Part shown: positions 1-64,000 of the stretch, piece by piece
Position numbering within the stretch: the stretch's first letter is position 1
Layout of the letters: each line of letters opens with the position of its first letter
Assembly (NCBI GenBank): GCA_021927905.1
Contig: BLLK01000025.1
Location: 124,001-188,000 of the forward strand
Direction of reading: 5' to 3'
Length of the DNA: 64,000 bases
From: Chaetoceros tenuissimus
Lineage: Eukaryota; Bacillariophyta; Thalassiosirophyceae; Chaetocerotales; Chaetocerotaceae
The notes under the pieces: generated by a model
The model's database searches: none
Told to the model about the DNA's origin: nothing
What the model saw: only the letters and a program-made list of their open reading frames with translations
Translations under genes and position numbers: made by a program

Positions 1-1
1 G

Positions 2-637
2 ATTGGGAATATTTCCATGCTTTCGAATGTGCATACGGGTTTTGTCCTGCTTTGGTCGATAAGATTGATTACATTTCTGTTACATAGGGAATTTATAAAT
101 TGGCCAGAATGGCATGCAAAAGTTAGGGAAGTGAATAGAAGAGGGAGCTTACAATCGAAATGTACGATATGGCTTACATGTAGTGCATTTTATTCTACAA
201 TGATATATCCATGTATGAAGAGGATAGTTAATGATGAGAAGACAGCAAAATGGACATTACTAGGTAAATCCGGTTTACTTCTACAATGCATCGGGCTGTT
301 AGTTGAAACAATTGCCGATTATCAAAAAGGAGAATTCAAAAGAATTAAGGGGAACAGAAATAAATTTTGCGACGTTGGTCTTTGGAGATTCTTTTCACAA
401 CCAAACTACCTAGGGGAAACTACCTTTTGGTTAGGTACTTACCTCGGAAGTCCCTTTAAATCATATTCTCCCAAAGACTGGCTCCTTTCATTGTGCGGTA
501 TAATTTTTATTTTTTCAGTGATGAAGAGTGCTACAACTTCAATTGAGGCAAAGCATGAAAAAAACTACCAGTCTGATGAGTCCTACTTGGAGCTTAGACA
601 AAGGCGAGGATTTTTCGGACCTATCTTGCCACTATAA
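2..637 (+). CDS. DUF1295 / steroid 5-alpha-reductase-like membrane protein, 3' part
   Basis: Multi-pass membrane protein of the DUF1295 family, related to steroid 5-alpha reductase and isoprenylcysteine methyltransferase folds. The frame is open to the left window edge and the first ATG (17) has no stop before it, so the gene probably starts outside the window. Visible are hydrophobic segments, a family-like stretch (VETIADYQK followed by FK), then the signature GLWRFFSQPNYLGE, where family members have a GLWR-SRHPNYFGE block, and a hydrophobic C-terminal segment. Those C-terminal residues are typical of NADPH-using or methyl-transferring membrane enzymes, but the substrate cannot be read from sequence. 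It converges on the TPH gene to its right. Family call is firm; specific activity is unknown. Confidence 0.75.
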   Translation: MGNISMLSNVHTGFVLLWSIRLITFLLHREFINWPEWHAKVREVNRRGSLQSKCTIWLTCSAFYSTMIYPCMKRIVNDEKTAKWTLLGKSGLLLQCIGLLVETIADYQKGEFKRIKGNRNKFCDVGLWRFFSQPNYLGETTFWLGTYLGSPFKSYSPKDWLLSLCGIIFIFSVMKSATTSIEAKHEKNYQSDESYLELRQRRGFFGPILPL

Positions 638-829
638 ATTGTTTAATCGTCAGAACAAGTATTCACTATTTCCTATCGCGTATTCTATCGATGGCAGAGT
701 AATATAGTTGTCCTCTTTCTTAGCTCCAAGTTATGCCTATATCAAGAAAGGAGAAAGAAAAGTAAAATGCAAATTACACAGAAAGTTCCGAGTCTTAATT
801 TTACAAGAAGATCTATTTGTTGAAGGCGT

Positions 830-2254
830 TTACATAGTTTTAATAAAGAAAGCTCTTGCTTCAACAAGGAGATCCTTATTTAAGCACCTTTCCATTTCAG
901 TCATCTCCGATGCAGAAGCAATCTTCTCCTTTTTCTTCTCAGAGTATTGCTCTTCCAAGCTTTTCCGATAAATGACCTTTGTATTTTTTATTCTTTGAGC
1001 TTCCTGTTTGGCTTCTTCATTAAACTTGGTCACTTCTTCTTCACACTTTTTGGCAAACAACTCATTCTCTGCTTTTTCTTGTCTATCAATTTGTTGCCTT
1101 TCCTCTACAATAGCTCTATTGGTGCGGTTAATTTCTTGTTGTTTTTCCTTCATTGCTTTCTTCCGCTTTATATCATCAAGCACCTGCATCTCTTCACGTT
1201 TCCTAGCTGCTTCAAGTAGCCCTTGCTCAAACTTTTTGTGCTCTTCTTTCTTCTTTTTGAAATTTGAATCCTCGTTCAACAATTTGGTATTCAACTCCAA
1301 GTTCTTCTTACGCGCTTCAAAAGCTTCTACTCTATTACGCTCTTTCCTATCTAAACGCTCTTTTAGGTCTTGCATCAGTTTAAAATCAATTTGAGCTTCT
1401 TGTAGCTTGGCCTTTTTTTTCTCCTCGAGCTTTTGTTTATTTTCTAACTTGATGGCCTCCCATTTCTTCTTTTCTTGTTCCTTTGCCAAGATTCTCTTTT
1501 GCTCTTCCTGTTTTAGAGCCTTTTCTACCTCTTCTAGCTCTTTTGTTTCCTGCTTTGTACGTTCATTCTTCATTTTCCGTCTCATGTTTTGTTTCTCCTC
1601 AATTTGAGCCAGACGAACCCCTTTCAACTTTTCAGATAGTTTCTTTTCTTCCTTGGCTTTCGAAATTTGTTCCTCTTTCCACTTTTGAACTGCTTCTTCT
1701 TGTTTTTTCACATACTGATCATTCTCAGCCTTTTCTCTGTTTGTTACCTCGCGTTTGAGACGAACCTGTTCGTCAAGGGCTGCAGCCATATTCTTTTTTC
1801 TCACTAGGGCAGTTTCAATTTCTTTTTCCTTTAATGCTTCATTTTTTTTAATTTTGTAATTTTCAATCAACAACCATGGATTCGAAATATTAATCTCTTT
1901 CTTTGCTAAATGCTGATCCTTTATTTCAAGAACAGGACAAGCTTCATTCTCTTTTTCGTTCATACGAGGAGAAGCTTCTAGTTTCTCTTTCGCAATGTTG
2001 GCTCTTGAAGCTACCTCAATGTTTTCAAGAGCAGGTTTGACAAATGACACCAACGATTGAACGTCACGCAAGGAAGTATTTATCACCAAAGACTTGTTTT
2101 GGTCAAGGAACGATTCCACAGTCTGTTTTACAACTCTCTTTGGATGAGAGCATTGCTTCGACAAAATTTGAACCAGTGCTTGCGAAAGTAAATTGCTCTT
2201 TTCACAGAGACTCTCGCGATCTTTGTAGAACTTTGCCTTTTCTTTCCTTTTCAT
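830..2254 (-). CDS. TPH-domain coiled-coil protein, flagellar/axonemal type
   Basis: A 474-aa protein with no intron. From about residue 130 to 465 it is almost continuous charged coiled coil rich in K, E, R and Q, with the motif style of trichohyalin/plectin-homology (TPH) proteins such as the CFAP45/CFAP53/MNS1 group, which line or fill ciliary doublet microtubules. The first 120 residues are less charged and helical. The ATG at 2254 is the first in frame. Long coiled coils resemble each other by composition, so the exact orthologue cannot be named. If it is axonemal, it fits an organism with a flagellated stage. It is divergent from the nucleotide cyclase, with about 264 bp between the starts. 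Confidence 0.6.
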   Translation of the reverse strand: MKRKEKAKFYKDRESLCEKSNLLSQALVQILSKQCSHPKRVVKQTVESFLDQNKSLVINTSLRDVQSLVSFVKPALENIEVASRANIAKEKLEASPRMNEKENEACPVLEIKDQHLAKKEINISNPWLLIENYKIKKNEALKEKEIETALVRKKNMAAALDEQVRLKREVTNREKAENDQYVKKQEEAVQKWKEEQISKAKEEKKLSEKLKGVRLAQIEEKQNMRRKMKNERTKQETKELEEVEKALKQEEQKRILAKEQEKKKWEAIKLENKQKLEEKKKAKLQEAQIDFKLMQDLKERLDRKERNRVEAFEARKKNLELNTKLLNEDSNFKKKKEEHKKFEQGLLEAARKREEMQVLDDIKRKKAMKEKQQEINRTNRAIVEERQQIDRQEKAENELFAKKCEEEVTKFNEEAKQEAQRIKNTKVIYRKSLEEQYSEKKKEKIASASEMTEMERCLNKDLLVEARAFFIKTM

Positions 2255-2518
2255 TTCCCCGAGAGTTTTCCAGATCTGAAAAAGTGACTGTGGATCAATG
2301 CAGATTGCAATTTGAAATATGGTTTATACTTGAAAGTTCCCTCCGTCTGCATTTGTGATCACAGCTACAAAAAGTGATTTGATTCGATTCCATTTTTACC
2401 GATACGTACAGTACCACTGTAACAATTTCCTTACTTCACCTCACCAAAGCCGCTTGTCACAACTCTAATATAACTGTCAAACATAACCATACTCTTGTCT
2501 TGAAAATGCAAGAAAAGG

Positions 2519-5336
2519 ATGCAACCACACATTAGGACTGTTTCAGCAGACCCTGGATTACTTAGTCATGAGGAGTTACTTGCTCAGCATGAGGGTGGGC
2601 GAAGACGAACATTGGAACAACTTATTGAAAAAAGTCGTGAACTTCACATTGAGAAGAAATCATGCAACATCCTGTGCAAGGAGAAAATAAAATGGTTTCT
2701 AGATACAGCTCGACTTCGAATATCCGTAAGTCCATTTCATTCCCTGCCAAAGTTTCGTATTTCTTCATTGCTCGACCTCTGATCTTTAATATTCCATCAG
2801 TATGATGACATCATGACCATTGCTACAATCTTTGTGCTGTTTGGTGATTGGGTGAGGATTTTATGCTTTTCTCCGGCGGCCGATTCTACATTTGCCGTTT
2901 TATACAATCTTGCATTCTTTTTGTTTGTGGCTGAATTGATATTGAATTGCTGGGCAAAAAGCGACTTTTCTGGAGGGATTTTTCGAGTCAAAGGATACAT
3001 GTTTAACTTTTTCTTCTGGTTAGATCTGCTATGTATTGTGTCCATGATTCCAGACTTGGGATGGGCTTCGTCTTTGATCGGAATGGATTCGTGGGCTTCT
3101 GGTGTAGGTGCAAAAGCGGGGAAAGCTGGAAAAATTGGAGCAAAGACAGGCCGTGTCGTGAGAATGGCCAGGCTTGTTCGGCTCGTGAAGCTTTACAAAA
3201 TTTCATCTCAAAGAAAACGAGAAAAGAAGTTGATTGAAGATTTAGGTAGACTTGTTGAATTGGGTCACATGGATCAACATGACATCGAAACATATCTAGA
3301 TAGAATGAATTCTTCCCAAAAACAAAGTAAGGTTGGGAGTGAGTTGTCTGATATCATAACAAGGAGAGTAATTATTGCTGTGCTCTTGATGCTTATGGTA
3401 GTTCCTCTCCTGTCGTACTCATCTTCTGCTCAAGACAATGTGCATGCGACAGAGTTTTTACAATCTATTAACATCAACACAGGTGTTGGTGACCAATCCA
3501 ATTGTCCGTACCTTGAAAGTGCGAGCTACCAGTTTACAGATTTCATGCAGAAGATGTTTGAAACAGCGACATCGGACTACAAATATCTATTGGAGTACAA
3601 GGTTGAACCTGAGAGATGCAATATTGTCAACGATTTGGATAATTATGATTCAACTGATTTTCGAGAAGGTGAATTGGAAAAAGTCATTCTCACTCAACAA
3701 GTTGGTGACATAGAATATGCAGTCACGGCTACTTACAATTTGAAATACATTTTGAAAAAAGAAGCCTTGGCAGGAATCTACCTCACGATATTTGTTGTAT
3801 TTATGTTGATTATGCTTTCTACTCAGTTCACTGGTGATGCTCAAAAGCTTGTCCTAGCTCCTATTGAAAGTATGATGGAAATGATTGATATGGTTGCGAG
3901 AGACCCTCTCGAAGACTTTGACTTTAGTGATATAGCAAGAACTGCCGAATATGAAACAAAGGTTGTTCAAGTGGCAATCCAAAAGATAACAGCGCTCCTT
4001 CGTCTAGGTTTCGGAGTGGCTGGAGCTGAAATTATTTCAACAAACATGGCTGTGGAGGGAGAAGGCAGCAATGTCCTAGAACCAATGATTCCTGGAAAAA
4101 GAATCTATGCAATTTTTGGTTTCTGTGATATTCATTCTTTTGACCTTTGTACTGAAAAACTTGAAGATGAAATCATGACGTTTGTAAATAGCGTGGCTAG
4201 AATTGTTCACGAAGAAGTTACAAGATGGGGTGGTCTGTGTAATAAAAATCTGGGCAACGCATTTTTGATGGTTTGGAGGATAGGAGATGAAAGTGCACTA
4301 CAAACTCTATCGGGAAGGCGAAGACGAAAGAGTCAGTTGAGCGGACTTGGAAATTCGAGACCTACCACACCAACAAGTCCATCGCTATCTTCAAGTGTTC
4401 GGAGTCTCACCGTTGACCTGCGACGAATTCCAGGTAAGTACAAGATTTCCAGTTTTTATATTGATGGACAATCAAGCCATTGGTCTCACATCTCTTCCAG
4501 GACTTGATATCATGGCCGACAAAGCATTGATTGGATTCTTGAAGGTCATTGTAGAAGTGAATAGAGATACACAGGTACTTGGATATAGAAATGATGCTCG
4601 TTTGGCTACATCATCTGGACCATTCCAATTGAGAATGGGTTTTGGGCTGCATGCTGGATGGGCAATTGAAGGAGCTGTTGGATCTCTCCAAAAAGTGGAT
4701 GCAACATACTTGTCTCCTCATGTCAACATGGCTGCGAGGATGGAGGCAGCTTCACGCCAATTCGGCGTGTCTATTTTGATGACAGAGCGATTTCAAGAGG
4801 TAAAAAGTTTATGTTTTTGTTTTTACTCCCTTGTATGTCCACATTTTCTTACAAGTTGCATCAAACCTTTCTAGCTCATGTCTTGTGAGGCCCAGGTTCA
4901 TTGTAGAAAGATTGACATTGTCACAGTGAAGGGGAGTTCTGTCCCAATGCCAATTTACACTTGCGACACTTATCAAGATCAAATATTCCCACTTTTGAAA
5001 TCTCCAAAGTTTAGTAATTTGGACATTTCCGAGATACTACGCAAACAAGCCGATGACTACGACACCTTGATTTGGGAAAACGACGAGGATCTTGTCCAAT
5101 TACGGTGTCTCACCACAGAAGAGTTTTTATCGAAGTTCAAGTCAGGCTTAAATTCATACTTGAGTGGCGACTGGCCAAAAGCAAGAGAACTTCTCAAAGA
5201 ATCGAATTCAATCATGAAAGAGGGAAATGGTATAGGCGACGGACCCAGCATGACCCTACTTTCATATATGGAAGAACTGGATTGGAAATGTCCAGATAAT
5301 TGGAAGGGATTCAGACCACTAACAAAGAAATCTTAA
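2519..5336 (+). CDS. Class III adenylate/guanylate cyclase with channel-like membrane domain
   Basis: Exons 2519..2725, 2801..4433, 4501..4799 and 4875..5336 join to 866 aa; all introns are GT-AG and frames agree. Residues 70-180 hold hydrophobic segments like S1-S4 of an ion-transport/voltage-sensor domain, including an R/K-rich helix (RMARLVRLVKL). A predicted outside loop between two further membrane segments follows (about 205-345), then a class III cyclase domain from about 500 to 720. Seen: first metal Asp D512 in FCDI, purine-site K551, ribose Asn N689 and transition-state Arg R693. The position of the second metal Asp is Asn (GN, residues 554-555). T682 lies seven residues before N689, giving the Lys/Thr pair known from sAC/CyaC-type adenylate cyclases. 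A helical C-terminal tail of about 120 residues follows. Product is probably cAMP, but activity is uncertain because of the missing Asp. Confidence 0.85.
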
Positions 5337-5412
5337 TCACGTTGGAGATTAGCCGGTGTTGCTTTATTGTGCGAAATTTAACTAAAGAAGAATCTAAGAC
5401 CAAATAGTTTCA

Positions 5413-8400
5413 TTAGAAGTTAGTTCCCTTTTCTTTGTAATATTTTTCAATACTATATTCAACACCAGCCATAGTCAAGCGGATAGTCCCTTCGCCTTTG
5501 ATATTGTTTCTCAAAAAATAGCGCAATGAGTTCGATGTTGTTTCTTTGTATTCCTTTCCAAAATCGCTCTGAATAACCAGGCTCTGTGGGAGGCCTTCCA
5601 ATACAATTTCTTCCGTATCAAGGTTTGTAACTCTAAAGTGATATACTGCTATCGCTTTTCTCATAGCAATACGTTCCTCTGAACGAGTTCCCTTTTCTTT
5701 GTAATATTTTTCAATACTATATTCAACACCAGCAAAATTCAAGCGGATAGTCCCTTCGCCTTTGAGATTGTCTCTCAAAAAATTGAGCATTAACTTCGAT
5801 GTTGTTTCAGTATATTCCTTTCCAAAATCACTCTGAATAACCTGCTGTTGTGTGAAGCCTTCCAAAACAATTTCTTCCGTATCAAGGTTTGTAACTCTAA
5901 AGTGAAATACTGTTTTCGCTTCACTCATAGCAATACGTTGCTCCGGCGTCCTGTTTCTTCTATGTTTACTGCGGCCTCCTTGAATTGCAAGTATTCTCTG
6001 CTCTCGAGCCTCTGATGATAAACGCTTCCAGTGTTGCTTTAGCCCCATACTCATTCTTCGTTTTACTTCTTCCCTTTGAGCTTTAGTGAAAAGTGTCATT
6101 GACAATGCATCAAGGATCATATACATGGCTGCTCTATAATGCTTCGCATCGAATTCTTCTGAAGAAAAGTTACGATCCACACAAAGTAGGAACCTCTCGT
6201 AGACTATATCTGCTGTGATTCCATCATCCAACATACCCGCAGCACCCAATAATGTCGCAGTAACCTCGAGAGGCTGCTTCCACGAAATATTTAAACCGCG
6301 AGAAAATTTCATTGCGGTGGAATGAGGCATTTTCTTTCTAAGAATATCTTTATCCGCCTCAATTTGGATCATTTCCTCTCTTCCCAGAAGCTCCATGTGT
6401 TGTTTGGATCGGTGATCAATGTCGGCTTTGGAAAATGTGAGTATCAGAAACTTTGTACATGACAAGGAAAAGGAAATGTTCTTACCAATAACGTCAAGAC
6501 CTAGTTTCTCAATGGTCAATTGTATCATTTCCATCTGAGTCTCTTCAGCAACTATTGCAAGACGTTTATGCTTTTCAATTAAATCATCAAGGATTTGCTT
6601 ATCTTTTTTATTCAACTTTGGTCGAAACTTTTTGATATTGGTGACACACTTATGCTCTTTATGAATTGGATCCTGATCTCGAATGATTGTGGTGAGCCTT
6701 TTCTTGGTATCCGTCATGCGCAAATTGTGTGGGATATTTGATAATTTCTCGCCATAAAACTCTACCCCCTGCTGAGTAGTCTTGGACTCGTAACTTTTGT
6801 TTGTGTCTGGAAATGAATATCCAAGAACGACTGTCTCCTTGTCGCCTAACTGGCCGGTGGGTGGAGATGTAATGACTCCATGCTTCATGTATGTTCCAAG
6901 GGCTAAAGCAACGGCTCCAGTAAGTTGCAACATTTCATTTGTGAAGGAATTCTTCTCAGCCAAGCCTTCGAAAAGTTCCTTCATATGTTTTGGCACCTTC
7001 AGACCGGCCAAGTCCTCAGTACATTTATCTTTTCGCTCTTCCGGTGATAAATCAATGTCTTTGTTGGCTTCACTCCTGAAAGAGCCCCGACATTCCTGCA
7101 AATAATCTTCCGAAGTTTTTTCAATGTGGTCATGAGTTCTCTTCTCACCAGTACTAGGTGCTTCTGGCTCGTCTTCAATCAACAAGTTATCAATGACTCC
7201 CATGTTTTCGCTATTCTCAACCCTTTCGGCCTCGAGCTCTTCACGCACAGCATCAAGCTCTTCGTATGCAGCTTCAATCTCTTCATTCGCAACATCGAGC
7301 TCTTCATCAAGCTCTTCACATGTAGCATCGAACTCTCTGACTAGTTGCTTAACTTCTAACTTATGACTACGAGTGACGGATTTCATTTGGTTTTCATGCT
7401 CAGTTTCCAGCTCTTTGCGCACTTTGGATTCATAGTTGTCTTTGGTCCAAAACAATGTTTCCTCGAGCTCCTTTATTTCCGATTTGAATTGTTTCTTATT
7501 TTTCTCCAGAATATCTTTGCTCTCTTTTTTGCTATCCTCAAGGGCTTGGGTCAAATCGCTATTCTCTTTCCTAACTTGCTCTGACACAGCATTGGCTTGT
7601 TTCAACTTGGTTTCGAGAGAATTGATTTTCTTCTCTTTTATCTCCCTTGTTTCGTTACTCAAACGAACAAATGTGGAGATTTGAGCATTGATGTCTTTCT
7701 TCAAAGATACTATTTCACTGTGGAACAAACAGAATTGAGAAGAAAGATACAGTTGAATCTATGGAAAGCTGTAGGAACTTACGGACTGTCATTTTCGTTG
7801 ATTTGAAATTCAGATTCTGAGACGGCCTCTTTTTGAATTTTGTCAAGAGTAGCCTTGTGTTCCTTGCACCTTTTTCTATACTTCTTCAATGTCTTAGCGA
7901 CATCCATGGAGATAACTAGACTTTCGATTGATTCATTACGGCTGATGTTGTTGAATTCATCGATTTTGTTCGCAACAGGAAGACGTTGTTTAGACTCTAG
8001 CTCTTTTACTCTTTTCTTCAGCTTTTCATTTTCTTCGAGTAGAGAGTTGTTCGAGTTGGAAGAACTACTCGATACAGTTGATGGTGAGGATACATATGGC
8101 ACCAAATTCGAAGAGCCATGATGCTCTGCAATGTAATCCTTCAATGCTGAGATTTGAAATCCAATTGGATTATGGATCTGGCCTCGGCAATTCTTTACTC
8201 TGAGATGAATGACTGGGGTAGATTTTAGACTTATTGAACAAAGACATTGGACTTAAAAGGAAAAGTGAAAAGACTTACACTGTAGAGCTTTCAACAATGC
8301 TGATGGTATTGATACAATGCATTCGACTCTGTTTCTGAAGTTAACATGTTGAGAAAGATGAACAAGAAGATTAATGATTTCAAAGTCAGGCGGCTGTTGT

Positions 8401-8456
8401 TCTGTAGTAAGTTGAGCAAGGCACCTGGATAGAAACGAAAGAAAATCACTGCTCAT
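5413..8456 (-). CDS. Coiled-coil protein with C-terminal 88-aa tandem repeat (NUMOD-like)
   Basis: Exons (reverse order) 8279..8456, 7783..8212, 6486..7717 and 5413..6425 give 950 aa; the 60-nt intron 6426..6485 lacks a stop, so it could also be retained. The N-terminal 90 residues look like a helical-repeat (armadillo-type) end. A Ser-rich linker and a long coiled coil (about 110-400) follow, including a Glu-rich EELD stretch. The middle (about 440-760) is unrecognised. The C-terminus has two copies of an 88-aa unit, each with a TPEQRIAMSEAK-type motif and then a block containing NLDTEEIVLEG, close to NUMOD3 and NUMOD1 DNA-binding motifs. The first exon is the least certain. Function unknown; it converges on the cyclase gene with 76 bp between the stops. 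Confidence 0.6.
5424..5951 (-). repeat. In-gene tandem duplication, two 264-bp units
   Basis: Two adjacent 264-bp units (about 5424..5687 and 5688..5951) encode the 88-residue repeats at the C-terminus of the coiled-coil protein. They are in phase (88 codons) and similar at DNA level with scattered substitutions, so the duplication is fairly recent but not new. Confidence 0.8.
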
Positions 8457-9004
8457 TCTGATTCAACAATAGTGAAACAGTGACTCTTTTCGAAATAGGG
8501 CGGCCTCTTCTTGAATGCATTTTTGAAAAATCAAATTTTTGTAGAAATCTATCGATAAGTTAAGGAAAGGTGGTACTATGTACATGTCATTGCCTACTTT
8601 CAAGGGCAATGTTGAGTTCAAGGAGAAACAAATCCAACTATGTAAATTATTGAACTGCCTTTCTTTTTACTCTTATTTCTCTCCATTCCAATGAAAGTTT
8701 CTACGGCGGAGCATAATTCACCTCGACAATTCCTGTTTGTGTGATACGGCCACAAGGAGAATTGCATCGTATACAATTGCTTTTCTGCGTGCTTCCTTGT
8801 CCCGAGGTCATCTGGATTAAACCTCCAACTCCCAAGCTGGTTAATCCACTACCCTTTCTTCCCTTAACTTTGACGCTTCATTAGTCAGTCTTATAACTTA
8901 CGCCTTTGCAGTGCTCTATATTATAGTTTAACTTTTAATCCTTAAGTAGTTTTATTCCTTTCCATTTCTAAGATTCTTTCTTTACTCTCCATTTGGAAAC
9001 CCAA
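8457..9004. other. Intergenic, no gene seen; one imperfect hairpin
   Basis: No open frame with convincing coding character. An imperfect inverted repeat lies at 8814..8847 (GGATTAAACC and GGTTAATCC around a 15-nt loop). It could be part of the 3' region of the secreted-protein gene or the upstream region of the coiled-coil gene. Confidence 0.4.
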
Positions 9005-9722
9005 TTAGCATCCATTTTGAGCAAAATCCATCTGATCCAAAACGAGAGCAGTACATTTTCTACGTAAGAGATCTACGTCATTTTTGTAATCAAGTGAATC
9101 CAGTGATTCCATTTTTTTCAATGCATCAGAAGAAGCAATTAGTCCAAACCTATCCTTCAAATCTTTTACGAAAACAAGTGCGTTTTGTTCTTCATTGTCT
9201 GTCTCGTATTTACAATCAGCCATCTTTTGCAATACTTCTCCATACCCACCACGTCCACCATCACTTCCAAGCCATCTTCCTTTTTGCCATGCGAGTCCTA
9301 GTACCAATTTTACCTCCTCAAATGGAGGGTCTCTAAGCTCATCTGCATAGTCAACATCTATTTTGTTACTTCCATCTTTGGCTTGCACTTCTTCTGGTTC
9401 CCACAACATGTTGATCAGTTTCACTCTATTTTCAACAGTTCCCCAGCGATCACGACAAATCATTGCGCAATCATGTCCAGTACCTAAAAATAACGGCAAA
9501 TAATTCGTCAGTCCGTAATCCGTCAATAAAAATACCTAGAAAATCCTAACCTAAAATCATTCACACACCTTGTGCCTGTCCCCAATTCCACTTGGGAGAA
9601 GACCAACCAGATCCTGGAATATTGTAAATTTCCTTTCTACTCATGCTCAAAGAATTCGCAGTTGAAAAGAGAAAACAGAACAAGCTGATGAGTAAAAATA
9701 CGGCTCTTACAAGTTGAAGCAT
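9005..9722 (-). CDS. Secreted conserved protein of unknown function
   Basis: Exon 1 is 9569..9722 and exon 2 is 9005..9483 (intron GT-AG, 85 nt); together they encode 210 aa. Residues 1-24 are a signal peptide (hydrophobic LLISLFCFLF core). The mature start carries a conserved-looking motif, SGWSSPKWNWG, followed by GTGHDCAMICRDRW across the splice junction. The rest is soluble and charged, with a Gly-rich loop (GSDGGRGGYG). I believe similar hypothetical proteins occur in ochrophytes, but I cannot name a domain. The join at codon GGT restores a continuous motif, which supports the intron. Confidence 0.65.
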
Positions 9723-9806
9723 CTATGTTATATATGGGCACGGATTTGAGATGTCTACAGCTATGAGCTATGAGTTTGTATCATGAAATCTCTTTTTTGA
9801 GTTGAT

Positions 9807-9832
9807 GTGTTGTGTTGTGTTGTGTTGTGTGG
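9807..9832. repeat. Pentanucleotide microsatellite (TGTTG)n
   Basis: A short run of about four to five TGTTG units lies in the divergent promoter region between the secreted-protein gene and the first EGF-like gene. Confidence 0.7.
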
Positions 9833-9892
9833 AGAGAAGTGGCATCAAGCGATAGCGGTGGCATCAACTAGAGTACAATGACTTCAATTAAA

Positions 9893-9900
9893 TGACGTCA
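9893..9900. promoter_or_regulatory. CRE-type palindrome TGACGTCA
   Basis: A perfect 8-bp bZIP/CREB palindrome lies 165 bp upstream of the first EGF-like gene. TGACGT-type elements mediate CO2/cAMP responses in the diatom Phaeodactylum. Function here is inferred only. The rest of the 342-bp intergenic stretch 9723..10064 shows just the nearby microsatellite. Confidence 0.35.
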
Positions 9901-10064
9901 GCTCATCCTTAAAAGGCCTCAGTCAATTTTCAAATTTGTCGAATCACGTGCCTTATTCGCTTTTCGCACATCTTTGAGTATCATCCATCACCTCCACACA
10001 AATCTCTGCTGCTTTTTTTAAACCATACCTCCCAAAAGTAACCTTGTCTTCTGTGGATTCAATT

Positions 10065-10789
10065 ATGAAGTCATATTTGCCAATCGCATTTCTTTTCACT
10101 ATTCTATCTAAACTGTCTTCGGCGCAGGCAACAAAAACGTGCCCAGATGGTGAGGATCTTGTATCTTATTCTTGCTGTTCAAAATTGCCATAATGCTCAC
10201 TTTGATTTCAAAAGGAAATATCTGCTATAACGGATCGATATGCACAAAGATCGATAATGGCTATACCTCGAAAATAGAGGGGAGACAATATAGATGTGAT
10301 TGTAGCTACGAGTTGACGTCTGGTTCGGATTTTTATGCAGGCTACGGATGTGAATTTGCAGCCGAAGATTACTGTTATGATGGAGTGTATGCTACAACCG
10401 AAGAAAAGAGTAATGCAATATGTACAAATGGTAAATGCATTGAAAATATATATGCAGAAGAGGATGGAAAGTTTGAGTAAGTCTCCATTTGCAACTAAAT
10501 ACTTCGATTCCTATTTGTCTGCAAATGAATATGCTAAATAATACATGACAGATTTAAGGGATGCGAATGTGAGGATGGATACGAGGGGGACTTTTGTGAA
10601 TTTGAAGCAGGAAAAGGTATCATCAAAAAGAATAAGAAGAATACATCAGGTCGTGACTTCGCAATAGCCCTACCAGTTGTCGGACTTGTAGTTGTGGGGG
10701 CTTTCTATTGGAACAAGAGGAGAAAGTCAAGCTCACAAAATGATTCAAGTCCAGCAGTGGAGATGAAAGAAGAAGCAGAAATCATTTAA
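10065..10789 (+). CDS. EGF-like type I membrane protein (intact copy)
   Basis: Exons 10065..10149, 10215..10476 and 10552..10789 encode 194 aa. Residues 1-22 are a signal peptide. The ectodomain has many paired cysteines, ending in an EGF-type motif C-E-C-x-x-G-Y-x-G-x-F-C at about residues 120-131. One membrane helix (about 152-170) is followed by a basic stop-transfer stretch and a short Ser/Glu-rich tail. So it is a small single-pass surface protein with its N-terminus outside. A paralogue with the same three-exon structure and phases follows 550 bp downstream on the same strand. Ligand and role are unknown. The signal-peptide exon ends in CPDG in both copies, which supports the splice choice. 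Confidence 0.75.
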
Positions 10790-11339
10790 TTTGATGTAGG
10801 AATGTTGAGATTGCAATTTTTTTCTCAAAATTGGAATTTGAAATTGCAATGAAAGAAAAATGATATTTCTCATTTGACGATGCTCTTTCGTAAGCATAAG
10901 GAAGCGATCCAAGCCATTCAATATCAACGCGAGATAAAAATATGCCAATTAAAAGTACACATATTTTTTTCAATTGCTTTGTTTACGCTAGTCTACTTCT
11001 TACTATCGATACCGAAGTACTATTAGAACCTACCGCAACTATTTCCTTTGCTTTTTGATTTTGGCGCGCCCTCCTAGCACGTGTCTCGCATTGAAGTGCA
11101 AGATGGGACTCGACTCGACTCAACGAGAACCACATCCATTCAAGATGATATTGGATATCTTCTTCACTCATTTTTCTTTTTGATGTCATCTAGCTAGCTA
11201 GAGGTATTCAAAAGATACATTTCTCTCATCTCTACACTGTATTTTGTGTAAAAGGAGCATCCATAGTGTGTTCAGCGCCAATCATTTTTACTCTCATTAT
11301 ATTCGAAAAGGACTGACTTCATCTACGCCGAACAAGGAC
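10790..11339. other. Intergenic between the two EGF-like paralogues
   Basis: This 550-bp stretch has no convincing gene. A minus-strand ATG frame of 68 aa (10983..11189), Arg-rich and without a recognisable domain, could be a small protein but probably is chance. It contains GGCGCGCC within TTTTGGCGCGCC, which resembles an E2F core. Confidence 0.35.
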
Positions 11340-12085
11340 ATGACTTCATTTATTCTTTTTGTTTTATCTACGACCATCACACTAATTTCTCTTGTTTCAG
11401 GAGAGATATGCCCAGACGGTGAGTGAATAAAAAAATAAACAAGTTTGTGCCATACAGTCTTTATTCTGACCTATGAGCGTTGTAAATTCTTTCCAGGAAA
11501 TTTCTGTGCGCATGGATCAAAATGCATAAAGATTGAGAAAGGATACATGTCGAAGATCCCAGGTAGAAAATACAGGTGTGATTGCAGTTACGACTTGACA
11601 ATAGGGCAAAATTTTACGCTGGATATGGCTGTGAATATGCTGCAACAGACTATTGTATAGACGGATTCTATGCCAATCAGGAGGAGAAAAGTAAAGGCTT
11701 TTGTACAAATGGTTCCTGCGTAAATAACGTTTTTATAGCACAAGAAAATGAGGAGCCAGAGTAAGTGGAACTTTTTAAAATGGAGTGGCAATACTTGGTC
11801 ATACCTTTGCCATTTTTTCTAACAACAACTCATTGAAATAGGTTCTATGGTTGTAATTGTAATGACGGGTATGAAGGAAAATTCTGCGAGTTTAGAAAAG
11901 GTCGAGGTATTGTGAAAGTTTCCAAAGTTGTTCGCAGCGCGGTTGTAATTTCGATGGTGATCATTTCAACTCTTGCGGTAGCTGTGGGATTTTATTGGTA
12001 CAAAAGAAAGAAGATGATAGCATATTCTTCCCCAAATTCAAATGATTGTCTCGAAATGAAGACTGTCGATGCAGATATTATTTGA
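11340..12085 (+). pseudogene. EGF-like type I membrane protein, frameshifted paralogue
   Basis: Three exons (11340..11418, 11497..11760, 11842..12085) match the upstream paralogue in order, splice phase and cysteine pattern. It has a signal peptide, ectodomain, EGF-like C-N-C-x-x-G-Y-x-G-x-F-C end, a membrane helix and a basic tail. In exon 2, near 11610, the frame shifts: the paralogue reads DFYAGYGCE, whereas here one base is lacking in a T run, so the frame leaves the family pattern after IGQNF and hits a stop at 11658. Downstream of that point the other frame resumes the family pattern through to the last codon. The total exon length is also one base short of a multiple of three. Either a recent pseudogene or a homopolymer error in the assembly. 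Confidence 0.7.
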
Positions 12086-12356
12086 GATTTTTGTAAATAC
12101 TGTTCAAACAACAACAACAACATTGATGTGCATATGAAGATCGTCAAAAAAGAATCAGAAAATTGAGATCGGACTTGCCACCAGTAAATTAATCATCTTG
12201 AACTACTGACAAGTCAATGTCATGTCAACCTCAACAATAATTTACTACATCTCTGCATATTCATGTTGGTTTCACCTCATTTCTGTCCAAACAATGTAGG
12301 ATACCTTGTATTCCATTTCCATTTGGTGGACAATATTATAAAATTCAATTATACAA

Positions 12357-13247
12357 TTACTTGATACGCTTTGCCTCAAGAAGACGAGAGAAGTAGAAGT
12401 TTGTTGCAGTCATTTCTTCTCTAGCAATCTCAAATCCTGCTGCCTTCAATTGGTCACGAACAAAGGATTCCTCATGCAAATATGCTCTGGTAGTCTTGGA
12501 AGGTCCTGGGAAAAGCTCACCAATCTTCTTCAAGAATACATAATACCAAGTTTTTGGTGCAAATGAAATAATAAGACGATCATCAGCAAGTCCACAAAGA
12601 TGCTGAATCATTTCTCCCATCTTGTCGGAAGGGTAATGGATAGCTACATCAACACAGGTAACAGTATTGTATTTTCCCTTTACAGACTCAAGATCAGAAG
12701 TGTAAAATTTTGCGTTTCTAATTCCAAGTTCCTTTGCTCTTCTTGCTGCTTCTCCAGCCATGGAATCAGAGATATCACTTGCATTAATTTTTGCTCCTAT
12801 ATACGAAACGTATGAGTAAAACTTTTATGGATAGTAGAATGAAAAGAGGGGCATATTTCTTGTCGAAAATTACAGTCATTCAGTAGATACAAAATACTCA
12901 CCCATTTGTGCAAGAGGAATAGCAAGAGATCCAACACCACATCCACAATCACATACAGTCTTTCCCTTGATATTTCCATCTGCCTCAACCCAGTTCAAAA
13001 TCTTTTGGATGGTCTGGTCATGTCCAGTACGAATATCAAGTTGTACAGAGTTTACTTCATCGGATTCAGAGTAAATCTTGTTCCAACGGTTGAATCCCTC
13101 AGTGTTGAAGTAATCACGTACTTCAGTTTTGTCATCAATAGAAGAAGCCATAAGCTTCATGTTGGAAACACGGCTAGCTTGTGGCGCGAATCCTTGAACG
13201 GAAACCGCCATGGTCGCGAGAGCGATTGCAGCTACAGAAGTCTTCAT
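12357..13247 (-). CDS. ChlM: Magnesium-protoporphyrin IX O-methyltransferase, plastid
   Basis: Exon 1 12902..13247 and exon 2 12357..12796 encode 261 aa. The enzyme methylates Mg-protoporphyrin IX with SAM in chlorophyll synthesis. Residues 1-20 form a signal peptide ending VQG-F, the diatom plastid-entry motif, followed by a transit-like stretch. The ChlM hallmark VRDYFNTEGFNRW is at about 43-55, and the SAM-binding loop DCGCGVGSLAIPLA lies just before the splice site. DVAIHYPSDKM and ISFAPKTWYY follow in exon 2. Length fits the family. It is head-to-head with the plastid MiaB gene, 337 bp between start codons, so a shared promoter is possible. Confidence 0.93.
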
Positions 13248-13584
13248 TTTTGTACTTTATTTATATTGTAAAAGATGATAGCAGTGTTAACTGTTTCTAT
13301 GATACTGAATGGATATTGCTTTGTACTCCAACCTTTCTTTGTTCCACATCACAAACTGCACTTCAACTTGGAAGATCTATGTCGGAAAAGGCCTAAAATG
13401 ATTCTTTCAAATACCAAGCTGACATGGAGTCGCTCAGGACCACTCCTCCTTCCTCCCTTTGTGCATCACTATTTTGCAAAGAACATCAACAATCAACAGT
13501 TCAACATTACAAAAACTTTGAGAGGGATACCTTTGCAAGCAATTTCATACTTGATCTCCCAACTACAGTTTTTCAGGTGTAAAA
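13248..13584. promoter_or_regulatory. Divergent intergenic promoter, ChlM / MiaB
   Basis: 337 bp separate two divergent plastid-targeted genes. A long plus-strand frame here overlaps the MiaB start out of frame and shows no domain, so I take it as chance. No specific site could be assigned. Confidence 0.4.
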
Positions 13585-15655
13585 ATGTTTCGCACCCTTG
13601 CTTTCTCAACATTGCTCCTTGCATCAGCTTCGGCTTTTGTAGGACCAATCAATACTCAAAATTCTATGCAAAGAACAAATCAGCAACTTATGACATTGAA
13701 CATGGTTGCAACTACACCTGCGTCCAAATACCCAACTGAGCGTGGATCTGAAGTTGACTCACGTAAAATTGTAGCAGGTGGAGCAGGAAGAGACCATCTC
13801 ACCGCCGTACGTCTCAAACATATCGTATTTGCATCGGAAGAACTTGCTACTCAAAGTTTACAGCAGTTACGTTCTGCCCAGACTAATTTTGATGATCTTG
13901 CTGTTCAAATCAGTGCTTGTGTCGAGACTAGAGATAAAGGAGGAGAAATTGGCTGGATTAGTATTAATAGAAGTAATGAACATGTAGACTTGATTCTTCC
14001 CGAAGAAGCGAGAAACATAGTGTTGGAATCTTCTACAAAGCCAGGAGATATTGTCATGGCACAATCTGAACGTGGATATCACTTGGTTCAAATCGCAGAT
14101 GTTATGGTTGATGTGAGAAGAATGGCAACTACTAAGCAGAGAAAGAAGAAGAAGAATGAAGATGGTGAAGAAATTGAATATAAAGGGATCCTAGGTGGTG
14201 CTATTCTTGCTGAACAAGAAGGAGTTGAATTTAAACAAGATCTTACTTACAAGGTAGAAACAATGGGATGCCAAATGAATATTGCAGATTCAGAGCGTAT
14301 GGAGGGTCAGTTACAAAATCTCGGAATTCGCCCTTTTGACGAAATCAAAGACAAGGGTAAAAAGGCAGACATGGTTGTTTTGAATACTTGTTCTATTCGT
14401 GATCATGCAGAACAAAAAGTTTATTCGTATATTGGGCCATATGCTAAGAGAAAGCGTGAAGGAGAGGATGTCACTATTATTGTTGCAGGATGTGTGGCTC
14501 AGCAGGAAGGAGAGGCTTTACTTCGACGTGCACCAGAGGTTGATCTTGTAATGGGTCCACAATATGCTAATCGTCTTGGTGACCTTTTGGAAGATGTAGC
14601 AAATGGAAACCAAGTTGTTGCTACTGAAGCAAGTCATATTATGGAAGATTCTACAAAACCAAGAAGATCATCAACTGTGGCTGCATGGGTTAATGTGATT
14701 TATGGATGTAATGAAAGATGTACTTATTGTATCGTTCCTACAACTCGTGGTGTTGAACAGAGTCGCCCGGTCGAAAGTATTGTTCAAGAAGTGACAGAGT
14801 TGGTAGAACAAGGTTACAAAGAAGTAACTCTTCTTGGTCAAAACATTGAGTAAGTGCTTGGCATCCTGTCTTTTTTGAAAATATTTGATGAGCACTGCAG
14901 TCTTACAGAAATGGCTTCAAAAATAAAGTGCATACGGAAGAGATATGATTCCAAAGAGAAAGTTTTCTGATTTATTGAGGACTGTTGGGGCTATTCCTGG
15001 ATTAAAACGTTTGAGATTTGTGACATCGCACCCACGTTATATGAGTTTGGGTGTGATTGATGCAGTTGCAGAAACACCAACTGCTTGTTTGAACTTTCAT
15101 ATTCCACCTCAAAGTGGTTCTAACGAAATTTTGGAGGCAATGGGTAGAGGGCATACACGAGAAAAATTTTTGCAAATTGTGGAAAGAATTCGGGACCGCC
15201 TTCCAGATGCAGCGATCACCGCTGATATGATTGTAGGATTCCCTGGAGAAACTGACGAACAGTTCGAAGATACTCTCAAGCTTATGGAAGAAGTTAAATT
15301 CGACTCAGTAAATACCGCGGCATACTCACCAAGGCCGAACACCCCAGCTGCAATTTGGGATAATCAGATTGATGATGATGTAAAACAAGAGAGATTACAA
15401 AAAATCAATAGACTAAATCTTCAACATGCGGCAGAGAGAAGAGCAAGAATGCAGGGTCGCACTGAAGAGGTTCTCGTAGAAGAAAGAAATGTGAAGGTTC
15501 CAACACAAGTTATGGGTAGAACTACTCATGGATATATTGTTTACTTCGAGGGTGACATCGACGAGTTGAAAGGAAAACTCGTTGATGTAGAAATAGAAGA
15601 ATGCCAGACTTATTACTTAAAAGGAACCATGGTTGGCTTGTCTGAGAATAACTAA
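13585..15655 (+). CDS. miaB: Plastid tRNA methylthiotransferase MiaB with N-terminal parvulin domain
   Basis: Exons 13585..14849 and 14929..15655 encode 663 aa. The acceptor at 14928 was chosen because it restores the MiaB motif NIDAYGRD. Residues 1-17 are a signal peptide ending ASA-F, so plastid import is likely. Residues about 71-173 are a parvulin-type (PPIC) peptidyl-prolyl isomerase domain ([22 protein letters not shown]). The MiaB part follows: an N-terminal domain with Cys in MGCQMN, NTCSIR and AGCVAQ; a radical-SAM cluster CNERCTYC (C375, C379, C382); and a C-terminal TRAM domain. MiaB adds the 2-methylthio group to N6-isopentenyl-A37 of tRNAs. The parvulin fusion is unusual; both halves lie in one exon without a break. 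Confidence 0.9.
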
Positions 15656-15786
15656 AGTTGATAAATACACATTTTACAATATCTATCATCTTGTAAAGTA
15701 CACTACTGAACCATTTTGACCTAATTTTCTTCTGTGAGTCTACTTTTTGGAAGCGTGCATCCCGTGGTCAAATCCGTACCTAAGGT

Positions 15787-16479
15787 TTAAGAACCACTTT
15801 CTTCATCCTCCTTTTCATCACCATTAAGTCCGGAATCATAGTCTGCTTCCATGAAGGCTTTAGATCCAATTATAAATGGTAGTGGTCGTACATTGAAATA
15901 GTCGTCAGGAGCACATCGACTTTCACTATCATCTTCATTCCCATCATTGTAGAAATAATGATTCTCAAAAGCATCTTCGTTTTCTTTGAACTTGGTACTA
16001 TCGTCAAAGAACTTAAGTGCAGATATACCTAGTTTGATAGCTTTCGTTTCAACTTCAGCTAACTGATCATCTTCACGATTAATAGATTCATGGATATTAT
16101 CCTGCTCGTCAGCCTTGTCACTATTTTTGTCCTGATTCCTTTTTCCAGTGATGTTGTTACTACTACTAGTATTCATCTTCTTGCTGCTGCAATGTTCGGA
16201 TCGGTGGTATTCAGAAGCACCAGGTTCATCCTCAATATGATTTATGGTAGGTACCTTCTCTTTCCTCCTCAACATCTTTACATTCGTATCCAACGAAATC
16301 TTTTGAATATCTTTCACTTTTCTTTCAAGTAGTTCCAGTTTATTTGATAGCACTAATGATCTCTTTTGAACATGCATAGATATTGACTGAACAAGTGTGC
16401 ATAAATTCACATCATCCAACAAAGTATTGCTAGATGACGAGAAATGCAAATTTCGCGTTATATCTTCTTGATTATTCAT
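15787..16479 (-). CDS. Small acidic protein, FAM21/WASH-complex-like N-terminus
   Basis: A single-exon 230-aa protein. Residues 25-70 form an amphipathic helix region (DVNLCTLVQSI followed by LELLERKVKDIQ) and the C-terminal 40 residues include PLPFIIGSKAFMEADYDSGL before a Glu/Asp/Ser-rich end. The LP-(F/Y)-IIGSKAFME-D sequence resembles the motif after the head domain of FAM21 (WASHC2), a WASH-complex subunit acting in endosomal actin assembly. The helical first part is compatible with that head, but the protein is short and the middle is low complexity. The WASH assignment is a suggestion; the reading frame itself is convincing. It converges on the MiaB gene with 131 bp between stops. Confidence 0.55.
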   Translation of the reverse strand: MNNQEDITRNLHFSSSSNTLLDDVNLCTLVQSISMHVQKRSLVLSNKLELLERKVKDIQKISLDTNVKMLRRKEKVPTINHIEDEPGASEYHRSEHCSSKKMNTSSSNNITGKRNQDKNSDKADEQDNIHESINREDDQLAEVETKAIKLGISALKFFDDSTKFKENEDAFENHYFYNDGNEDDSESRCAPDDYFNVRPLPFIIGSKAFMEADYDSGLNGDEKEDEESGS

Positions 16480-17964
16480 GCGTCGGATGAATGTTAATTT
16501 TTCTTAATTATGATATTATTATATACAATAGCAAAGGAATGAAGAATTAGAAAATAATAAAGGAAATCCAATCAATACATCAATACTGATACCAGTCATT
16601 GGTAGTCACCCTGCCCGTATTGTACACCGTACGCGTTCCCTACGTACAGGAAGTCAACATGTTATCCATAACGGGATGGGAGATATCCACTTTTTCCATG
16701 TTTTCTTCCCTTCAAACTCTCATTTTTGTATTTTCATTTGATCTTTTTCTTCTGTTCACAACTCCAATATCTTCAGCATCAAAAGGAGAAGAGGCCTGCT
16801 TGTTTTACTCCTTGCGAAGGAATAGCTGAACAATGCAGTGATGTTAAATGTTCTTAAATTGCATCGCTGAGGATAATGCTGCCTGCCTCAGCCAGAGTTT
16901 GGAAAGAGAGCGAGGACAGGATAATCTCCCAGATAAAAAGATGCTTAGGGCTGCATGGATAGGAAGGAGGAAATAGAAACATCAGGATCTTTTTGTTGTA
17001 CAATTCAGCCACATTTCCTCCCTAGAATGTTCCTATCCAGGACCGGACAAACAAGCTTTGTTCTCGATACAAATTTCGTCGCACCTTCTTGTAACAGCAC
17101 CTTGCTTGCAACCAACCTATCCTGTATACAAATCAGAGGGACTGTTAGCGAGCGAGTAGTACCCAACCAGCACTCATGTTCGTTGCATCTCCTTCTTCGT
17201 CTTCTTGCTTCGTTGCTTGTTGAGCTTCTTGTTAGTATTGCTCATAGTATAGTATCAGCTCTTGTTTGAAAGGAAGCAAGGCAGCACATTGCAGCGCGCA
17301 TTAACTGTTGCATTAGCTCTAAACAATAACCTTAATCTTGATCTTTAAAAGAGAAAAGTGATACCTATTAGTAACAAGTAAAGATGAACTGAGTTGAAAT
17401 CCAAATGAATATCTCCGCTTTTTCGATGATAAAAATGACGTTGGCAGAGTTACTACGTTGCATACCGGAGAAAAAGGAAATATCAATGTCTGACGGAAAT
17501 GTCTTTATTCCGACTTGTACGTACTTCTCATATTCAAATGCAGGGGAATGGTACATGCTTAAGTATGAATGTTTTCATTATCAATATATTCTAAAATTAC
17601 ATGTATCAGCTAGAGCTTGTGAATTAAGATGCCATAATCTATGAGAGAAGTACATAAAAGCGATAGCATTACTCCTCCAATTTCAATTCTTGCAATAAAT
17701 TGGTTCTGTGTTCGGTAAAACTTCTGAAGAGGCAATCACGTGGCGGTGTATCAGAGACAGGCTTTTTCCAAACCGTCCTGGAAATCGCGCAAAGTGCGCA
17801 CCCCTTGTATACGTACACGAGAGAGATGTAAAGGAGAACGAGAAGGAAGATGTTGTGTTCTCCACAGCACTCAATCTCTTCCTCAAGAAGTGACCACAGC
17901 AGCTGTCCGCCTTCCACTAGACTATTAGCTGAATTACTACAGCTACTTACCACCATCTCTGCGG
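16480..17964. other. 1.5-kb intergenic stretch, no gene recognised
   Basis: Only short frames on either strand, none with domain, conserved motif or splice support. Being upstream of the long MBL/cyclic-nucleotide gene, it probably holds that gene's promoter and 5' UTR. No clear repeat was seen. Confidence 0.4.
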
Positions 17965-20900
17965 ATGAAGATCAAGTCACCCAAACGCTTTCGCAAGAAG
18001 GAAAAAGGAGACACGAGTACAGCTGAAGCCAACACAAGTGCTCGTCGCTCGAAGGTAATATCGCTCAAGAAGCTTGGCAAGAAGGCATTAAAAGGATTCA
18101 GGATTAGGCGAAAGGATAAATCCGCACAACAACCTCAGCCATCTTCTCCACCACATATAGCTCTTGAACATTCAGACGCACCGCCTATAGTAGAACCAAA
18201 TAGAGCACTACAGGAGACTAGCAAGAGCACTAGTATAAGGCAACCGGAACTCGAAGATATATCTAAAGTAGCTAGTATACTGAAAAAAACCGACGACATA
18301 GTGGACACTAAGCCCGAACCGAAAGTATCTACTAGAGCAACTACACCACCTAGACCTTCTTATAGAACAATGGCAGGCTCTAATGGACCTCCAACTCGAT
18401 CCGAGTTGAATTCGAGGCAAGCTTCATTTAAACGAATGTCTGGCGGAGGCAGACAGCCCAGCTTCCGCCGCCGCTCGTCTCGGAGAAATATTATGAAAGA
18501 TGCTCCACCAGTCGACGACCCTAAAGTTTTGGAAAACTATGAAAGGATACCGGGCCTTGAGATTACGAAGCTACCAAGAGGCGGTCTTAGTGTAGAGACA
18601 GAAGCAGTTGGTCGAGTCCAGGTGAGTACAATTAGAGTTAAGCCTTGGGGTTTCTGCTTGCAAATGCACTGGTCATGGGTGATACTGCGTTTTTCTATTT
18701 TGATTTTCATATCACTCACACTATTTATTTTCACAAAAAGTTTGGAATTCCACCGGAGACAATCAAAGATAGCATGTGCATGGGTATTGATGTGCCTCTA
18801 TTCTACATTGTACCAGTCGAGCGGTTCTGCCGAGAAATGGGCCCTGCACTTGGAGTGAATCTCGCTGAATTCGAGTTCCCAGCATACTTTAATTTCTTTA
18901 TTCAAAAGAAAAGATGTACTCTCATTGTTGACTCAGATGATGCTGAACGGAATATTCGTAGAGTATTTGGAGAAACTCTTTTAGGACCAGCACAGTTCCG
19001 AAGAGAAGAGTCACCCATTTCCTTTGAGGAGGAAGATTTCGCTCCTGACTTTGATCGAGATGCTATTCCTGATTTCCAAAAAGAACTACAACACTTTAGA
19101 GTTGGTCCAGATGGAAAAGAACTAGTGATTGAAACTTTGCTGAATTTTTGTCACTTTGAGAGACCGTCTGATAACAGAGGCCACACAAATTTAGGGGTTC
19201 CTCCAACTGAGATTGATGACTCGATTTTGGAAGCTACCGAGGAAACCAAAGCTGATGATGAGGGCTTGGATGAAAAGAAAGTAAAGGCATCTATTTATTC
19301 TCGTGTTAGACTTTGTGGTAAGTTCAACTTTCGTGAATTTGTAGAGGGAAGGATACAGGCTATGGTCCTGAGGGTCATGATCCGAGAATGGACAAGACGA
19401 GTGCACTGAATTTATAGATAATTTTCATCTCTTCTAAATTGCATCTCACATCATCTTTTTGACTTGAGTAGAAGTTGCAGTTTTGTATAATCCAAAGGCA
19501 ACCGAGGAGGAGATTGCTTCAAAGAAAGTAAAACGTGTCGAAATATTTAAAATGCCAGGCGGTGCAGAATACGTTATTCATGACATCAACGAGGATAATG
19601 TTATTGTTGGTAAAACACGATTTTCTGGGAACTTGAGAGTATCTGCCTCGTTGGGAGTACACGGTTTTGGAGCTACTAATGAAGAAGAAAAAGACAAGGG
19701 TATTGTATTGATGAGAAGATCCAGCACAGACACTATTAGTCGGAATATTTGCCCACCTACTTTTCATCCTCCGTCTTTTGGTGTAACAGTTCTTGGAAAT
19801 TCACACGGTTTTGACAAAAGTGGTTCAGTTTCCGGATATGTCCTTTGGATTAATGGTCGAGGTGTTATGATCGATCCTCCGCCGTATTCATCAGCTACAC
19901 TGGAAAGAGAAGGTATTCGTCCAAGAACCATTGTTGGAATTATTTTGACACATTGCCACGCAGATCACGATGCAGGTGCATTTCAGAAGGTTCTCACTGG
20001 TTCTCCTGTTGTAGTAATTACTACACCCACAATTTACAAAAGTTTCATAAGAAAGTATGCAGCCTTATCTGCATTGAGCCCCGCTTTACTCAGACATAGT
20101 CATAGACATAAACCAGCTATCATAGGAAAACCTCTGCGATTCCAAGGGGCAACATTTCACTTCACATACACATTACACTCGATTCCATGCGTAGGTTTTC
20201 GAGTAGAATGGCGCGGTCGTTCCATAATTTTTACCGGTGATCACTTGAACTCTCCAGATATGATTGAACATTTACAAGACAATGTAAGTCATGTGGAATT
20301 GTTTTTTTTCTCGTTTTCTTCGCATCAATTCATCTCTAACTAATAATCATCACAGGGAACCCTTTCTAGAGCACGCGCACAAGATCTGAAAAATTTACCT
20401 CTTCAAGATGCAGATGTGCTGTTGCATGAAGCAGGAGTACCTCCTCTCCATACTCCTCTTGACGTTCTATCAAAACTGCCAAAAAAAATTAGGGATAGAT
20501 TGTATGTCGTTCACACTACTCCAAAGCTTCTTGAAGGATATGACTTAAAAGTAGCACCGACTGGTACTGCAGGAACTATACGATTGGACGAAAAGGACCA
20601 ATCATCAGGAGGAAAACGTAGAAGTGGCAGAGTACCTCCGACATTGCTTGAAGGAATGTCATACGAGGAAGAAGTAATGATTCAATCTTTGTGGATGTCT
20701 AATGAGTACGATTCTTTCAATAGTCGCTCATCATTGCAAAACTCTTTGATTCCTGTAAATCTTGATCCTAATGCAGGTAACGACGACGAGGGTAGTCTTT
20801 TGCAGAGGTTTAGTATAAGCGGAAATGGAAATAGAGAAATACCGAAGGTTGCACTTCGACCTACGTCAAGCACAGATGCTTGGTTTATTTTGAATTTGTT

Positions 20901-22495
20901 GAGTGCTGTTCCTTTCTTATCTGGTTTATCATATGCATCGACAATGGAGGTCCTAGAAACTGCACGCGTAGATGCATATTCTGTTAACGATGTGGTTGTT
21001 CCTGCAGCAAGAAGGAAAAACGTTCTATGTGTTGTTTGGGAAGGAACATGTATGGAGAAACAGACAACAGCCGCTTCTGATGAAGAAGGGGATGAAGACA
21101 ACTTTGGTGTGACTGTTTGGCATGCGGGTGATTGGACTGGTCCAATATCACTACAACCAGAAAAAGCATTATCAGGGGAAAATAGTTTTAGTACAACTCA
21201 TGACATCGTTGCGATGTCTTCGCAGGGAGTAAAGGTCATTACAGTCGAATTTTCAAATTTACATTCGATATTGAAAAGTGGGTCGTCCTTGTATAGGGCC
21301 TATTTAGATAGAAATGCACAGAAGGACTCAGGTTCACGTGATTGTTTGCGTGATGCACCAAATGCTGCTATGTATGAGAGTGTTGTTAAAAATATTGATA
21401 TTATGGATGTTATTGAAACAAACTCAACTTTACGGAAAATCAGTGCCGTGCAAAAGAGGCACCTTGAAAGTTTAGCTGAGGGTCCAGTATACTTTGGACC
21501 AGGCGAGTTGCTATGGAGAACTGGCACACCTGTAGAAAAGGCATACATACTCGTTGGTGGGACAGTATCATTCCGAGCAAAACGTAGGAATGCATCTGTA
21601 GGTGTTAGTGTGGTAAGTTTTCCTATTTTTTCGAGCTAATTACTCTGTGGCACAATCGGGCTAACAATTTTTTTTACAGAAAAAGTGTGGAAATCGCATC
21701 GAGCTAGATGATGAAGGATCACTCGGTGGTAATCAAATAGGAGAGATCATGTTTAAAGATGCAGAGAAAGTAAGATTGGAAGATCATAAGAAGGGTGAAG
21801 GATCCGAATCATCTGAATCCTCATCAATATCTTCTCACAATGTCGAGGAGGAAGATATATTAGAACCACACAATGGTGAAGATATTTTCAACAATCAAGA
21901 TTTCCTTATTCTCAGTCAAGGCTTACAAGAAAGAGCTGAACGGCTAGCGGGGGGTAACTTGCCAATGTCAATACAAACTAACGGTATGGAACGACGACTG
22001 TCAGATTCAGAATTTTCAGACTCCATTTCTGGTGTCGAAGATAACGACTTTGATGGAAGAAGCCAAGGTTCAGAACGCAGACGATCTTCAATTGACAGAT
22101 TAGCTAACAAGCAATTAGTTCGACTCTATAATCGTCGAGCTTTCACTGCTGGCCTCGTCTTTAGTAGAGGCCATTTCTTGGGTGATATCTCAAAAATGGT
22201 AGCTGGACTTTTATCATCAAACTATGTTGACTCCGCCTATTATGACGATGATGAAATCTCAACACAATACGGATTTGGAGAGAAGAACGAAGGCAGTAAA
22301 GAAACACGGCAATTTGTGGAAATGAATGCTATCCACGAGCAAGAGGGTGATCAACCTATAGTACATACATCAACTTTGGCAGCAGGGAAGGATGGCTGTG
22401 TGGCTTTGGTCTTTTCAAAGTCTAGTCTCATTCCACTATTTGACGAACATCCTGGGTTGTTGTTAAGTCTTCTTGGTACTCAAGTTGTGCTCTAA
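17965..22495 (+). CDS. MBL-fold phosphodiesterase-like protein with two cyclic-nucleotide-binding domains
   Basis: Exons 17965..18621, 18741..19317, 19481..20283, 20356..21612 and 21680..22495 encode 1,369 aa; all junctions keep frame. Residues 1-200 are basic and Ser/Pro-rich, without known domain. A metallo-beta-lactamase fold follows, with motif HCHADHD at about 569-575, and GDH as a further metal ligand near 664. Two cyclic-nucleotide-binding-like domains lie at about 855-1005 and 1039-1369; the second is split by an acidic, Ser-rich insertion. MBL plus two cNMP domains is the layout of Dictyostelium PdeD/PdeE (GbpA/GbpB) phosphodiesterases, which hydrolyse cyclic nucleotide and are stimulated by it. 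Activity here is inferred from architecture; substrate is unknown. Confidence 0.8.
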
Positions 22496-23139
22496 TGTAG
22501 ATATAAAGTGGAGCTTCGATGATGAACATCTGATAGGCCCCGAATTTCTAGGCACAATACACTACTACTAATATAACTACTATTAATACTACTTACAATG
22601 CACTATATTCGTAGATACATCTAGCTTAGGGTACTACCAGTATTAACCCCAAAAGAATTAGAAGGTCGAGATACGTATTTCTGTTTATTTTATACTAGAA
22701 GAAGAAGGAACATGGGGATGTTCCAACGTGGGGATGCTCGTTGGTGGGAAAAAAATAGAGGTTCGCTTTTTTTTATAATTCCTATCTTCGATAGTAAAGC
22801 TGATCAAAACCCCAAGCAATGGTATTGTATGTGGCAAACTGGTAGAAGCACATTTATTTTTGTCACTTTTTGTTTTTCGTCTCTTCTTTTTCCTTGGTTG
22901 CTCGCACGTACGTACTTACTAATTATTTTTCGTAATAGCCACAAAGCAATAAATGGCTAGGGGGACTTACTTCATCTTGCTGCATGTGCGACGACAGCCA
23001 CAAGATTTTTTTCGGGATCGCTGTATCTGCACCAAGTTCAAAGTACAGAGAGACGTTCTCTGCCTCGTTGTGTTTGGTTGTGAGCCTGAAGGAGAAAATA
23101 AATAGGAAATCAAATCATATCAAATTATATTGTTTCAAA
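22496..23139. other. Intergenic, no gene recognised
   Basis: 644 bp between the MBL gene and PA2G4. There is a low-complexity ACTACT/TACTAA stretch near 22560-22600 and an AT-rich block; the part before 23140 is probably the PA2G4 promoter. The two short plus-strand frames here have no coding support. Confidence 0.4.
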
Positions 23140-24779
23140 ATGAGTGACGACGGAAGTGAATACAGCAACGAACTAGAGGAGGAAATCACCGACCTTTCCA
23201 ACAGGTATGTCATCTTTTTCTGAAAGAGTTTTTCATAAAACCTCGTTTTGGTGTTTGAGAACATATCTCATCTTTTTCAATTTTCTTCGTAGTGATGTCT
23301 GCACTAAATACCAGGAGGCATCCAAGATTATCAACTTGGCTTTGACTGGAATTGTTGGACAATGTGTAGCAGGTGCAAAGATTGTAGATATCTGTCAATT
23401 CGGAACTACTATTCTTGAGACAAGTCTCAAAGGACTTTACAACAAAAAGGTAGACGGAGTAGCTATCGAGAAGGGAGTTGCTTTTCCAGTTTGTATTTCT
23501 GTAAACGAGATTGTATGCAACCATTCCCCATTGGCTTCGGAAGAATTGGTGAGTGCAAATTGCTGTGTTTGATATCTTGTGTTTGAAGAATCCCCTGGGT
23601 CGGTCGCAACCAAGCTGGCAACGATCGCGTGCCTTTCCCTCGCCGCCTTCGTGCGTTTGAGGAGGCTAGCTATGACTTGCACGCAGACCATTTCAAAGCT
23701 CAGGAATATTATACTTGGTGGATTGCGGTGGTTGAACACCCTTTTTGGGTTGGTCCCTCTTGCTTTCTCGGCATATTTGTTTTTGCTGCAAGAATAAGGT
23801 CCTCTGTTTTTATGTCCGATGAATTTCAGCAGCATTAACTTGTCAGACATTAACATTTTAATCTTTATATGATTTTTTCTAACGTCATATCAATAAATTC
23901 TAGGAGGAGCTCAAAGTAGGAGATGTTGTAAAGATCGATCTTGGATGTCATATTGATGGATACATTTCTGTAGGAGCACACACCGTAGTTGTTTCTGAGT
24001 CCGTTGATAGTCCTCCAGAAAGTGTTGATGGAGAGCTTGGAAATGTAGCTGTTGCTGCATACAATGCAATGATGGTTGCTGCAGATGCAATCAAGGCTGG
24101 GGCTAAGAATACCGATGTTACTAAGATCGTTGAGAAGGTAGCAAAGAATTACGGAGTTGAGACAGTTGCTACTGTTCGTATGCATCAGATGAAGCGTTAT
24201 GTAATTGATGGAGTAAAGGAGGTAGCTCTTAAGGAACCAACCCCTGAGGATCTCGAGGAGGGAGAGGAGGAGCTTCCAGAGTGCACTTTCGATCAAGCAG
24301 AGGTATACGCAGTTGATATTGCAATGACAACTGGAGATGGAAAGGTTAGACCAGCAGATCTTCGTACCACCGTGTACAAGCGTAACGTTGAGGTTAATTA
24401 CCAGCTCAAGATGAAGGCATCTCGTTATGTTATTTCTGAGGTAGATAAGAAATTCCCAACTCTTCCATTCACACTTCGTCACTTCGACGATGAGAGACAA
24501 GCAAGAATGGGAATAACCGAGTGTGTGAATCACGGACTTCTTATTCCATATCCATCTTTGATTGAGAAACAGGGAGCACAGGTTGCTCACTTCAAGTGTA
24601 CTGTATTGCTTCTTCCATCCGGAACCACAAAGGTCACTGGTCTTCCACTTCCAGCATACTTTAAGACTGACAAGCAGCCAGATGAGGAGACTGCTGCTGT
24701 TCTTGCAGCTATTGCAGAGAAGGAGGCTAAGAAGGCGAAGAAGAAGGCAGCTAAGAAGAAGAAGAAGTCCAAGAAGTAA
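23140..24779 (+). CDS. PA2G4: PA2G4/EBP1 (methionine-aminopeptidase-like ribosome-associated protein)
   Basis: Exons 23140..23204, 23293..23548 and 23904..24779 encode 398 aa, the usual length of PA2G4 (about 394). The protein has the pita-bread fold of type 2 methionine aminopeptidases but the family lacks peptidase activity; it binds the ribosomal exit tunnel region and RNA. Seen: early YQEASKIINLAL, FPVCISVNEIVCNHSP, KVGDVVKIDLGCHIDGY at the third-exon start, and a Lys-rich C-terminus (AKKAKKKAAKKKKK-type) typical of the family. Codon use is strongly biased toward a restricted set, as expected of a highly expressed gene. Intron 2 is unusually long for this window (355 nt). Confidence 0.93.
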
Positions 24780-24910
24780 ATATCCAATTTATGATTCAGG
24801 GAAATCAATTATTATGATAAATCCATAACAATCAAGTAAATTCCAAATAAAACTTTTCTCATTAGGAACGGTAATTCTAGAAAAAGTGTTTTTATTTTGA
24901 TTGTGAAATT

Positions 24911-25722
24911 TTACCATTCTTCCTCTTCTAAAAATAAATCTGTAGGTAAAACACCAAATTGCCTAAACTCATTGTCATTCAGTTCAACATTGAAATAGAT
25001 GCCTCTGAAATCTCCATCGTACATCTCCAAGACAGCATCACCTGGTCTCCAGAGTGCATCAAAACCCATACCTGATTGTCTCATTTGTGTAAATGTCATA
25101 CATCCTCCAGTGTTATATTTCACATAAACAGCGCCTAATTCTTCAGGTGGGACTGGCTTTCCATCTACGTCCATTCCATGCAAAAGCCCTCTTGGTAATG
25201 CTAGCGCAGGAACCTGGTCAAAGTAAATTGATGAGTCTCACATATCTTTTCTTCAAGTTTTTTTTCAGTCCAAATTCTACTTACCCATGTCTTCAACCCC
25301 AACAATGCTTCATCAACATTTTCAGCGCAAATTCCAAGCATGATCCTTCCTTCAGAACTATTGCGTGCACGCTGTTGGTGTGCTTCTGAAACTAAAGTCA
25401 CAACAGCTTGTCTCATTTGTTCCCGATCTTCAGGTGTAATTTGCGTTTGTAAGAATTGTAAAGCAGCAGTACCACCTCCCATTCCAATTGGATTTTCTTT
25501 CATATATTGAACCTGGAGTTGATCATATCTAGTTAATATTTCAGTCGCCTTTTGGATTGCTTCCGTGTTTGGTGTGTAGACTGGTATAGAATCTTGTGTA
25601 GTTGAAGGTGAACTAGAGAGGGGATAAATGGATGGCCTTTGGTTCAGGGAATGTGCCTGCATAAATCCTTGAGCCAAAGATATTATTTGACATAGTTGTA
25701 TCAAGAAGACGAGATATTTCAT
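24911..25722 (-). CDS. DUF1824-like protein, probably plastid
   Basis: Exon 1 25285..25722 and exon 2 24911..25213 encode 246 aa; the junction gives LKTWVPALALP. Residues 1-19 are a signal peptide (LVFLIQLCQIISLAQG-F), compatible with secretory or plastid entry. The C-terminal half contains GAVYVKYN, DFRGIYFNVEL and FGVLPTDLF, matching the end pattern of DUF1824 proteins (RGV-type strand, then LPLDLF) known from cyanobacteria and algae. The function of DUF1824 is not established. It is convergent with PA2G4 and divergent from Trm5. Confidence 0.65.
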
Positions 25723-26143
25723 TATGAAAAGGTATACTTGGTATTGTTATTAGCACTAGGATATGGAAAGTAGATACTCCTTTCGTTCCAATTTCAATTC
25801 ACTTTTGATGTTTTCCCTGCTCTCTCTCTTTTGCTTTCTGTTCAATGACGTGCAAGCCAAGTGAACTTCAACAATTTCAGTTATCCGTGATTACTTGGTT
25901 TTCACCGTGAGTCCCATCTTCAGATTGCCTGTTCTCCTCACCACTCAGTTGAAATGTGAGTAATTCGAGTTCAAAGAACAAAAATCAATTGGAAATGTTT
26001 TAACTTGCATGCACTTGATATTACGTATCTATATTGAATACATTGACTTGGATCACCTTTAAAACAGAGAAGAAAGCAATAAAGCAGAAAATTAGAGGGG
26101 AATATCTTTATCATTCTTGACTGAAAAAGAATTTCATTTGCAG
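25723..26143. promoter_or_regulatory. Divergent promoter, DUF1824 / Trm5, with TGACGTG element
   Basis: 421 bp between divergent starts. A TGACGTG bZIP-type half palindrome lies at 25846..25852, about 124 bp upstream of the DUF1824 gene. A CT-rich stretch is at 25820-25836. Nothing else stands out. Confidence 0.3.
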
Positions 26144-27871
26144 ATGAAAATAAGAAATACTGACGACATTGGAATCGTCAATACTTTTGGAATTTGGAAA
26201 CTGATGGTTGCTTTTACATTACTATCTACGCGTGTGATTAGACCTGTGGTGGCATTTCAAACTTTTTCGTTTTATAGTGCCACAACAACCAAAAGTTCAA
26301 AATGTATTGAGCGCAGTAGCTGCCATAGATATTACAAACCAACATCACCACTTGAAAAGAAAGCAAGACGATGGCAAATCAGAAGTACTTTTAGTACATC
26401 AAGAATATCAATGTCAGATACAGACACTGATGATTCGAAATTCATAGTGAACGAATCCAATTGGAGAGAGCATCCTTCACTCAAGGAAATTTTATATATA
26501 CCAAGCATACTCGTCCCTAGTGAATATTTACACTCGTTAATAAGTCAAGGAAAAGAAAAGGGGATCTTGATACCCTACCTTGCTACATCTATGGAAGAAC
26601 TTGAAAATATACATCCAAAAATTAAAGTTGTGCAAAATCTAGATAAGATTGGTGTGGATATCAATCAAGACGAGCAAGGTCAATCCATGAAAGCAATACT
26701 ACTCAATCCAAATACAGTTGGAAAGTCGTCGTCTGATAATCAGCAAGATTCATTGGAGGCTCAATTTCCACTGCTTTCAAAGGAAATCATTGAATCTCTT
26801 GCATCAAAAGAAGCAACACCAGGTCCAATGGTACCAATAACACTGACTTACAAGCAGCAGCCTATACAACACATATTATCGAAACTATTGCCAGAAGAAG
26901 CTCAACCTCCTCCAACTGGATTTGAACAGATTGGTCATGTTGTTCATCTGAATCTTAAAGCGCATCATAAACCATACAAAAAGCTTATTGGAGATGTGAT
27001 ATTAGATAGATTATCACCAAAGATCCAGACTGTGGTGAATAAAATTGGAGAAGTGTCAGGTCCCTATAGAACTTATGCAATGGATATTCTTGCTGGAAAA
27101 GATGATACAGTTGTGAAACTCAGCGAAGATAACATATCATTGGAATTTGATTTGAGTAAAGTTTATTGGTGCACAAGGCTTTCCGGAGAGAGGAAGCGTT
27201 TGCTGGAGGAATTTCAAGAAGGGGATATCGTCGCTGATGCTTTTTGTGGAGCAGGCGCATTTGTCGTTCAGGCTGCGATAAAACGTGGATGTACTGTGTA
27301 TGCAAATGATTTGAATCCAGATGCTGTAAAATACTGCAAAGAGAATGCAAAGAAAAATCTGAAGAGATATTTTAGTGGTACAAATGAAGATGGAGAAGAA
27401 ATTCAGCCTCCAAAGGTTAAAGTTACCTGTGGAGATGCCTTTGATTTTATTCAAAACCTAGGAATGATGGAAAAGCTTCCAAACCATGTAGTTATGAATT
27501 TTCCTTTAGATTCAGCAAGTTTTCTAGGAGCACTTCGATGGTGGCCAGTGATGGAAAACAATGATAGAGATCCTATAGTCCATTTATATACATTTGCAAG
27601 AGGTGATAATGCCAATGAATCAGTGAGTGACGATCGTCCACCAAGAGATGCAGTAGAAGTAGCTGTTGACTTGGTTGCAGAGGGCTTAGTACCTGAAGGT
27701 GGAGCAATTGAAGCTAGCAAATATCGCCGCGAATTCCTGGATAAAATGGGGTGCGATGTTCAGGCCAGAGAAGTAAGGGATGTAGCCCCAGGGAAAGTCG
27801 TCATTTGCGTTAGTTTCAAGGTTTCGGCTACATTGCTTCGAATAATGCAAGGAGACTTTATTGACATATAA
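26144..27871 (+). CDS. TRM5: tRNA (guanine(37)-N1)-methyltransferase Trm5
   Basis: Single exon, 575 aa from the ATG at 26144; the frame is open slightly further upstream but without ATG. The enzyme makes m1G37 next to the anticodon, preventing frameshifts. Seen: the Trm5 pre-motif IGHVVHLNLK, then VSGPYRTYAMDILAG, the SAM-binding DAFCGAGAFVVQAA near residue 365, NDLNPDAVKYCKENAKKN, and the catalytic-site NFPLDSASFL (usual NLP in the family). The first 45 residues include a hydrophobic stretch ending VVAF-QTF, suggesting organelle targeting (plastid or mitochondrion), and a divergent extension continues to about residue 100. Family assignment is firm; location is inferred. Confidence 0.9.
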   Translation: MKIRNTDDIGIVNTFGIWKLMVAFTLLSTRVIRPVVAFQTFSFYSATTTKSSKCIERSSCHRYYKPTSPLEKKARRWQIRSTFSTSRISMSDTDTDDSKFIVNESNWREHPSLKEILYIPSILVPSEYLHSLISQGKEKGILIPYLATSMEELENIHPKIKVVQNLDKIGVDINQDEQGQSMKAILLNPNTVGKSSSDNQQDSLEAQFPLLSKEIIESLASKEATPGPMVPITLTYKQQPIQHILSKLLPEEAQPPPTGFEQIGHVVHLNLKAHHKPYKKLIGDVILDRLSPKIQTVVNKIGEVSGPYRTYAMDILAGKDDTVVKLSEDNISLEFDLSKVYWCTRLSGERKRLLEEFQEGDIVADAFCGAGAFVVQAAIKRGCTVYANDLNPDAVKYCKENAKKNLKRYFSGTNEDGEEIQPPKVKVTCGDAFDFIQNLGMMEKLPNHVVMNFPLDSASFLGALRWWPVMENNDRDPIVHLYTFARGDNANESVSDDRPPRDAVEVAVDLVAEGLVPEGGAIEASKYRREFLDKMGCDVQAREVRDVAPGKVVICVSFKVSATLLRIMQGDFIDI

Positions 27872-27946
27872 ATATAATATAGCTAAAGAATTAGATTCAC
27901 AACTATCGTGCGTATCTCTTTTTATAATAATGTATCTATTTCGAGG

Positions 27947-28831
27947 TTAGTCTAAACCTACCAACTCAACTTCCATGATAAGTGCTTGATCAAATCTCTG
28001 CGCCATTCTACGTTGTTCGGCATAGGTACTTGGGAATGGCAACTTTTTTGTATCAAAACAAAATTCTTGTTGTACCATGGTAGCTGTTGGAACAACAACA
28101 TAGTCAGTTTTCAATTCACCTCCAGTGCCAGAACCTCCAGGTCCTCCATCACATTCTCTAGTGGCTTTCTCCCATCCCATTTGAGGTAAAATTGCAACTC
28201 TTCTAGTGGAACCAACAGGTTGACCTACAATAGCATCATTCAAAGCACCAATCACTTGTGGATCTCCAATAGTGAATTCAAATGATTTCACTCCTGCTTT
28301 ATTCTCGTCATCCTCTAAACCATACCCTCGAGAGAAAACAACAGTCCCTTCTCCACTCAGACCATCATAAGATCTTTTACCCAACTTCAAGACTTTATAG
28401 AAGATGGTTGCTTTTTGTCCTTCTTTCGCCACTGGTGCACCTTCTTTCGCTGCTACTAATTCTCTATACTTTGTTCCTTTCGAGGTTACTGATGCGGGTA
28501 CCATATTAGCCCTAGCTTCCTCATCAGCCTTGGCAGCTGCTCGTTCTGCCATTTCTTGACACTCTTCTACATTACGACATTTCCTTTCTTCAGAAACACC
28601 TTTCTTTGGAGGAGGTGCGTTACCCTTTACCAAAGCATTAGCTGGTTGCACTTGAAGAGATGAAAGAGCTACCAAGGCTGCTGTCGATTGTAAGAAACCT
28701 AGACGTGATTGTTGCGATGATGCTTTTGCTTGTAGTGAGGAATCTATTCTTTGATAATTTGTGTTTGAGATGAAAGCTGAGCTTCCCGAAACAAGAGATG
28801 CAGCAAGACAAAGATTTAAGCTGAGCTTCAT
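27947..28831 (-). CDS. FKBP-type peptidyl-prolyl isomerase, thylakoid lumen
   Basis: Single exon, 294 aa with start at 28831, the first ATG before a good signal peptide; upstream in-frame sequence lacks a better start. Layout: signal peptide ending SSA-F (plastid entry), a basic transit stretch, then a second hydrophobic segment ending ANA-L, typical of lumenal transfer. The mature region from about residue 125 is a divergent FKBP fold (QKATIFYKVLKLGKRSYDG, FEFTIGDPQVIGALNDAI, GSTRRVAILPQMGW). Lumenal FKBPs are common in plants and diatoms and are thought to assist folding of photosynthetic complexes. Many catalytic aromatic residues of classical FKBP are not obvious, so it may be a non-catalytic or weak isomerase. 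Confidence 0.82.
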   Translation of the reverse strand: MKLSLNLCLAASLVSGSSAFISNTNYQRIDSSLQAKASSQQSRLGFLQSTAALVALSSLQVQPANALVKGNAPPPKKGVSEERKCRNVEECQEMAERAAAKADEEARANMVPASVTSKGTKYRELVAAKEGAPVAKEGQKATIFYKVLKLGKRSYDGLSGEGTVVFSRGYGLEDDENKAGVKSFEFTIGDPQVIGALNDAIVGQPVGSTRRVAILPQMGWEKATRECDGGPGGSGTGGELKTDYVVVPTATMVQQEFCFDTKKLPFPSTYAEQRRMAQRFDQALIMEVELVGLD

Positions 28832-29095
28832 TTTTAGGAGATTATGAGTTGCTATTGGAGGTGATTTGAATAAATCGGCAACCTTTGATTGGATTTTTCT
28901 ATGAGATTTTATTGCGTTTGAAAAGGTAAGGTGTGATGTGTTGGACACGTTTGAACGAAGATCTTTCTGTCTTCAGGCGTCAGTCAAGACTGGCTAGAAA
29001 GACTTGCCACTTAATAAAATGTGAAAAAAATGAACCGAAAACGAAAACCAGCTCACCTTTTCTCTCATTTTTCTTTTCAATTACAAAACAATGCA

Positions 29096-29977
29096 ATGAT
29101 ATTGGGAAAGCTATTGCTAACACTTTTAGCATCAACTACCAAAATGAAGAGTCTGGACAACTATCTCAACCGAATTGGAGTATCACTGGAAAAGCCATTC
29201 AAATGCAATGAAGCTACATTGGCTACAATTATGGATGGACAATCCAGATCCATCTCCTTTGAAAATTTCGACGTGGTCATGAAGAAAACAATATCGATGA
29301 AAGAAGAAGATGTAGAGGCGAAACTTGTTGATCAGAAGAGAGGAGGGTACTGTTGGGAACTTAATACTTTATTGAGAATAGCTCTTGAAGATATAGGTTA
29401 CAAGAAAGTCACTCCTCTCATGTGTCGTGTACGTTGGGGGAAGCCAGATGATTCTCTCGAACCAAATACGGCATATACACATCTCGCACTCAAAGTCGAA
29501 ACAGATGATGGCAGAAATCTTCTCGCAGATGTCGGTTTTGCAGGATCAAATAGTATGGCGCCTGTCAGTATGGATGTTGGAGATGATCCACAGGAATTGC
29601 CAGAGGGACGTTTTCGTATAGTACCCTCGAAGCACGATGGGTTTCATGTGCTTGAAGTTTCTGTTAAGGAGGAATGGAGACCTTTATACGAATGGAGGGA
29701 CGAACATGCTCCTTTTGTAGATCAAGAGTGTTCTAATTGGTTTTCTTGTACCTATCCATCTGCAAGATTCACAACACAATTCTTTGCTCATACAATCATT
29801 GGGGAAGAAAGACATTACATATTGAATGAAAAGTACTTTATTCGCAAGGGACATGGAGTAGATAAAGAAATAAAGGAAGAGATAATCGAGGTCAAGTCAA
29901 GATTACTTGAATTGATTGATAACGTGTTTGGCGTAGAGCTCAAGGAAACAGACGACATCGATCGTTATTTACAATAA
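29096..29977 (+). CDS. Arylamine N-acetyltransferase (NAT)
   Basis: Single exon, 293 aa from the ATG at 29096; alternative in-frame ATGs at 29030 and 29144 exist, the latter giving the usual NAT start (MKSLDNYLNRIG). NATs transfer acetyl from acetyl-CoA to arylamines and hydrazines through a Cys-His-Asp triad. All three are visible: C86 in RGGYCWE, H129 in YTHLAL and D145 in ADVGFAG, with family spacing. The conserved SFENFDVV comes before. The longer start adds a hydrophobic stretch (ILGKLLLTLLAS), so a membrane-anchored or targeted form is possible. Natural substrate is unknown. Confidence 0.9.
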   Translation: MILGKLLLTLLASTTKMKSLDNYLNRIGVSLEKPFKCNEATLATIMDGQSRSISFENFDVVMKKTISMKEEDVEAKLVDQKRGGYCWELNTLLRIALEDIGYKKVTPLMCRVRWGKPDDSLEPNTAYTHLALKVETDDGRNLLADVGFAGSNSMAPVSMDVGDDPQELPEGRFRIVPSKHDGFHVLEVSVKEEWRPLYEWRDEHAPFVDQECSNWFSCTYPSARFTTQFFAHTIIGEERHYILNEKYFIRKGHGVDKEIKEEIIEVKSRLLELIDNVFGVELKETDDIDRYLQ

Positions 29978-30312
29978 CAACTGACACATTTATAAAATAT
30001 TTCAAAATAAAAAGAAGCCTTGCTTACAATATAAATATAGCTTAGTAACTTATTAATTATTTTATAGTGCGATTTAAAAAAAAAAGTAATTCAAAGTCTA
30101 ATATTTCTATCTATCGAGCAAAAGGAAAAAATGTTCAAACCTGTTTAGTGGCATGGTACCTGGCTATCAATATGCCTCTTTATTGCGTCATCTCTCCTCC
30201 TCCCTTCACATCATCCCACTCATCATTCATTTCATCATCTCACCTATTTGTGTGGTAGATCTATTACACTACTCAAACTATATCCAAACATAAATCACCC
30301 AAGTCAAAGAAG
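29978..30312. other. Intergenic, AT-rich 3' region then ferredoxin promoter
   Basis: 335 bp; AT-rich with an A run near 30076 and a pyrimidine-rich stretch near 30195-30240 just upstream of the ferredoxin start. No gene seen. Confidence 0.4.
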
Positions 30313-30879
30313 ATGCAAGCTATTAGGACAAAGATAAGACCAGTGGCAGCAAAGTTTCGTCTGAATCCGGTTAGGCATCACGGAGGCCCAAAAATATCTG
30401 CAGATGCACCAACCGTACAATTTACATTTGTGAACCCTCATCCATCACAAGGAAAGTCAGCAGCTGATGAGAAACTAACTGTTACTGCTAGAATTGGCGA
30501 GACGCTTTTACAGACTGCACATCGTCATGATGTTGATTTGGAGGGAGCATGTGAAGGTGTCTGTGCATGTTCCACTTGCCATCTTATTTTCGATGAAGAT
30601 GTTTTTGACGAGTTGGAAGAGGCAAGTGAAGACGAGGAAGATATGCTCGGTAAGTTATACTTGTGCACTGCTGAGAAGACTTCTCTCTAGTCTAGTACCA
30701 TTTTGCTAACAGCATTTTGAATAAACATGAACTTGTAAGACATGGCATTTGCTTTGACAGCAACCTCTCGACTTGGGTGCCAAGTAAAAGTGACAGAAGA
30801 AATGGAAGGTATGGAAGTAAGACTTCCAGCTGCAACAAGAAACTTTTATGTTGATGGACACATACCGCAACCGCATTAA
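30313..30879 (+). CDS. Mitochondrial [2Fe-2S] ferredoxin (adrenodoxin/Yah1 type)
   Basis: Exons 30313..30649 and 30740..30879 encode 158 aa. The first 35 residues are basic and lack acids, as in a mitochondrial presequence. The ferredoxin fold carries the cluster ligands in [10 protein letters not shown] and a fourth Cys in SRLGCQV after the intron; the acidic patch [15 protein letters not shown] is the partner-binding helix typical of adrenodoxin. The join gives DMLDMAFALT, as in the family. Role: electron transfer for iron-sulfur cluster assembly and possibly heme A synthesis in mitochondria. Confidence 0.93.
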
Positions 30880-31487
30880 GACCGTTTATCATAATTAATG
30901 TCATGAACGTTTTTGAATGGAGCACTCGGCCTATTTTTACATCGAAATTTCACCTGCCTTAGAAATAAAAGTGTCGACATTACATTAAAAACTTTCAAAA
31001 CAATACTCAATACTTTAATATATTTAACAAGAAATCAGTATTGATGGGTTCTAAACACTTTGAAGTATATGCACAAAGGGTCGCATTTCTTTAGTTTCAA
31101 ATATAATTTGTCCATCTCAGTTGTGCTCTCCAGGAGCAACGTCACTTCGATAGAAGAACATAGAGTGAATCATTTCTTACCCAAAAATACTTTCCTAATT
31201 TCAATTTTCTATCGGAATTTCTTTTTTCCATTTCCAAAATTTCAGAAAATGCAATACTGCGACTTTCCGTGGATTTTAGCTTCATTCTTACAAAAATAGC
31301 ATTCTGTCAATCATCACAAGTCTCATCTTTTTACATTTTAGTACACTACTCGTAATGACTCCCAAAAATACAAAAACACCTTTCCTTGAACTCATCAGAA
31401 CCTACTCGCTCGCATTCACAAAAACTAATCACCTGCTTATGATACCTTCAGAAATCTCTCCTTTCAATTGCGAAAATTTCAGTAAAG
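30880..31487. other. Intergenic, no gene recognised
   Basis: 608 AT-rich bp between the ferredoxin stop and the start of the membrane-protein gene. No supported frame or repeat. Confidence 0.4.
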
Positions 31488-33386
31488 ATGGACATGAACA
31501 TGGACATAGATGATATCTCTTTTGAAGTTTCATCTCAAGGAACTTTCATTGAGGGTCTTTTTGATGAAAAGATCCAACTGATGGAAAAAGGAAATATTCA
31601 ACCCCTAGACAAACCAGTCGCTCCACTTGAAGAGCTCATGAATACTATGGAAGCTAGCTGTGATGACAAACAATCTATTATTAGACTTTACGATGATCGT
31701 AAGGTCTATACGCCAAAAGAGCTTGAACAATTAAAGACACGAGATTTCAAGATGCGGCTCTTCTTGTCTAATCTTAGTGTCAAGATGAATAGTGTTTGGT
31801 TGCGTAATCATCACACTGACAACGTCGAGCATGCTTCAAATTTTACATATATTCGTGATCTCTTCAAAGCTGCACTTTTGAAGAACCGTCCTGCGTCCAA
31901 AGCAACTTTAACAATTCTATTGACTACATTAATGAATATGGAGATATCAGAATATAACAGCTTTGTGACCGTATTGGCAGCAGGTTTGTCAGAGAAGGCA
32001 ACTCATACATGTTTTGAGAGGGACTTGATGAAGAGCGCAGATGGGAAATATGCTTCCATAAAGCAAGCCCGAGACAATCTCTTGGTATTAATGGATATTC
32101 TATTGACAAAAATGAAAGTAAAAAAGTTCTTACTAGAGAGGAATAATTCCAACATCTACCGTCTTGAATATTGCAAGACAAAAGGAGACTTGAATATTTG
32201 GTCTTATATGAATGTTGTCTTTGCATTCATGCTTCAAACTGGATTGGCGATTTTTGTTATTACTCACATATTCGCAACTCCTTGGGATGAGGTAATCGGT
32301 TGCAACTGTGAAACGAGCACCGACGAAGACTGTGATTGTATAGAAGAATCTGGAATGAGCCTTCTAACAATTGGAAAATTTTTTCTAGCTACCTTTGGAA
32401 CTATCTACTCCTATCTCATTGCATACCCCGAAGTAACAACTTGCATCGAAGCTTTGGAGCTTTACCAAAATATTTGCATATTCCAAATGATGGATATCTG
32501 CGCTAATATTTTTCTTCCTTCGATATTAGTAATTGCTGGGTTCTTTGTTATTATCAAAGAAGATAATTTCATCGAGGTTGTATTGAATTCGGCAGCAATT
32601 TTATTTATACCCGAGATTGACGATCGGTTACCTAGACTGCTTGGATATGATGAAAAAGCAATTATTCAAAATTTCTTATCTATGGAAGCAAAAAATGAGT
32701 ATCACCATGTTGATTTATCGAAGGCGAAAGAACTTGTAGAGAGGAAGAAATTGGGAATGGAATTCGACAACTATTTCCTCACCAATGAAAAAGAAAGAGG
32801 AAGAGATGCTCGAAAATTTCATCTATATACCCCTTTCATTGTCAAAACTGTTCGTTACCACGCTGAAGAAGATAATCGTCCCTTTTTACGACGTAATCAT
32901 GTCAGTAGTGGGGTCACTTCTTCATTACGTGAAAGCAATACTAGTTATGAGGAATGTAGATCTGCTGAAATCGACCCTTCAAACTACATTACTATGGATT
33001 GCCTCATCACCAAAATAGAATGGAGATATACTGCATTTGGAGACAATAATACTACAAAACCAAGAATAGGGTGGCTGAGACTGGTCAAATTGCATGCCAA
33101 AACCAAGGAAGAAAAGGTAGTGACCATTGACTGTAGAAAATTCGACAAAATCAAGCTATGTGAAGAGAAACATTATCTTCCACAAGGAATATACATAATT
33201 ACATCGTTTGCAATGTCTAGTACCATTCTCAAACTAACACTATGTGGATCAGGGACAGCAATTGATTTCATAAAAGCAATTGATTATTACTCTCTCTTCG
33301 AAATGACTAGCGGTGCACGCAAACTACTGAAACAAAGTACAAGCGCAAAATGTAAAGGGAGTAGTGGATGTTTCAACATTTGTTAA
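31488..33386 (+). CDS. Unknown four-helix membrane protein
   Basis: Single exon, 632 aa; no domain recognised. About 235 soluble N-terminal residues are followed by four predicted membrane segments at about 240-265 (FAFMLQTGLAIFVITHIF), 293-315, 338-360 and 362-382. An acidic Cys-rich loop (CNCETSTDEDCDCIEE) sits between the first two. The fourth segment continues into ILFIPEIDDRLPRLLG, a motif I associate with membrane proteins seen repeatedly in diatoms. The C-terminal 240 residues are soluble and end in a Cys-rich tail (GCFNIC), which could be lipid-modified. Start taken at the first ATG of a Met/Asp-rich run. Function unknown; its stop lies 30 bp from that of the convergent glycosyltransferase gene. 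Confidence 0.65.
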   Translation: MDMNMDIDDISFEVSSQGTFIEGLFDEKIQLMEKGNIQPLDKPVAPLEELMNTMEASCDDKQSIIRLYDDRKVYTPKELEQLKTRDFKMRLFLSNLSVKMNSVWLRNHHTDNVEHASNFTYIRDLFKAALLKNRPASKATLTILLTTLMNMEISEYNSFVTVLAAGLSEKATHTCFERDLMKSADGKYASIKQARDNLLVLMDILLTKMKVKKFLLERNNSNIYRLEYCKTKGDLNIWSYMNVVFAFMLQTGLAIFVITHIFATPWDEVIGCNCETSTDEDCDCIEESGMSLLTIGKFFLATFGTIYSYLIAYPEVTTCIEALELYQNICIFQMMDICANIFLPSILVIAGFFVIIKEDNFIEVVLNSAAILFIPEIDDRLPRLLGYDEKAIIQNFLSMEAKNEYHHVDLSKAKELVERKKLGMEFDNYFLTNEKERGRDARKFHLYTPFIVKTVRYHAEEDNRPFLRRNHVSSGVTSSLRESNTSYEECRSAEIDPSNYITMDCLITKIEWRYTAFGDNNTTKPRIGWLRLVKLHAKTKEEKVVTIDCRKFDKIKLCEEKHYLPQGIYIITSFAMSSTILKLTLCGSGTAIDFIKAIDYYSLFEMTSGARKLLKQSTSAKCKGSSGCFNIC

Positions 33387-33416
33387 AAAGAAATTCTAAA
33401 TAAGTGACTATATATC

Positions 33417-35144
33417 TCAAACCACTTTTGAATACTTCCAGGATAGAAAGTACTTTTTTCCATATTCATCTTTCACCAAGTCTTTCTCTCTACCAGCATC
33501 AGAAAGAATTTTCTGCCTCCAATATCCCAGAAATAAGCGTTTCCAACCTTTGTCGAAATCAGCATATCGAAATTTGTCACTTCGAATATAATCCTGCAGA
33601 ATCTTCAACAATTCAGTTTGATTGTAGTTGAAATGGTCTAGTTCTATCACAGGTAAATCCTGAAACATATTTGCCCCCTTATCTTCTGTGAAACCAGTAC
33701 GCTTTATGATTGGAATCAACCCAAGAAACCAGAATTCATATGTGCGGTGACAGTCATTTCCGTTGCCGGGAGGAGATAACCCAAAGAGGAATTGAGATGC
33801 TGCTGAATATGTGGCATGCATACTATGTGATGATTGTAAATGTTTAGGTACTGAACTGCCAGATACTGAGCAAGATACTCTTTGATTAATTTCTTCGTTT
33901 GTACCATTAGCTTCAAATACCTCATCACCACATATCATACGATAAGGTTCAAATCTATGCAATTTATTGGGATTGATGGCAAAATTCACAAAGACTAAAT
34001 CCTGCAGAGAGGCATTTCGAAACAGTATAGAGTCCGTCCAACGATGTTTCATTGTTTCTGAAAAAGGATTTGTGTAATTTGTTTTTGAAAGGTAATAATC
34101 AAGATGTGGCATTTGAGGATGATATTTTGATAATCCCAAAGGAAATGCAGTAAAGTTCTTTTTTTCAATGTCAGTCGGTGCCTCATTCAAAAACTGGGGG
34201 TTATTGCCATACCAATGAAGTAATAGTGGATCTTCTGTGATTCGCGATCGGTAATTAACGTCAGGCTGAGGCCCATCAGTCTCACTTGCAATAAAGACGT
34301 ATGGTTTGGTTATATTTGGTCTATATTTCTCAAAGAACTTATCAAGAAGTGTGCCATAGGAATCTGCATGGATGATTGTACCTGTCTGTAAACAGGGAAG
34401 TATATCCTCGTCTAGGTCAATAGCATTTGGAAATTTTAAATGATTGGGTACTATGTGTCCATGCATCAAAACTTCAGCTACATCTAATCCATCTACTGTC
34501 GATTTGAGACGATTTTCTTCATGATCCATAGATATTGCAACTTTTTCATAGCAGCATCTTTCAAAGCATTGCTTGGGTATTAGCAACGAAGATAGATTCT
34601 TTGAAGCACCCGTGCTATTTTTATTATTCAAATCATCAAATGTATATACTTTGGAAAAATGAGAAGAAGGTCTCATTGGCAATTTAGTGCGCCTGATGAA
34701 AATGGAATCTTGAAATTTTGGATCGGGCAATTCAAAATATCTCAATATTTCTGTAGGAAATGATTCACCTATTGTACTTGTAGGTGCTCTAGATGGAGCT
34801 TTGGTTACATCCATCTCATCTGAACGTAAGCCATAGTTATGATTTTCATTGTCTGCGTCGTCATTTTTCGTCATTTCCTTGATTTCATTTCTTTTCGTAA
34901 AAGTTTCGGGTGTTTTGACATGATGTTTCAATTGCTCTGGACTCTCATCTATAAAACTTTTTGATATACCATGTATAGAAGACAGAACTCGTACATTGAT
35001 CACAAGAACCATCACACAAATTACGACCACAATGCAGGAAATAGTGAGGCGATTCTTTCGTCTCCCTTTTCCATTCTTGAAATATATTCGGTCGGCACTA
35101 GCTCTGACAATTCTTCTCGGTGATCGTGATCGTGGAGCAACCAT
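33417..35144 (-). CDS. Exostosin-like type II Golgi glycosyltransferase
   Basis: Single exon, 575 aa. A basic cytosolic tail of about 35 residues is followed by one membrane anchor (LTISCIVVVICVMVLVINV) and a stem rich in charged residues. The lumenal domain ends in FGLSPPGNGNDCHRTYEFWFLGLIPIIK, the nucleotide-sugar-binding motif of exostosin-like/GT47-related enzymes (SPPGNG-DCHR-E-LG-IPI). Several N-glycosylation sequons (such as NKNST, NITK, NYTN) fit a secretory-pathway enzyme. Donor and acceptor sugars cannot be inferred. Upstream is a 434-bp stretch before the duplicated block. Confidence 0.75.
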   Translation of the reverse strand: MVAPRSRSPRRIVRASADRIYFKNGKGRRKNRLTISCIVVVICVMVLVINVRVLSSIHGISKSFIDESPEQLKHHVKTPETFTKRNEIKEMTKNDDADNENHNYGLRSDEMDVTKAPSRAPTSTIGESFPTEILRYFELPDPKFQDSIFIRRTKLPMRPSSHFSKVYTFDDLNNKNSTGASKNLSSLLIPKQCFERCCYEKVAISMDHEENRLKSTVDGLDVAEVLMHGHIVPNHLKFPNAIDLDEDILPCLQTGTIIHADSYGTLLDKFFEKYRPNITKPYVFIASETDGPQPDVNYRSRITEDPLLLHWYGNNPQFLNEAPTDIEKKNFTAFPLGLSKYHPQMPHLDYYLSKTNYTNPFSETMKHRWTDSILFRNASLQDLVFVNFAINPNKLHRFEPYRMICGDEVFEANGTNEEINQRVSCSVSGSSVPKHLQSSHSMHATYSAASQFLFGLSPPGNGNDCHRTYEFWFLGLIPIIKRTGFTEDKGANMFQDLPVIELDHFNYNQTELLKILQDYIRSDKFRYADFDKGWKRLFLGYWRQKILSDAGREKDLVKDEYGKKYFLSWKYSKVV

Positions 35145-35578
35145 GGAAACAGAACAAAGTCAAATGTTTTGGTGGATGGATCAACTGGATGGAGTGATGC
35201 TTATGAACTACATTCATAGATACTTTGTGTGTGTAGCCTATGCTTGGGAGCCAATGTTTTCGACCTTTGCAGGTAATTATTTTAACGGTTATAAACCTCC
35301 TCACAAAATGATTCAATAAGTCTCCACCCAACAGTTCTCTTGGAATTGTGAACCATTGACTGTTGGCATGCCTGATAAATAGGTTGATGCATAACAAAAC
35401 CACAAACTGTGTCTCTTCTCTTTGACTCAGAAAACTTGTGCGCTCTCATGGATTGCAGTTTTGAAACAAGCATAAAAGAGCTTTTAGAAACAAGGTATTA
35501 GTAGCCAAAATTGGATTTTTCATTTGCAGCAAAAACTCACAAAAATCAGTTATGTAATATTCTTACACAACTCCAATG
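35145..35578. other. Intergenic upstream of the glycosyltransferase
   Basis: 434 bp without a supported gene. Short minus-strand frames (35098..35403 and 35282..35473) have no recognisable features. It ends where the 1,089-bp direct repeat begins. Confidence 0.35.
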
Positions 35579-36667
35579 TTAAGAAAAGCAAGTAATGAAT
35601 ACCATAATAATAGTAATAACAATGAAAACAAAGAAAACATTTAGATACATAGATATATATATACTATAAAATCTAAGTAATACATAATATGAGTGCTTTA
35701 ATTTGTAGGTAGGTTCACTCTAACAACTCTACGTACATGTTGTGACCAAGAGCAAGATATCATGACAAAAGACAAGCTACTAGCAGCTACTGGCATGACC
35801 ATCTTTACCTTTTATCACATGCGTCAGCATTACAGTAATGCCATTTTTAGGCCTTTATTGCAGTCCGTTGAAAGTCTTTACGAGTAAATACAAGTAAAAT
35901 CAAAGATGCAACAACGTAAGCTGAATGCCAGCTGTTGGAGCAGACTGAAAGGTGGCACGATTTAGTCGTTTTAAATTTTGGCGCCCTTATTTTGGACTTG
36001 ACGCTTGGAGGGGGGCAAGAGTGATTCTACCCCTAGAGACAATATTTGTTTTTTGTGTAGAAAGATACCAGGGTCTACGTGAATAATCTCAGTATAGAAG
36101 TGGGAATAGGTTTTGAGATTTATTATCCCTGTCAATGTGAAATATAATTTCCTCTCTGTGATTGGCTGATGAGGCCATGGTGAGATGGACAGACGCTCCT
36201 ATCACTCACCAACCCGGAGGAATTGTTCTTTTTGCCTTTTCGCGCCAAAAGTTTTATCGCTACGAAAGATTTCCAAAGGTGGCTCTGCTCATAAAAAATC
36301 ATAAATCGCATTTGTGAACACATTTACTATCCAACCCATCAAAACATAATCAAGATATAACAATGAAGTTCAACAAGACCCTCAATGAATCTATCCTTAA
36401 GGAATGGAAGTTCTATTCTGTAGACTACAAGGCAATGAAGCAAGCATTGAAAGACAATGGCTCAGGAATGAATACTGAAGAATACTTTGAGCAGTATGAA
36501 CTATCCAAGAAGAAACTCACCAAGTTCTACACAGATAAAGAAAAGTGGGCAGTTGCTTACTATGACAAGATGAAAGAATCTGTAGAAGAGCTTAGAGCCA
36601 TGAAGGTGACCTCAAGACCAAGTATGGCTGATACTACTGCTATCTCCAACTCTGATGAATCTGAGAG
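35579..36667 (+). repeat. 1,089-bp direct repeat, left copy
   Basis: Matches 41168..42256 at a constant offset of 5,589 bp with no indel that I could find and only about four substitutions (for example near 35595, 35609, 35624 and 36164). It covers the promoter, 5' UTR and first 305 bp of coding sequence of the SPX-cytidylyltransferase gene. Homology stops abruptly after GATGAATCTGAGAG on the right and before TTAAGAAAAG on the left. Confidence 0.92.
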
Positions 36668-36692
36668 CAACCCAATGTCAACTAAAAATTGA
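36363..36692 (+). pseudogene. Truncated copy of the SPX-cytidylyltransferase gene
   Basis: The first 101 codons are essentially identical to the intact gene at 41952, then unrelated sequence adds eight residues and a stop (109 aa). Only the N-terminal helices of the SPX domain (MKFNKTLNESILKEWKFYSVDYK) remain; the later SPX helices and the catalytic domain are absent. Because the promoter is duplicated too, it may still be transcribed. Confidence 0.85.
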
Positions 36693-36729
36693 ATTGTAGA
36701 ATGTAATGGAATGCTGAATAGCAAGTCTA

Positions 36730-37833
36730 ATGCTCTATCAATTATTTGATGTGCACCAAATAGTATGGACACCAATGAAGTCTTATAATTTTTTATCAAC
36801 TCTTGTGAATGGGAAGATGTATGTGTATTCTGAATTGAATGTCAGTCAGCTTTTGAATAAAAGTACAAAGAAAAGTATCACCAGTAGAATATCAACCACA
36901 AGTTCTGCAATCTTTTCCATTAGCATTGCAACAGTAGAGTACCTTTGGAACATGAGCACCTCTTTTATTTTGAGTTCTTTGATTGCAGGAGGACTTATTG
37001 TTGTGGCTTTTGCCTTACCTGGAGCAAAGGGAACTTTAAAAGACTTCCTTGAACTCTTGGTCCTATTGGGATTACGTGAGAACGAAGCTAGTTTTGTGCA
37101 GGAAAATTTAGGCATTTGTATCAGTTGATGTGAAAGAGTTATGGGAACTTCTTATGCTTTTGGGAATGTCCACTGTTTGTGCTGAAAGAATCACGGAAGG
37201 ATTTGAAGACTTTTTGCTGCATTTTACAAACAACATTCTCAGGAATACATTAAATCTGATGGAAGCATTGTTTACACCAACACGTTCGACAAGACAAAGT
37301 ATATTGCGGAAGTTCACCATGCGTTATGTTCCAAGCCAATGACAAATCTGCCTAATATCAGTGCAATTCATCCTCAGCAAGGGGGGAGTTCAGCATTGAG
37401 TTCTCCAAAATTGTCTTCTCCATTGAGTAATCCTACTGCATTCTTTTTGACCAAGCCAAAAGTGCAACAGAGTTCTTTTGACACTGATTCAAGTTCGGAT
37501 GAGGAATCAAGCCTAACTTCAAGTGATGAAGATGATGATGATTCTTTTACAATGAACAGTAGTATAGGGGGGAGATATATGGAACCAAAGAAAAATGTGA
37601 TGCCTCCATTGGTATGCAATAAGAGCAAAGCCGTTGCCTATAAACGTTGTCTCTTGAACAAAATGGAAACTATTAATGCCCATGGCTTGGTTGCAACTGA
37701 GAATCGTGTTACAAAACCACACTGCTGGAAAGGAAAGAAGAATACTAAAGAACAAAAGAAAAAGTATAAGTGCCATAAGAAACAAGTCAAAGCATTCAAT
37801 GAGAGGGAAAATGCTCTTTTAACTTATATCTGA
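36730..37833 (+). pseudogene. Frameshifted, unrecognised gene remnant
   Basis: Three plus-strand frames abut and continue each other: 36730..37128, then a frame covering about 37110..37342, then 37339..37833. The first is hydrophobic (FILSSLIAGGLIVVAFALPGAKG) and ends in LKDFLELLVLLGLRENEASF. The next repeats this as VKELWELLMLLGMSTVCAERI after a one-base frame change near 37109. The third is Ser/Asp-rich and then Lys-rich. Together they look like one broken gene with internal repeats rather than three genes. No family recognised. It lies directly after the truncated SPX copy. Confidence 0.45.
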
Positions 37834-38366
37834 AGTACTGCATACTGTACAGGGCCCATCCATTGGTGTACTTGAATATACCATGAATCCCATGGCTTTT
37901 CCACTTCTAAGTCTTCCTGCACCAATCCTACACTCAGAATTTGTCTCAAAATTTTCATTGTCCATTTTCTATGGTGATTTTTTCAGATTTCTCATTCAAA
38001 ATCACAAACCCAATCGTTTCTCTACTTTCCAAGCACCAAAAATGACCACCATTAGATCCCTGAGCTCCTTATATTAAGACAAATTCATCTCTACATTGAA
38101 TACAACCCTCAGAATCAATTTCAAAAATTTGTTTGTTAGTACTTTTAACACTGTGAAATCATGCTGTTCTGACACGACTCCATATTTTTCCCAAAACCAT
38201 GTCTGAGCACCAATCCTTCACACATCTGCTATAAATATTCCAAAAGAAAAGATATGTGTGGGTATTATAGTGTTTTGATTTGTTTTATATCTGATTGTAT
38301 ATGGTAATGGAAGGTAGGTATTTCTAGAAATTATGTGTCATTCATTGTGATGGTTGTTAGTGATTT
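37834..38366. other. Intergenic, no gene recognised
   Basis: 533 bp with only a short frame (37883..38077) lacking features. AT-rich and possibly decayed sequence. Confidence 0.35.
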
Positions 38367-38507
38367 TCAATTTTGAGTGAAAAAATCAGATTGGCCACCA
38401 AAAAAGGAAGTGCCTGATGTTCCATGATCATGATCATACTCTGATTGATGATCTGGACCTTTAATGGCTGAGCGTCTCATATCAATAGCCATGACAAACA
38501 TTCCAGC
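38367..38507 (-). other. Possible orphan terminal exon
   Basis: On the minus strand an acceptor (TTACTTTAG) precedes a 47-codon open stretch that starts AGMFVMAIDMRRSAIKGPD and ends GGQSDFFTQN with a stop. Composition is protein-like, but I found no upstream exon and no family. It may be a fragment of a lost gene. Confidence 0.25.
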
Positions 38508-38678
38508 CTAAAGTAAAGACATTGTATATGTTATGTAAGAAAAGGGAGTCAGATTTTGTATGATGAGAGCGATATTGATTTCACACCTTCTCACTGCTTG
38601 TATGTAAATCTCCATTCTGAGATCTCAGAAATAGAAATTATCAGAGACTTGAATAGAAAATGATTGGTGTCTTTCTAC

Positions 38679-39295
38679 AGGACCCATGGGGCACCTACGT
38701 AAAAAGTGGTTCCACCCGGGTGGAAAGTTTTGCCTCTGCGGACCACTAATTTTCCCAATTTTCCAGGGGGGTCAGTATTGAGCTTCATAACCTCTATAAT
38801 TACTATTATATGTTTACATAGTATTTGATCCTGAAGGGTATCAGAGCATCACGTCTGCATCAGAGTTGAGTCAGAAGTACAGAAACTGAAGTCATCACCT
38901 TTGCATATGTAGCTCTATTATTCATACTCAAATCCACTGAGTTCAGTGGATAGCACAGTACTTCTCGAAGGTCGATCAGAATGAAATCATACAACAATGA
39001 AGTAGTTGACGGGGTGAACGTAAGAAAATGTTATATGATCAAATCAATTACAGCAATCACATCATTACATTTTGAAGTAGAATATTAAATATATAAAATG
39101 ATAAGTTAGGGGTTTTAGAAAGTTGTATTTTGTTAATCTATGTAATTTCTCGACTTGGAAGTAAAGGAATTTTCCATGTGGGTAGAAAGTTTTGTAGCGG
39201 TTAATAAGCAGTTTTCCACCCCCGTGGAAAGTTTTGCACCGCCACACCTACATTTTTTACCATACTGCAAGTTTGTACGGAGCCCCATGGGTCCT
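38679..39295. mobile_element. 617-bp non-autonomous DNA transposon (MITE-like)
   Basis: The element begins AGGACCCATGGGGC and ends with its exact inverse, a perfect 14-bp terminal inverted repeat extended by further partial matches. It is flanked by a perfect 8-bp direct duplication, CTTTCTAC, at 38671..38678 and 39296..39303. There is no transposase frame. An 8-bp target duplication points to hAT-, P- or Merlin-type transposases; the ends do not settle which. Inside are copies of a TTCCAC-GTGGAAAGTTTTG motif near both ends. Confidence 0.85.
38710..38725. repeat. 16-bp perfect palindrome within the transposon
   Basis: TTCCACCCGGGTGGAA is followed by AGTTTTGC. A related stem (TTTCCAC, GTGGAAA) with the same GTTTTGC tail occurs at about 39213..39236 near the other end, and a third degenerate copy at about 39170..39194. 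They could be subterminal transposase-binding sites. Confidence 0.6.
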
Positions 39296-39403
39296 CTTTC
39301 TACCCTCTTCATTTGTTCTTTTCATCCTTCATCAGCAATTGAATAAATGTAATCTTTCTTGGTGGGATCAATACAGATTTATGCTAATTTGTTATATTGA
39401 CAG

Positions 39404-39526
39404 ATAGCAACAGACTTCAAGGACATCATTGACACGATACACAATGACAAGCCATCTAAGAAAAAAACGAAGATCCTGAAAAAGATCCTGAATGAGGAGA
39501 AGCACGAGAGAGAGAGCACAGACTGA
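39404..39526 (+). other. Possible orphan terminal exon
   Basis: An acceptor (TATATTGACAG) precedes 41 codons starting IATDFKDIIDTIHNDKPSKKK and ending in a stop. A candidate first exon with ATG at 38981 and donor at 39020 lies inside the transposon, giving a 53-aa product. Highly speculative; no family recognised. Confidence 0.2.
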
Positions 39527-39617
39527 ACTCACACTCGTAAACAGTTCATCATTGCATACCTATCTAAATCAGAACATCATCATATTCAATACTCGCCCGT
39601 CATCGAAGATCTAAGTC

Positions 39618-41011
39618 ATGCCCTCTACAACTAGAATCCTACTGGCCCATGTGCAGCCTGTAACAAGGAAGGAGCAGTACTCCGATGTGCCCCTTGTCGT
39701 GTCGCCGGAGTAGATGTGTTCTTCTGCAACCGCGATTGTCAGGTAAAGCTATGGAAGACACATAGAGCTGTTTGTAAGAAGAAAGCATGCAATAGCGACT
39801 CTAGATCAGAAGTGTCAAACGCTAACAAGGAGGTGAAAGCAGAAGGGAAGAAGAGGCTTAAACCCTGTAAAGAAGCCAATATATGCACCAACTGCTTGAA
39901 ATCAGGTGATGATATTGGATTCAAATTAAGCGTGTGCTCAAAATGTAATTCTGCATACTATTGTAGCCGTGAGTGCCAAGTCGAGGACTGGCCAAAACAT
40001 AAACGTATGTGCAAGCATTATTGTGAGACCTCAAAGAGATTAGAAACATCTCTTGATTCAAGGGGCAACGATATTAAAAATCTCTTCCTAAAATGGATAG
40101 CTGAAACAAGTGCAATGTCATGTTATTATGACGCATTATATCTCGCCCTCAAGAAAAAAAGTATTGAGCAGCAACCACCTGTGAAAGCTGTCATCTTGGA
40201 ACTTGAATTCGATTACAACGCTCAAACTTTTATTGTGACAGAGGTACCAAGAGCTGTGGCAATTGATGATTTGAGTCAAAAGCGTAAAGAAAATATCAGG
40301 AAAATATTGAAAGAGAGGACAGTAACTGGAGGAATTCACCAGGTATACAATCACTTTGCCATCATTTCTACTAAAGGGTCCGGAGAAAGATTTGATAGTA
40401 CTGTAGGGATAGGAATGACCAGGAGTGCGTTAGATCACATGAATGTTGATCATATGAATATCGACATGGACAGAATTCGCAATGCCTGTGCGCACGTCCG
40501 TCTGAAATCAAATTTGTTTCGTGGATGGAAATCCATCCGAAGAAAAAATTTGCAGAAGCAAATGGAGCAAATGAAACTTGGACAATCATGTACTGCATTT
40601 GTACAAAATGCATTGCAATTCTTTTGTAAGAAATCTCTGCAAAATTCTCATCGAGTCATAGTCTACATGAATATGGGAAAAGAAATTGGTCAGATTTCAC
40701 ATTTAGATGAATACGAAATCTTATCTATTGCTGAATTAAAAAAAATCAAAGAAGAGAATAAGAAAAAATTCATCACTTATGTGGAGGACATTGCGTCGCG
40801 ACCACATTCATGTAATGAAATGGCAATCGAGACTTTGTTTGTAGACTGCGAGATATGTTTAGCGGTTGAATACACTATATACTGCGGGGTTAATGTCATC
40901 AAAAATAAAAGCGCAAAGCAATGCAAAAAAGCTGCAGACAAACACTTTCGAAAGCTTCAAGGGGAGGTCAAGGAAATGCCCGCAGATCTATTAGAGAAGG
41001 TTAGCTTATAA
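39618..41011 (+). pseudogene. Double MYND zinc-finger protein, frameshifted at the start
   Basis: The main frame, open from about 39635 to 41011, encodes two MYND fingers: the first from CAACNKEG to HRAVC, the second from CTNCLKSG to HKRMC. About 320 residues without recognised domain follow. MYND fingers bind Pro-rich peptides. The expected start ATG at 39618 (MPSTTR) is one base out of frame with the fingers, and an in-frame TAG precedes the first finger, so the start is broken. Alternatives are an upstream exon spliced at the TAG (CTACAACTAG is a passable acceptor) or an assembly error. The rest of the frame has no other defect. It ends 157 bp before the right copy of the direct repeat. 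Confidence 0.6.
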
Positions 41012-41564
41012 GTAGATATGAAAATGAGACAAGTAGACTTCTTTTTGCATGGGGACTGAAGAAGTACTTGTGAAGTAGCATGGTTGGGGACTGAAGATGT
41101 TCTTGTGAAGTATGAAGTTACGATGATATTAGTATATGCGCTTATTTGGGAATAGGAGATTCTTTTATTAAGAAAAGCAAGTAATAAATACCATAATAAA
41201 AGTAATAACAACGAAAACAAAGAAAACATTTAGATACATAGATATATATATACTATAAAATCTAAGTAATACATAATATGAGTGCTTTAATTTGTAGGTA
41301 GGTTCACTCTAACAACTCTACGTACATGTTGTGACCAAGAGCAAGATATCATGACAAAAGACAAGCTACTAGCAGCTACTGGCATGACCATCTTTACCTT
41401 TTATCACATGCGTCAGCATTACAGTAATGCCATTTTTAGGCCTTTATTGCAGTCCGTTGAAAGTCTTTACGAGTAAATACAAGTAAAATCAAAGATGCAA
41501 CAACGTAAGCTGAATGCCAGCTGTTGGAGCAGACTGAAAGGTGGCACGATTTAGTCGTTTTAAA

Positions 41565-41574
41565 TTTTGGCGCC
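41565..41574. promoter_or_regulatory. E2F-like site TTTTGGCGCC
   Basis: E2F/DP consensus (TTTSGCGC) about 380 bp upstream of the SPX-cytidylyltransferase start; also present at 35976 in the left copy. Role inferred. Confidence 0.35.
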
Positions 41575-41825
41575 CTTATTTTGGACTTGACGCTTGGAGG
41601 GGGGCAAGAGTGATTCTACCCCTAGAGACAATATTTGTTTTTTGTGTAGAAAGATACCAGGGTCTACGTGAATAATCTCAGTATAGAAGTGGGAATAGGT
41701 TTTGAGATTTATTATCCCTGTCAATGTGAAATATAATTTCCTCTCTGTGATTTGCTGATGAGGCCATGGTGAGATGGACAGACGCTCCTATCACTCACCA
41801 ACCCGGAGGAATTGTTCTTTTTGCC

Positions 41826-41839
41826 TTTTCGCGCCAAAA
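41826..41839. promoter_or_regulatory. E2F-like palindrome TTTTCGCGCCAAAA
   Basis: A near-perfect palindromic E2F/DP site 113 bp upstream of the SPX-cytidylyltransferase ATG; same site at 36237 in the left copy. It suggests cell-cycle-linked transcription of a phospholipid gene, which is an inference. Confidence 0.45.
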
Positions 41840-41951
41840 GTTTTATCGCTACGAAAGATTTCCAAAGGTGGCTCTGCTCATAAAAAATCATAAATCGCAT
41901 TTGTGAACACATTTACTATCCAACCCATCAAAACATAATCAAGATATAACA

Positions 41952-43205
41952 ATGAAGTTCAACAAGACCCTCAATGAATCTATCCTTAAGGAATGGAAGT
42001 TCTATTCTGTAGACTACAAGGCAATGAAGCAAGCATTGAAAGACAATGGCTCAGGAATGAATACTGAAGAATACTTTGAGCAGTATGAACTATCCAAGAA
42101 GAAACTCACCAAGTTCTACACAGATAAAGAAAAGTGGGCAGTTGCTTACTATGACAAGATGAAAGAATCTGTAGAAGAGCTTAGAGCCATGAAGGTGACC
42201 TCAAGACCAAGTATGGCTGATACTACTGCTATCTCCAACTCTGATGAATCTGAGAGTGACAACGAGTCCAATTGCCCATCTGACAATGACAACGTTGTAT
42301 TCGACATTGATGCAATGAACAACAGCGATTCTTTCTCTGACAGTGAAAACGAGGAAGCACCAGCCAAGACCACTGACCACGAATTCCTCAAACAAGAATA
42401 CCGTCGTGTAGGAAGATCCAACCACTTCCAGAAGTACATCTACGCCAAGAAGTCACTCGATACCTTTGCTCGTGAGCTCGACCTTGTACTCGACTTCCTT
42501 TTCTTGAACCAGACTGCATTCAGCAAGATTCTCAAGAAATTTGACAAGAGAACTGGATCCTCTATCCGTCAAGAGAAACTAGCAGAGCTCTCTGAGTCCC
42601 ATGGCTTCCTCAATGGAGAGAAGATGACGGAGCTTAGAGAAGGAGTCTCATCCATGATTGATGTTGTATCTCGATGCAAGCCTGTCCTTCCAGAAGGATG
42701 GGAAACAAGAAAGGTATACACCATTGGATGCTTCGACTTGTTCCATCGTGGACATCAAAATGCACTCATGGCTCTTCGTGAGTTTGGGTATTTCATTGTT
42801 GCTGGTATTCACGATGATGAGAGTTACTTCAAGTTGAAGAATAAGTACACTATTGACAACCTTGAGCAACGAATGGCAAATGTCAAGCCATATGTTGATC
42901 AATTGTACGTCATTCCATCTACTGATCCTACCTTTTCTCTCCAATGCATGACTTCTGAGCAAGATATTGAGACTGGATCATGCTGCTACGCTCGTGGAGA
43001 TGATATGTTGAATTTTCCAGGAAGAGAGTGGGTAGAGTCAGTCATGCCTGTCCACTTTATTCCAAGAACTGAGGACTGCAGCTCCAGTCTCCTTAGAACA
43101 ATCTACCATGCTGAGGACCCAGAGATTAGAAAGAAGGCTGCTTTCGCTCAGACAAGATACGATGGAAAGCCAATCGATGCAGATGGAAATGTAATCAAGG
43201 GATAA
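41952..43205 (+). CDS. SPX-domain cytidylyltransferase (phospholipid synthesis type)
   Basis: Single exon, 417 aa. Residues 1 to about 200 form an SPX domain: MKFNKTLNESILKEWKFYSVDYK at the start, an acidic Ser-rich insertion (about 95-135), then YIYAKKSLDTFARELDLVLDFLFLN with the basic helices that bind inositol pyrophosphates. Residues about 255-400 are a CTP-dependent nucleotidyltransferase: VYTIGCFDLFHRGH with the catalytic HxGH (H265, H268), and RTEDCSSSLL corresponding to the RTEGIST-type loop. It should make a CDP-alcohol; closest in style to phosphoethanolamine/phosphocholine cytidylyltransferases, exact substrate unknown. SPX fusion suggests control by phosphate status. The 5' end and promoter are duplicated 5.6 kb upstream. 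Confidence 0.85.
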   Translation: MKFNKTLNESILKEWKFYSVDYKAMKQALKDNGSGMNTEEYFEQYELSKKKLTKFYTDKEKWAVAYYDKMKESVEELRAMKVTSRPSMADTTAISNSDESESDNESNCPSDNDNVVFDIDAMNNSDSFSDSENEEAPAKTTDHEFLKQEYRRVGRSNHFQKYIYAKKSLDTFARELDLVLDFLFLNQTAFSKILKKFDKRTGSSIRQEKLAELSESHGFLNGEKMTELREGVSSMIDVVSRCKPVLPEGWETRKVYTIGCFDLFHRGHQNALMALREFGYFIVAGIHDDESYFKLKNKYTIDNLEQRMANVKPYVDQLYVIPSTDPTFSLQCMTSEQDIETGSCCYARGDDMLNFPGREWVESVMPVHFIPRTEDCSSSLLRTIYHAEDPEIRKKAAFAQTRYDGKPIDADGNVIKG

Positions 43206-43454
43206 AGAAATTAAATACTCAAGAAAAAAGATGAAGGCTCGATATTTGCATAGATCTTTTTGGAAAAGTTCACATCACCTTCTACACACTTGTATGTTAT
43301 ATGTCAATCTTAATAATAAGTTACTATAATAAATATGGAAACAAAAACAGTATCTACTTTCATAGGTATTTATATTTATTATTTGAATGAATAAAATAGG
43401 TCCAGGAACATGATCGGGAATGTAAGGTAAAATTATCTTAAAATCACTCTAAAG

Positions 43455-43790
43455 AACAATACTCATCCAGCTTTGTTTCAGTCGACCTCCAACACCAAAC
43501 AAGAACATCACTTATCACAAGTTCATTAACACACTTTGGATGGTATTCCCTTGTTTGAGTTCTAGGCACTGCCCATAACGATAGTCTGCATGAACTTTCT
43601 GCTGAATATCTGCATGAAGATGAGAAAATACATCAATCGTACAGCTTTGTTTCGGTCAACCTCCAACGCCAATCAGCAGCCTTTCAAGCCCTAAGAACGC
43701 CTCCAATGGCGATTACATGTCTTAGGTATTATTGAGGATGAGGGTCTGCATCAATTGTCTGTTGATAGCTGCATAAAGACGAGAGAAAGC
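43455..43790. repeat. Degenerate tandem repeat, two units of about 174 bp
   Basis: Unit starts are marked by AGCTTTGTTTC followed by GTC-ACCTCCAAC-CCAA at 43469 and 43643. The ends share GTCTGCAT and CTGCAT-AAGA-GAGAAA. Moderate divergence indicates an old duplication. Confidence 0.6.
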
Positions 43791-45125
43791 GTGGCATGCA
43801 TCATTGCACATCACTGAGTCACAAAGCAGAATTTCTTGCTCGTCTTTGTTCTGTTCTTCTTTCGACCTCTGCAAAAGAGGAAGTGCATACTAAAAACCGA
43901 ACACACAGCCCTCCTTTCAGAAGGCGGGAATTTGCTCAATTGTGTGACCGGATTTCCGAATGCTATTTTCGTATAAAATAGTTGAAAGCTTTCTTGTTTG
44001 TGCGTCAGGTTTTCCGCGAAGCCAAACGAACTCTAAAATCTGAAAAATGGCGCGAACTTATTCGAACGATTTTGTCCACCATTGAATGCGATCTCTCCAT
44101 TATTGTTCTATGACGGTGCGAAAACCAGGCAGAGTTCAGCCAAGAACCATGCAGAGCCATTACGTACGTACTTGAACAGTATGTCCACACTCCAAAACAA
44201 ACAGCACACACCAACGAACATAATAAAATGATTAGGTAACAACAACACAACCTCTTGTAGCTTGATTCAATTCAATAAACTTTGAAGTCTTCTTTTGGAG
44301 TGCATTTCCATCCATCATTTCAACGTCCATGGATAAGACACTTTTGCACTGGAACGTCAAACGCTATCAATACGGTGGTGGTACGGGAACTATTTGACGA
44401 TGCGAGAAAGAAATTTCTATTCTTTCTATTCAAATCATTGTTTTATACTTAGATGAGAAGCACGAACATCTAGAAGATTTGTGGTTTCACATATTGGTGA
44501 ATATACAAGGGTGAAAGATATCTTGATTCCTTTTATGCTTCGATGAGTATGCCAAGGAACAAGCCGATAGAGGTCAAAATCCACGTTGAAGAAGGAGCAA
44601 ACTGCTGAAGATTTAATTCTTTCTTGTCAAAGTCGAATATTGACAATGTGGAACTAGCAATAAAGTATCTGAAATAACAGAAGAAATATCGGCTAAACAA
44701 GTGTATGCGCTATATTTCATTTTATTGGTGGTCTTTTTGTTTGGAGGAAGTAGACATTGCAGTAGGAAATGTTATCGTTTCAGAGGTTCGAAGGAGAATT
44801 AGAAAATATACAGTCAAAAATTATCATCCTGCGATATTGAAAATGTGGAATAATGTATGCAAATAAACGTAAAGCACTTTACAGTTGTCAATTTTTCACG
44901 TTAATATGAGTATAATATGAGTATAATATGAGTTTTACTTTCTCTTTTCGTCCTCTTCTAGCCTCCAGGTATCTATAGTACATCCAACTAACACTAATGA
45001 AAGATTTTTGCTTAACAAAATATCAAAATGTACCTTGGAGAATACATATATTCCAACTATACACCGTCATATTTGCAATTTATTGCAATATCGTTAGAAT
45101 CGCTAGATAAGGAAAATTAGCCAGA

Positions 45126-45240
45126 AACCATGCAGAATAACTCTGCCTGGTTTTTCCAAGAAATTGCATGCTACCGTAGAATAGTATGGGTTGTGAGCAC
45201 TGGTTCTGGAGAAAACCAGGCAGAGTATCTCTGCATGGTT
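45126..45240. repeat. Paired hairpins of the AACCA(T/G)GCAGA family
   Basis: Two inverted repeats lie at 45126..45152 and 45214..45240; each has arms AACCATGCAGA and AACCAGGCAGA (one mismatch) around a 4-5 nt loop, in opposite order. Single arms recur at 44123, 44145 and about 45264. Confidence 0.65.
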
Positions 45241-45409
45241 TCACCACGTAAAAGGCCTTTTTACTCTGCTTGGTTTTATCAGTAATCATCAATGTTATGG
45301 TATCTGTTAGTACAAAACCAATCTGTTACATGTAGATACGAGTAGAGTAGACTTCTATTCACTCGTCATACATAACATCCTCTCTTTTCATCAATATTAG
45401 GCTAAAACA

Positions 45410-48400
45410 ATGTATAGATTGAGGAGCGCAAGCTCTATTGCGAGTAGATGCCAAAGAAAAGATGGATTATGTGTCAAACTTGAGCGAAGAACAATTTTCC
45501 AAAGAAATCTCTATTCTTTATCTTCTACAACTTCTACTTTGAACAACATATATGATTACAATCCATCCTTTGAGCTTACAAATAAAAAGATGTATTTATT
45601 AGACCAATGTCGACATATGGGAAGGAAAGATGGAAACAAAGCATTCTTTAAAACTCGACCTCCGACACGAAAGCAAAAGAAGAAATATCACAAAAGAATG
45701 AGAGAATTGCATCATGAAAAAATTGGAAGACATTCCAAACCAGGTTCGAAAGCTGGACCAAGACGTGAATACATTGAAAACGAACATCAATATTTAGTAG
45801 GGAGAGCAAAAGGTGAAATACCAGAGGGTCCACCACCAGAATTTCTTGAATACGATTTTGGAAATGCAATTGTAGACGATTTGATGGGATCATCTTCATT
45901 TTTGACATCTACACCAACGCCGAAGCCAATGTATCTTGGGAAATCCTATGATAGACATTACTCGAAAGTATTGACAATGATGCAAGATTATCATTCCCAT
46001 TTGCAACTGGCAAAAGATTCGGGTGATACAGAGGAGAAAGCTTTGGCACCTCCTCTACCCACTGATCAGGAATTATCATTACTGATCCGATCCTATCGAG
46101 ACAGATTCTCTAGTAGAAATAAACCAGTGGGTATTGTGAATGCTCTGAGATTTCTCATTTCAGAATTGAAAATACCTACATCCATGTTGGGACCAAAGAG
46201 TTATTCATCTCTGATGCTTTGTGCTGCATCTCCAAAAGAAGCAAGGAGAATAATGAAATTAATGGAAGAAAACGGTGAAACTGTCGATGCTTATATATAT
46301 TCCATACTTATTGATATATATGCTAAACAGGGAGATTATAGAGGTGCTGATTCAGTTTTGTCGGAAATGAGGTTTGAAGGAGTTGAACCGACACTCGCTG
46401 CATATACATCACTCATTGCAGCATGTTACAAAGTTATCAATAAAGCATCTATACCACAAAGCATTAAAGCTGAAGCCGGGAATCTAGCATGGGATAGATG
46501 GAAAGAGCTTAGAATTAATGATTTGGAGCCTGATGTTATGGTAAGTTCAGTCAAAACTGACAAGACAATATGGACAAAAACATGTATTCGAACTCATTTT
46601 GTTTGTTTGAACAGAGCTATGGATCAATTATTCGTATCATGGCAGCAAGAGGGTTTCCAGAAAAAGCAATCAATCTTATTGAAGAAATGCAAATGAATGA
46701 TATTAAACCAACAACTTTGATTTTTAGTAGTGCATTAAAAGCTGTATCGAGATCACATGCAAACGCTCTTCGCTTTGAAGGTGGACGTAGTAAGAAGAAT
46801 AAGCGACGAGAGAAGATTGCAGCTCATCACGGAAAAATGACAAAGCAAATTGTAGTTTTGGCAGAGCAAGCCGATGTGGAGCAAGATGACGGATTTGTTA
46901 GCGCACTTATGTTGTGTGCTGGTACAGCTGGAGACTTTGCCACTGCGAAAGCAGTATATCTTGCCAGTGAAGTTAGAAAGTTAGAACATTTAAGAACCAT
47001 TGGTGGACCGGAACACCTCCAAGCTCTAAGAGGGGAGTCAGTCAGTAGTAATGCTGACCCAGTAGGCATATCAGATGGATCGAGCAATTTTACTCTAACG
47101 GATGGAACACCTTCAACAAATGACAACGCTGTAGAAATAGTAGATGATGTAGAAAATTCACTAAAGCTTGTCTACAAATCAGACAAGAAGAGAAAAGATA
47201 CACGTAAATTGAATGCACTTCTTAGTGCAAGTGCCAATGCAGTAGAGAAAAGGACATTGGCAGACATTTGGCAAGGGAGGGAAAACAAAGGCTTTTTGGA
47301 TGAGAGTTCCCTACGAAATATTCAACTTCGATATACTCCAAAATATGTTGATAAGTCTATTCCTGGAATGACTAGTGACGAAGCCGGTCGTGCTGGGATG
47401 GTCTGGGATGATGATCAAGACGTTGAGAAAATGGGTAAAAGGTTACGAAGAAAGAAATTTATGGGTTTGATAGAAGATCCTGACGGAAATACAATAGATG
47501 ATCTTGAACCAGAATTGTACGACTTGTTCGTGGAAGACGAAGACGTACTTTTTGGCGAAGAAACGAAGGAAATATCGGAGGGAGAGTTCTCTGATCAAAT
47601 TGTAGATACCAGCATCGAAAATGAAATCAACAAAGAAGGCAAAACAACGACTGTAATCAACGGGGCAGATCAACAAGAATTAGTTGAGGATGAAACAGAA
47701 TCCGAACAACTTCAGCAGCTTCTGGTCTCGGAACAAATGGGCAGAAAAATGATGGAACATCATGGACTCCCAGGACAAACCATGGAAGATATTATCAATT
47801 CTGACGATATCAGCGATGACGAGATAGCGAAAATGTTAGAGGCGAGTGGCGTTGATGAAAAGACATTGGAGGACATGTTCTCTGAGGAAAACATTGAAGA
47901 AGGAATGAGCGAGGCTGAAATTAAGCTTTTCAATAGTATCATGAATGAAAATGAATTGACAGAAGATGAGAGAAGAGCATTTGAAAACATGATGCTGGAT
48001 GATTCCCTCGATGTGAATGAAGAATTAGAGGAAGAAGCTGAGTCTTTGATAGCGTCTCTTTCAGCAGAAGATGAGGAAGAGGAGTCCTCCCTCACTGTCC
48101 TCGAAGATTCGCATTCAATGGTGGCACTTCCAGAAGATGCTGATGATTTAGACTTGGTCTTGTATGGTTTACCTCAAAATAGGGTTGATAAAGTCCGCGA
48201 TGAGTTCAAACTCACCCTCGGTACGCCTTCGATGATTCGTTTAGTACCATTGTTGCGTGAAAATATTCCAGAAAATATTGATCGCAACTGGTTGATTGAA
48301 AAGAATTTGAGAGATACTGAGTCAGTCATGGAAATGGCCAAAGAGGAGGATGTTGTAGATTCTCACCTCATGAACTCAATGCTACAGGTATATTGCAAAG

Positions 48401-48950
48401 CTGGTCGTCCACAAGAAGCAGTTGCATGTTACGAGAAAGACTTTAAGGGTATGCAAATGGTAAGTTTTTTGTGGAATAATACTCTTTACACTACGGGATC
48501 AGAACCAATTCTAAATTTTGTGTCCAATAATAGACTCCAAACACAGTAAGCGATAGAAATGTTTTCCAAATGATGATTGAAAGACGAGATATCACTGGTG
48601 CCCTTGAATTTAAAGAAAAGCACGTAGAAGGCCGTGGTAAGAAACTTGATCTTCTCTCCTATGGATCTTTGATTGAGCATTATGGAAATAGGAAGCAAAT
48701 TGGAAATGCAATTCTCGCATTGAAAGAATGTATTCAAGTACATGCTTCTCCACCAGGTGAAAGATCCCTTCGCAATCTACGACAAGTGTGTAAACAACAA
48801 GACATCACAGAAGAAGTAGGGCTTGATAAACTGATTGGTGAAGATCCTCTTGATTGGCTCCGTGAAGGAGAAGGCTACTACAAGAGAGAGCATAGCAAGA
48901 AGGGCAAAAGCAACCTACTCATGACTAAGAACAGACTGCTTCGAATTTAA
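45410..48950 (+). CDS. Pentatricopeptide repeat (PPR) protein, probably organellar
   Basis: Exons 45410..46540, 46615..48459 and 48534..48950 encode 1,130 aa, all in phase. The N-terminus is basic and Ser/Thr-rich, like a mitochondrial presequence. Helical PPR motifs are visible around residues 265-345 (VDAYIYSILIDIYAKQGDYRGADSV, then the next repeat) and continue across the intron (SYGSIIRIMAARGFPEKAINLIEEM). A long acidic region (about 640-890) of Glu/Asp-rich helices follows, then further PPR-like repeats to the end (LMNSMLQVYCKAGRPQEAV). PPR proteins bind organellar RNA. The large acidic insertion is unusual. Target RNA unknown. Confidence 0.82.
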
Positions 48951-49267
48951 AACTAATCTCTTCATATCCTGGCATAGCTATCCTGCATAAAAATATCTAG
49001 CTAATATATAATTTAACATTAGTGTCATTGGCTCATTCGTCTGCATTGGTAAGTTTACCTCAGACCCCTATTTTATCAAGGGTGCAATTTTCACCCTATA
49101 AGTATGTTGCAACAATGAGTCATCCCATACAATGACGGATCAGACAGGACACAGCACAGTTTGTACTTGTTTCTTAATGAACACTTCTATCTAGTTTCAA
49201 TCTCTTTAGTAGAGTATTTGCAACGCACATTACATCGAGAGCATTCCCCGTAGCTCTACTATAAAAA
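48951..49267. other. Intergenic, no gene recognised
   Basis: 317 bp between the PPR gene and the J-domain gene on the same strand. No RNA gene fold recognised. Confidence 0.4.
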
Positions 49268-49843
49268 ATGAAAAGCTATTATGAAACGCTAGGAGTTTCG
49301 TCAACAGCAAGCAAAGATGAAATCAAAAAGATTTATAGGTCTTTGGTAATGAAATATCATCCAGATACATCAAATGTGAAAAGCAAAGCAAATGAGACAA
49401 AGTTCAAACAAATATCGGAGGCGTATGCAGTTTTATCTGATGATAAGAAAAGAAGACAGTTTGACCTAGAGCTGGAGGAATTCAAAAAGTTTGGGAGAAT
49501 AAAGAGACCACAGGGAGGAGGATCTGGCCGTGCCGGAGCGCATGGAATGGCGTATAAATTTCACGTGCTAGATGGCATTTACAAACCCAAGAACATGATT
49601 ATCGGGCTTGCCCTTGGTTTTGCAACCGTTGCTACCCTCAAGTCAGCATTGGGAATAGAGGAAGAAGAATCAAGGATGCAAAAGAACAAGAAAGAAGATG
49701 GCAAGACGAAACTTGTGGAGGCGTGGTATAATAAACAAACCAGACAATGGGAACAGCCTGCTCCATGGAATGAACATTTTCGAAAGCTCAATCCGCCAAT
49801 AGAATTGGTTGATAGAAACAAAGTTAGGCAGTCAACGAGTTAA
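49268..49843 (+). CDS. Small J-domain (DnaJ) membrane protein
   Basis: Single exon, 191 aa. The J domain occupies residues 1-67, with the HPD triad in MKYHPDTS that stimulates Hsp70 ATPase. A Gly-rich linker (GGGSGRAG) and one predicted membrane helix ([15 protein letters not shown], about 113-130) follow. The tail contains [15 protein letters not shown], a Trp-containing segment resembling those of mitochondrial or ER J proteins in other protists. No targeting peptide, so the J domain is most likely exposed to the cytosol or matrix at a membrane. It is convergent with the AlaRS gene, with a 58-bp gap. Confidence 0.85.
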
Positions 49844-49901
49844 TATTTAAGAAGACAAAAAATCTAAACATTTTTTTTACTTATTTTAGACAAATATGCA
49901 T

Positions 49902-52900
49902 TTAGAAACTCTTAGCCTTTTCAATTACGGAGTCAATGGAAGAAACTCCGGAAATGGTAAACTGAGCAGAGTCAGGCTTTCCACCTCCCTTTCCTCCGGT
50001 TCCTTCGGTAGCAGCAATTACCCATTTCTTACAGTCAACAGCCTTGTTGGACTTATGACAGAAAGCCATAGCAATATATCTATCTGCAGCTTCATCTGCA
50101 GAAACCAAGAAGAAAGACTTGTCTTTTATCTTCTTTCCAACAGCCTGCTGGATTGCTTTTGCAGCCTTGGAGTCTGCTCCTACATCAACACGAAGAACAA
50201 CCTTCTCGCCCTCAGTTGAAGCTGCAGCTGCAAGAACCTCATCAGTTACTGCCTTAGTCTTAGCAGCAGCAGCCTCCTTCTTCCAAGCTACAACAGTCTT
50301 TCCATAAGTTGCCAAAGTGTCTCTGCATTTTGCCTTAATTACAGCAGAAATAGTGAGAGAGTTGAGTTCTACAGTGAGCTTCTTGATTGCATCTTCTAAC
50401 TCAAGACCCTTGAGGTTTCCAGCTTCAGCTACCTTCGCCTCGAACTCTTCTCCAGCCTTGATAGCTGCAACTGCATCGTCAGAAGTCACTCCAGTAATTC
50501 TGCGAATTCCCTTAGCAATTCCCTCTTCTTGAAGAAGAACAAATGCCTTTGCATCCTTGGTGTTGGAAAGGTGTGTTCCTCCACAGAATTCTACACTATA
50601 TTGGTTCCAAGTACTATCCTCTGCGTTCTTCAAAATTTCAGAAATAGGAGTTGGTGCAACTGCAACAACACGCACTGGATCAGGGTAAACCTCTCCAAAA
50701 ACTGCACGAAGGGATGAAATCTTCTTTGCATTATCTAATGGTGCAACGAATGCATCTACTGGAACCGAGTCGTTAATGACACCCGAAACAATGTTTTCTA
50801 CAGCTGCTGCCTGCTCATTAGTAAGCCCACTTCCCCAAGAGAAATCAAAACGAAGCTTAGTCTCGTCTACAAGAGATCCCTTTTGGTCGACAGTTTGAGT
50901 TGAATCTCCTGTTCCATTAGTGATGAGTACGTCCTTAAGAGCATAGTTAAGTACGTGTGTCATTGTGTGGTTTGCAGCAATTGGTGCACGACGAACGTAG
51001 TCAACACAACTCTTAACAGCATCTCCCTTATTGAATGTTCCTTCAGTTACAGTTCCAAGATGAAGAATGTATTGTCCGTAGATCTGAACATTTTCTACAG
51101 TCAATGTTGCTCCACTTTCGGAAACAATAGATCCAGTATCATAAATTTGACCTCCTGCTTCACCGTAAAAACTTGTTTTGTCCAATACAATTCCTACAGC
51201 TCCACTTTCAGCAGAAATTGAATCTGTGAATCCAACTCCATCTTCTGTCTCTCCTCTTCCAATGAAAAGAGCAGAAGCAGCACATCCAGTCAACTCCTCA
51301 TTCCATACATACTTAGCATCATCATTAGTAGCTGGAACTCCCATGCTTACCAAAGCTGCAGTTTGCTCTGCAACTAATCTCATGTCCTTTCCAGAACCTC
51401 CGCTCATCTTTGCCTGGTGAGCAGCAGCACTCAAATCCTTCTCCTCTTGCATCTTCTTCTCGAATCCTTCAATATCTACAGTCATATCAATTTCCTCAGC
51501 CATCAATTCAGTAAGATCAACAGGGAATCCCATGGAAGTGTACAAGAAATGAGCATCTTCTCCAGAGAAAACCTTATCATCGCCAACCTTGCTTGCAAGA
51601 TCCTTGAACTTTTGAAGTCCCTTATCAAGTGTTCTAGAAAAGGATTCTTCTTCATCCTTGATCACAGCAGTAATATGAGCTTGTTGTGTTTTCAATTCTG
51701 GGAAAATTCCACTCATCAATTCAACAAGAACAGGTACCAACTTGGAGAAGAATCCCAACTCAGCACCCAAGTTCTGACGTCCATAACGTACAGCACGACG
51801 AAGAACACGACGAAGTACATATCCACGTCCATCACTACTTGGAACTGCACCATCTGCAATAGCAAAGGAAAGAGTACGGATGTGATCAGCAACAACACGG
51901 TAAGCCATATCTACATATCCCTCATCTTCTTTTCCAATCTTTCCAGCATATGGTCTTGCTCCAGTAAGATCTTGGATAACCTTGAAAATTGGCATAAAAA
52001 TATCAGTATCATAGTTGGAATCTTTTCCTTGCAAAATAGAAGTCAATCTCTCAAATCCCATTCCAGTATCTACGTGCTGAGCAGGAAGTGGTCTCAAACT
52101 TCCATCAGCTTCACGATTGAATTGAATAAATACATTGTTCCAAATCTCAATAACATCTGGCAAATCAGCATTTACAAGTGCAGCAGCATCACGTCCTCCA
52201 ATACGATCGTAGTGAATCTCAGTACATGGTCCACAAGGTCCAGTAGCTCCCATCTCCCAGAAGTTATCCTTTGCGTCGAATGGCAAAACTCTTTCAGCAG
52301 GAAGATACTTGAGCCAGATATCACGTGCTTCAAGATCTGCTGGAGTGTTATCATCACCTCCGAAATAAGTAGCGTAGAGGCGAGAAGTATCAAGGTTGTA
52401 CTCTTCGGTAAGACATCTCCATGCCAAGTCAATTGCTCCCTCCTTGAAGTAATCTCCAAAAGACCTTTCCAAAAGAACAAAAGAAAATACATGTTAGACA
52501 TCATGCAAGAGCAGATTTACACATCTCATCTATCATAATATATTTACGATTCAAGTCACTACATCTTCAAGAAACAGTACTCACCAGTTACCAAGCATCT
52601 CAAAGAAAGTATGATGGTATACATCCTTTCCTACATCGTCAAGATCATTATGCTTTCCTCCAGCACGGATACATTTTTGAGAGTTTACAGCTCTCTTCAA
52701 GTTCGCCATCTCAAGATTAGGATCACATGTTCCAAGAAACAAAGGCTTGTACTGATTCATACCAGCATTTGCAAACAAAAGGGTAGGATCATCGTGTGGT
52801 ACACATGGAGACGATGGCCAAAAGGTGTGTCCATTCTTTTCGAAAAACTTGATGAAAGTGTCTCTGACTCTGTTCATTGGCCATTCAAGCTCATCAGAGA

Positions 52901-52940
52901 TGGTCATGTTGGAAACTGCGGTGGTTGCTTCTTCTGCCAT
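49902..52940 (-). CDS. AlaRS: Alanyl-tRNA synthetase, probably cytosolic
   Basis: Exon 1 52585..52940 and exon 2 49902..52464 (120-nt intron) encode 972 aa, the usual eukaryotic length. A class II catalytic core is at the N-terminus ([38 protein letters not shown] type motif 1, then [13 protein letters not shown] and GMGFERL). The editing domain has zinc-ligand motifs HTMTH and CGGTH. A C-terminal DHHA1-type region ends in [14 protein letters not shown]. No presequence is evident, so it serves the cytosol, though dual targeting from an alternative start is possible. Codon use is strongly biased, consistent with high expression. It is divergent from the HSL-like gene. Confidence 0.95.
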
Positions 52941-53329
52941 GTTGTCAAAACGTTCTTTGAAATTTCAATGAAGAAAAAAGTGTTTCTATTGCAGTTGAAA
53001 CGAAAGAAATTCGTATGTGCGTTTTTTGTCGAACAACTTGAACATCGGCGAACGCAGAGCCACACGAAAGACCTCATAGATCCCACATTTGCGTTGCATT
53101 GGCAAAAACCGTGATGGTCTGGGAGATGACAAATTGAAATATCTGTAATAGGTTCTGAGATGACACCTATGACGATCCTAGAGACACACATCCATCACAA
53201 AACAAATGCAAAAAATTCCATTCTAAAAAAACAAGTTCAAGTTGAGGAGGAATGCTCTAGCTATCGATAGATCATCACATTAACTTCCACTTTAATACAA
53301 AGTCTATTACATGCCAATAAATTAGTAAT
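52941..53329. promoter_or_regulatory. Divergent promoter, AlaRS / HSL-like lipase
   Basis: 389 bp between divergent starts. No defined motif or gene recognised; the frames here are extensions of antisense shadows. Confidence 0.35.
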
Positions 53330-55929
53330 ATGAAAGAGAAGGGATCACAACCAAAAGAGTATCACTATGCCATCGATGCAGCACAGTTAATTCTCAAATG
53401 TCGGCAAAAGCTTCACGAAATCATACTGCCTTCAAAGTCATTGACGAATGAGAAATCTTTGGATGATCCAGATGCTTCTTCAATTTATACACATCCTGAA
53501 GTGTTTGTACATGGTGTCAATCCAAATGTTTTGGATCTAGATCGTACCCTATTAAGCATAGGACAGTTACTACACTATCATTTGCTCACCTTGGTCGAAG
53601 ATGTCAAAGCTAAATCAATACAAATGAAACAGCAGTTAAATCATGCATGTCTACCTTCTCATCCTTTGCAAGGAACAGATATTTGTAGGCCACATGATGA
53701 AGGATATGTTGATTTGCAATTTAGTCAAAAGAATTCATTTGATGAAAAGGAAATCACTACCCTCACCAATGTGTCACTAGGTGAAACGATTGAACAATTG
53801 AAAAGATTGTCAAGTCAAAAGCAAAAGATGAATCACAGAGGAAATGTCAATAAACGATCTTCTTCTCCAGGAACAGTCAAGAAGAATCATTCACAATCAA
53901 TATTTCGTCGTAATCATCTCATGGGGAAAGTATCAAGAGGAGTTTCCTATCCACCGAGACAAGAATTTGAAGATGACTTACTTCCCAGCAATTCTTCACA
54001 ATCTTCAGTGATATCACCGACATCGTCTTTTGGTAGTATATCTTCCAACCCATCGTTTCAATATAGTCCATCCTCTGAGAAAAGTGCAATTGATTCATTG
54101 CTATTTCGACTAATTGTTATCTTGCAATTGTGTCTTGTGAGAATTGATGAAGCACATAGAATCATTGGAAACAAGTCTCGAATAGCTTGGATCGTTGCAG
54201 TATGCTCTGGGACCTTGTATTCTGTAAATCGGTTTACAGATGTCATACCACCAACCTATCATATGTCGTGTAGTCAAATGAGTAAAGGGTTAGGTCTAGT
54301 TACAACTACTGCCTTGCTGCGAAAAGGATGGATGAAATTATGTTTGAATACTAGATTACTCAATACCTCTACATCATTAGAGGATTGGCAGCAACAATGG
54401 CTACTAATGCAAAGTATTGGCTTAGGAGACAAGAATAAAGATGAGCAATGCAAACGACTGCTAAAGTTGATACCTTTGAGAAGATCTTACTCGATCTGGG
54501 GGAGCGATGGAGGTGGCTTTCGGTACAAACTGATTCGTTGGCTAATGGATTGTGTATATGCATCTGTAGGTACTACCATCAGAGCTCATAATAACTCAGG
54601 AAATAAAGATCCAAAACAAAGCCGACATTGGTCATTATGGATGCGAATAAGTGCTGCAGCAGCAGCATCCTATTATGCCGTTACTGGTCCCAGTGGGAAA
54701 TCTGCAGAAGTGCTTTCGTCGTCCACAGATGTTGAGAGCTCCGACTTGATTCAAAATGCTTGGGGCATGATGTCCTTACCTCAAGTAAAGACATTATCGC
54801 TTCAAGCTTCTAGGCTCCTAAAAGGTGCAGCTGTCGCAGAACGGATTGAAATTGCCGGAGTCCCTTGCTTCATTCTCTCTAAAAATCACTGTCCAGCGCT
54901 TTCGACAGCTATCAAAAGATATCGTCGGCAACAGAAGCGAGAAAAGTCACACCTGGGTACAATCATAGAAGAACAAGCACCATATGAAAGATTGAAAGCA
55001 CGTACCATTAACATGAGCGAATACCCAGTAAAAGATATCATTTTTCACCTTACAGGAGGTGGGTTCTTCGCCCACACATTAGCTGGGGACATACCTTTCT
55101 TACTAGATTGGTCTAAACAGACCAATGCAATTGTAATTTGTCCAGAGTATCCATTACTACCCGAACACAAGTTTCCGGCTGCAATCAATGATATTACAAA
55201 AGTGTTCATGTCAATTACTGGAGGTGAAGCTGTGCCATTAATAGGTTTTCAGGTCGGCAAAGTCATTGTGACTGGAGAATCTACAGGCGGAAACTTAGCT
55301 GCAGCACTTTGCATCAAGCTATGTAAAGATGGTCTCGTAGATGTGACTGAGTTGCGGAGCCGACGTAAACAATTAGCAGTGCCTGATAACAGTCAGTTCA
55401 TGGTGCAAAAAGTACGATTACCAGATGCATTGCTCTTGAGGTAAGTTTGTTGTTATTTAGTTGTTAAAATTGTGTTTCTTCTTAGGTTTACACTCATCAA
55501 AAACCTTTCGGCAGTTGTCCAGCCCTTAATTTATCTTTGGATGAGTTTTCTCCTTCTAGATTTATCTCAAGAGATGCAGTCTTACCATCTGCTCTGATTA
55601 GCACAATATCGAATACATACTTAGGTGAAAATCCGAAAACAGATCCACTCGCATCACCATTATATGCAACTGATGCTATTCTTTCAATATTTCCACCTAC
55701 TCTAATTTATGCCAGTTCTGAAGATCCTTTCCTCGACGACTCCGTAGTTTTTAATAAGAGACTGAAAAGACTTGGTGTAGCATGCAATCTGAAAGCGGTG
55801 ACAAACCTTCCTCATGCATATTTTGGACTTGGGACAGCAGGTTTCCCCGAGGTCAAGACTATTCAAAGAGAATGCGAGGAATGGATGAAAAATATATTGA
55901 ATATCCCCTCGGGAAATTCTAATCATTAG
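53330..55929 (+). CDS. Hormone-sensitive-lipase-like alpha/beta hydrolase
   Basis: Exons 53330..55440 and 55515..55929 encode 841 aa. The N-terminal half (about 1-480) is helical with a Ser/Lys-rich low-complexity stretch near 150-250, as in the regulatory half of hormone-sensitive lipases. The catalytic fold follows: oxyanion-hole region FHLTGGGFFAHT near 570, nucleophile S651 in GESTGGNLAAAL, acid D in SSEDPFLDDS and base H in LPHAYFGLG in exon 2. The oxyanion motif is usually HGGG; here the His position is Thr. Expected role: hydrolysis of neutral lipid esters in the cytosol or on lipid droplets. Diatoms store triacylglycerol, so lipid mobilisation is plausible. Confidence 0.85.
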
Positions 55930-56034
55930 TAATGCATTTGATAGAAACTAGATAAAATATAAATACATTTTAAAAAATATTCCTTCAAATATGTAGAAAG
56001 ATATACAGGGATATATATTCACATTCTTCTCCTT

Positions 56035-59000
56035 TTATAGACAATCACCACCGTCCCAGCCACATGTAGATATATTGTATTGTGAATTACACACTCCATC
56101 TTCAACGTTGGATGGAGAAGAAGCAGTGCAATTGGGATACTTTGTATTGAATTCTATGCAATCTCCAAGGTCAAAACCACAGTCCACTGTATTATGTCTT
56201 GCATCACATCGGTTGTTTCCCAAACTTGACATGTCAAACGAGGTTACAGTACAATTTGGAAACTTGTTGAATTCTACACAATCGCCACCATCCCACTTAC
56301 ACTCTTCTGTGTTATAATCGCCCAAATCGCAACGTCCATCTCCTACATGGTAAGGATATTCTACATTGCAGTCTGGATACATACTATTAAATTCATCACA
56401 TTCACCCAGATCGTATGAGCATTCTTCGGTATTGTAGAGTGAATCACAAAGTCCCTCTTGACTGATGAAATCTGGGTCCATACCACATCCTGGATAGAAC
56501 TCTTTTTCCAAGTCGTATACAACAATTGCAGTTTTACCGTCTCCGAAATTGAAATACGCTGACGATAATATGAGGGAATCCTCTTCACTCTCACCCAGAG
56601 AAGCTTGGAATCCAAATATGTTAGAGCTGCTATGTTTTTGACTTGTGATTGTATTGGTTTCAAATTTATTCTTTGTAATCATTGGAAAGAAAAAATATTG
56701 ACTTCGAGCAAAGAGTTCAATAGAACCTGTAGCACAAGTGTCTGGCCCTTCAATGCATTCATAATTAAGAGATGACACTGCCAAATTCATTCCATCTCTC
56801 GATAAAGCTATGCTACATCCAAATTCGCTGTCTGTCCTTTCTATGGTAACTCCAAAACTCTGGACATCCTCATCTCTAACAATGTAAGCCTGGACAGATC
56901 CTGGAGTATCAGGATTGTTGCAGTTCACTGACTTGACGATAATCTCACCATTACCACTAATTGCAGATGCCACTCCAGTCGATAATTGACCATAATTTCT
57001 AGATGAAAGTAATTCATCTATTTGGGTCCATGCATTATCTCGGAGAGAAAATACTTCCGTTATGACGTCCGAGTGTCCATAGAGGTAACGGATTAACTTA
57101 TCATACACCAACTTGGATCCATCATCTGCATTCAAGCGAACAAAAAAAATACCATCGTCAAGAATCGGATCTCCAATTTGAGTCCATTTGCTACTGCTTT
57201 CATCTTCTTCAAGGAGGTCAAATACCTGTACTTGTTTATCCGACGCCACAGCAAGCCTTGAACCACTCGCAGTAATATCGAAACTCCAACTACTTTCTTT
57301 CAAAACAGATAGAGATCGCGTTGAGCCTAAACCTCTCATCAAAGTCTGTCCAATCTGCTGAAACGAGTCTTCAGTAATATCAAATACCTTGATATATTCT
57401 TGACCAAGTTGCCCTCCACTTATAGCTACTCTTGAGCCATTTTCATCAATGGAAAGCTTTCTTCCAAACAATATCCCCCCATCATCATCAATCAAGTCAG
57501 GTATGTTCTGTAACCATTCCATTCTATCCTTATCATATTTGAAAATTCTCACTCTGCCTCCACTATTGTCATCAAAAATGTCTTGTGCATTTGTTGCTGG
57601 GAGTCCAACAGCCATTGTACTACCGTCTAGACTCAAGACTGTAAAGATGTTCACTTGCAAAGAAGTTCGATTGAATGCACCATTAAACACCAAATCTTGC
57701 CCTAATTGCGACTTTTCACAATCACCGTTCTCATATCCACAATCAAATGTATTGTACAACCCACCGTTACAAGTACCATCTCCCAGGATAGTACCATCGT
57801 TTCCTACAGCTTCTAAAACTGGACACAGGGGGAAGTTTAGGTTGAATAATACACAGTCGTTGTTGTCAAACATACACTGCTCTGTATTCGCCTTGCCTGC
57901 TGTACACAAGCCATCACCAAAGGATGCACTTTTCACTATCTCTTTATCGCAACAAGCAAAGTTGTCAAAGTCGCAATCTGGAATACCAAAGTCCATATTG
58001 CATTCATCATTCGCAAGTTCTTCTTGAACATTCACTAAATAATCACCTCGACACAAAGGATATTGGATGTTGAAGTTAACACAATCACCATCTTCAAATT
58101 CACATCCAAGAGTATTAAGATTTCCACCATAACATTTGCCATCACCAAAATGAGTTTTGGCATCCAGAAAGGAAGCATCACAGTCTGGATATCTCGCGTG
58201 AAAGATGCTACCGTTTAATTGCTGTATGACAATATACATCCATCCTCCAACCATCGTGGCAGTTATCGCAACCAAAATGAAAGGTCGAATTACAAACCAA
58301 TTCCTTCTTGTTCCATTGGATTCTCTAAATTCAATCTTTTCCACTTTAATCGCTTCAGACTTGAGATTTCTACCGATAAATCCAGCTCTGGCTAGAAAGA
58401 AGACCAGATCATCAAGCTGTGAAATAACAGTAAGTGCCGAAAAATCCTTGAACAAATCAATAATGTGATCACTCTGGACAATCACTACAAATGATATGAA
58501 TAAAACTAGCATACCCTGCAAAAATTTGCAAAAGTTTGGAAGAAAAATGTGCAAAATCCAACTTCCAAAGTCATCCCTATTCTGGACAGGAATGACTTGT
58601 TTCCAATTGGAATCTTTCCAAAGTATGGATAGGATCTGGATAGATTCCAGAACATCAGACTGGATACAAACACAGAAAAATATACTCAAGAATTGGGCAA
58701 CTGTAACGATTTTATCAACGGCAAATGGCACATTGAAGAGAGAAGAATTATGACTTTGCTGAATCTGATTGATGGCGATGAAAGTGCAAAGAAGTACTTG
58801 AAGGAGGAATGTTGATATTCCTAGAAGCCATGGCGCTGAACATTTGTTTGAAACCATGATGAGACTAAAGGAATCACTTACAAGCGTATCCACCTATTCA
58901 TTAAGAAGTATGGATATAAATACACGTGAGAACAAGTCGTTGCATAGGATTCCATTTTCCTATGTATTGGAGAGATATGAAGTATGGAACTTACCTCATT

Positions 59001-59351
59001 CTCATCATCATCGTCGTCTGCTCCACTAAAGGCTCCATCGTCATCCGGAAAGGCTTCTTCATCACCATCATCTTTGATCAAACTTTGCATTTCTAAATTA
59101 TTAAACCGTGCCTCATATTGCATTTTCATCTCCATGAGGTTCTTTTGCAAAGCCTCCACTTGTCTTCTGAGATCAGAACTGCTTTCATTCTCTATTTTAT
59201 CATCGGAAGCGATACCTTTCTCCAACGATTGCCTCAGATTGAGACTCTGAGGATTAACTTTCTCGTTACGATCATTAGATGCTTTCATGTTTGAACCTCT
59301 GTGGAAGGTCGTAAATATGGAAGCCATAGATTCTTTGTATCCTTTTTCCAT
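56035..59351 (-). CDS. Multi-pass membrane protein with Notch-type LNR repeats and propeller-like ectodomain
   Basis: Exon 1 58995..59351 and exon 2 56035..58893 encode 1,071 aa; the junction reads DDENE-VDTLVSDSF. An N-terminal cytosolic coiled coil (about 60-95) and an Asp-rich stretch precede about four membrane segments (for example LLGISTFLLQVLLCTFIAI and RPFILVAITATMVGGWMYIVI). The predicted outer part has four Lin-12/Notch-type repeats (CDASF, then GDGKC, then NTLGCEFEDGDC style), a beta-propeller-like stretch with blade motifs (LSLDGSTMAVGLP, IDENGSRVAISGG, LSRDGMNLAVSSL), and four more LNRs at the C-terminus. LNRs bind Ca2+. A surface receptor or adhesion role is inferred; no known orthologue named. 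Confidence 0.8.
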
Positions 59352-59743
59352 AGACAAGCGCCCTCAAAAGGACTTCACGACCATACGAAATGTACGGTGA
59401 ACCGAGTGGACTCAATCCGAATGAGAAGCTGCAATCATACTTGAAGAAGCCGTCGATCGGTATTTATTTGATCTTGATACTACACTCTAGGTAAGTAAGG
59501 CATTTATTTTCTTTGAAAAAGAACTCCGTTCTCATTTTCATTTTAAAAATTCTTCATCAGACATTTTCCCCTTTCACATCAAATCTTGACAGATGTCATT
59601 ATTTGAAAAGGCCTAAACTCCCTACCGGACAAGACAGATACGATGAACGATGAACGAATAATGTGTGAGAAGAGCTGCACTGTTTCATGTGCGTCAGCAT
59701 AGGCTTGTAGCATAGAGTTACATTCAATCAAACTAAGAAATTA
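59352..59743. other. Intergenic between the LNR gene and the retrotransposon
   Basis: 392 bp, no gene seen. The far boundary of the 3' LTR is uncertain, so part of this may be LTR. Confidence 0.3.
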
Positions 59744-59854
59744 TGTTATTACTATTCCGTTGTGAAACATGAACATCAACGTTGTACAGCTAAATAGCCT
59801 GATACTTATCGCTCAACGGATCCATATAGTAAATACGTACGTCAACTTGAAACA
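59744..59854 (-). repeat. Putative 3' LTR of the copia element (far boundary tentative)
   Basis: On the minus strand, the purine tract GAGGGGAG (59855..59862) is directly followed by TGTTTC, the expected polypurine tract plus LTR start (TG). The first plausible end giving TGTT...AACA is at 59744 (111 bp); a longer LTR cannot be excluded because the 5' LTR lies outside the window. Confidence 0.45.
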
Positions 59855-59862
59855 CTCCCCTC
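59855..59862 (-). other. Polypurine tract of the copia element
   Basis: GAGGGGAG lies 92 bp after the pol stop codon and adjacent to the LTR TG start, the place where plus-strand priming occurs in LTR retrotransposons. Confidence 0.6.
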
Positions 59863-59953
59863 GAACCAATGACAATGTTTGGGATTTGTTCGCTAAATAA
59901 AGATACACTGCTAGGAGCTCCTGACCTAACACACTAGGAAGTTCAACCAATGT

Positions 59954-62900
59954 CTATTCTCCCTCATAAACCCACATCAACAACATGTTGGTAAACTTTC
60001 GTCTTTTCATACCGACAAGTGGTTTAGTAAGCATATCAGCACAGTTATCGTCTGTATTGATATAAGCAATTCTCCATTCATCTTTTGCAGAGCCTTCTCT
60101 TACAAAGTGATAAGCAATTGAATTCGATTTCTTTGACAAAACCGAAAATGGTTGTGAACTATTCGTCAACACTGACTTATTGTCACCAAAAACATAACAT
60201 GGACCTTCAACTGGAATACCCATTGATCTAAGCTTGAATCTCAAACCTCTAAGATATTCACAGCATTGTTTCATTGCAATAAATTCAGATCCAAATGTAC
60301 TAGTTTCGATACCAACTTGTTTCTTCGAAAACCAGTAAATCGGTGCATTATTCACATGAACTATAAATCCAGTCCTAGATCTTCTCGTTACAGAATCTCC
60401 AGCGTGATCTGAATCAACATGAGCACGAATTACAAACCCTTTTCCTCTAGGCTTGCGATAGTTTGGATCTGTTTCCGGAATTACTTCTTCCTTCACATCA
60501 CCATACACAGAATGAGTCCAGTCTTTTCTTTCAAACAAGGATTCATCAATTTCAGGATAGGACGGATCTAGGACAAGTTCAGCATTATGCTTTATCTTCA
60601 AGAATGCAAACATATGAAACAACTGATCAAGATGTCCTTTCCTTGGCAATGCCATCACTGAAGCCATCATGGAAACTTCTACAGCGATATCAATTCTATT
60701 CAATTCAACAATCCACCTAAGAATTCCTACCAACGACATGTAATAGGATGCTTCAGACTTATCGAGCTCAGGTGTAGTATCCAACTCAGGCCTATAACCG
60801 TCAGATAAGGGAGATGATGCTTTCTTCGGTAGTCTCATGTTGCGCTTTGCAAGATACTTCTCAACATTTGCTACGGAAGCTTGAACATACTGCGAAGAAC
60901 TAAGGCTCCATGCCTTGATTTCTCCTTGTAATGTCACATGCGATACCTTATTTCCAAGATAGATATTCGGAGGTGCAATTGACTCTTCTTTGATAGTCCA
61001 GTATTTTCCAAGCTGTTTTCTTATAATTCGCTCAGGATCAACCGAAATTACCAATGCATCATCCGTGTATAAGCATACATACTCCCAGTATTCGTTGCCG
61101 TCATTGTCAACAGCTGGTCTCATCCACAAATCTTGATCACCTTTACATGGCTTGAACTTCAAGCATTCCATACAGGATCTCATGGTTTTCCAATAGTCAG
61201 CACCAGCGCTCTTGCCTCCATACAATGCTCTTTTGATTTTGGCATAGCATCCTTCATGCTCTCCAAACTCCGGTCCACAAACAATATAATGAGTTTCCGA
61301 GGTTTTGGCTTGCAAGTAGGCAGATTTGAAGTCGCAGCACATCACATTCAAGTCATTCAGAGCAGCATATGTTAGACAAAGTCTTACAGTTTCCCTTGAA
61401 ACTACGCCAGCAAAAGTAGATTCAGTCGGTGCATCATGCAAATATCCATTCTTCACCCATCGTGCTTTGCGAGTAAAGTCCATTTTTACATCAAATACTA
61501 AATGACCTCCGGATGGCATCCATGGTTTCTCTGGCTCTGGTGCTCCCCTTTCCATAAAGCTAAATGCGACTCTGATAGTGTCCATCTCTTTCTTGATCGC
61601 GTCTTGCCAAAAGGTGTTTTCATTCAATCCATCTATTCGTACAGCATCGGCATAGTCTTTTGGAACTTCAATACCATACTTGTGATTGACTTTCTTCACA
61701 CGAGCTTCGACTTTGGAGATAATGTGGTTTCTCTTCTTCAAAACATGAGGAGCCCACCATACGAAGGACGGATCATCAATGATATTCATAGCCTTTGCAT
61801 ATTCTGCTACTTCAATCGGGTTAGACTCTTTCAAGATAGCTAGGGGAACCCATGCTTTGGATCCATCATTCCAAAGAATCTTCAATGACCAGCCTTGAGT
61901 CGACTTTCGTCTTCTCTTGGCACCAGACGGAGTAGTGACAAATGAGTCATCCCTTTTTACTTGAGTTCCATCGACATCATGATCAAGAATTCCTTCGAGC
62001 ATCGTGAAAGCATTTCCGAAGCCATCAATTTGAGAGTACAAGTTCTGCGCTATAATATTTGCTCCAACTTGTTGGATCTCACCATCGTCGAATTGGATAT
62101 CATATGAAAGCGTGGAAATCAACGGGTTCGCGTCATGTTCCCCTACTGTCTCCCCTTGCGAATCTGTAGATTTACGCAAGACTTTTGCTCTTCGCATTTC
62201 GTCTACTTGTGGCATGTTCAACTCCATTCCGACAAGCAGATCCTTCACTGGTTGTTCAAAAGTAGCCTGATTATCAGCAGAGACGGGGTCACCATCAACC
62301 CAGAAAGGTTTATCTTCAATATTCTCTTCTGCATCAATGAAATCTTCCATATTCAATTTTTCCTCTTTTTCAACCACAGGAAATTCTAAATGAGTACCAT
62401 ACTTAGACTGGATGATCTTGTCGAAATTTTCACGTTCTTTAATTTCATCCTCGTTATATATTTCCTCAGTAGTCAGTGGTCGTACAGTACGACGAGGCAC
62501 GATGGTTCCTTTGGCAGTTAGAATGGTTTGTGACATTGTGTTCCCTTCATTCTTGGTCGGTCCAAGACACCTTCCCAAGACTTGTCTTTGAGCAGGAAAT
62601 GCAATGTCGCTAATTTCTGTGTACTTTACCCATTCGTACCATCCAAATAGTAAGTTGCTCATGTCACCTTGACTGCCGGTAGTAACTTCGTGGGCACATC
62701 TCCCCTGAAGCTGGAACAGCGATTTTGGAGTCAAATTATTTATGAGAGCTCTACGTCGAGCACAATAGTCCCATAAGATCATTGGACATTTACTTTCTTG
62801 CAAGTCTTTTCTTATTTGCTTCTTGAAAAGACCAATATACAATTCAGCACGATTTGCCCATTGTGTGCTTTCTTCTAACACTTGTAGAGTCGTTCCCACC

Positions 62901-64000
62901 TCTTGAGTAAAACTTTTGACCTCTTTGGACTTTTGTTCTCGTGCTCCATCCACGACCAACCTTTCAGGAACACCGACTTCCTTACAAAATAATTTTAGAG
63001 CTTTTGGGAATTCGGACTTAGACTTCATCGGATACACCGCCACAAACCCTTTATCACTGACAAATAGCTGCATACAATTAAATCCCTCTTTGGTGGTGGC
63101 TTTCTTATCCACGAAGAAGGTATCAGTGAAGAAGTTGGATCGGATTCTCTTGTATCGAGTTCGTCTATCTGAGCTCATTGCTCTTCTTGACAGGTCATTT
63201 GCTGCAGGTCTATTGTATAGGATGGTATTTTGCTCAAGTGCTCTCTCAGCTTCATCTATTTTTATGCTCCAGATTTTGCTGAGAAACTCAGGCGATGCAC
63301 GTTCAACTTTGTCTGCCCTCATGGCACCAACGTCCCCGAAAGTCCTTTCCAAGTCATCGACAGTGGTAAATATCGGCGAAAGTAATGGATTGTCATCATC
63401 CATAAATGCAGCCTTGCATGCTTCGCTTGTTGCCTTTCTTATCTCAGATACTATAGGATCTCCATCAAGGGTTGGATCAGGGTCTGTGATACAATTGGAA
63501 TCGATTGCTGCTTCAACAGATGATACCTCAACTGGTTGCATCCATTCTTCATCATCTGACGTCGGAATAAGAACCTTTTCACGCTTACTTTCAACCTGTA
63601 GATCGCCATTCTCATCCAACATGGACGCTTCAGCCATTTGCCACGTATCTAAGTAAGGATCCCAAAGGTCTTGCTCTGGAGTAAACCAGACAAGATCTTC
63701 TTCATCGGAGTCCTGTATCTCCTGTACATTTGGTTTACGGGAGTTGAAGTATGAGAAGGTTCCATGAAGTTGCAGATGGATTCTCAAATCATGACTGGCA
63801 CTGTAAATTGAGTGATCCTCAATGGTAGGATCCTTACACTGGAACTTTGGTGTCTCATTTACAGTCAGACCGGCCTCCCGAAGTATAAAGGATGGGATCA
63901 GGTTATACTCCATATCCGGACAGTACAAGGCATTCTTGAATAGCAAAATGTGGGTTAGTCCTGTATAGGGATCATCGTAGGCCACAGCAGCATCGACCAC
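59954..64000 (-). mobile_element. Ty1/copia (CoDi-type) retrotransposon Pol polyprotein, partial
   Basis: 1,348 codons open without a stop; the 5' part (gag and most of the protease) lies beyond the window. Order from the N-terminus: end of the protease region (LYCPDMEYNLIPS), integrase core (D in FFVDK, D in VVDGAREQ, E in WANRAELYIGLFKK), a chromo-like segment (ILWNDGSKAWVPLAILKESNP), reverse transcriptase with YTDD at its active site, and RNase H (HVDSDHAGD, FGDNKSVL, NTDDNCADMLTKPL). The integrase-before-RT order defines copia; YTDD and the chromo-like block fit diatom CoDi lineages. An intact frame suggests recent activity. Confidence 0.93.

Follow-up and report, generated by a model that had tools for sequence, protein, structure and literature searches.

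Does a single polypeptide read the phosphate status of the cell and adjust the formation of an activated alcohol accordingly? This question is raised by a gene in the 64-kb window, that is the whole stretch of DNA analyzed here, for which an earlier note had proposed an SPX sensor fused to a phospholipid-type cytidylyltransferase. Gene and product are termed SPX-CT (SPX-cytidylyltransferase) in the following. The genome to which the window belongs (41.0 Mb, 68 contigs) was searched as a whole, and 11 matches to silicon transporters (best E 2.3e-211) make it most likely that of a diatom.

The SPX-CT gene and its duplicated 5' part

SPX-CT is encoded by a single exon (41952..43205, plus strand, 417 amino acids) that runs from ATG to TAA over 417 codons without intron or internal stop; the 16th codon 5' of the ATG is an in-frame stop. 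The domain search proposed in the earlier note returned the Pfam SPX family (PF03105) with 67.7 bits against a cut-off of 27.8 (E 2.5e-18) in two stretches, the best of which covers residues 38-208. CTP_transf_like (PF01467) is matched in a single stretch, residues 256-375, with 40.9 bits against a cut-off of 21 (E 2.8e-10). Both matches are far above chance. As read from the DNA sequence, an SPX domain and a cytidylyltransferase-like domain are present in one reading frame and one uninterrupted exon. The proposed fusion is thus borne out by two domains that exceed their cut-offs in the same frame, and the contention that it is not a gene-model artefact appears sound given the single open exon.

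An artefact of assembly or gene modelling is highly improbable for further reasons. It is true that the setting is prone to assembly errors, as a near-identical repeat of 1,089 bp ends within the SPX-CT gene and its other copy is located 5.6 kb away. However, the repeat stops at codon 102, well 5' of the junction between the two domains (approximately residues 242-252), the frame is open throughout and residues 131-417 find a high-identity match at this one place only when the genome itself is searched. Since the repeat ends so far before the junction, it does not threaten the fusion.

The two copies of the repeat are direct and 99.63% identical. One of them (41168..42256, plus strand) spans the upstream region of SPX-CT together with its codons 1-101 and a further two bases from codon 102, the other is found at 35579..36667 (plus strand), and their four mismatches are all located upstream of the ATG. 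The duplication is very recent. The second copy gives rise to a truncated open reading frame of 109 amino acids (36363..36692, plus strand) which is the same as SPX-CT over residues 1-102, continues with seven unrelated residues and lacks both the lysine helix described below and the enzyme domain; its Pfam SPX score of 28.8 barely exceeds the cut-off of 27.8. The truncated copy is preceded by CAACTCCAATG and directly followed by CAACCCAATG, an imperfect CAAC(T)CCAATG direct repeat. These flanks resemble an imperfect target-site duplication, in which case the truncated copy would be the younger one, but the resemblance could be due to chance. The motif GNATATNC, which we take to be P1BS, occurs 26 times in the window, and its nearest occurrence upstream of SPX-CT is at 41132. 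Elsewhere in the window, two adjacent direct repeats of 258 bp (5422-5943) are 89% identical.

The SPX domain and related proteins of the same genome

The SPX domain was taken to comprise residues 1-242 (41952..42677, plus strand), limits that we set ourselves; Pfam reports two separate stretches. With phmmer, yeast Vtc4 aligns without gaps to residues 1-37 and again from residue 179 through the lysine helix; taken singly, the two matches are weak (12.3 and 12.4 bits), and in combination they reach 23.9 bits (E 1.8e-4). According to the available sections of PMC9911596, the ligand residues of Vtc4 are Y22, K26 and K133 in a phosphate binding cluster and K129, K132 and K136 in a lysine surface cluster. 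In the alignment six out of six are kept in SPX-CT: Y22, K26 and K196 correspond to the first cluster and K192, K195 and K199 to the second. The segment from Y22 to K26 (42015..42029, plus strand) aligns with Y22 and K26 of Vtc4, and the helix K192-ILKKFD-K199 (42525..42548, plus strand) aligns with Vtc4 K129, K132, K133 and K136. The earlier note had staked its proposal on the lysines of the phosphate-binding surface, and with all six ligand residues in place the proposal appears, at the level of sequence, to have passed its own test. Within the SPX domain, residues 83-143 (42198..42380, plus strand) form an acidic, Ser/Asn-rich loop with 16 D/E and 12 S among 61 residues, including SDESESDNES and SDSFSDSENEE. 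Acidic serine-rich stretches of this kind are used by casein kinase 2 and for PP-InsP pyrophosphorylation.

Fold comparison of this part was done on a low-confidence model of residues 1-242 computed alone from the single sequence (pLDDT 56.9). Foldseek returned no match for it at E <= 0.001, the best row being Vtc4 at 0.05. With VIA-align, SPX proteins fill the top 12 rows (Z 12.6-11.4, rmsd 2.6-4.5, 140-160 aligned residues), yet row 13, the unrelated helical protein STAT2 (Z 11.3), ties with them and all rows fall below the caution level of the tool for helical bundles. We therefore regard the fold matches as support for an SPX bundle and not as proof. A search of viral structures contained no row named as an SPX protein among the best 50 of 177.

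The SPX search of the genome yielded at least eight matches that were assigned to seven genes including SPX-CT. The others encode an SPX-EXS protein (Pfam), an SPX-VTC protein with DUF202 (L005), SPX alone in the frame scanned (L004), two proteins combining SPX with multi-pass membrane regions that are MFS-like by eye and without Pfam match there at 0.01 (L002, L006), and an SPX-protein kinase (L003; G000:C44:1200500-1204500, about 487-2654, minus strand; Pkinase E 2.6e-20, SPX E 2.2e-7). The kinase gene, which has a short first exon (MKFGRTLSEKIREEW...), constitutes a second SPX-enzyme fusion in this genome. Its SPX part is the nearest distinct paralogue of that in SPX-CT (49% over SPX-CT residues 166-233). 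Five additional loci (L029-L033, on C32, C58, C33, C27 and C34) resemble the end of the SPX domain of SPX-CT with E values from 4e-4 to 0.15, share the tail L-x2-L-x5-F-x2-G with it and gave no Pfam match at E 0.01. In contrast to SPX-CT, the position of K196 is occupied by A or E in all five (alignment, by eye), and they possibly represent a family of ligand-blind SPX-like proteins.

The cytidylyltransferase-like domain and its relatives

The enzyme domain (residues 251-391; 42702..43124, plus strand) is supported by Pfam, PDB sequence matches, the structural model and fold comparison. Both motifs that had been claimed for it are found. The HxGH motif is present as FHRGH at residues 264-268 (HRGH, residues 265-268, 42744..42755, plus strand; sequence and bacterial alignment), and what had been described as RTE-S-S is PRTEDCSSS at residues 371-379 (43062..43088, plus strand), a variant of the PRTEGISTT signature. 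Further landmarks are K294-x-K296, R307 and G349-D-D351. A scan of genome contigs with an alignment of the domain found 17 loci, all bacterial, for which the matched frame alone was read; 16 of them were used for comparison, as the printed stretch of L026 is identical to that of L025. G259, D262, H265, H268, K296, R307 and D351 are among ten columns that are invariant between SPX-CT and these 16 relatives. RTE and the serines are retained, while the G(I/V)ST of most relatives is replaced by DCSS, such that the RTEG(I/V)ST signature of the Kennedy-pathway enzymes ECT and CCT is absent. This mismatch carries little weight, because the signatures of two other domains of the same genome (PYYQDLSTT in L008 and PRHDGLSTS in L009) also deviate, as does that of the second ECT half. 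In the alignments, SPX-CT has two residues fewer ahead of YVD than its relatives and a longer loop ahead of GDD.

An AF2 model of the full-length protein (pTM 0.51) is of low confidence for residues 1-20 and 83-140, with pLDDT below 50 over residues 90-140, and reaches pLDDT values of 70-91 in the blocks of residues 251-390. In PDB sequence comparisons with the enzyme domain alone, the best match is human ECT (E 3.9e-16, 62.6 bits), which is hit in both of its halves, followed by GCT (6.1e-6, 29.4 bits) and CCT (2.6e-4). The first Foldseek rows are mammalian CCT (9.6e-6) and human ECT (1.7e-5), and GCT is best by target TM-score (0.81). VIA-align places Fom1 CyTase (5x3d) highest (Z 14.2, rmsd 2.1, 116 aligned), followed by B. 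subtilis GCT (Z 13.3, rmsd 2.2, 124 aligned), 3glv (Z 12.9), human ECT (Z 12.4, rmsd 2.6, 135 aligned) and mammalian CCT (Z 12.4-12.0, rmsd 2.9, 136-138 aligned), with phosphopantetheine adenylyltransferases just lower (Z 11.9). Steps of less than one Z unit were counted as ties and the Foldseek and VIA-align rankings differ; structure accordingly picks no substrate. Among the 15 NCBIfam families listed, only the domain model TIGR00125 exceeds its cut-off (40 versus 27.7); the other 14 stay below, including the GCT equivalog TIGR01518 with 27 bits versus 165.4. With its Pfam match, HxGH motif and fold, SPX-CT is a member of the cytidylyltransferase-like superfamily.

Phylogeny, in trees that contained neither human ECT nor CCT, was tried as a guide to the substrate and rejected as evidence, since the SPX-CT domain joins a different long branch each time. 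In a tree with 22 rows its end branch exceeds all others (7.31 changes per column) and it groups with GCT without support (20/7); when GCT is left out, it groups with L020 instead (48/40), again as one of two long branches (end branch 6.93). Holding it together with the four ECT/CCT-type domains of its own genome gave a p-AU of 0.245 and with the two ECT halves 0.126, such that a grouping with these domains is neither shown nor rejected.

At least six matches to the CTP_transf_like family were found in the genome, including SPX-CT itself. L007 encodes a canonical ECT that comprises both cytidylyltransferase halves (human ECT match 194 bits, E 9.2e-57). L008 (G000:C32:2620500-2625500, 726-2468, plus strand) contains a LicD-like region (E 4e-4, 21 bits, below the Pfam cut-off of 22.6) and a cytidylyltransferase domain (human ECT 116.9 bits, E 6.3e-33) in one frame, and is itself an unusual fusion around phospho-alcohol transfer. 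In L009 (G000:C34:2797500-2801000, minus strand, two exons joined by eye), a membrane region that resembles a CDP-alcohol phosphotransferase by eye, without Pfam match at E 0.01, is followed by a cytidylyltransferase domain (human ECT 114 bits, E 4.4e-32); this protein possibly combines two successive steps of lipid synthesis. L010 and L011 have Pfam CTP_transf_like matches and are adenylyltransferase-like by eye. SPX-CT therefore adds a further, far more diverged enzyme to this set, and ECT/CCT-type chemistry has other candidates in this organism. The phospholipid-type character and the CDP-ethanolamine/choline specificity that the earlier note had assigned to SPX-CT are not established, as the domain is highly diverged and found no secure place in two trees, and the genome encodes a canonical ECT and two more ECT/CCT-like domains with stronger matches to human ECT.

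A putative phosphate-gated cytidylyltransferase

We consider it about an even chance (probability around 0.5) that SPX-CT is a CTP:phospho-alcohol cytidylyltransferase whose activity is gated by the attached sensor for inositol pyrophosphate. With ample phosphate, PP-InsP (InsP7/InsP8) would dock on the basic surface of the SPX domain and alter how the SPX bundle packs on the catalytic domain, where HRGH, K296, GDD and RTE would serve to transfer the CMP moiety of CTP onto a small phospho-alcohol. A drop in phosphate would lower PP-InsP and bring the reaction to a halt. We infer that SPX-CT binds PP-InsP and that binding affects its activity; activation as the sign of control is suggested by analogy to Vtc4, since the available part of PMC9911596 states that the VTC complex is stimulated by InsP6. 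In the AF2 model, about a dozen residues separate the final SPX helix (H222-241) from the beginning of the enzyme domain (E254-258), a distance over which a change in the bundle could reach the enzyme. The genome may provide the ligand, as it contains matches to the PPIP5K2_N (E 9.0e-29) and IPK (E 1.8e-43) families. Control of this kind would be physiologically sensible, because CDP-choline declines in fission yeast under phosphate starvation (PMC11980565, section available). The acceptor may be phosphoethanolamine, glycerol-3-phosphate, 2-aminoethylphosphonate or a similar compound. Against the gated enzyme speak the extreme divergence of the catalytic domain, its altered loops and its DCSS signature, all of which would also fit a dead enzyme, as well as the weakness of each single Vtc4 match, the low pTM of the full-length model and the tie of STAT2 with SPX rows. 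More tentatively, and in our estimation with clearly less than even odds, the one-polypeptide switch envisaged in the earlier note might consist in PP-InsP directly gating the formation of a CDP-alcohol or a CMP-phosphonate, with an acceptor that may lie outside the Kennedy pathway, given that other loci of the genome already encode ECT/CCT-type domains.

A more restricted version of this gated enzyme, contained within the main reading, would be a Kennedy-pathway enzyme for phosphoethanolamine or phosphocholine, that is an extra ECT or CCT by which phosphate status throttles phospholipid synthesis. It would account for human ECT being the best PDB sequence match in both halves, for mammalian CCT and human ECT heading the Foldseek rows and for the resemblance, by eye, of FPGREWVES in SPX-CT to VNGKDVYES in the ECT of the same genome, and it agrees with a grouping that was not rejected at a p-AU of 0.245. 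We nevertheless hold it to be rather unlikely. The match to human ECT amounts to 62.6 bits as opposed to 194 bits for the organism's own ECT and 114 and 116.9 bits for two other domains, the two-domain layout is missing, and Fom1 and GCT rank slightly above ECT and CCT by VIA-align. Moreover, the W and Y of the PW-T and DDIPY stretches, which have a role in CCT, lack a clear counterpart by eye.

A catalytically dead enzyme domain, serving as a nucleotide-binding or dimerization module of an SPX signalling protein, would fit the very long branch, the altered signature and the shortened stretch before YVD, but it is improbable given that HRGH, K-x-K, GDD and RTE with the following serines have been kept despite the divergence. 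Conversely, instead of switching the enzyme in response to PP-InsP, the SPX part could be a module for protein interaction or degradation, much as rice SPX1 exerts its effect through binding to the transcription factor PHR2 (PMC8639918, in the part available). Retention of six out of six ligand residues and the close succession of the last SPX helix and the enzyme domain in the AF2 model render this quite improbable.

Among known systems, Vtc4 likewise joins an N-terminal SPX domain, in which the same six ligand residues occur, to an enzyme (PMC9911596, available sections), but that enzyme belongs to a membrane complex and is a TTM polymerase instead of a nucleotidyltransferase, and the genome has its own SPX-VTC protein in L005. 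ECT/PCYT2 shares HxGH and RTE with SPX-CT and possesses two tandem cytidylyltransferase domains, whereas SPX-CT has a single, diverged one together with SPX. GCT (1coz, 2b7l) and Fom1 CyTase (5x3d), the highest VIA-align rows (Z 13.2-14.2), are like the enzyme part in being compact single domains of about 115-126 residues, and differ from SPX-CT in lacking SPX. In Gde1, an SPX-glycerophosphodiester phosphodiesterase, SPX is attached to an enzyme of phospholipid metabolism; the SPX domain of CtGde1 (5ijj) aligns to the low-confidence SPX-only model with Z 10.4 (rmsd 3.0, 136 aligned, VIA-align). Gde1 degrades glycerophosphodiesters, while SPX-CT would make a CDP-alcohol. PtSPX of the diatom Phaeodactylum tricornutum (Phatr3_J47434) is involved in phosphate control and consists of SPX only, for which action via the regulator PHR is proposed (PMC8233357, portion available), whereas SPX-CT carries an enzyme domain.

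We found no description of an SPX-cytidylyltransferase fusion in the open-access literature. One paper that covers SPX domains mentions only MCT of the MEP pathway as a cytidylyltransferase, and in PMC11980565 SPX appears a single time, within the title of a reference. Six SPX genes are given for P. tricornutum (PMC8233357) and the SPX, EXS, MFS and RING kinds for plants (PMC13153306), and the available portions of these sources name no cytidylyltransferase among the kinds of SPX protein. Scans of viral contigs with the whole of SPX-CT, the cytidylyltransferase alignment and an alignment of the SPX helices produced 0 confirmed loci, tblastn of phages with the cytidylyltransferase domain gave 14 records (best E 9e-7) with nothing informative on the fusion, and PADLOC gave no match.

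SPX-enzyme fusions are already a known kind, as exemplified by Vtc4, and Gde1 is another. Diatoms remodel their phospholipids under phosphate limitation. Control of this remodelling is ascribed, in the available part of PMC12396336, to the transcription factor PSR1 and non-coding RNAs. If the main reading is true, SPX-CT would add another enzyme type to the SPX fusions with polyphosphate polymerase and glycerophosphodiesterase. An SPX-gated cytidylyltransferase would connect PP-InsP directly with a biosynthetic step, and the diatom would gain a brake on phosphorus-costly head-group chemistry that acts at once and without transcription.
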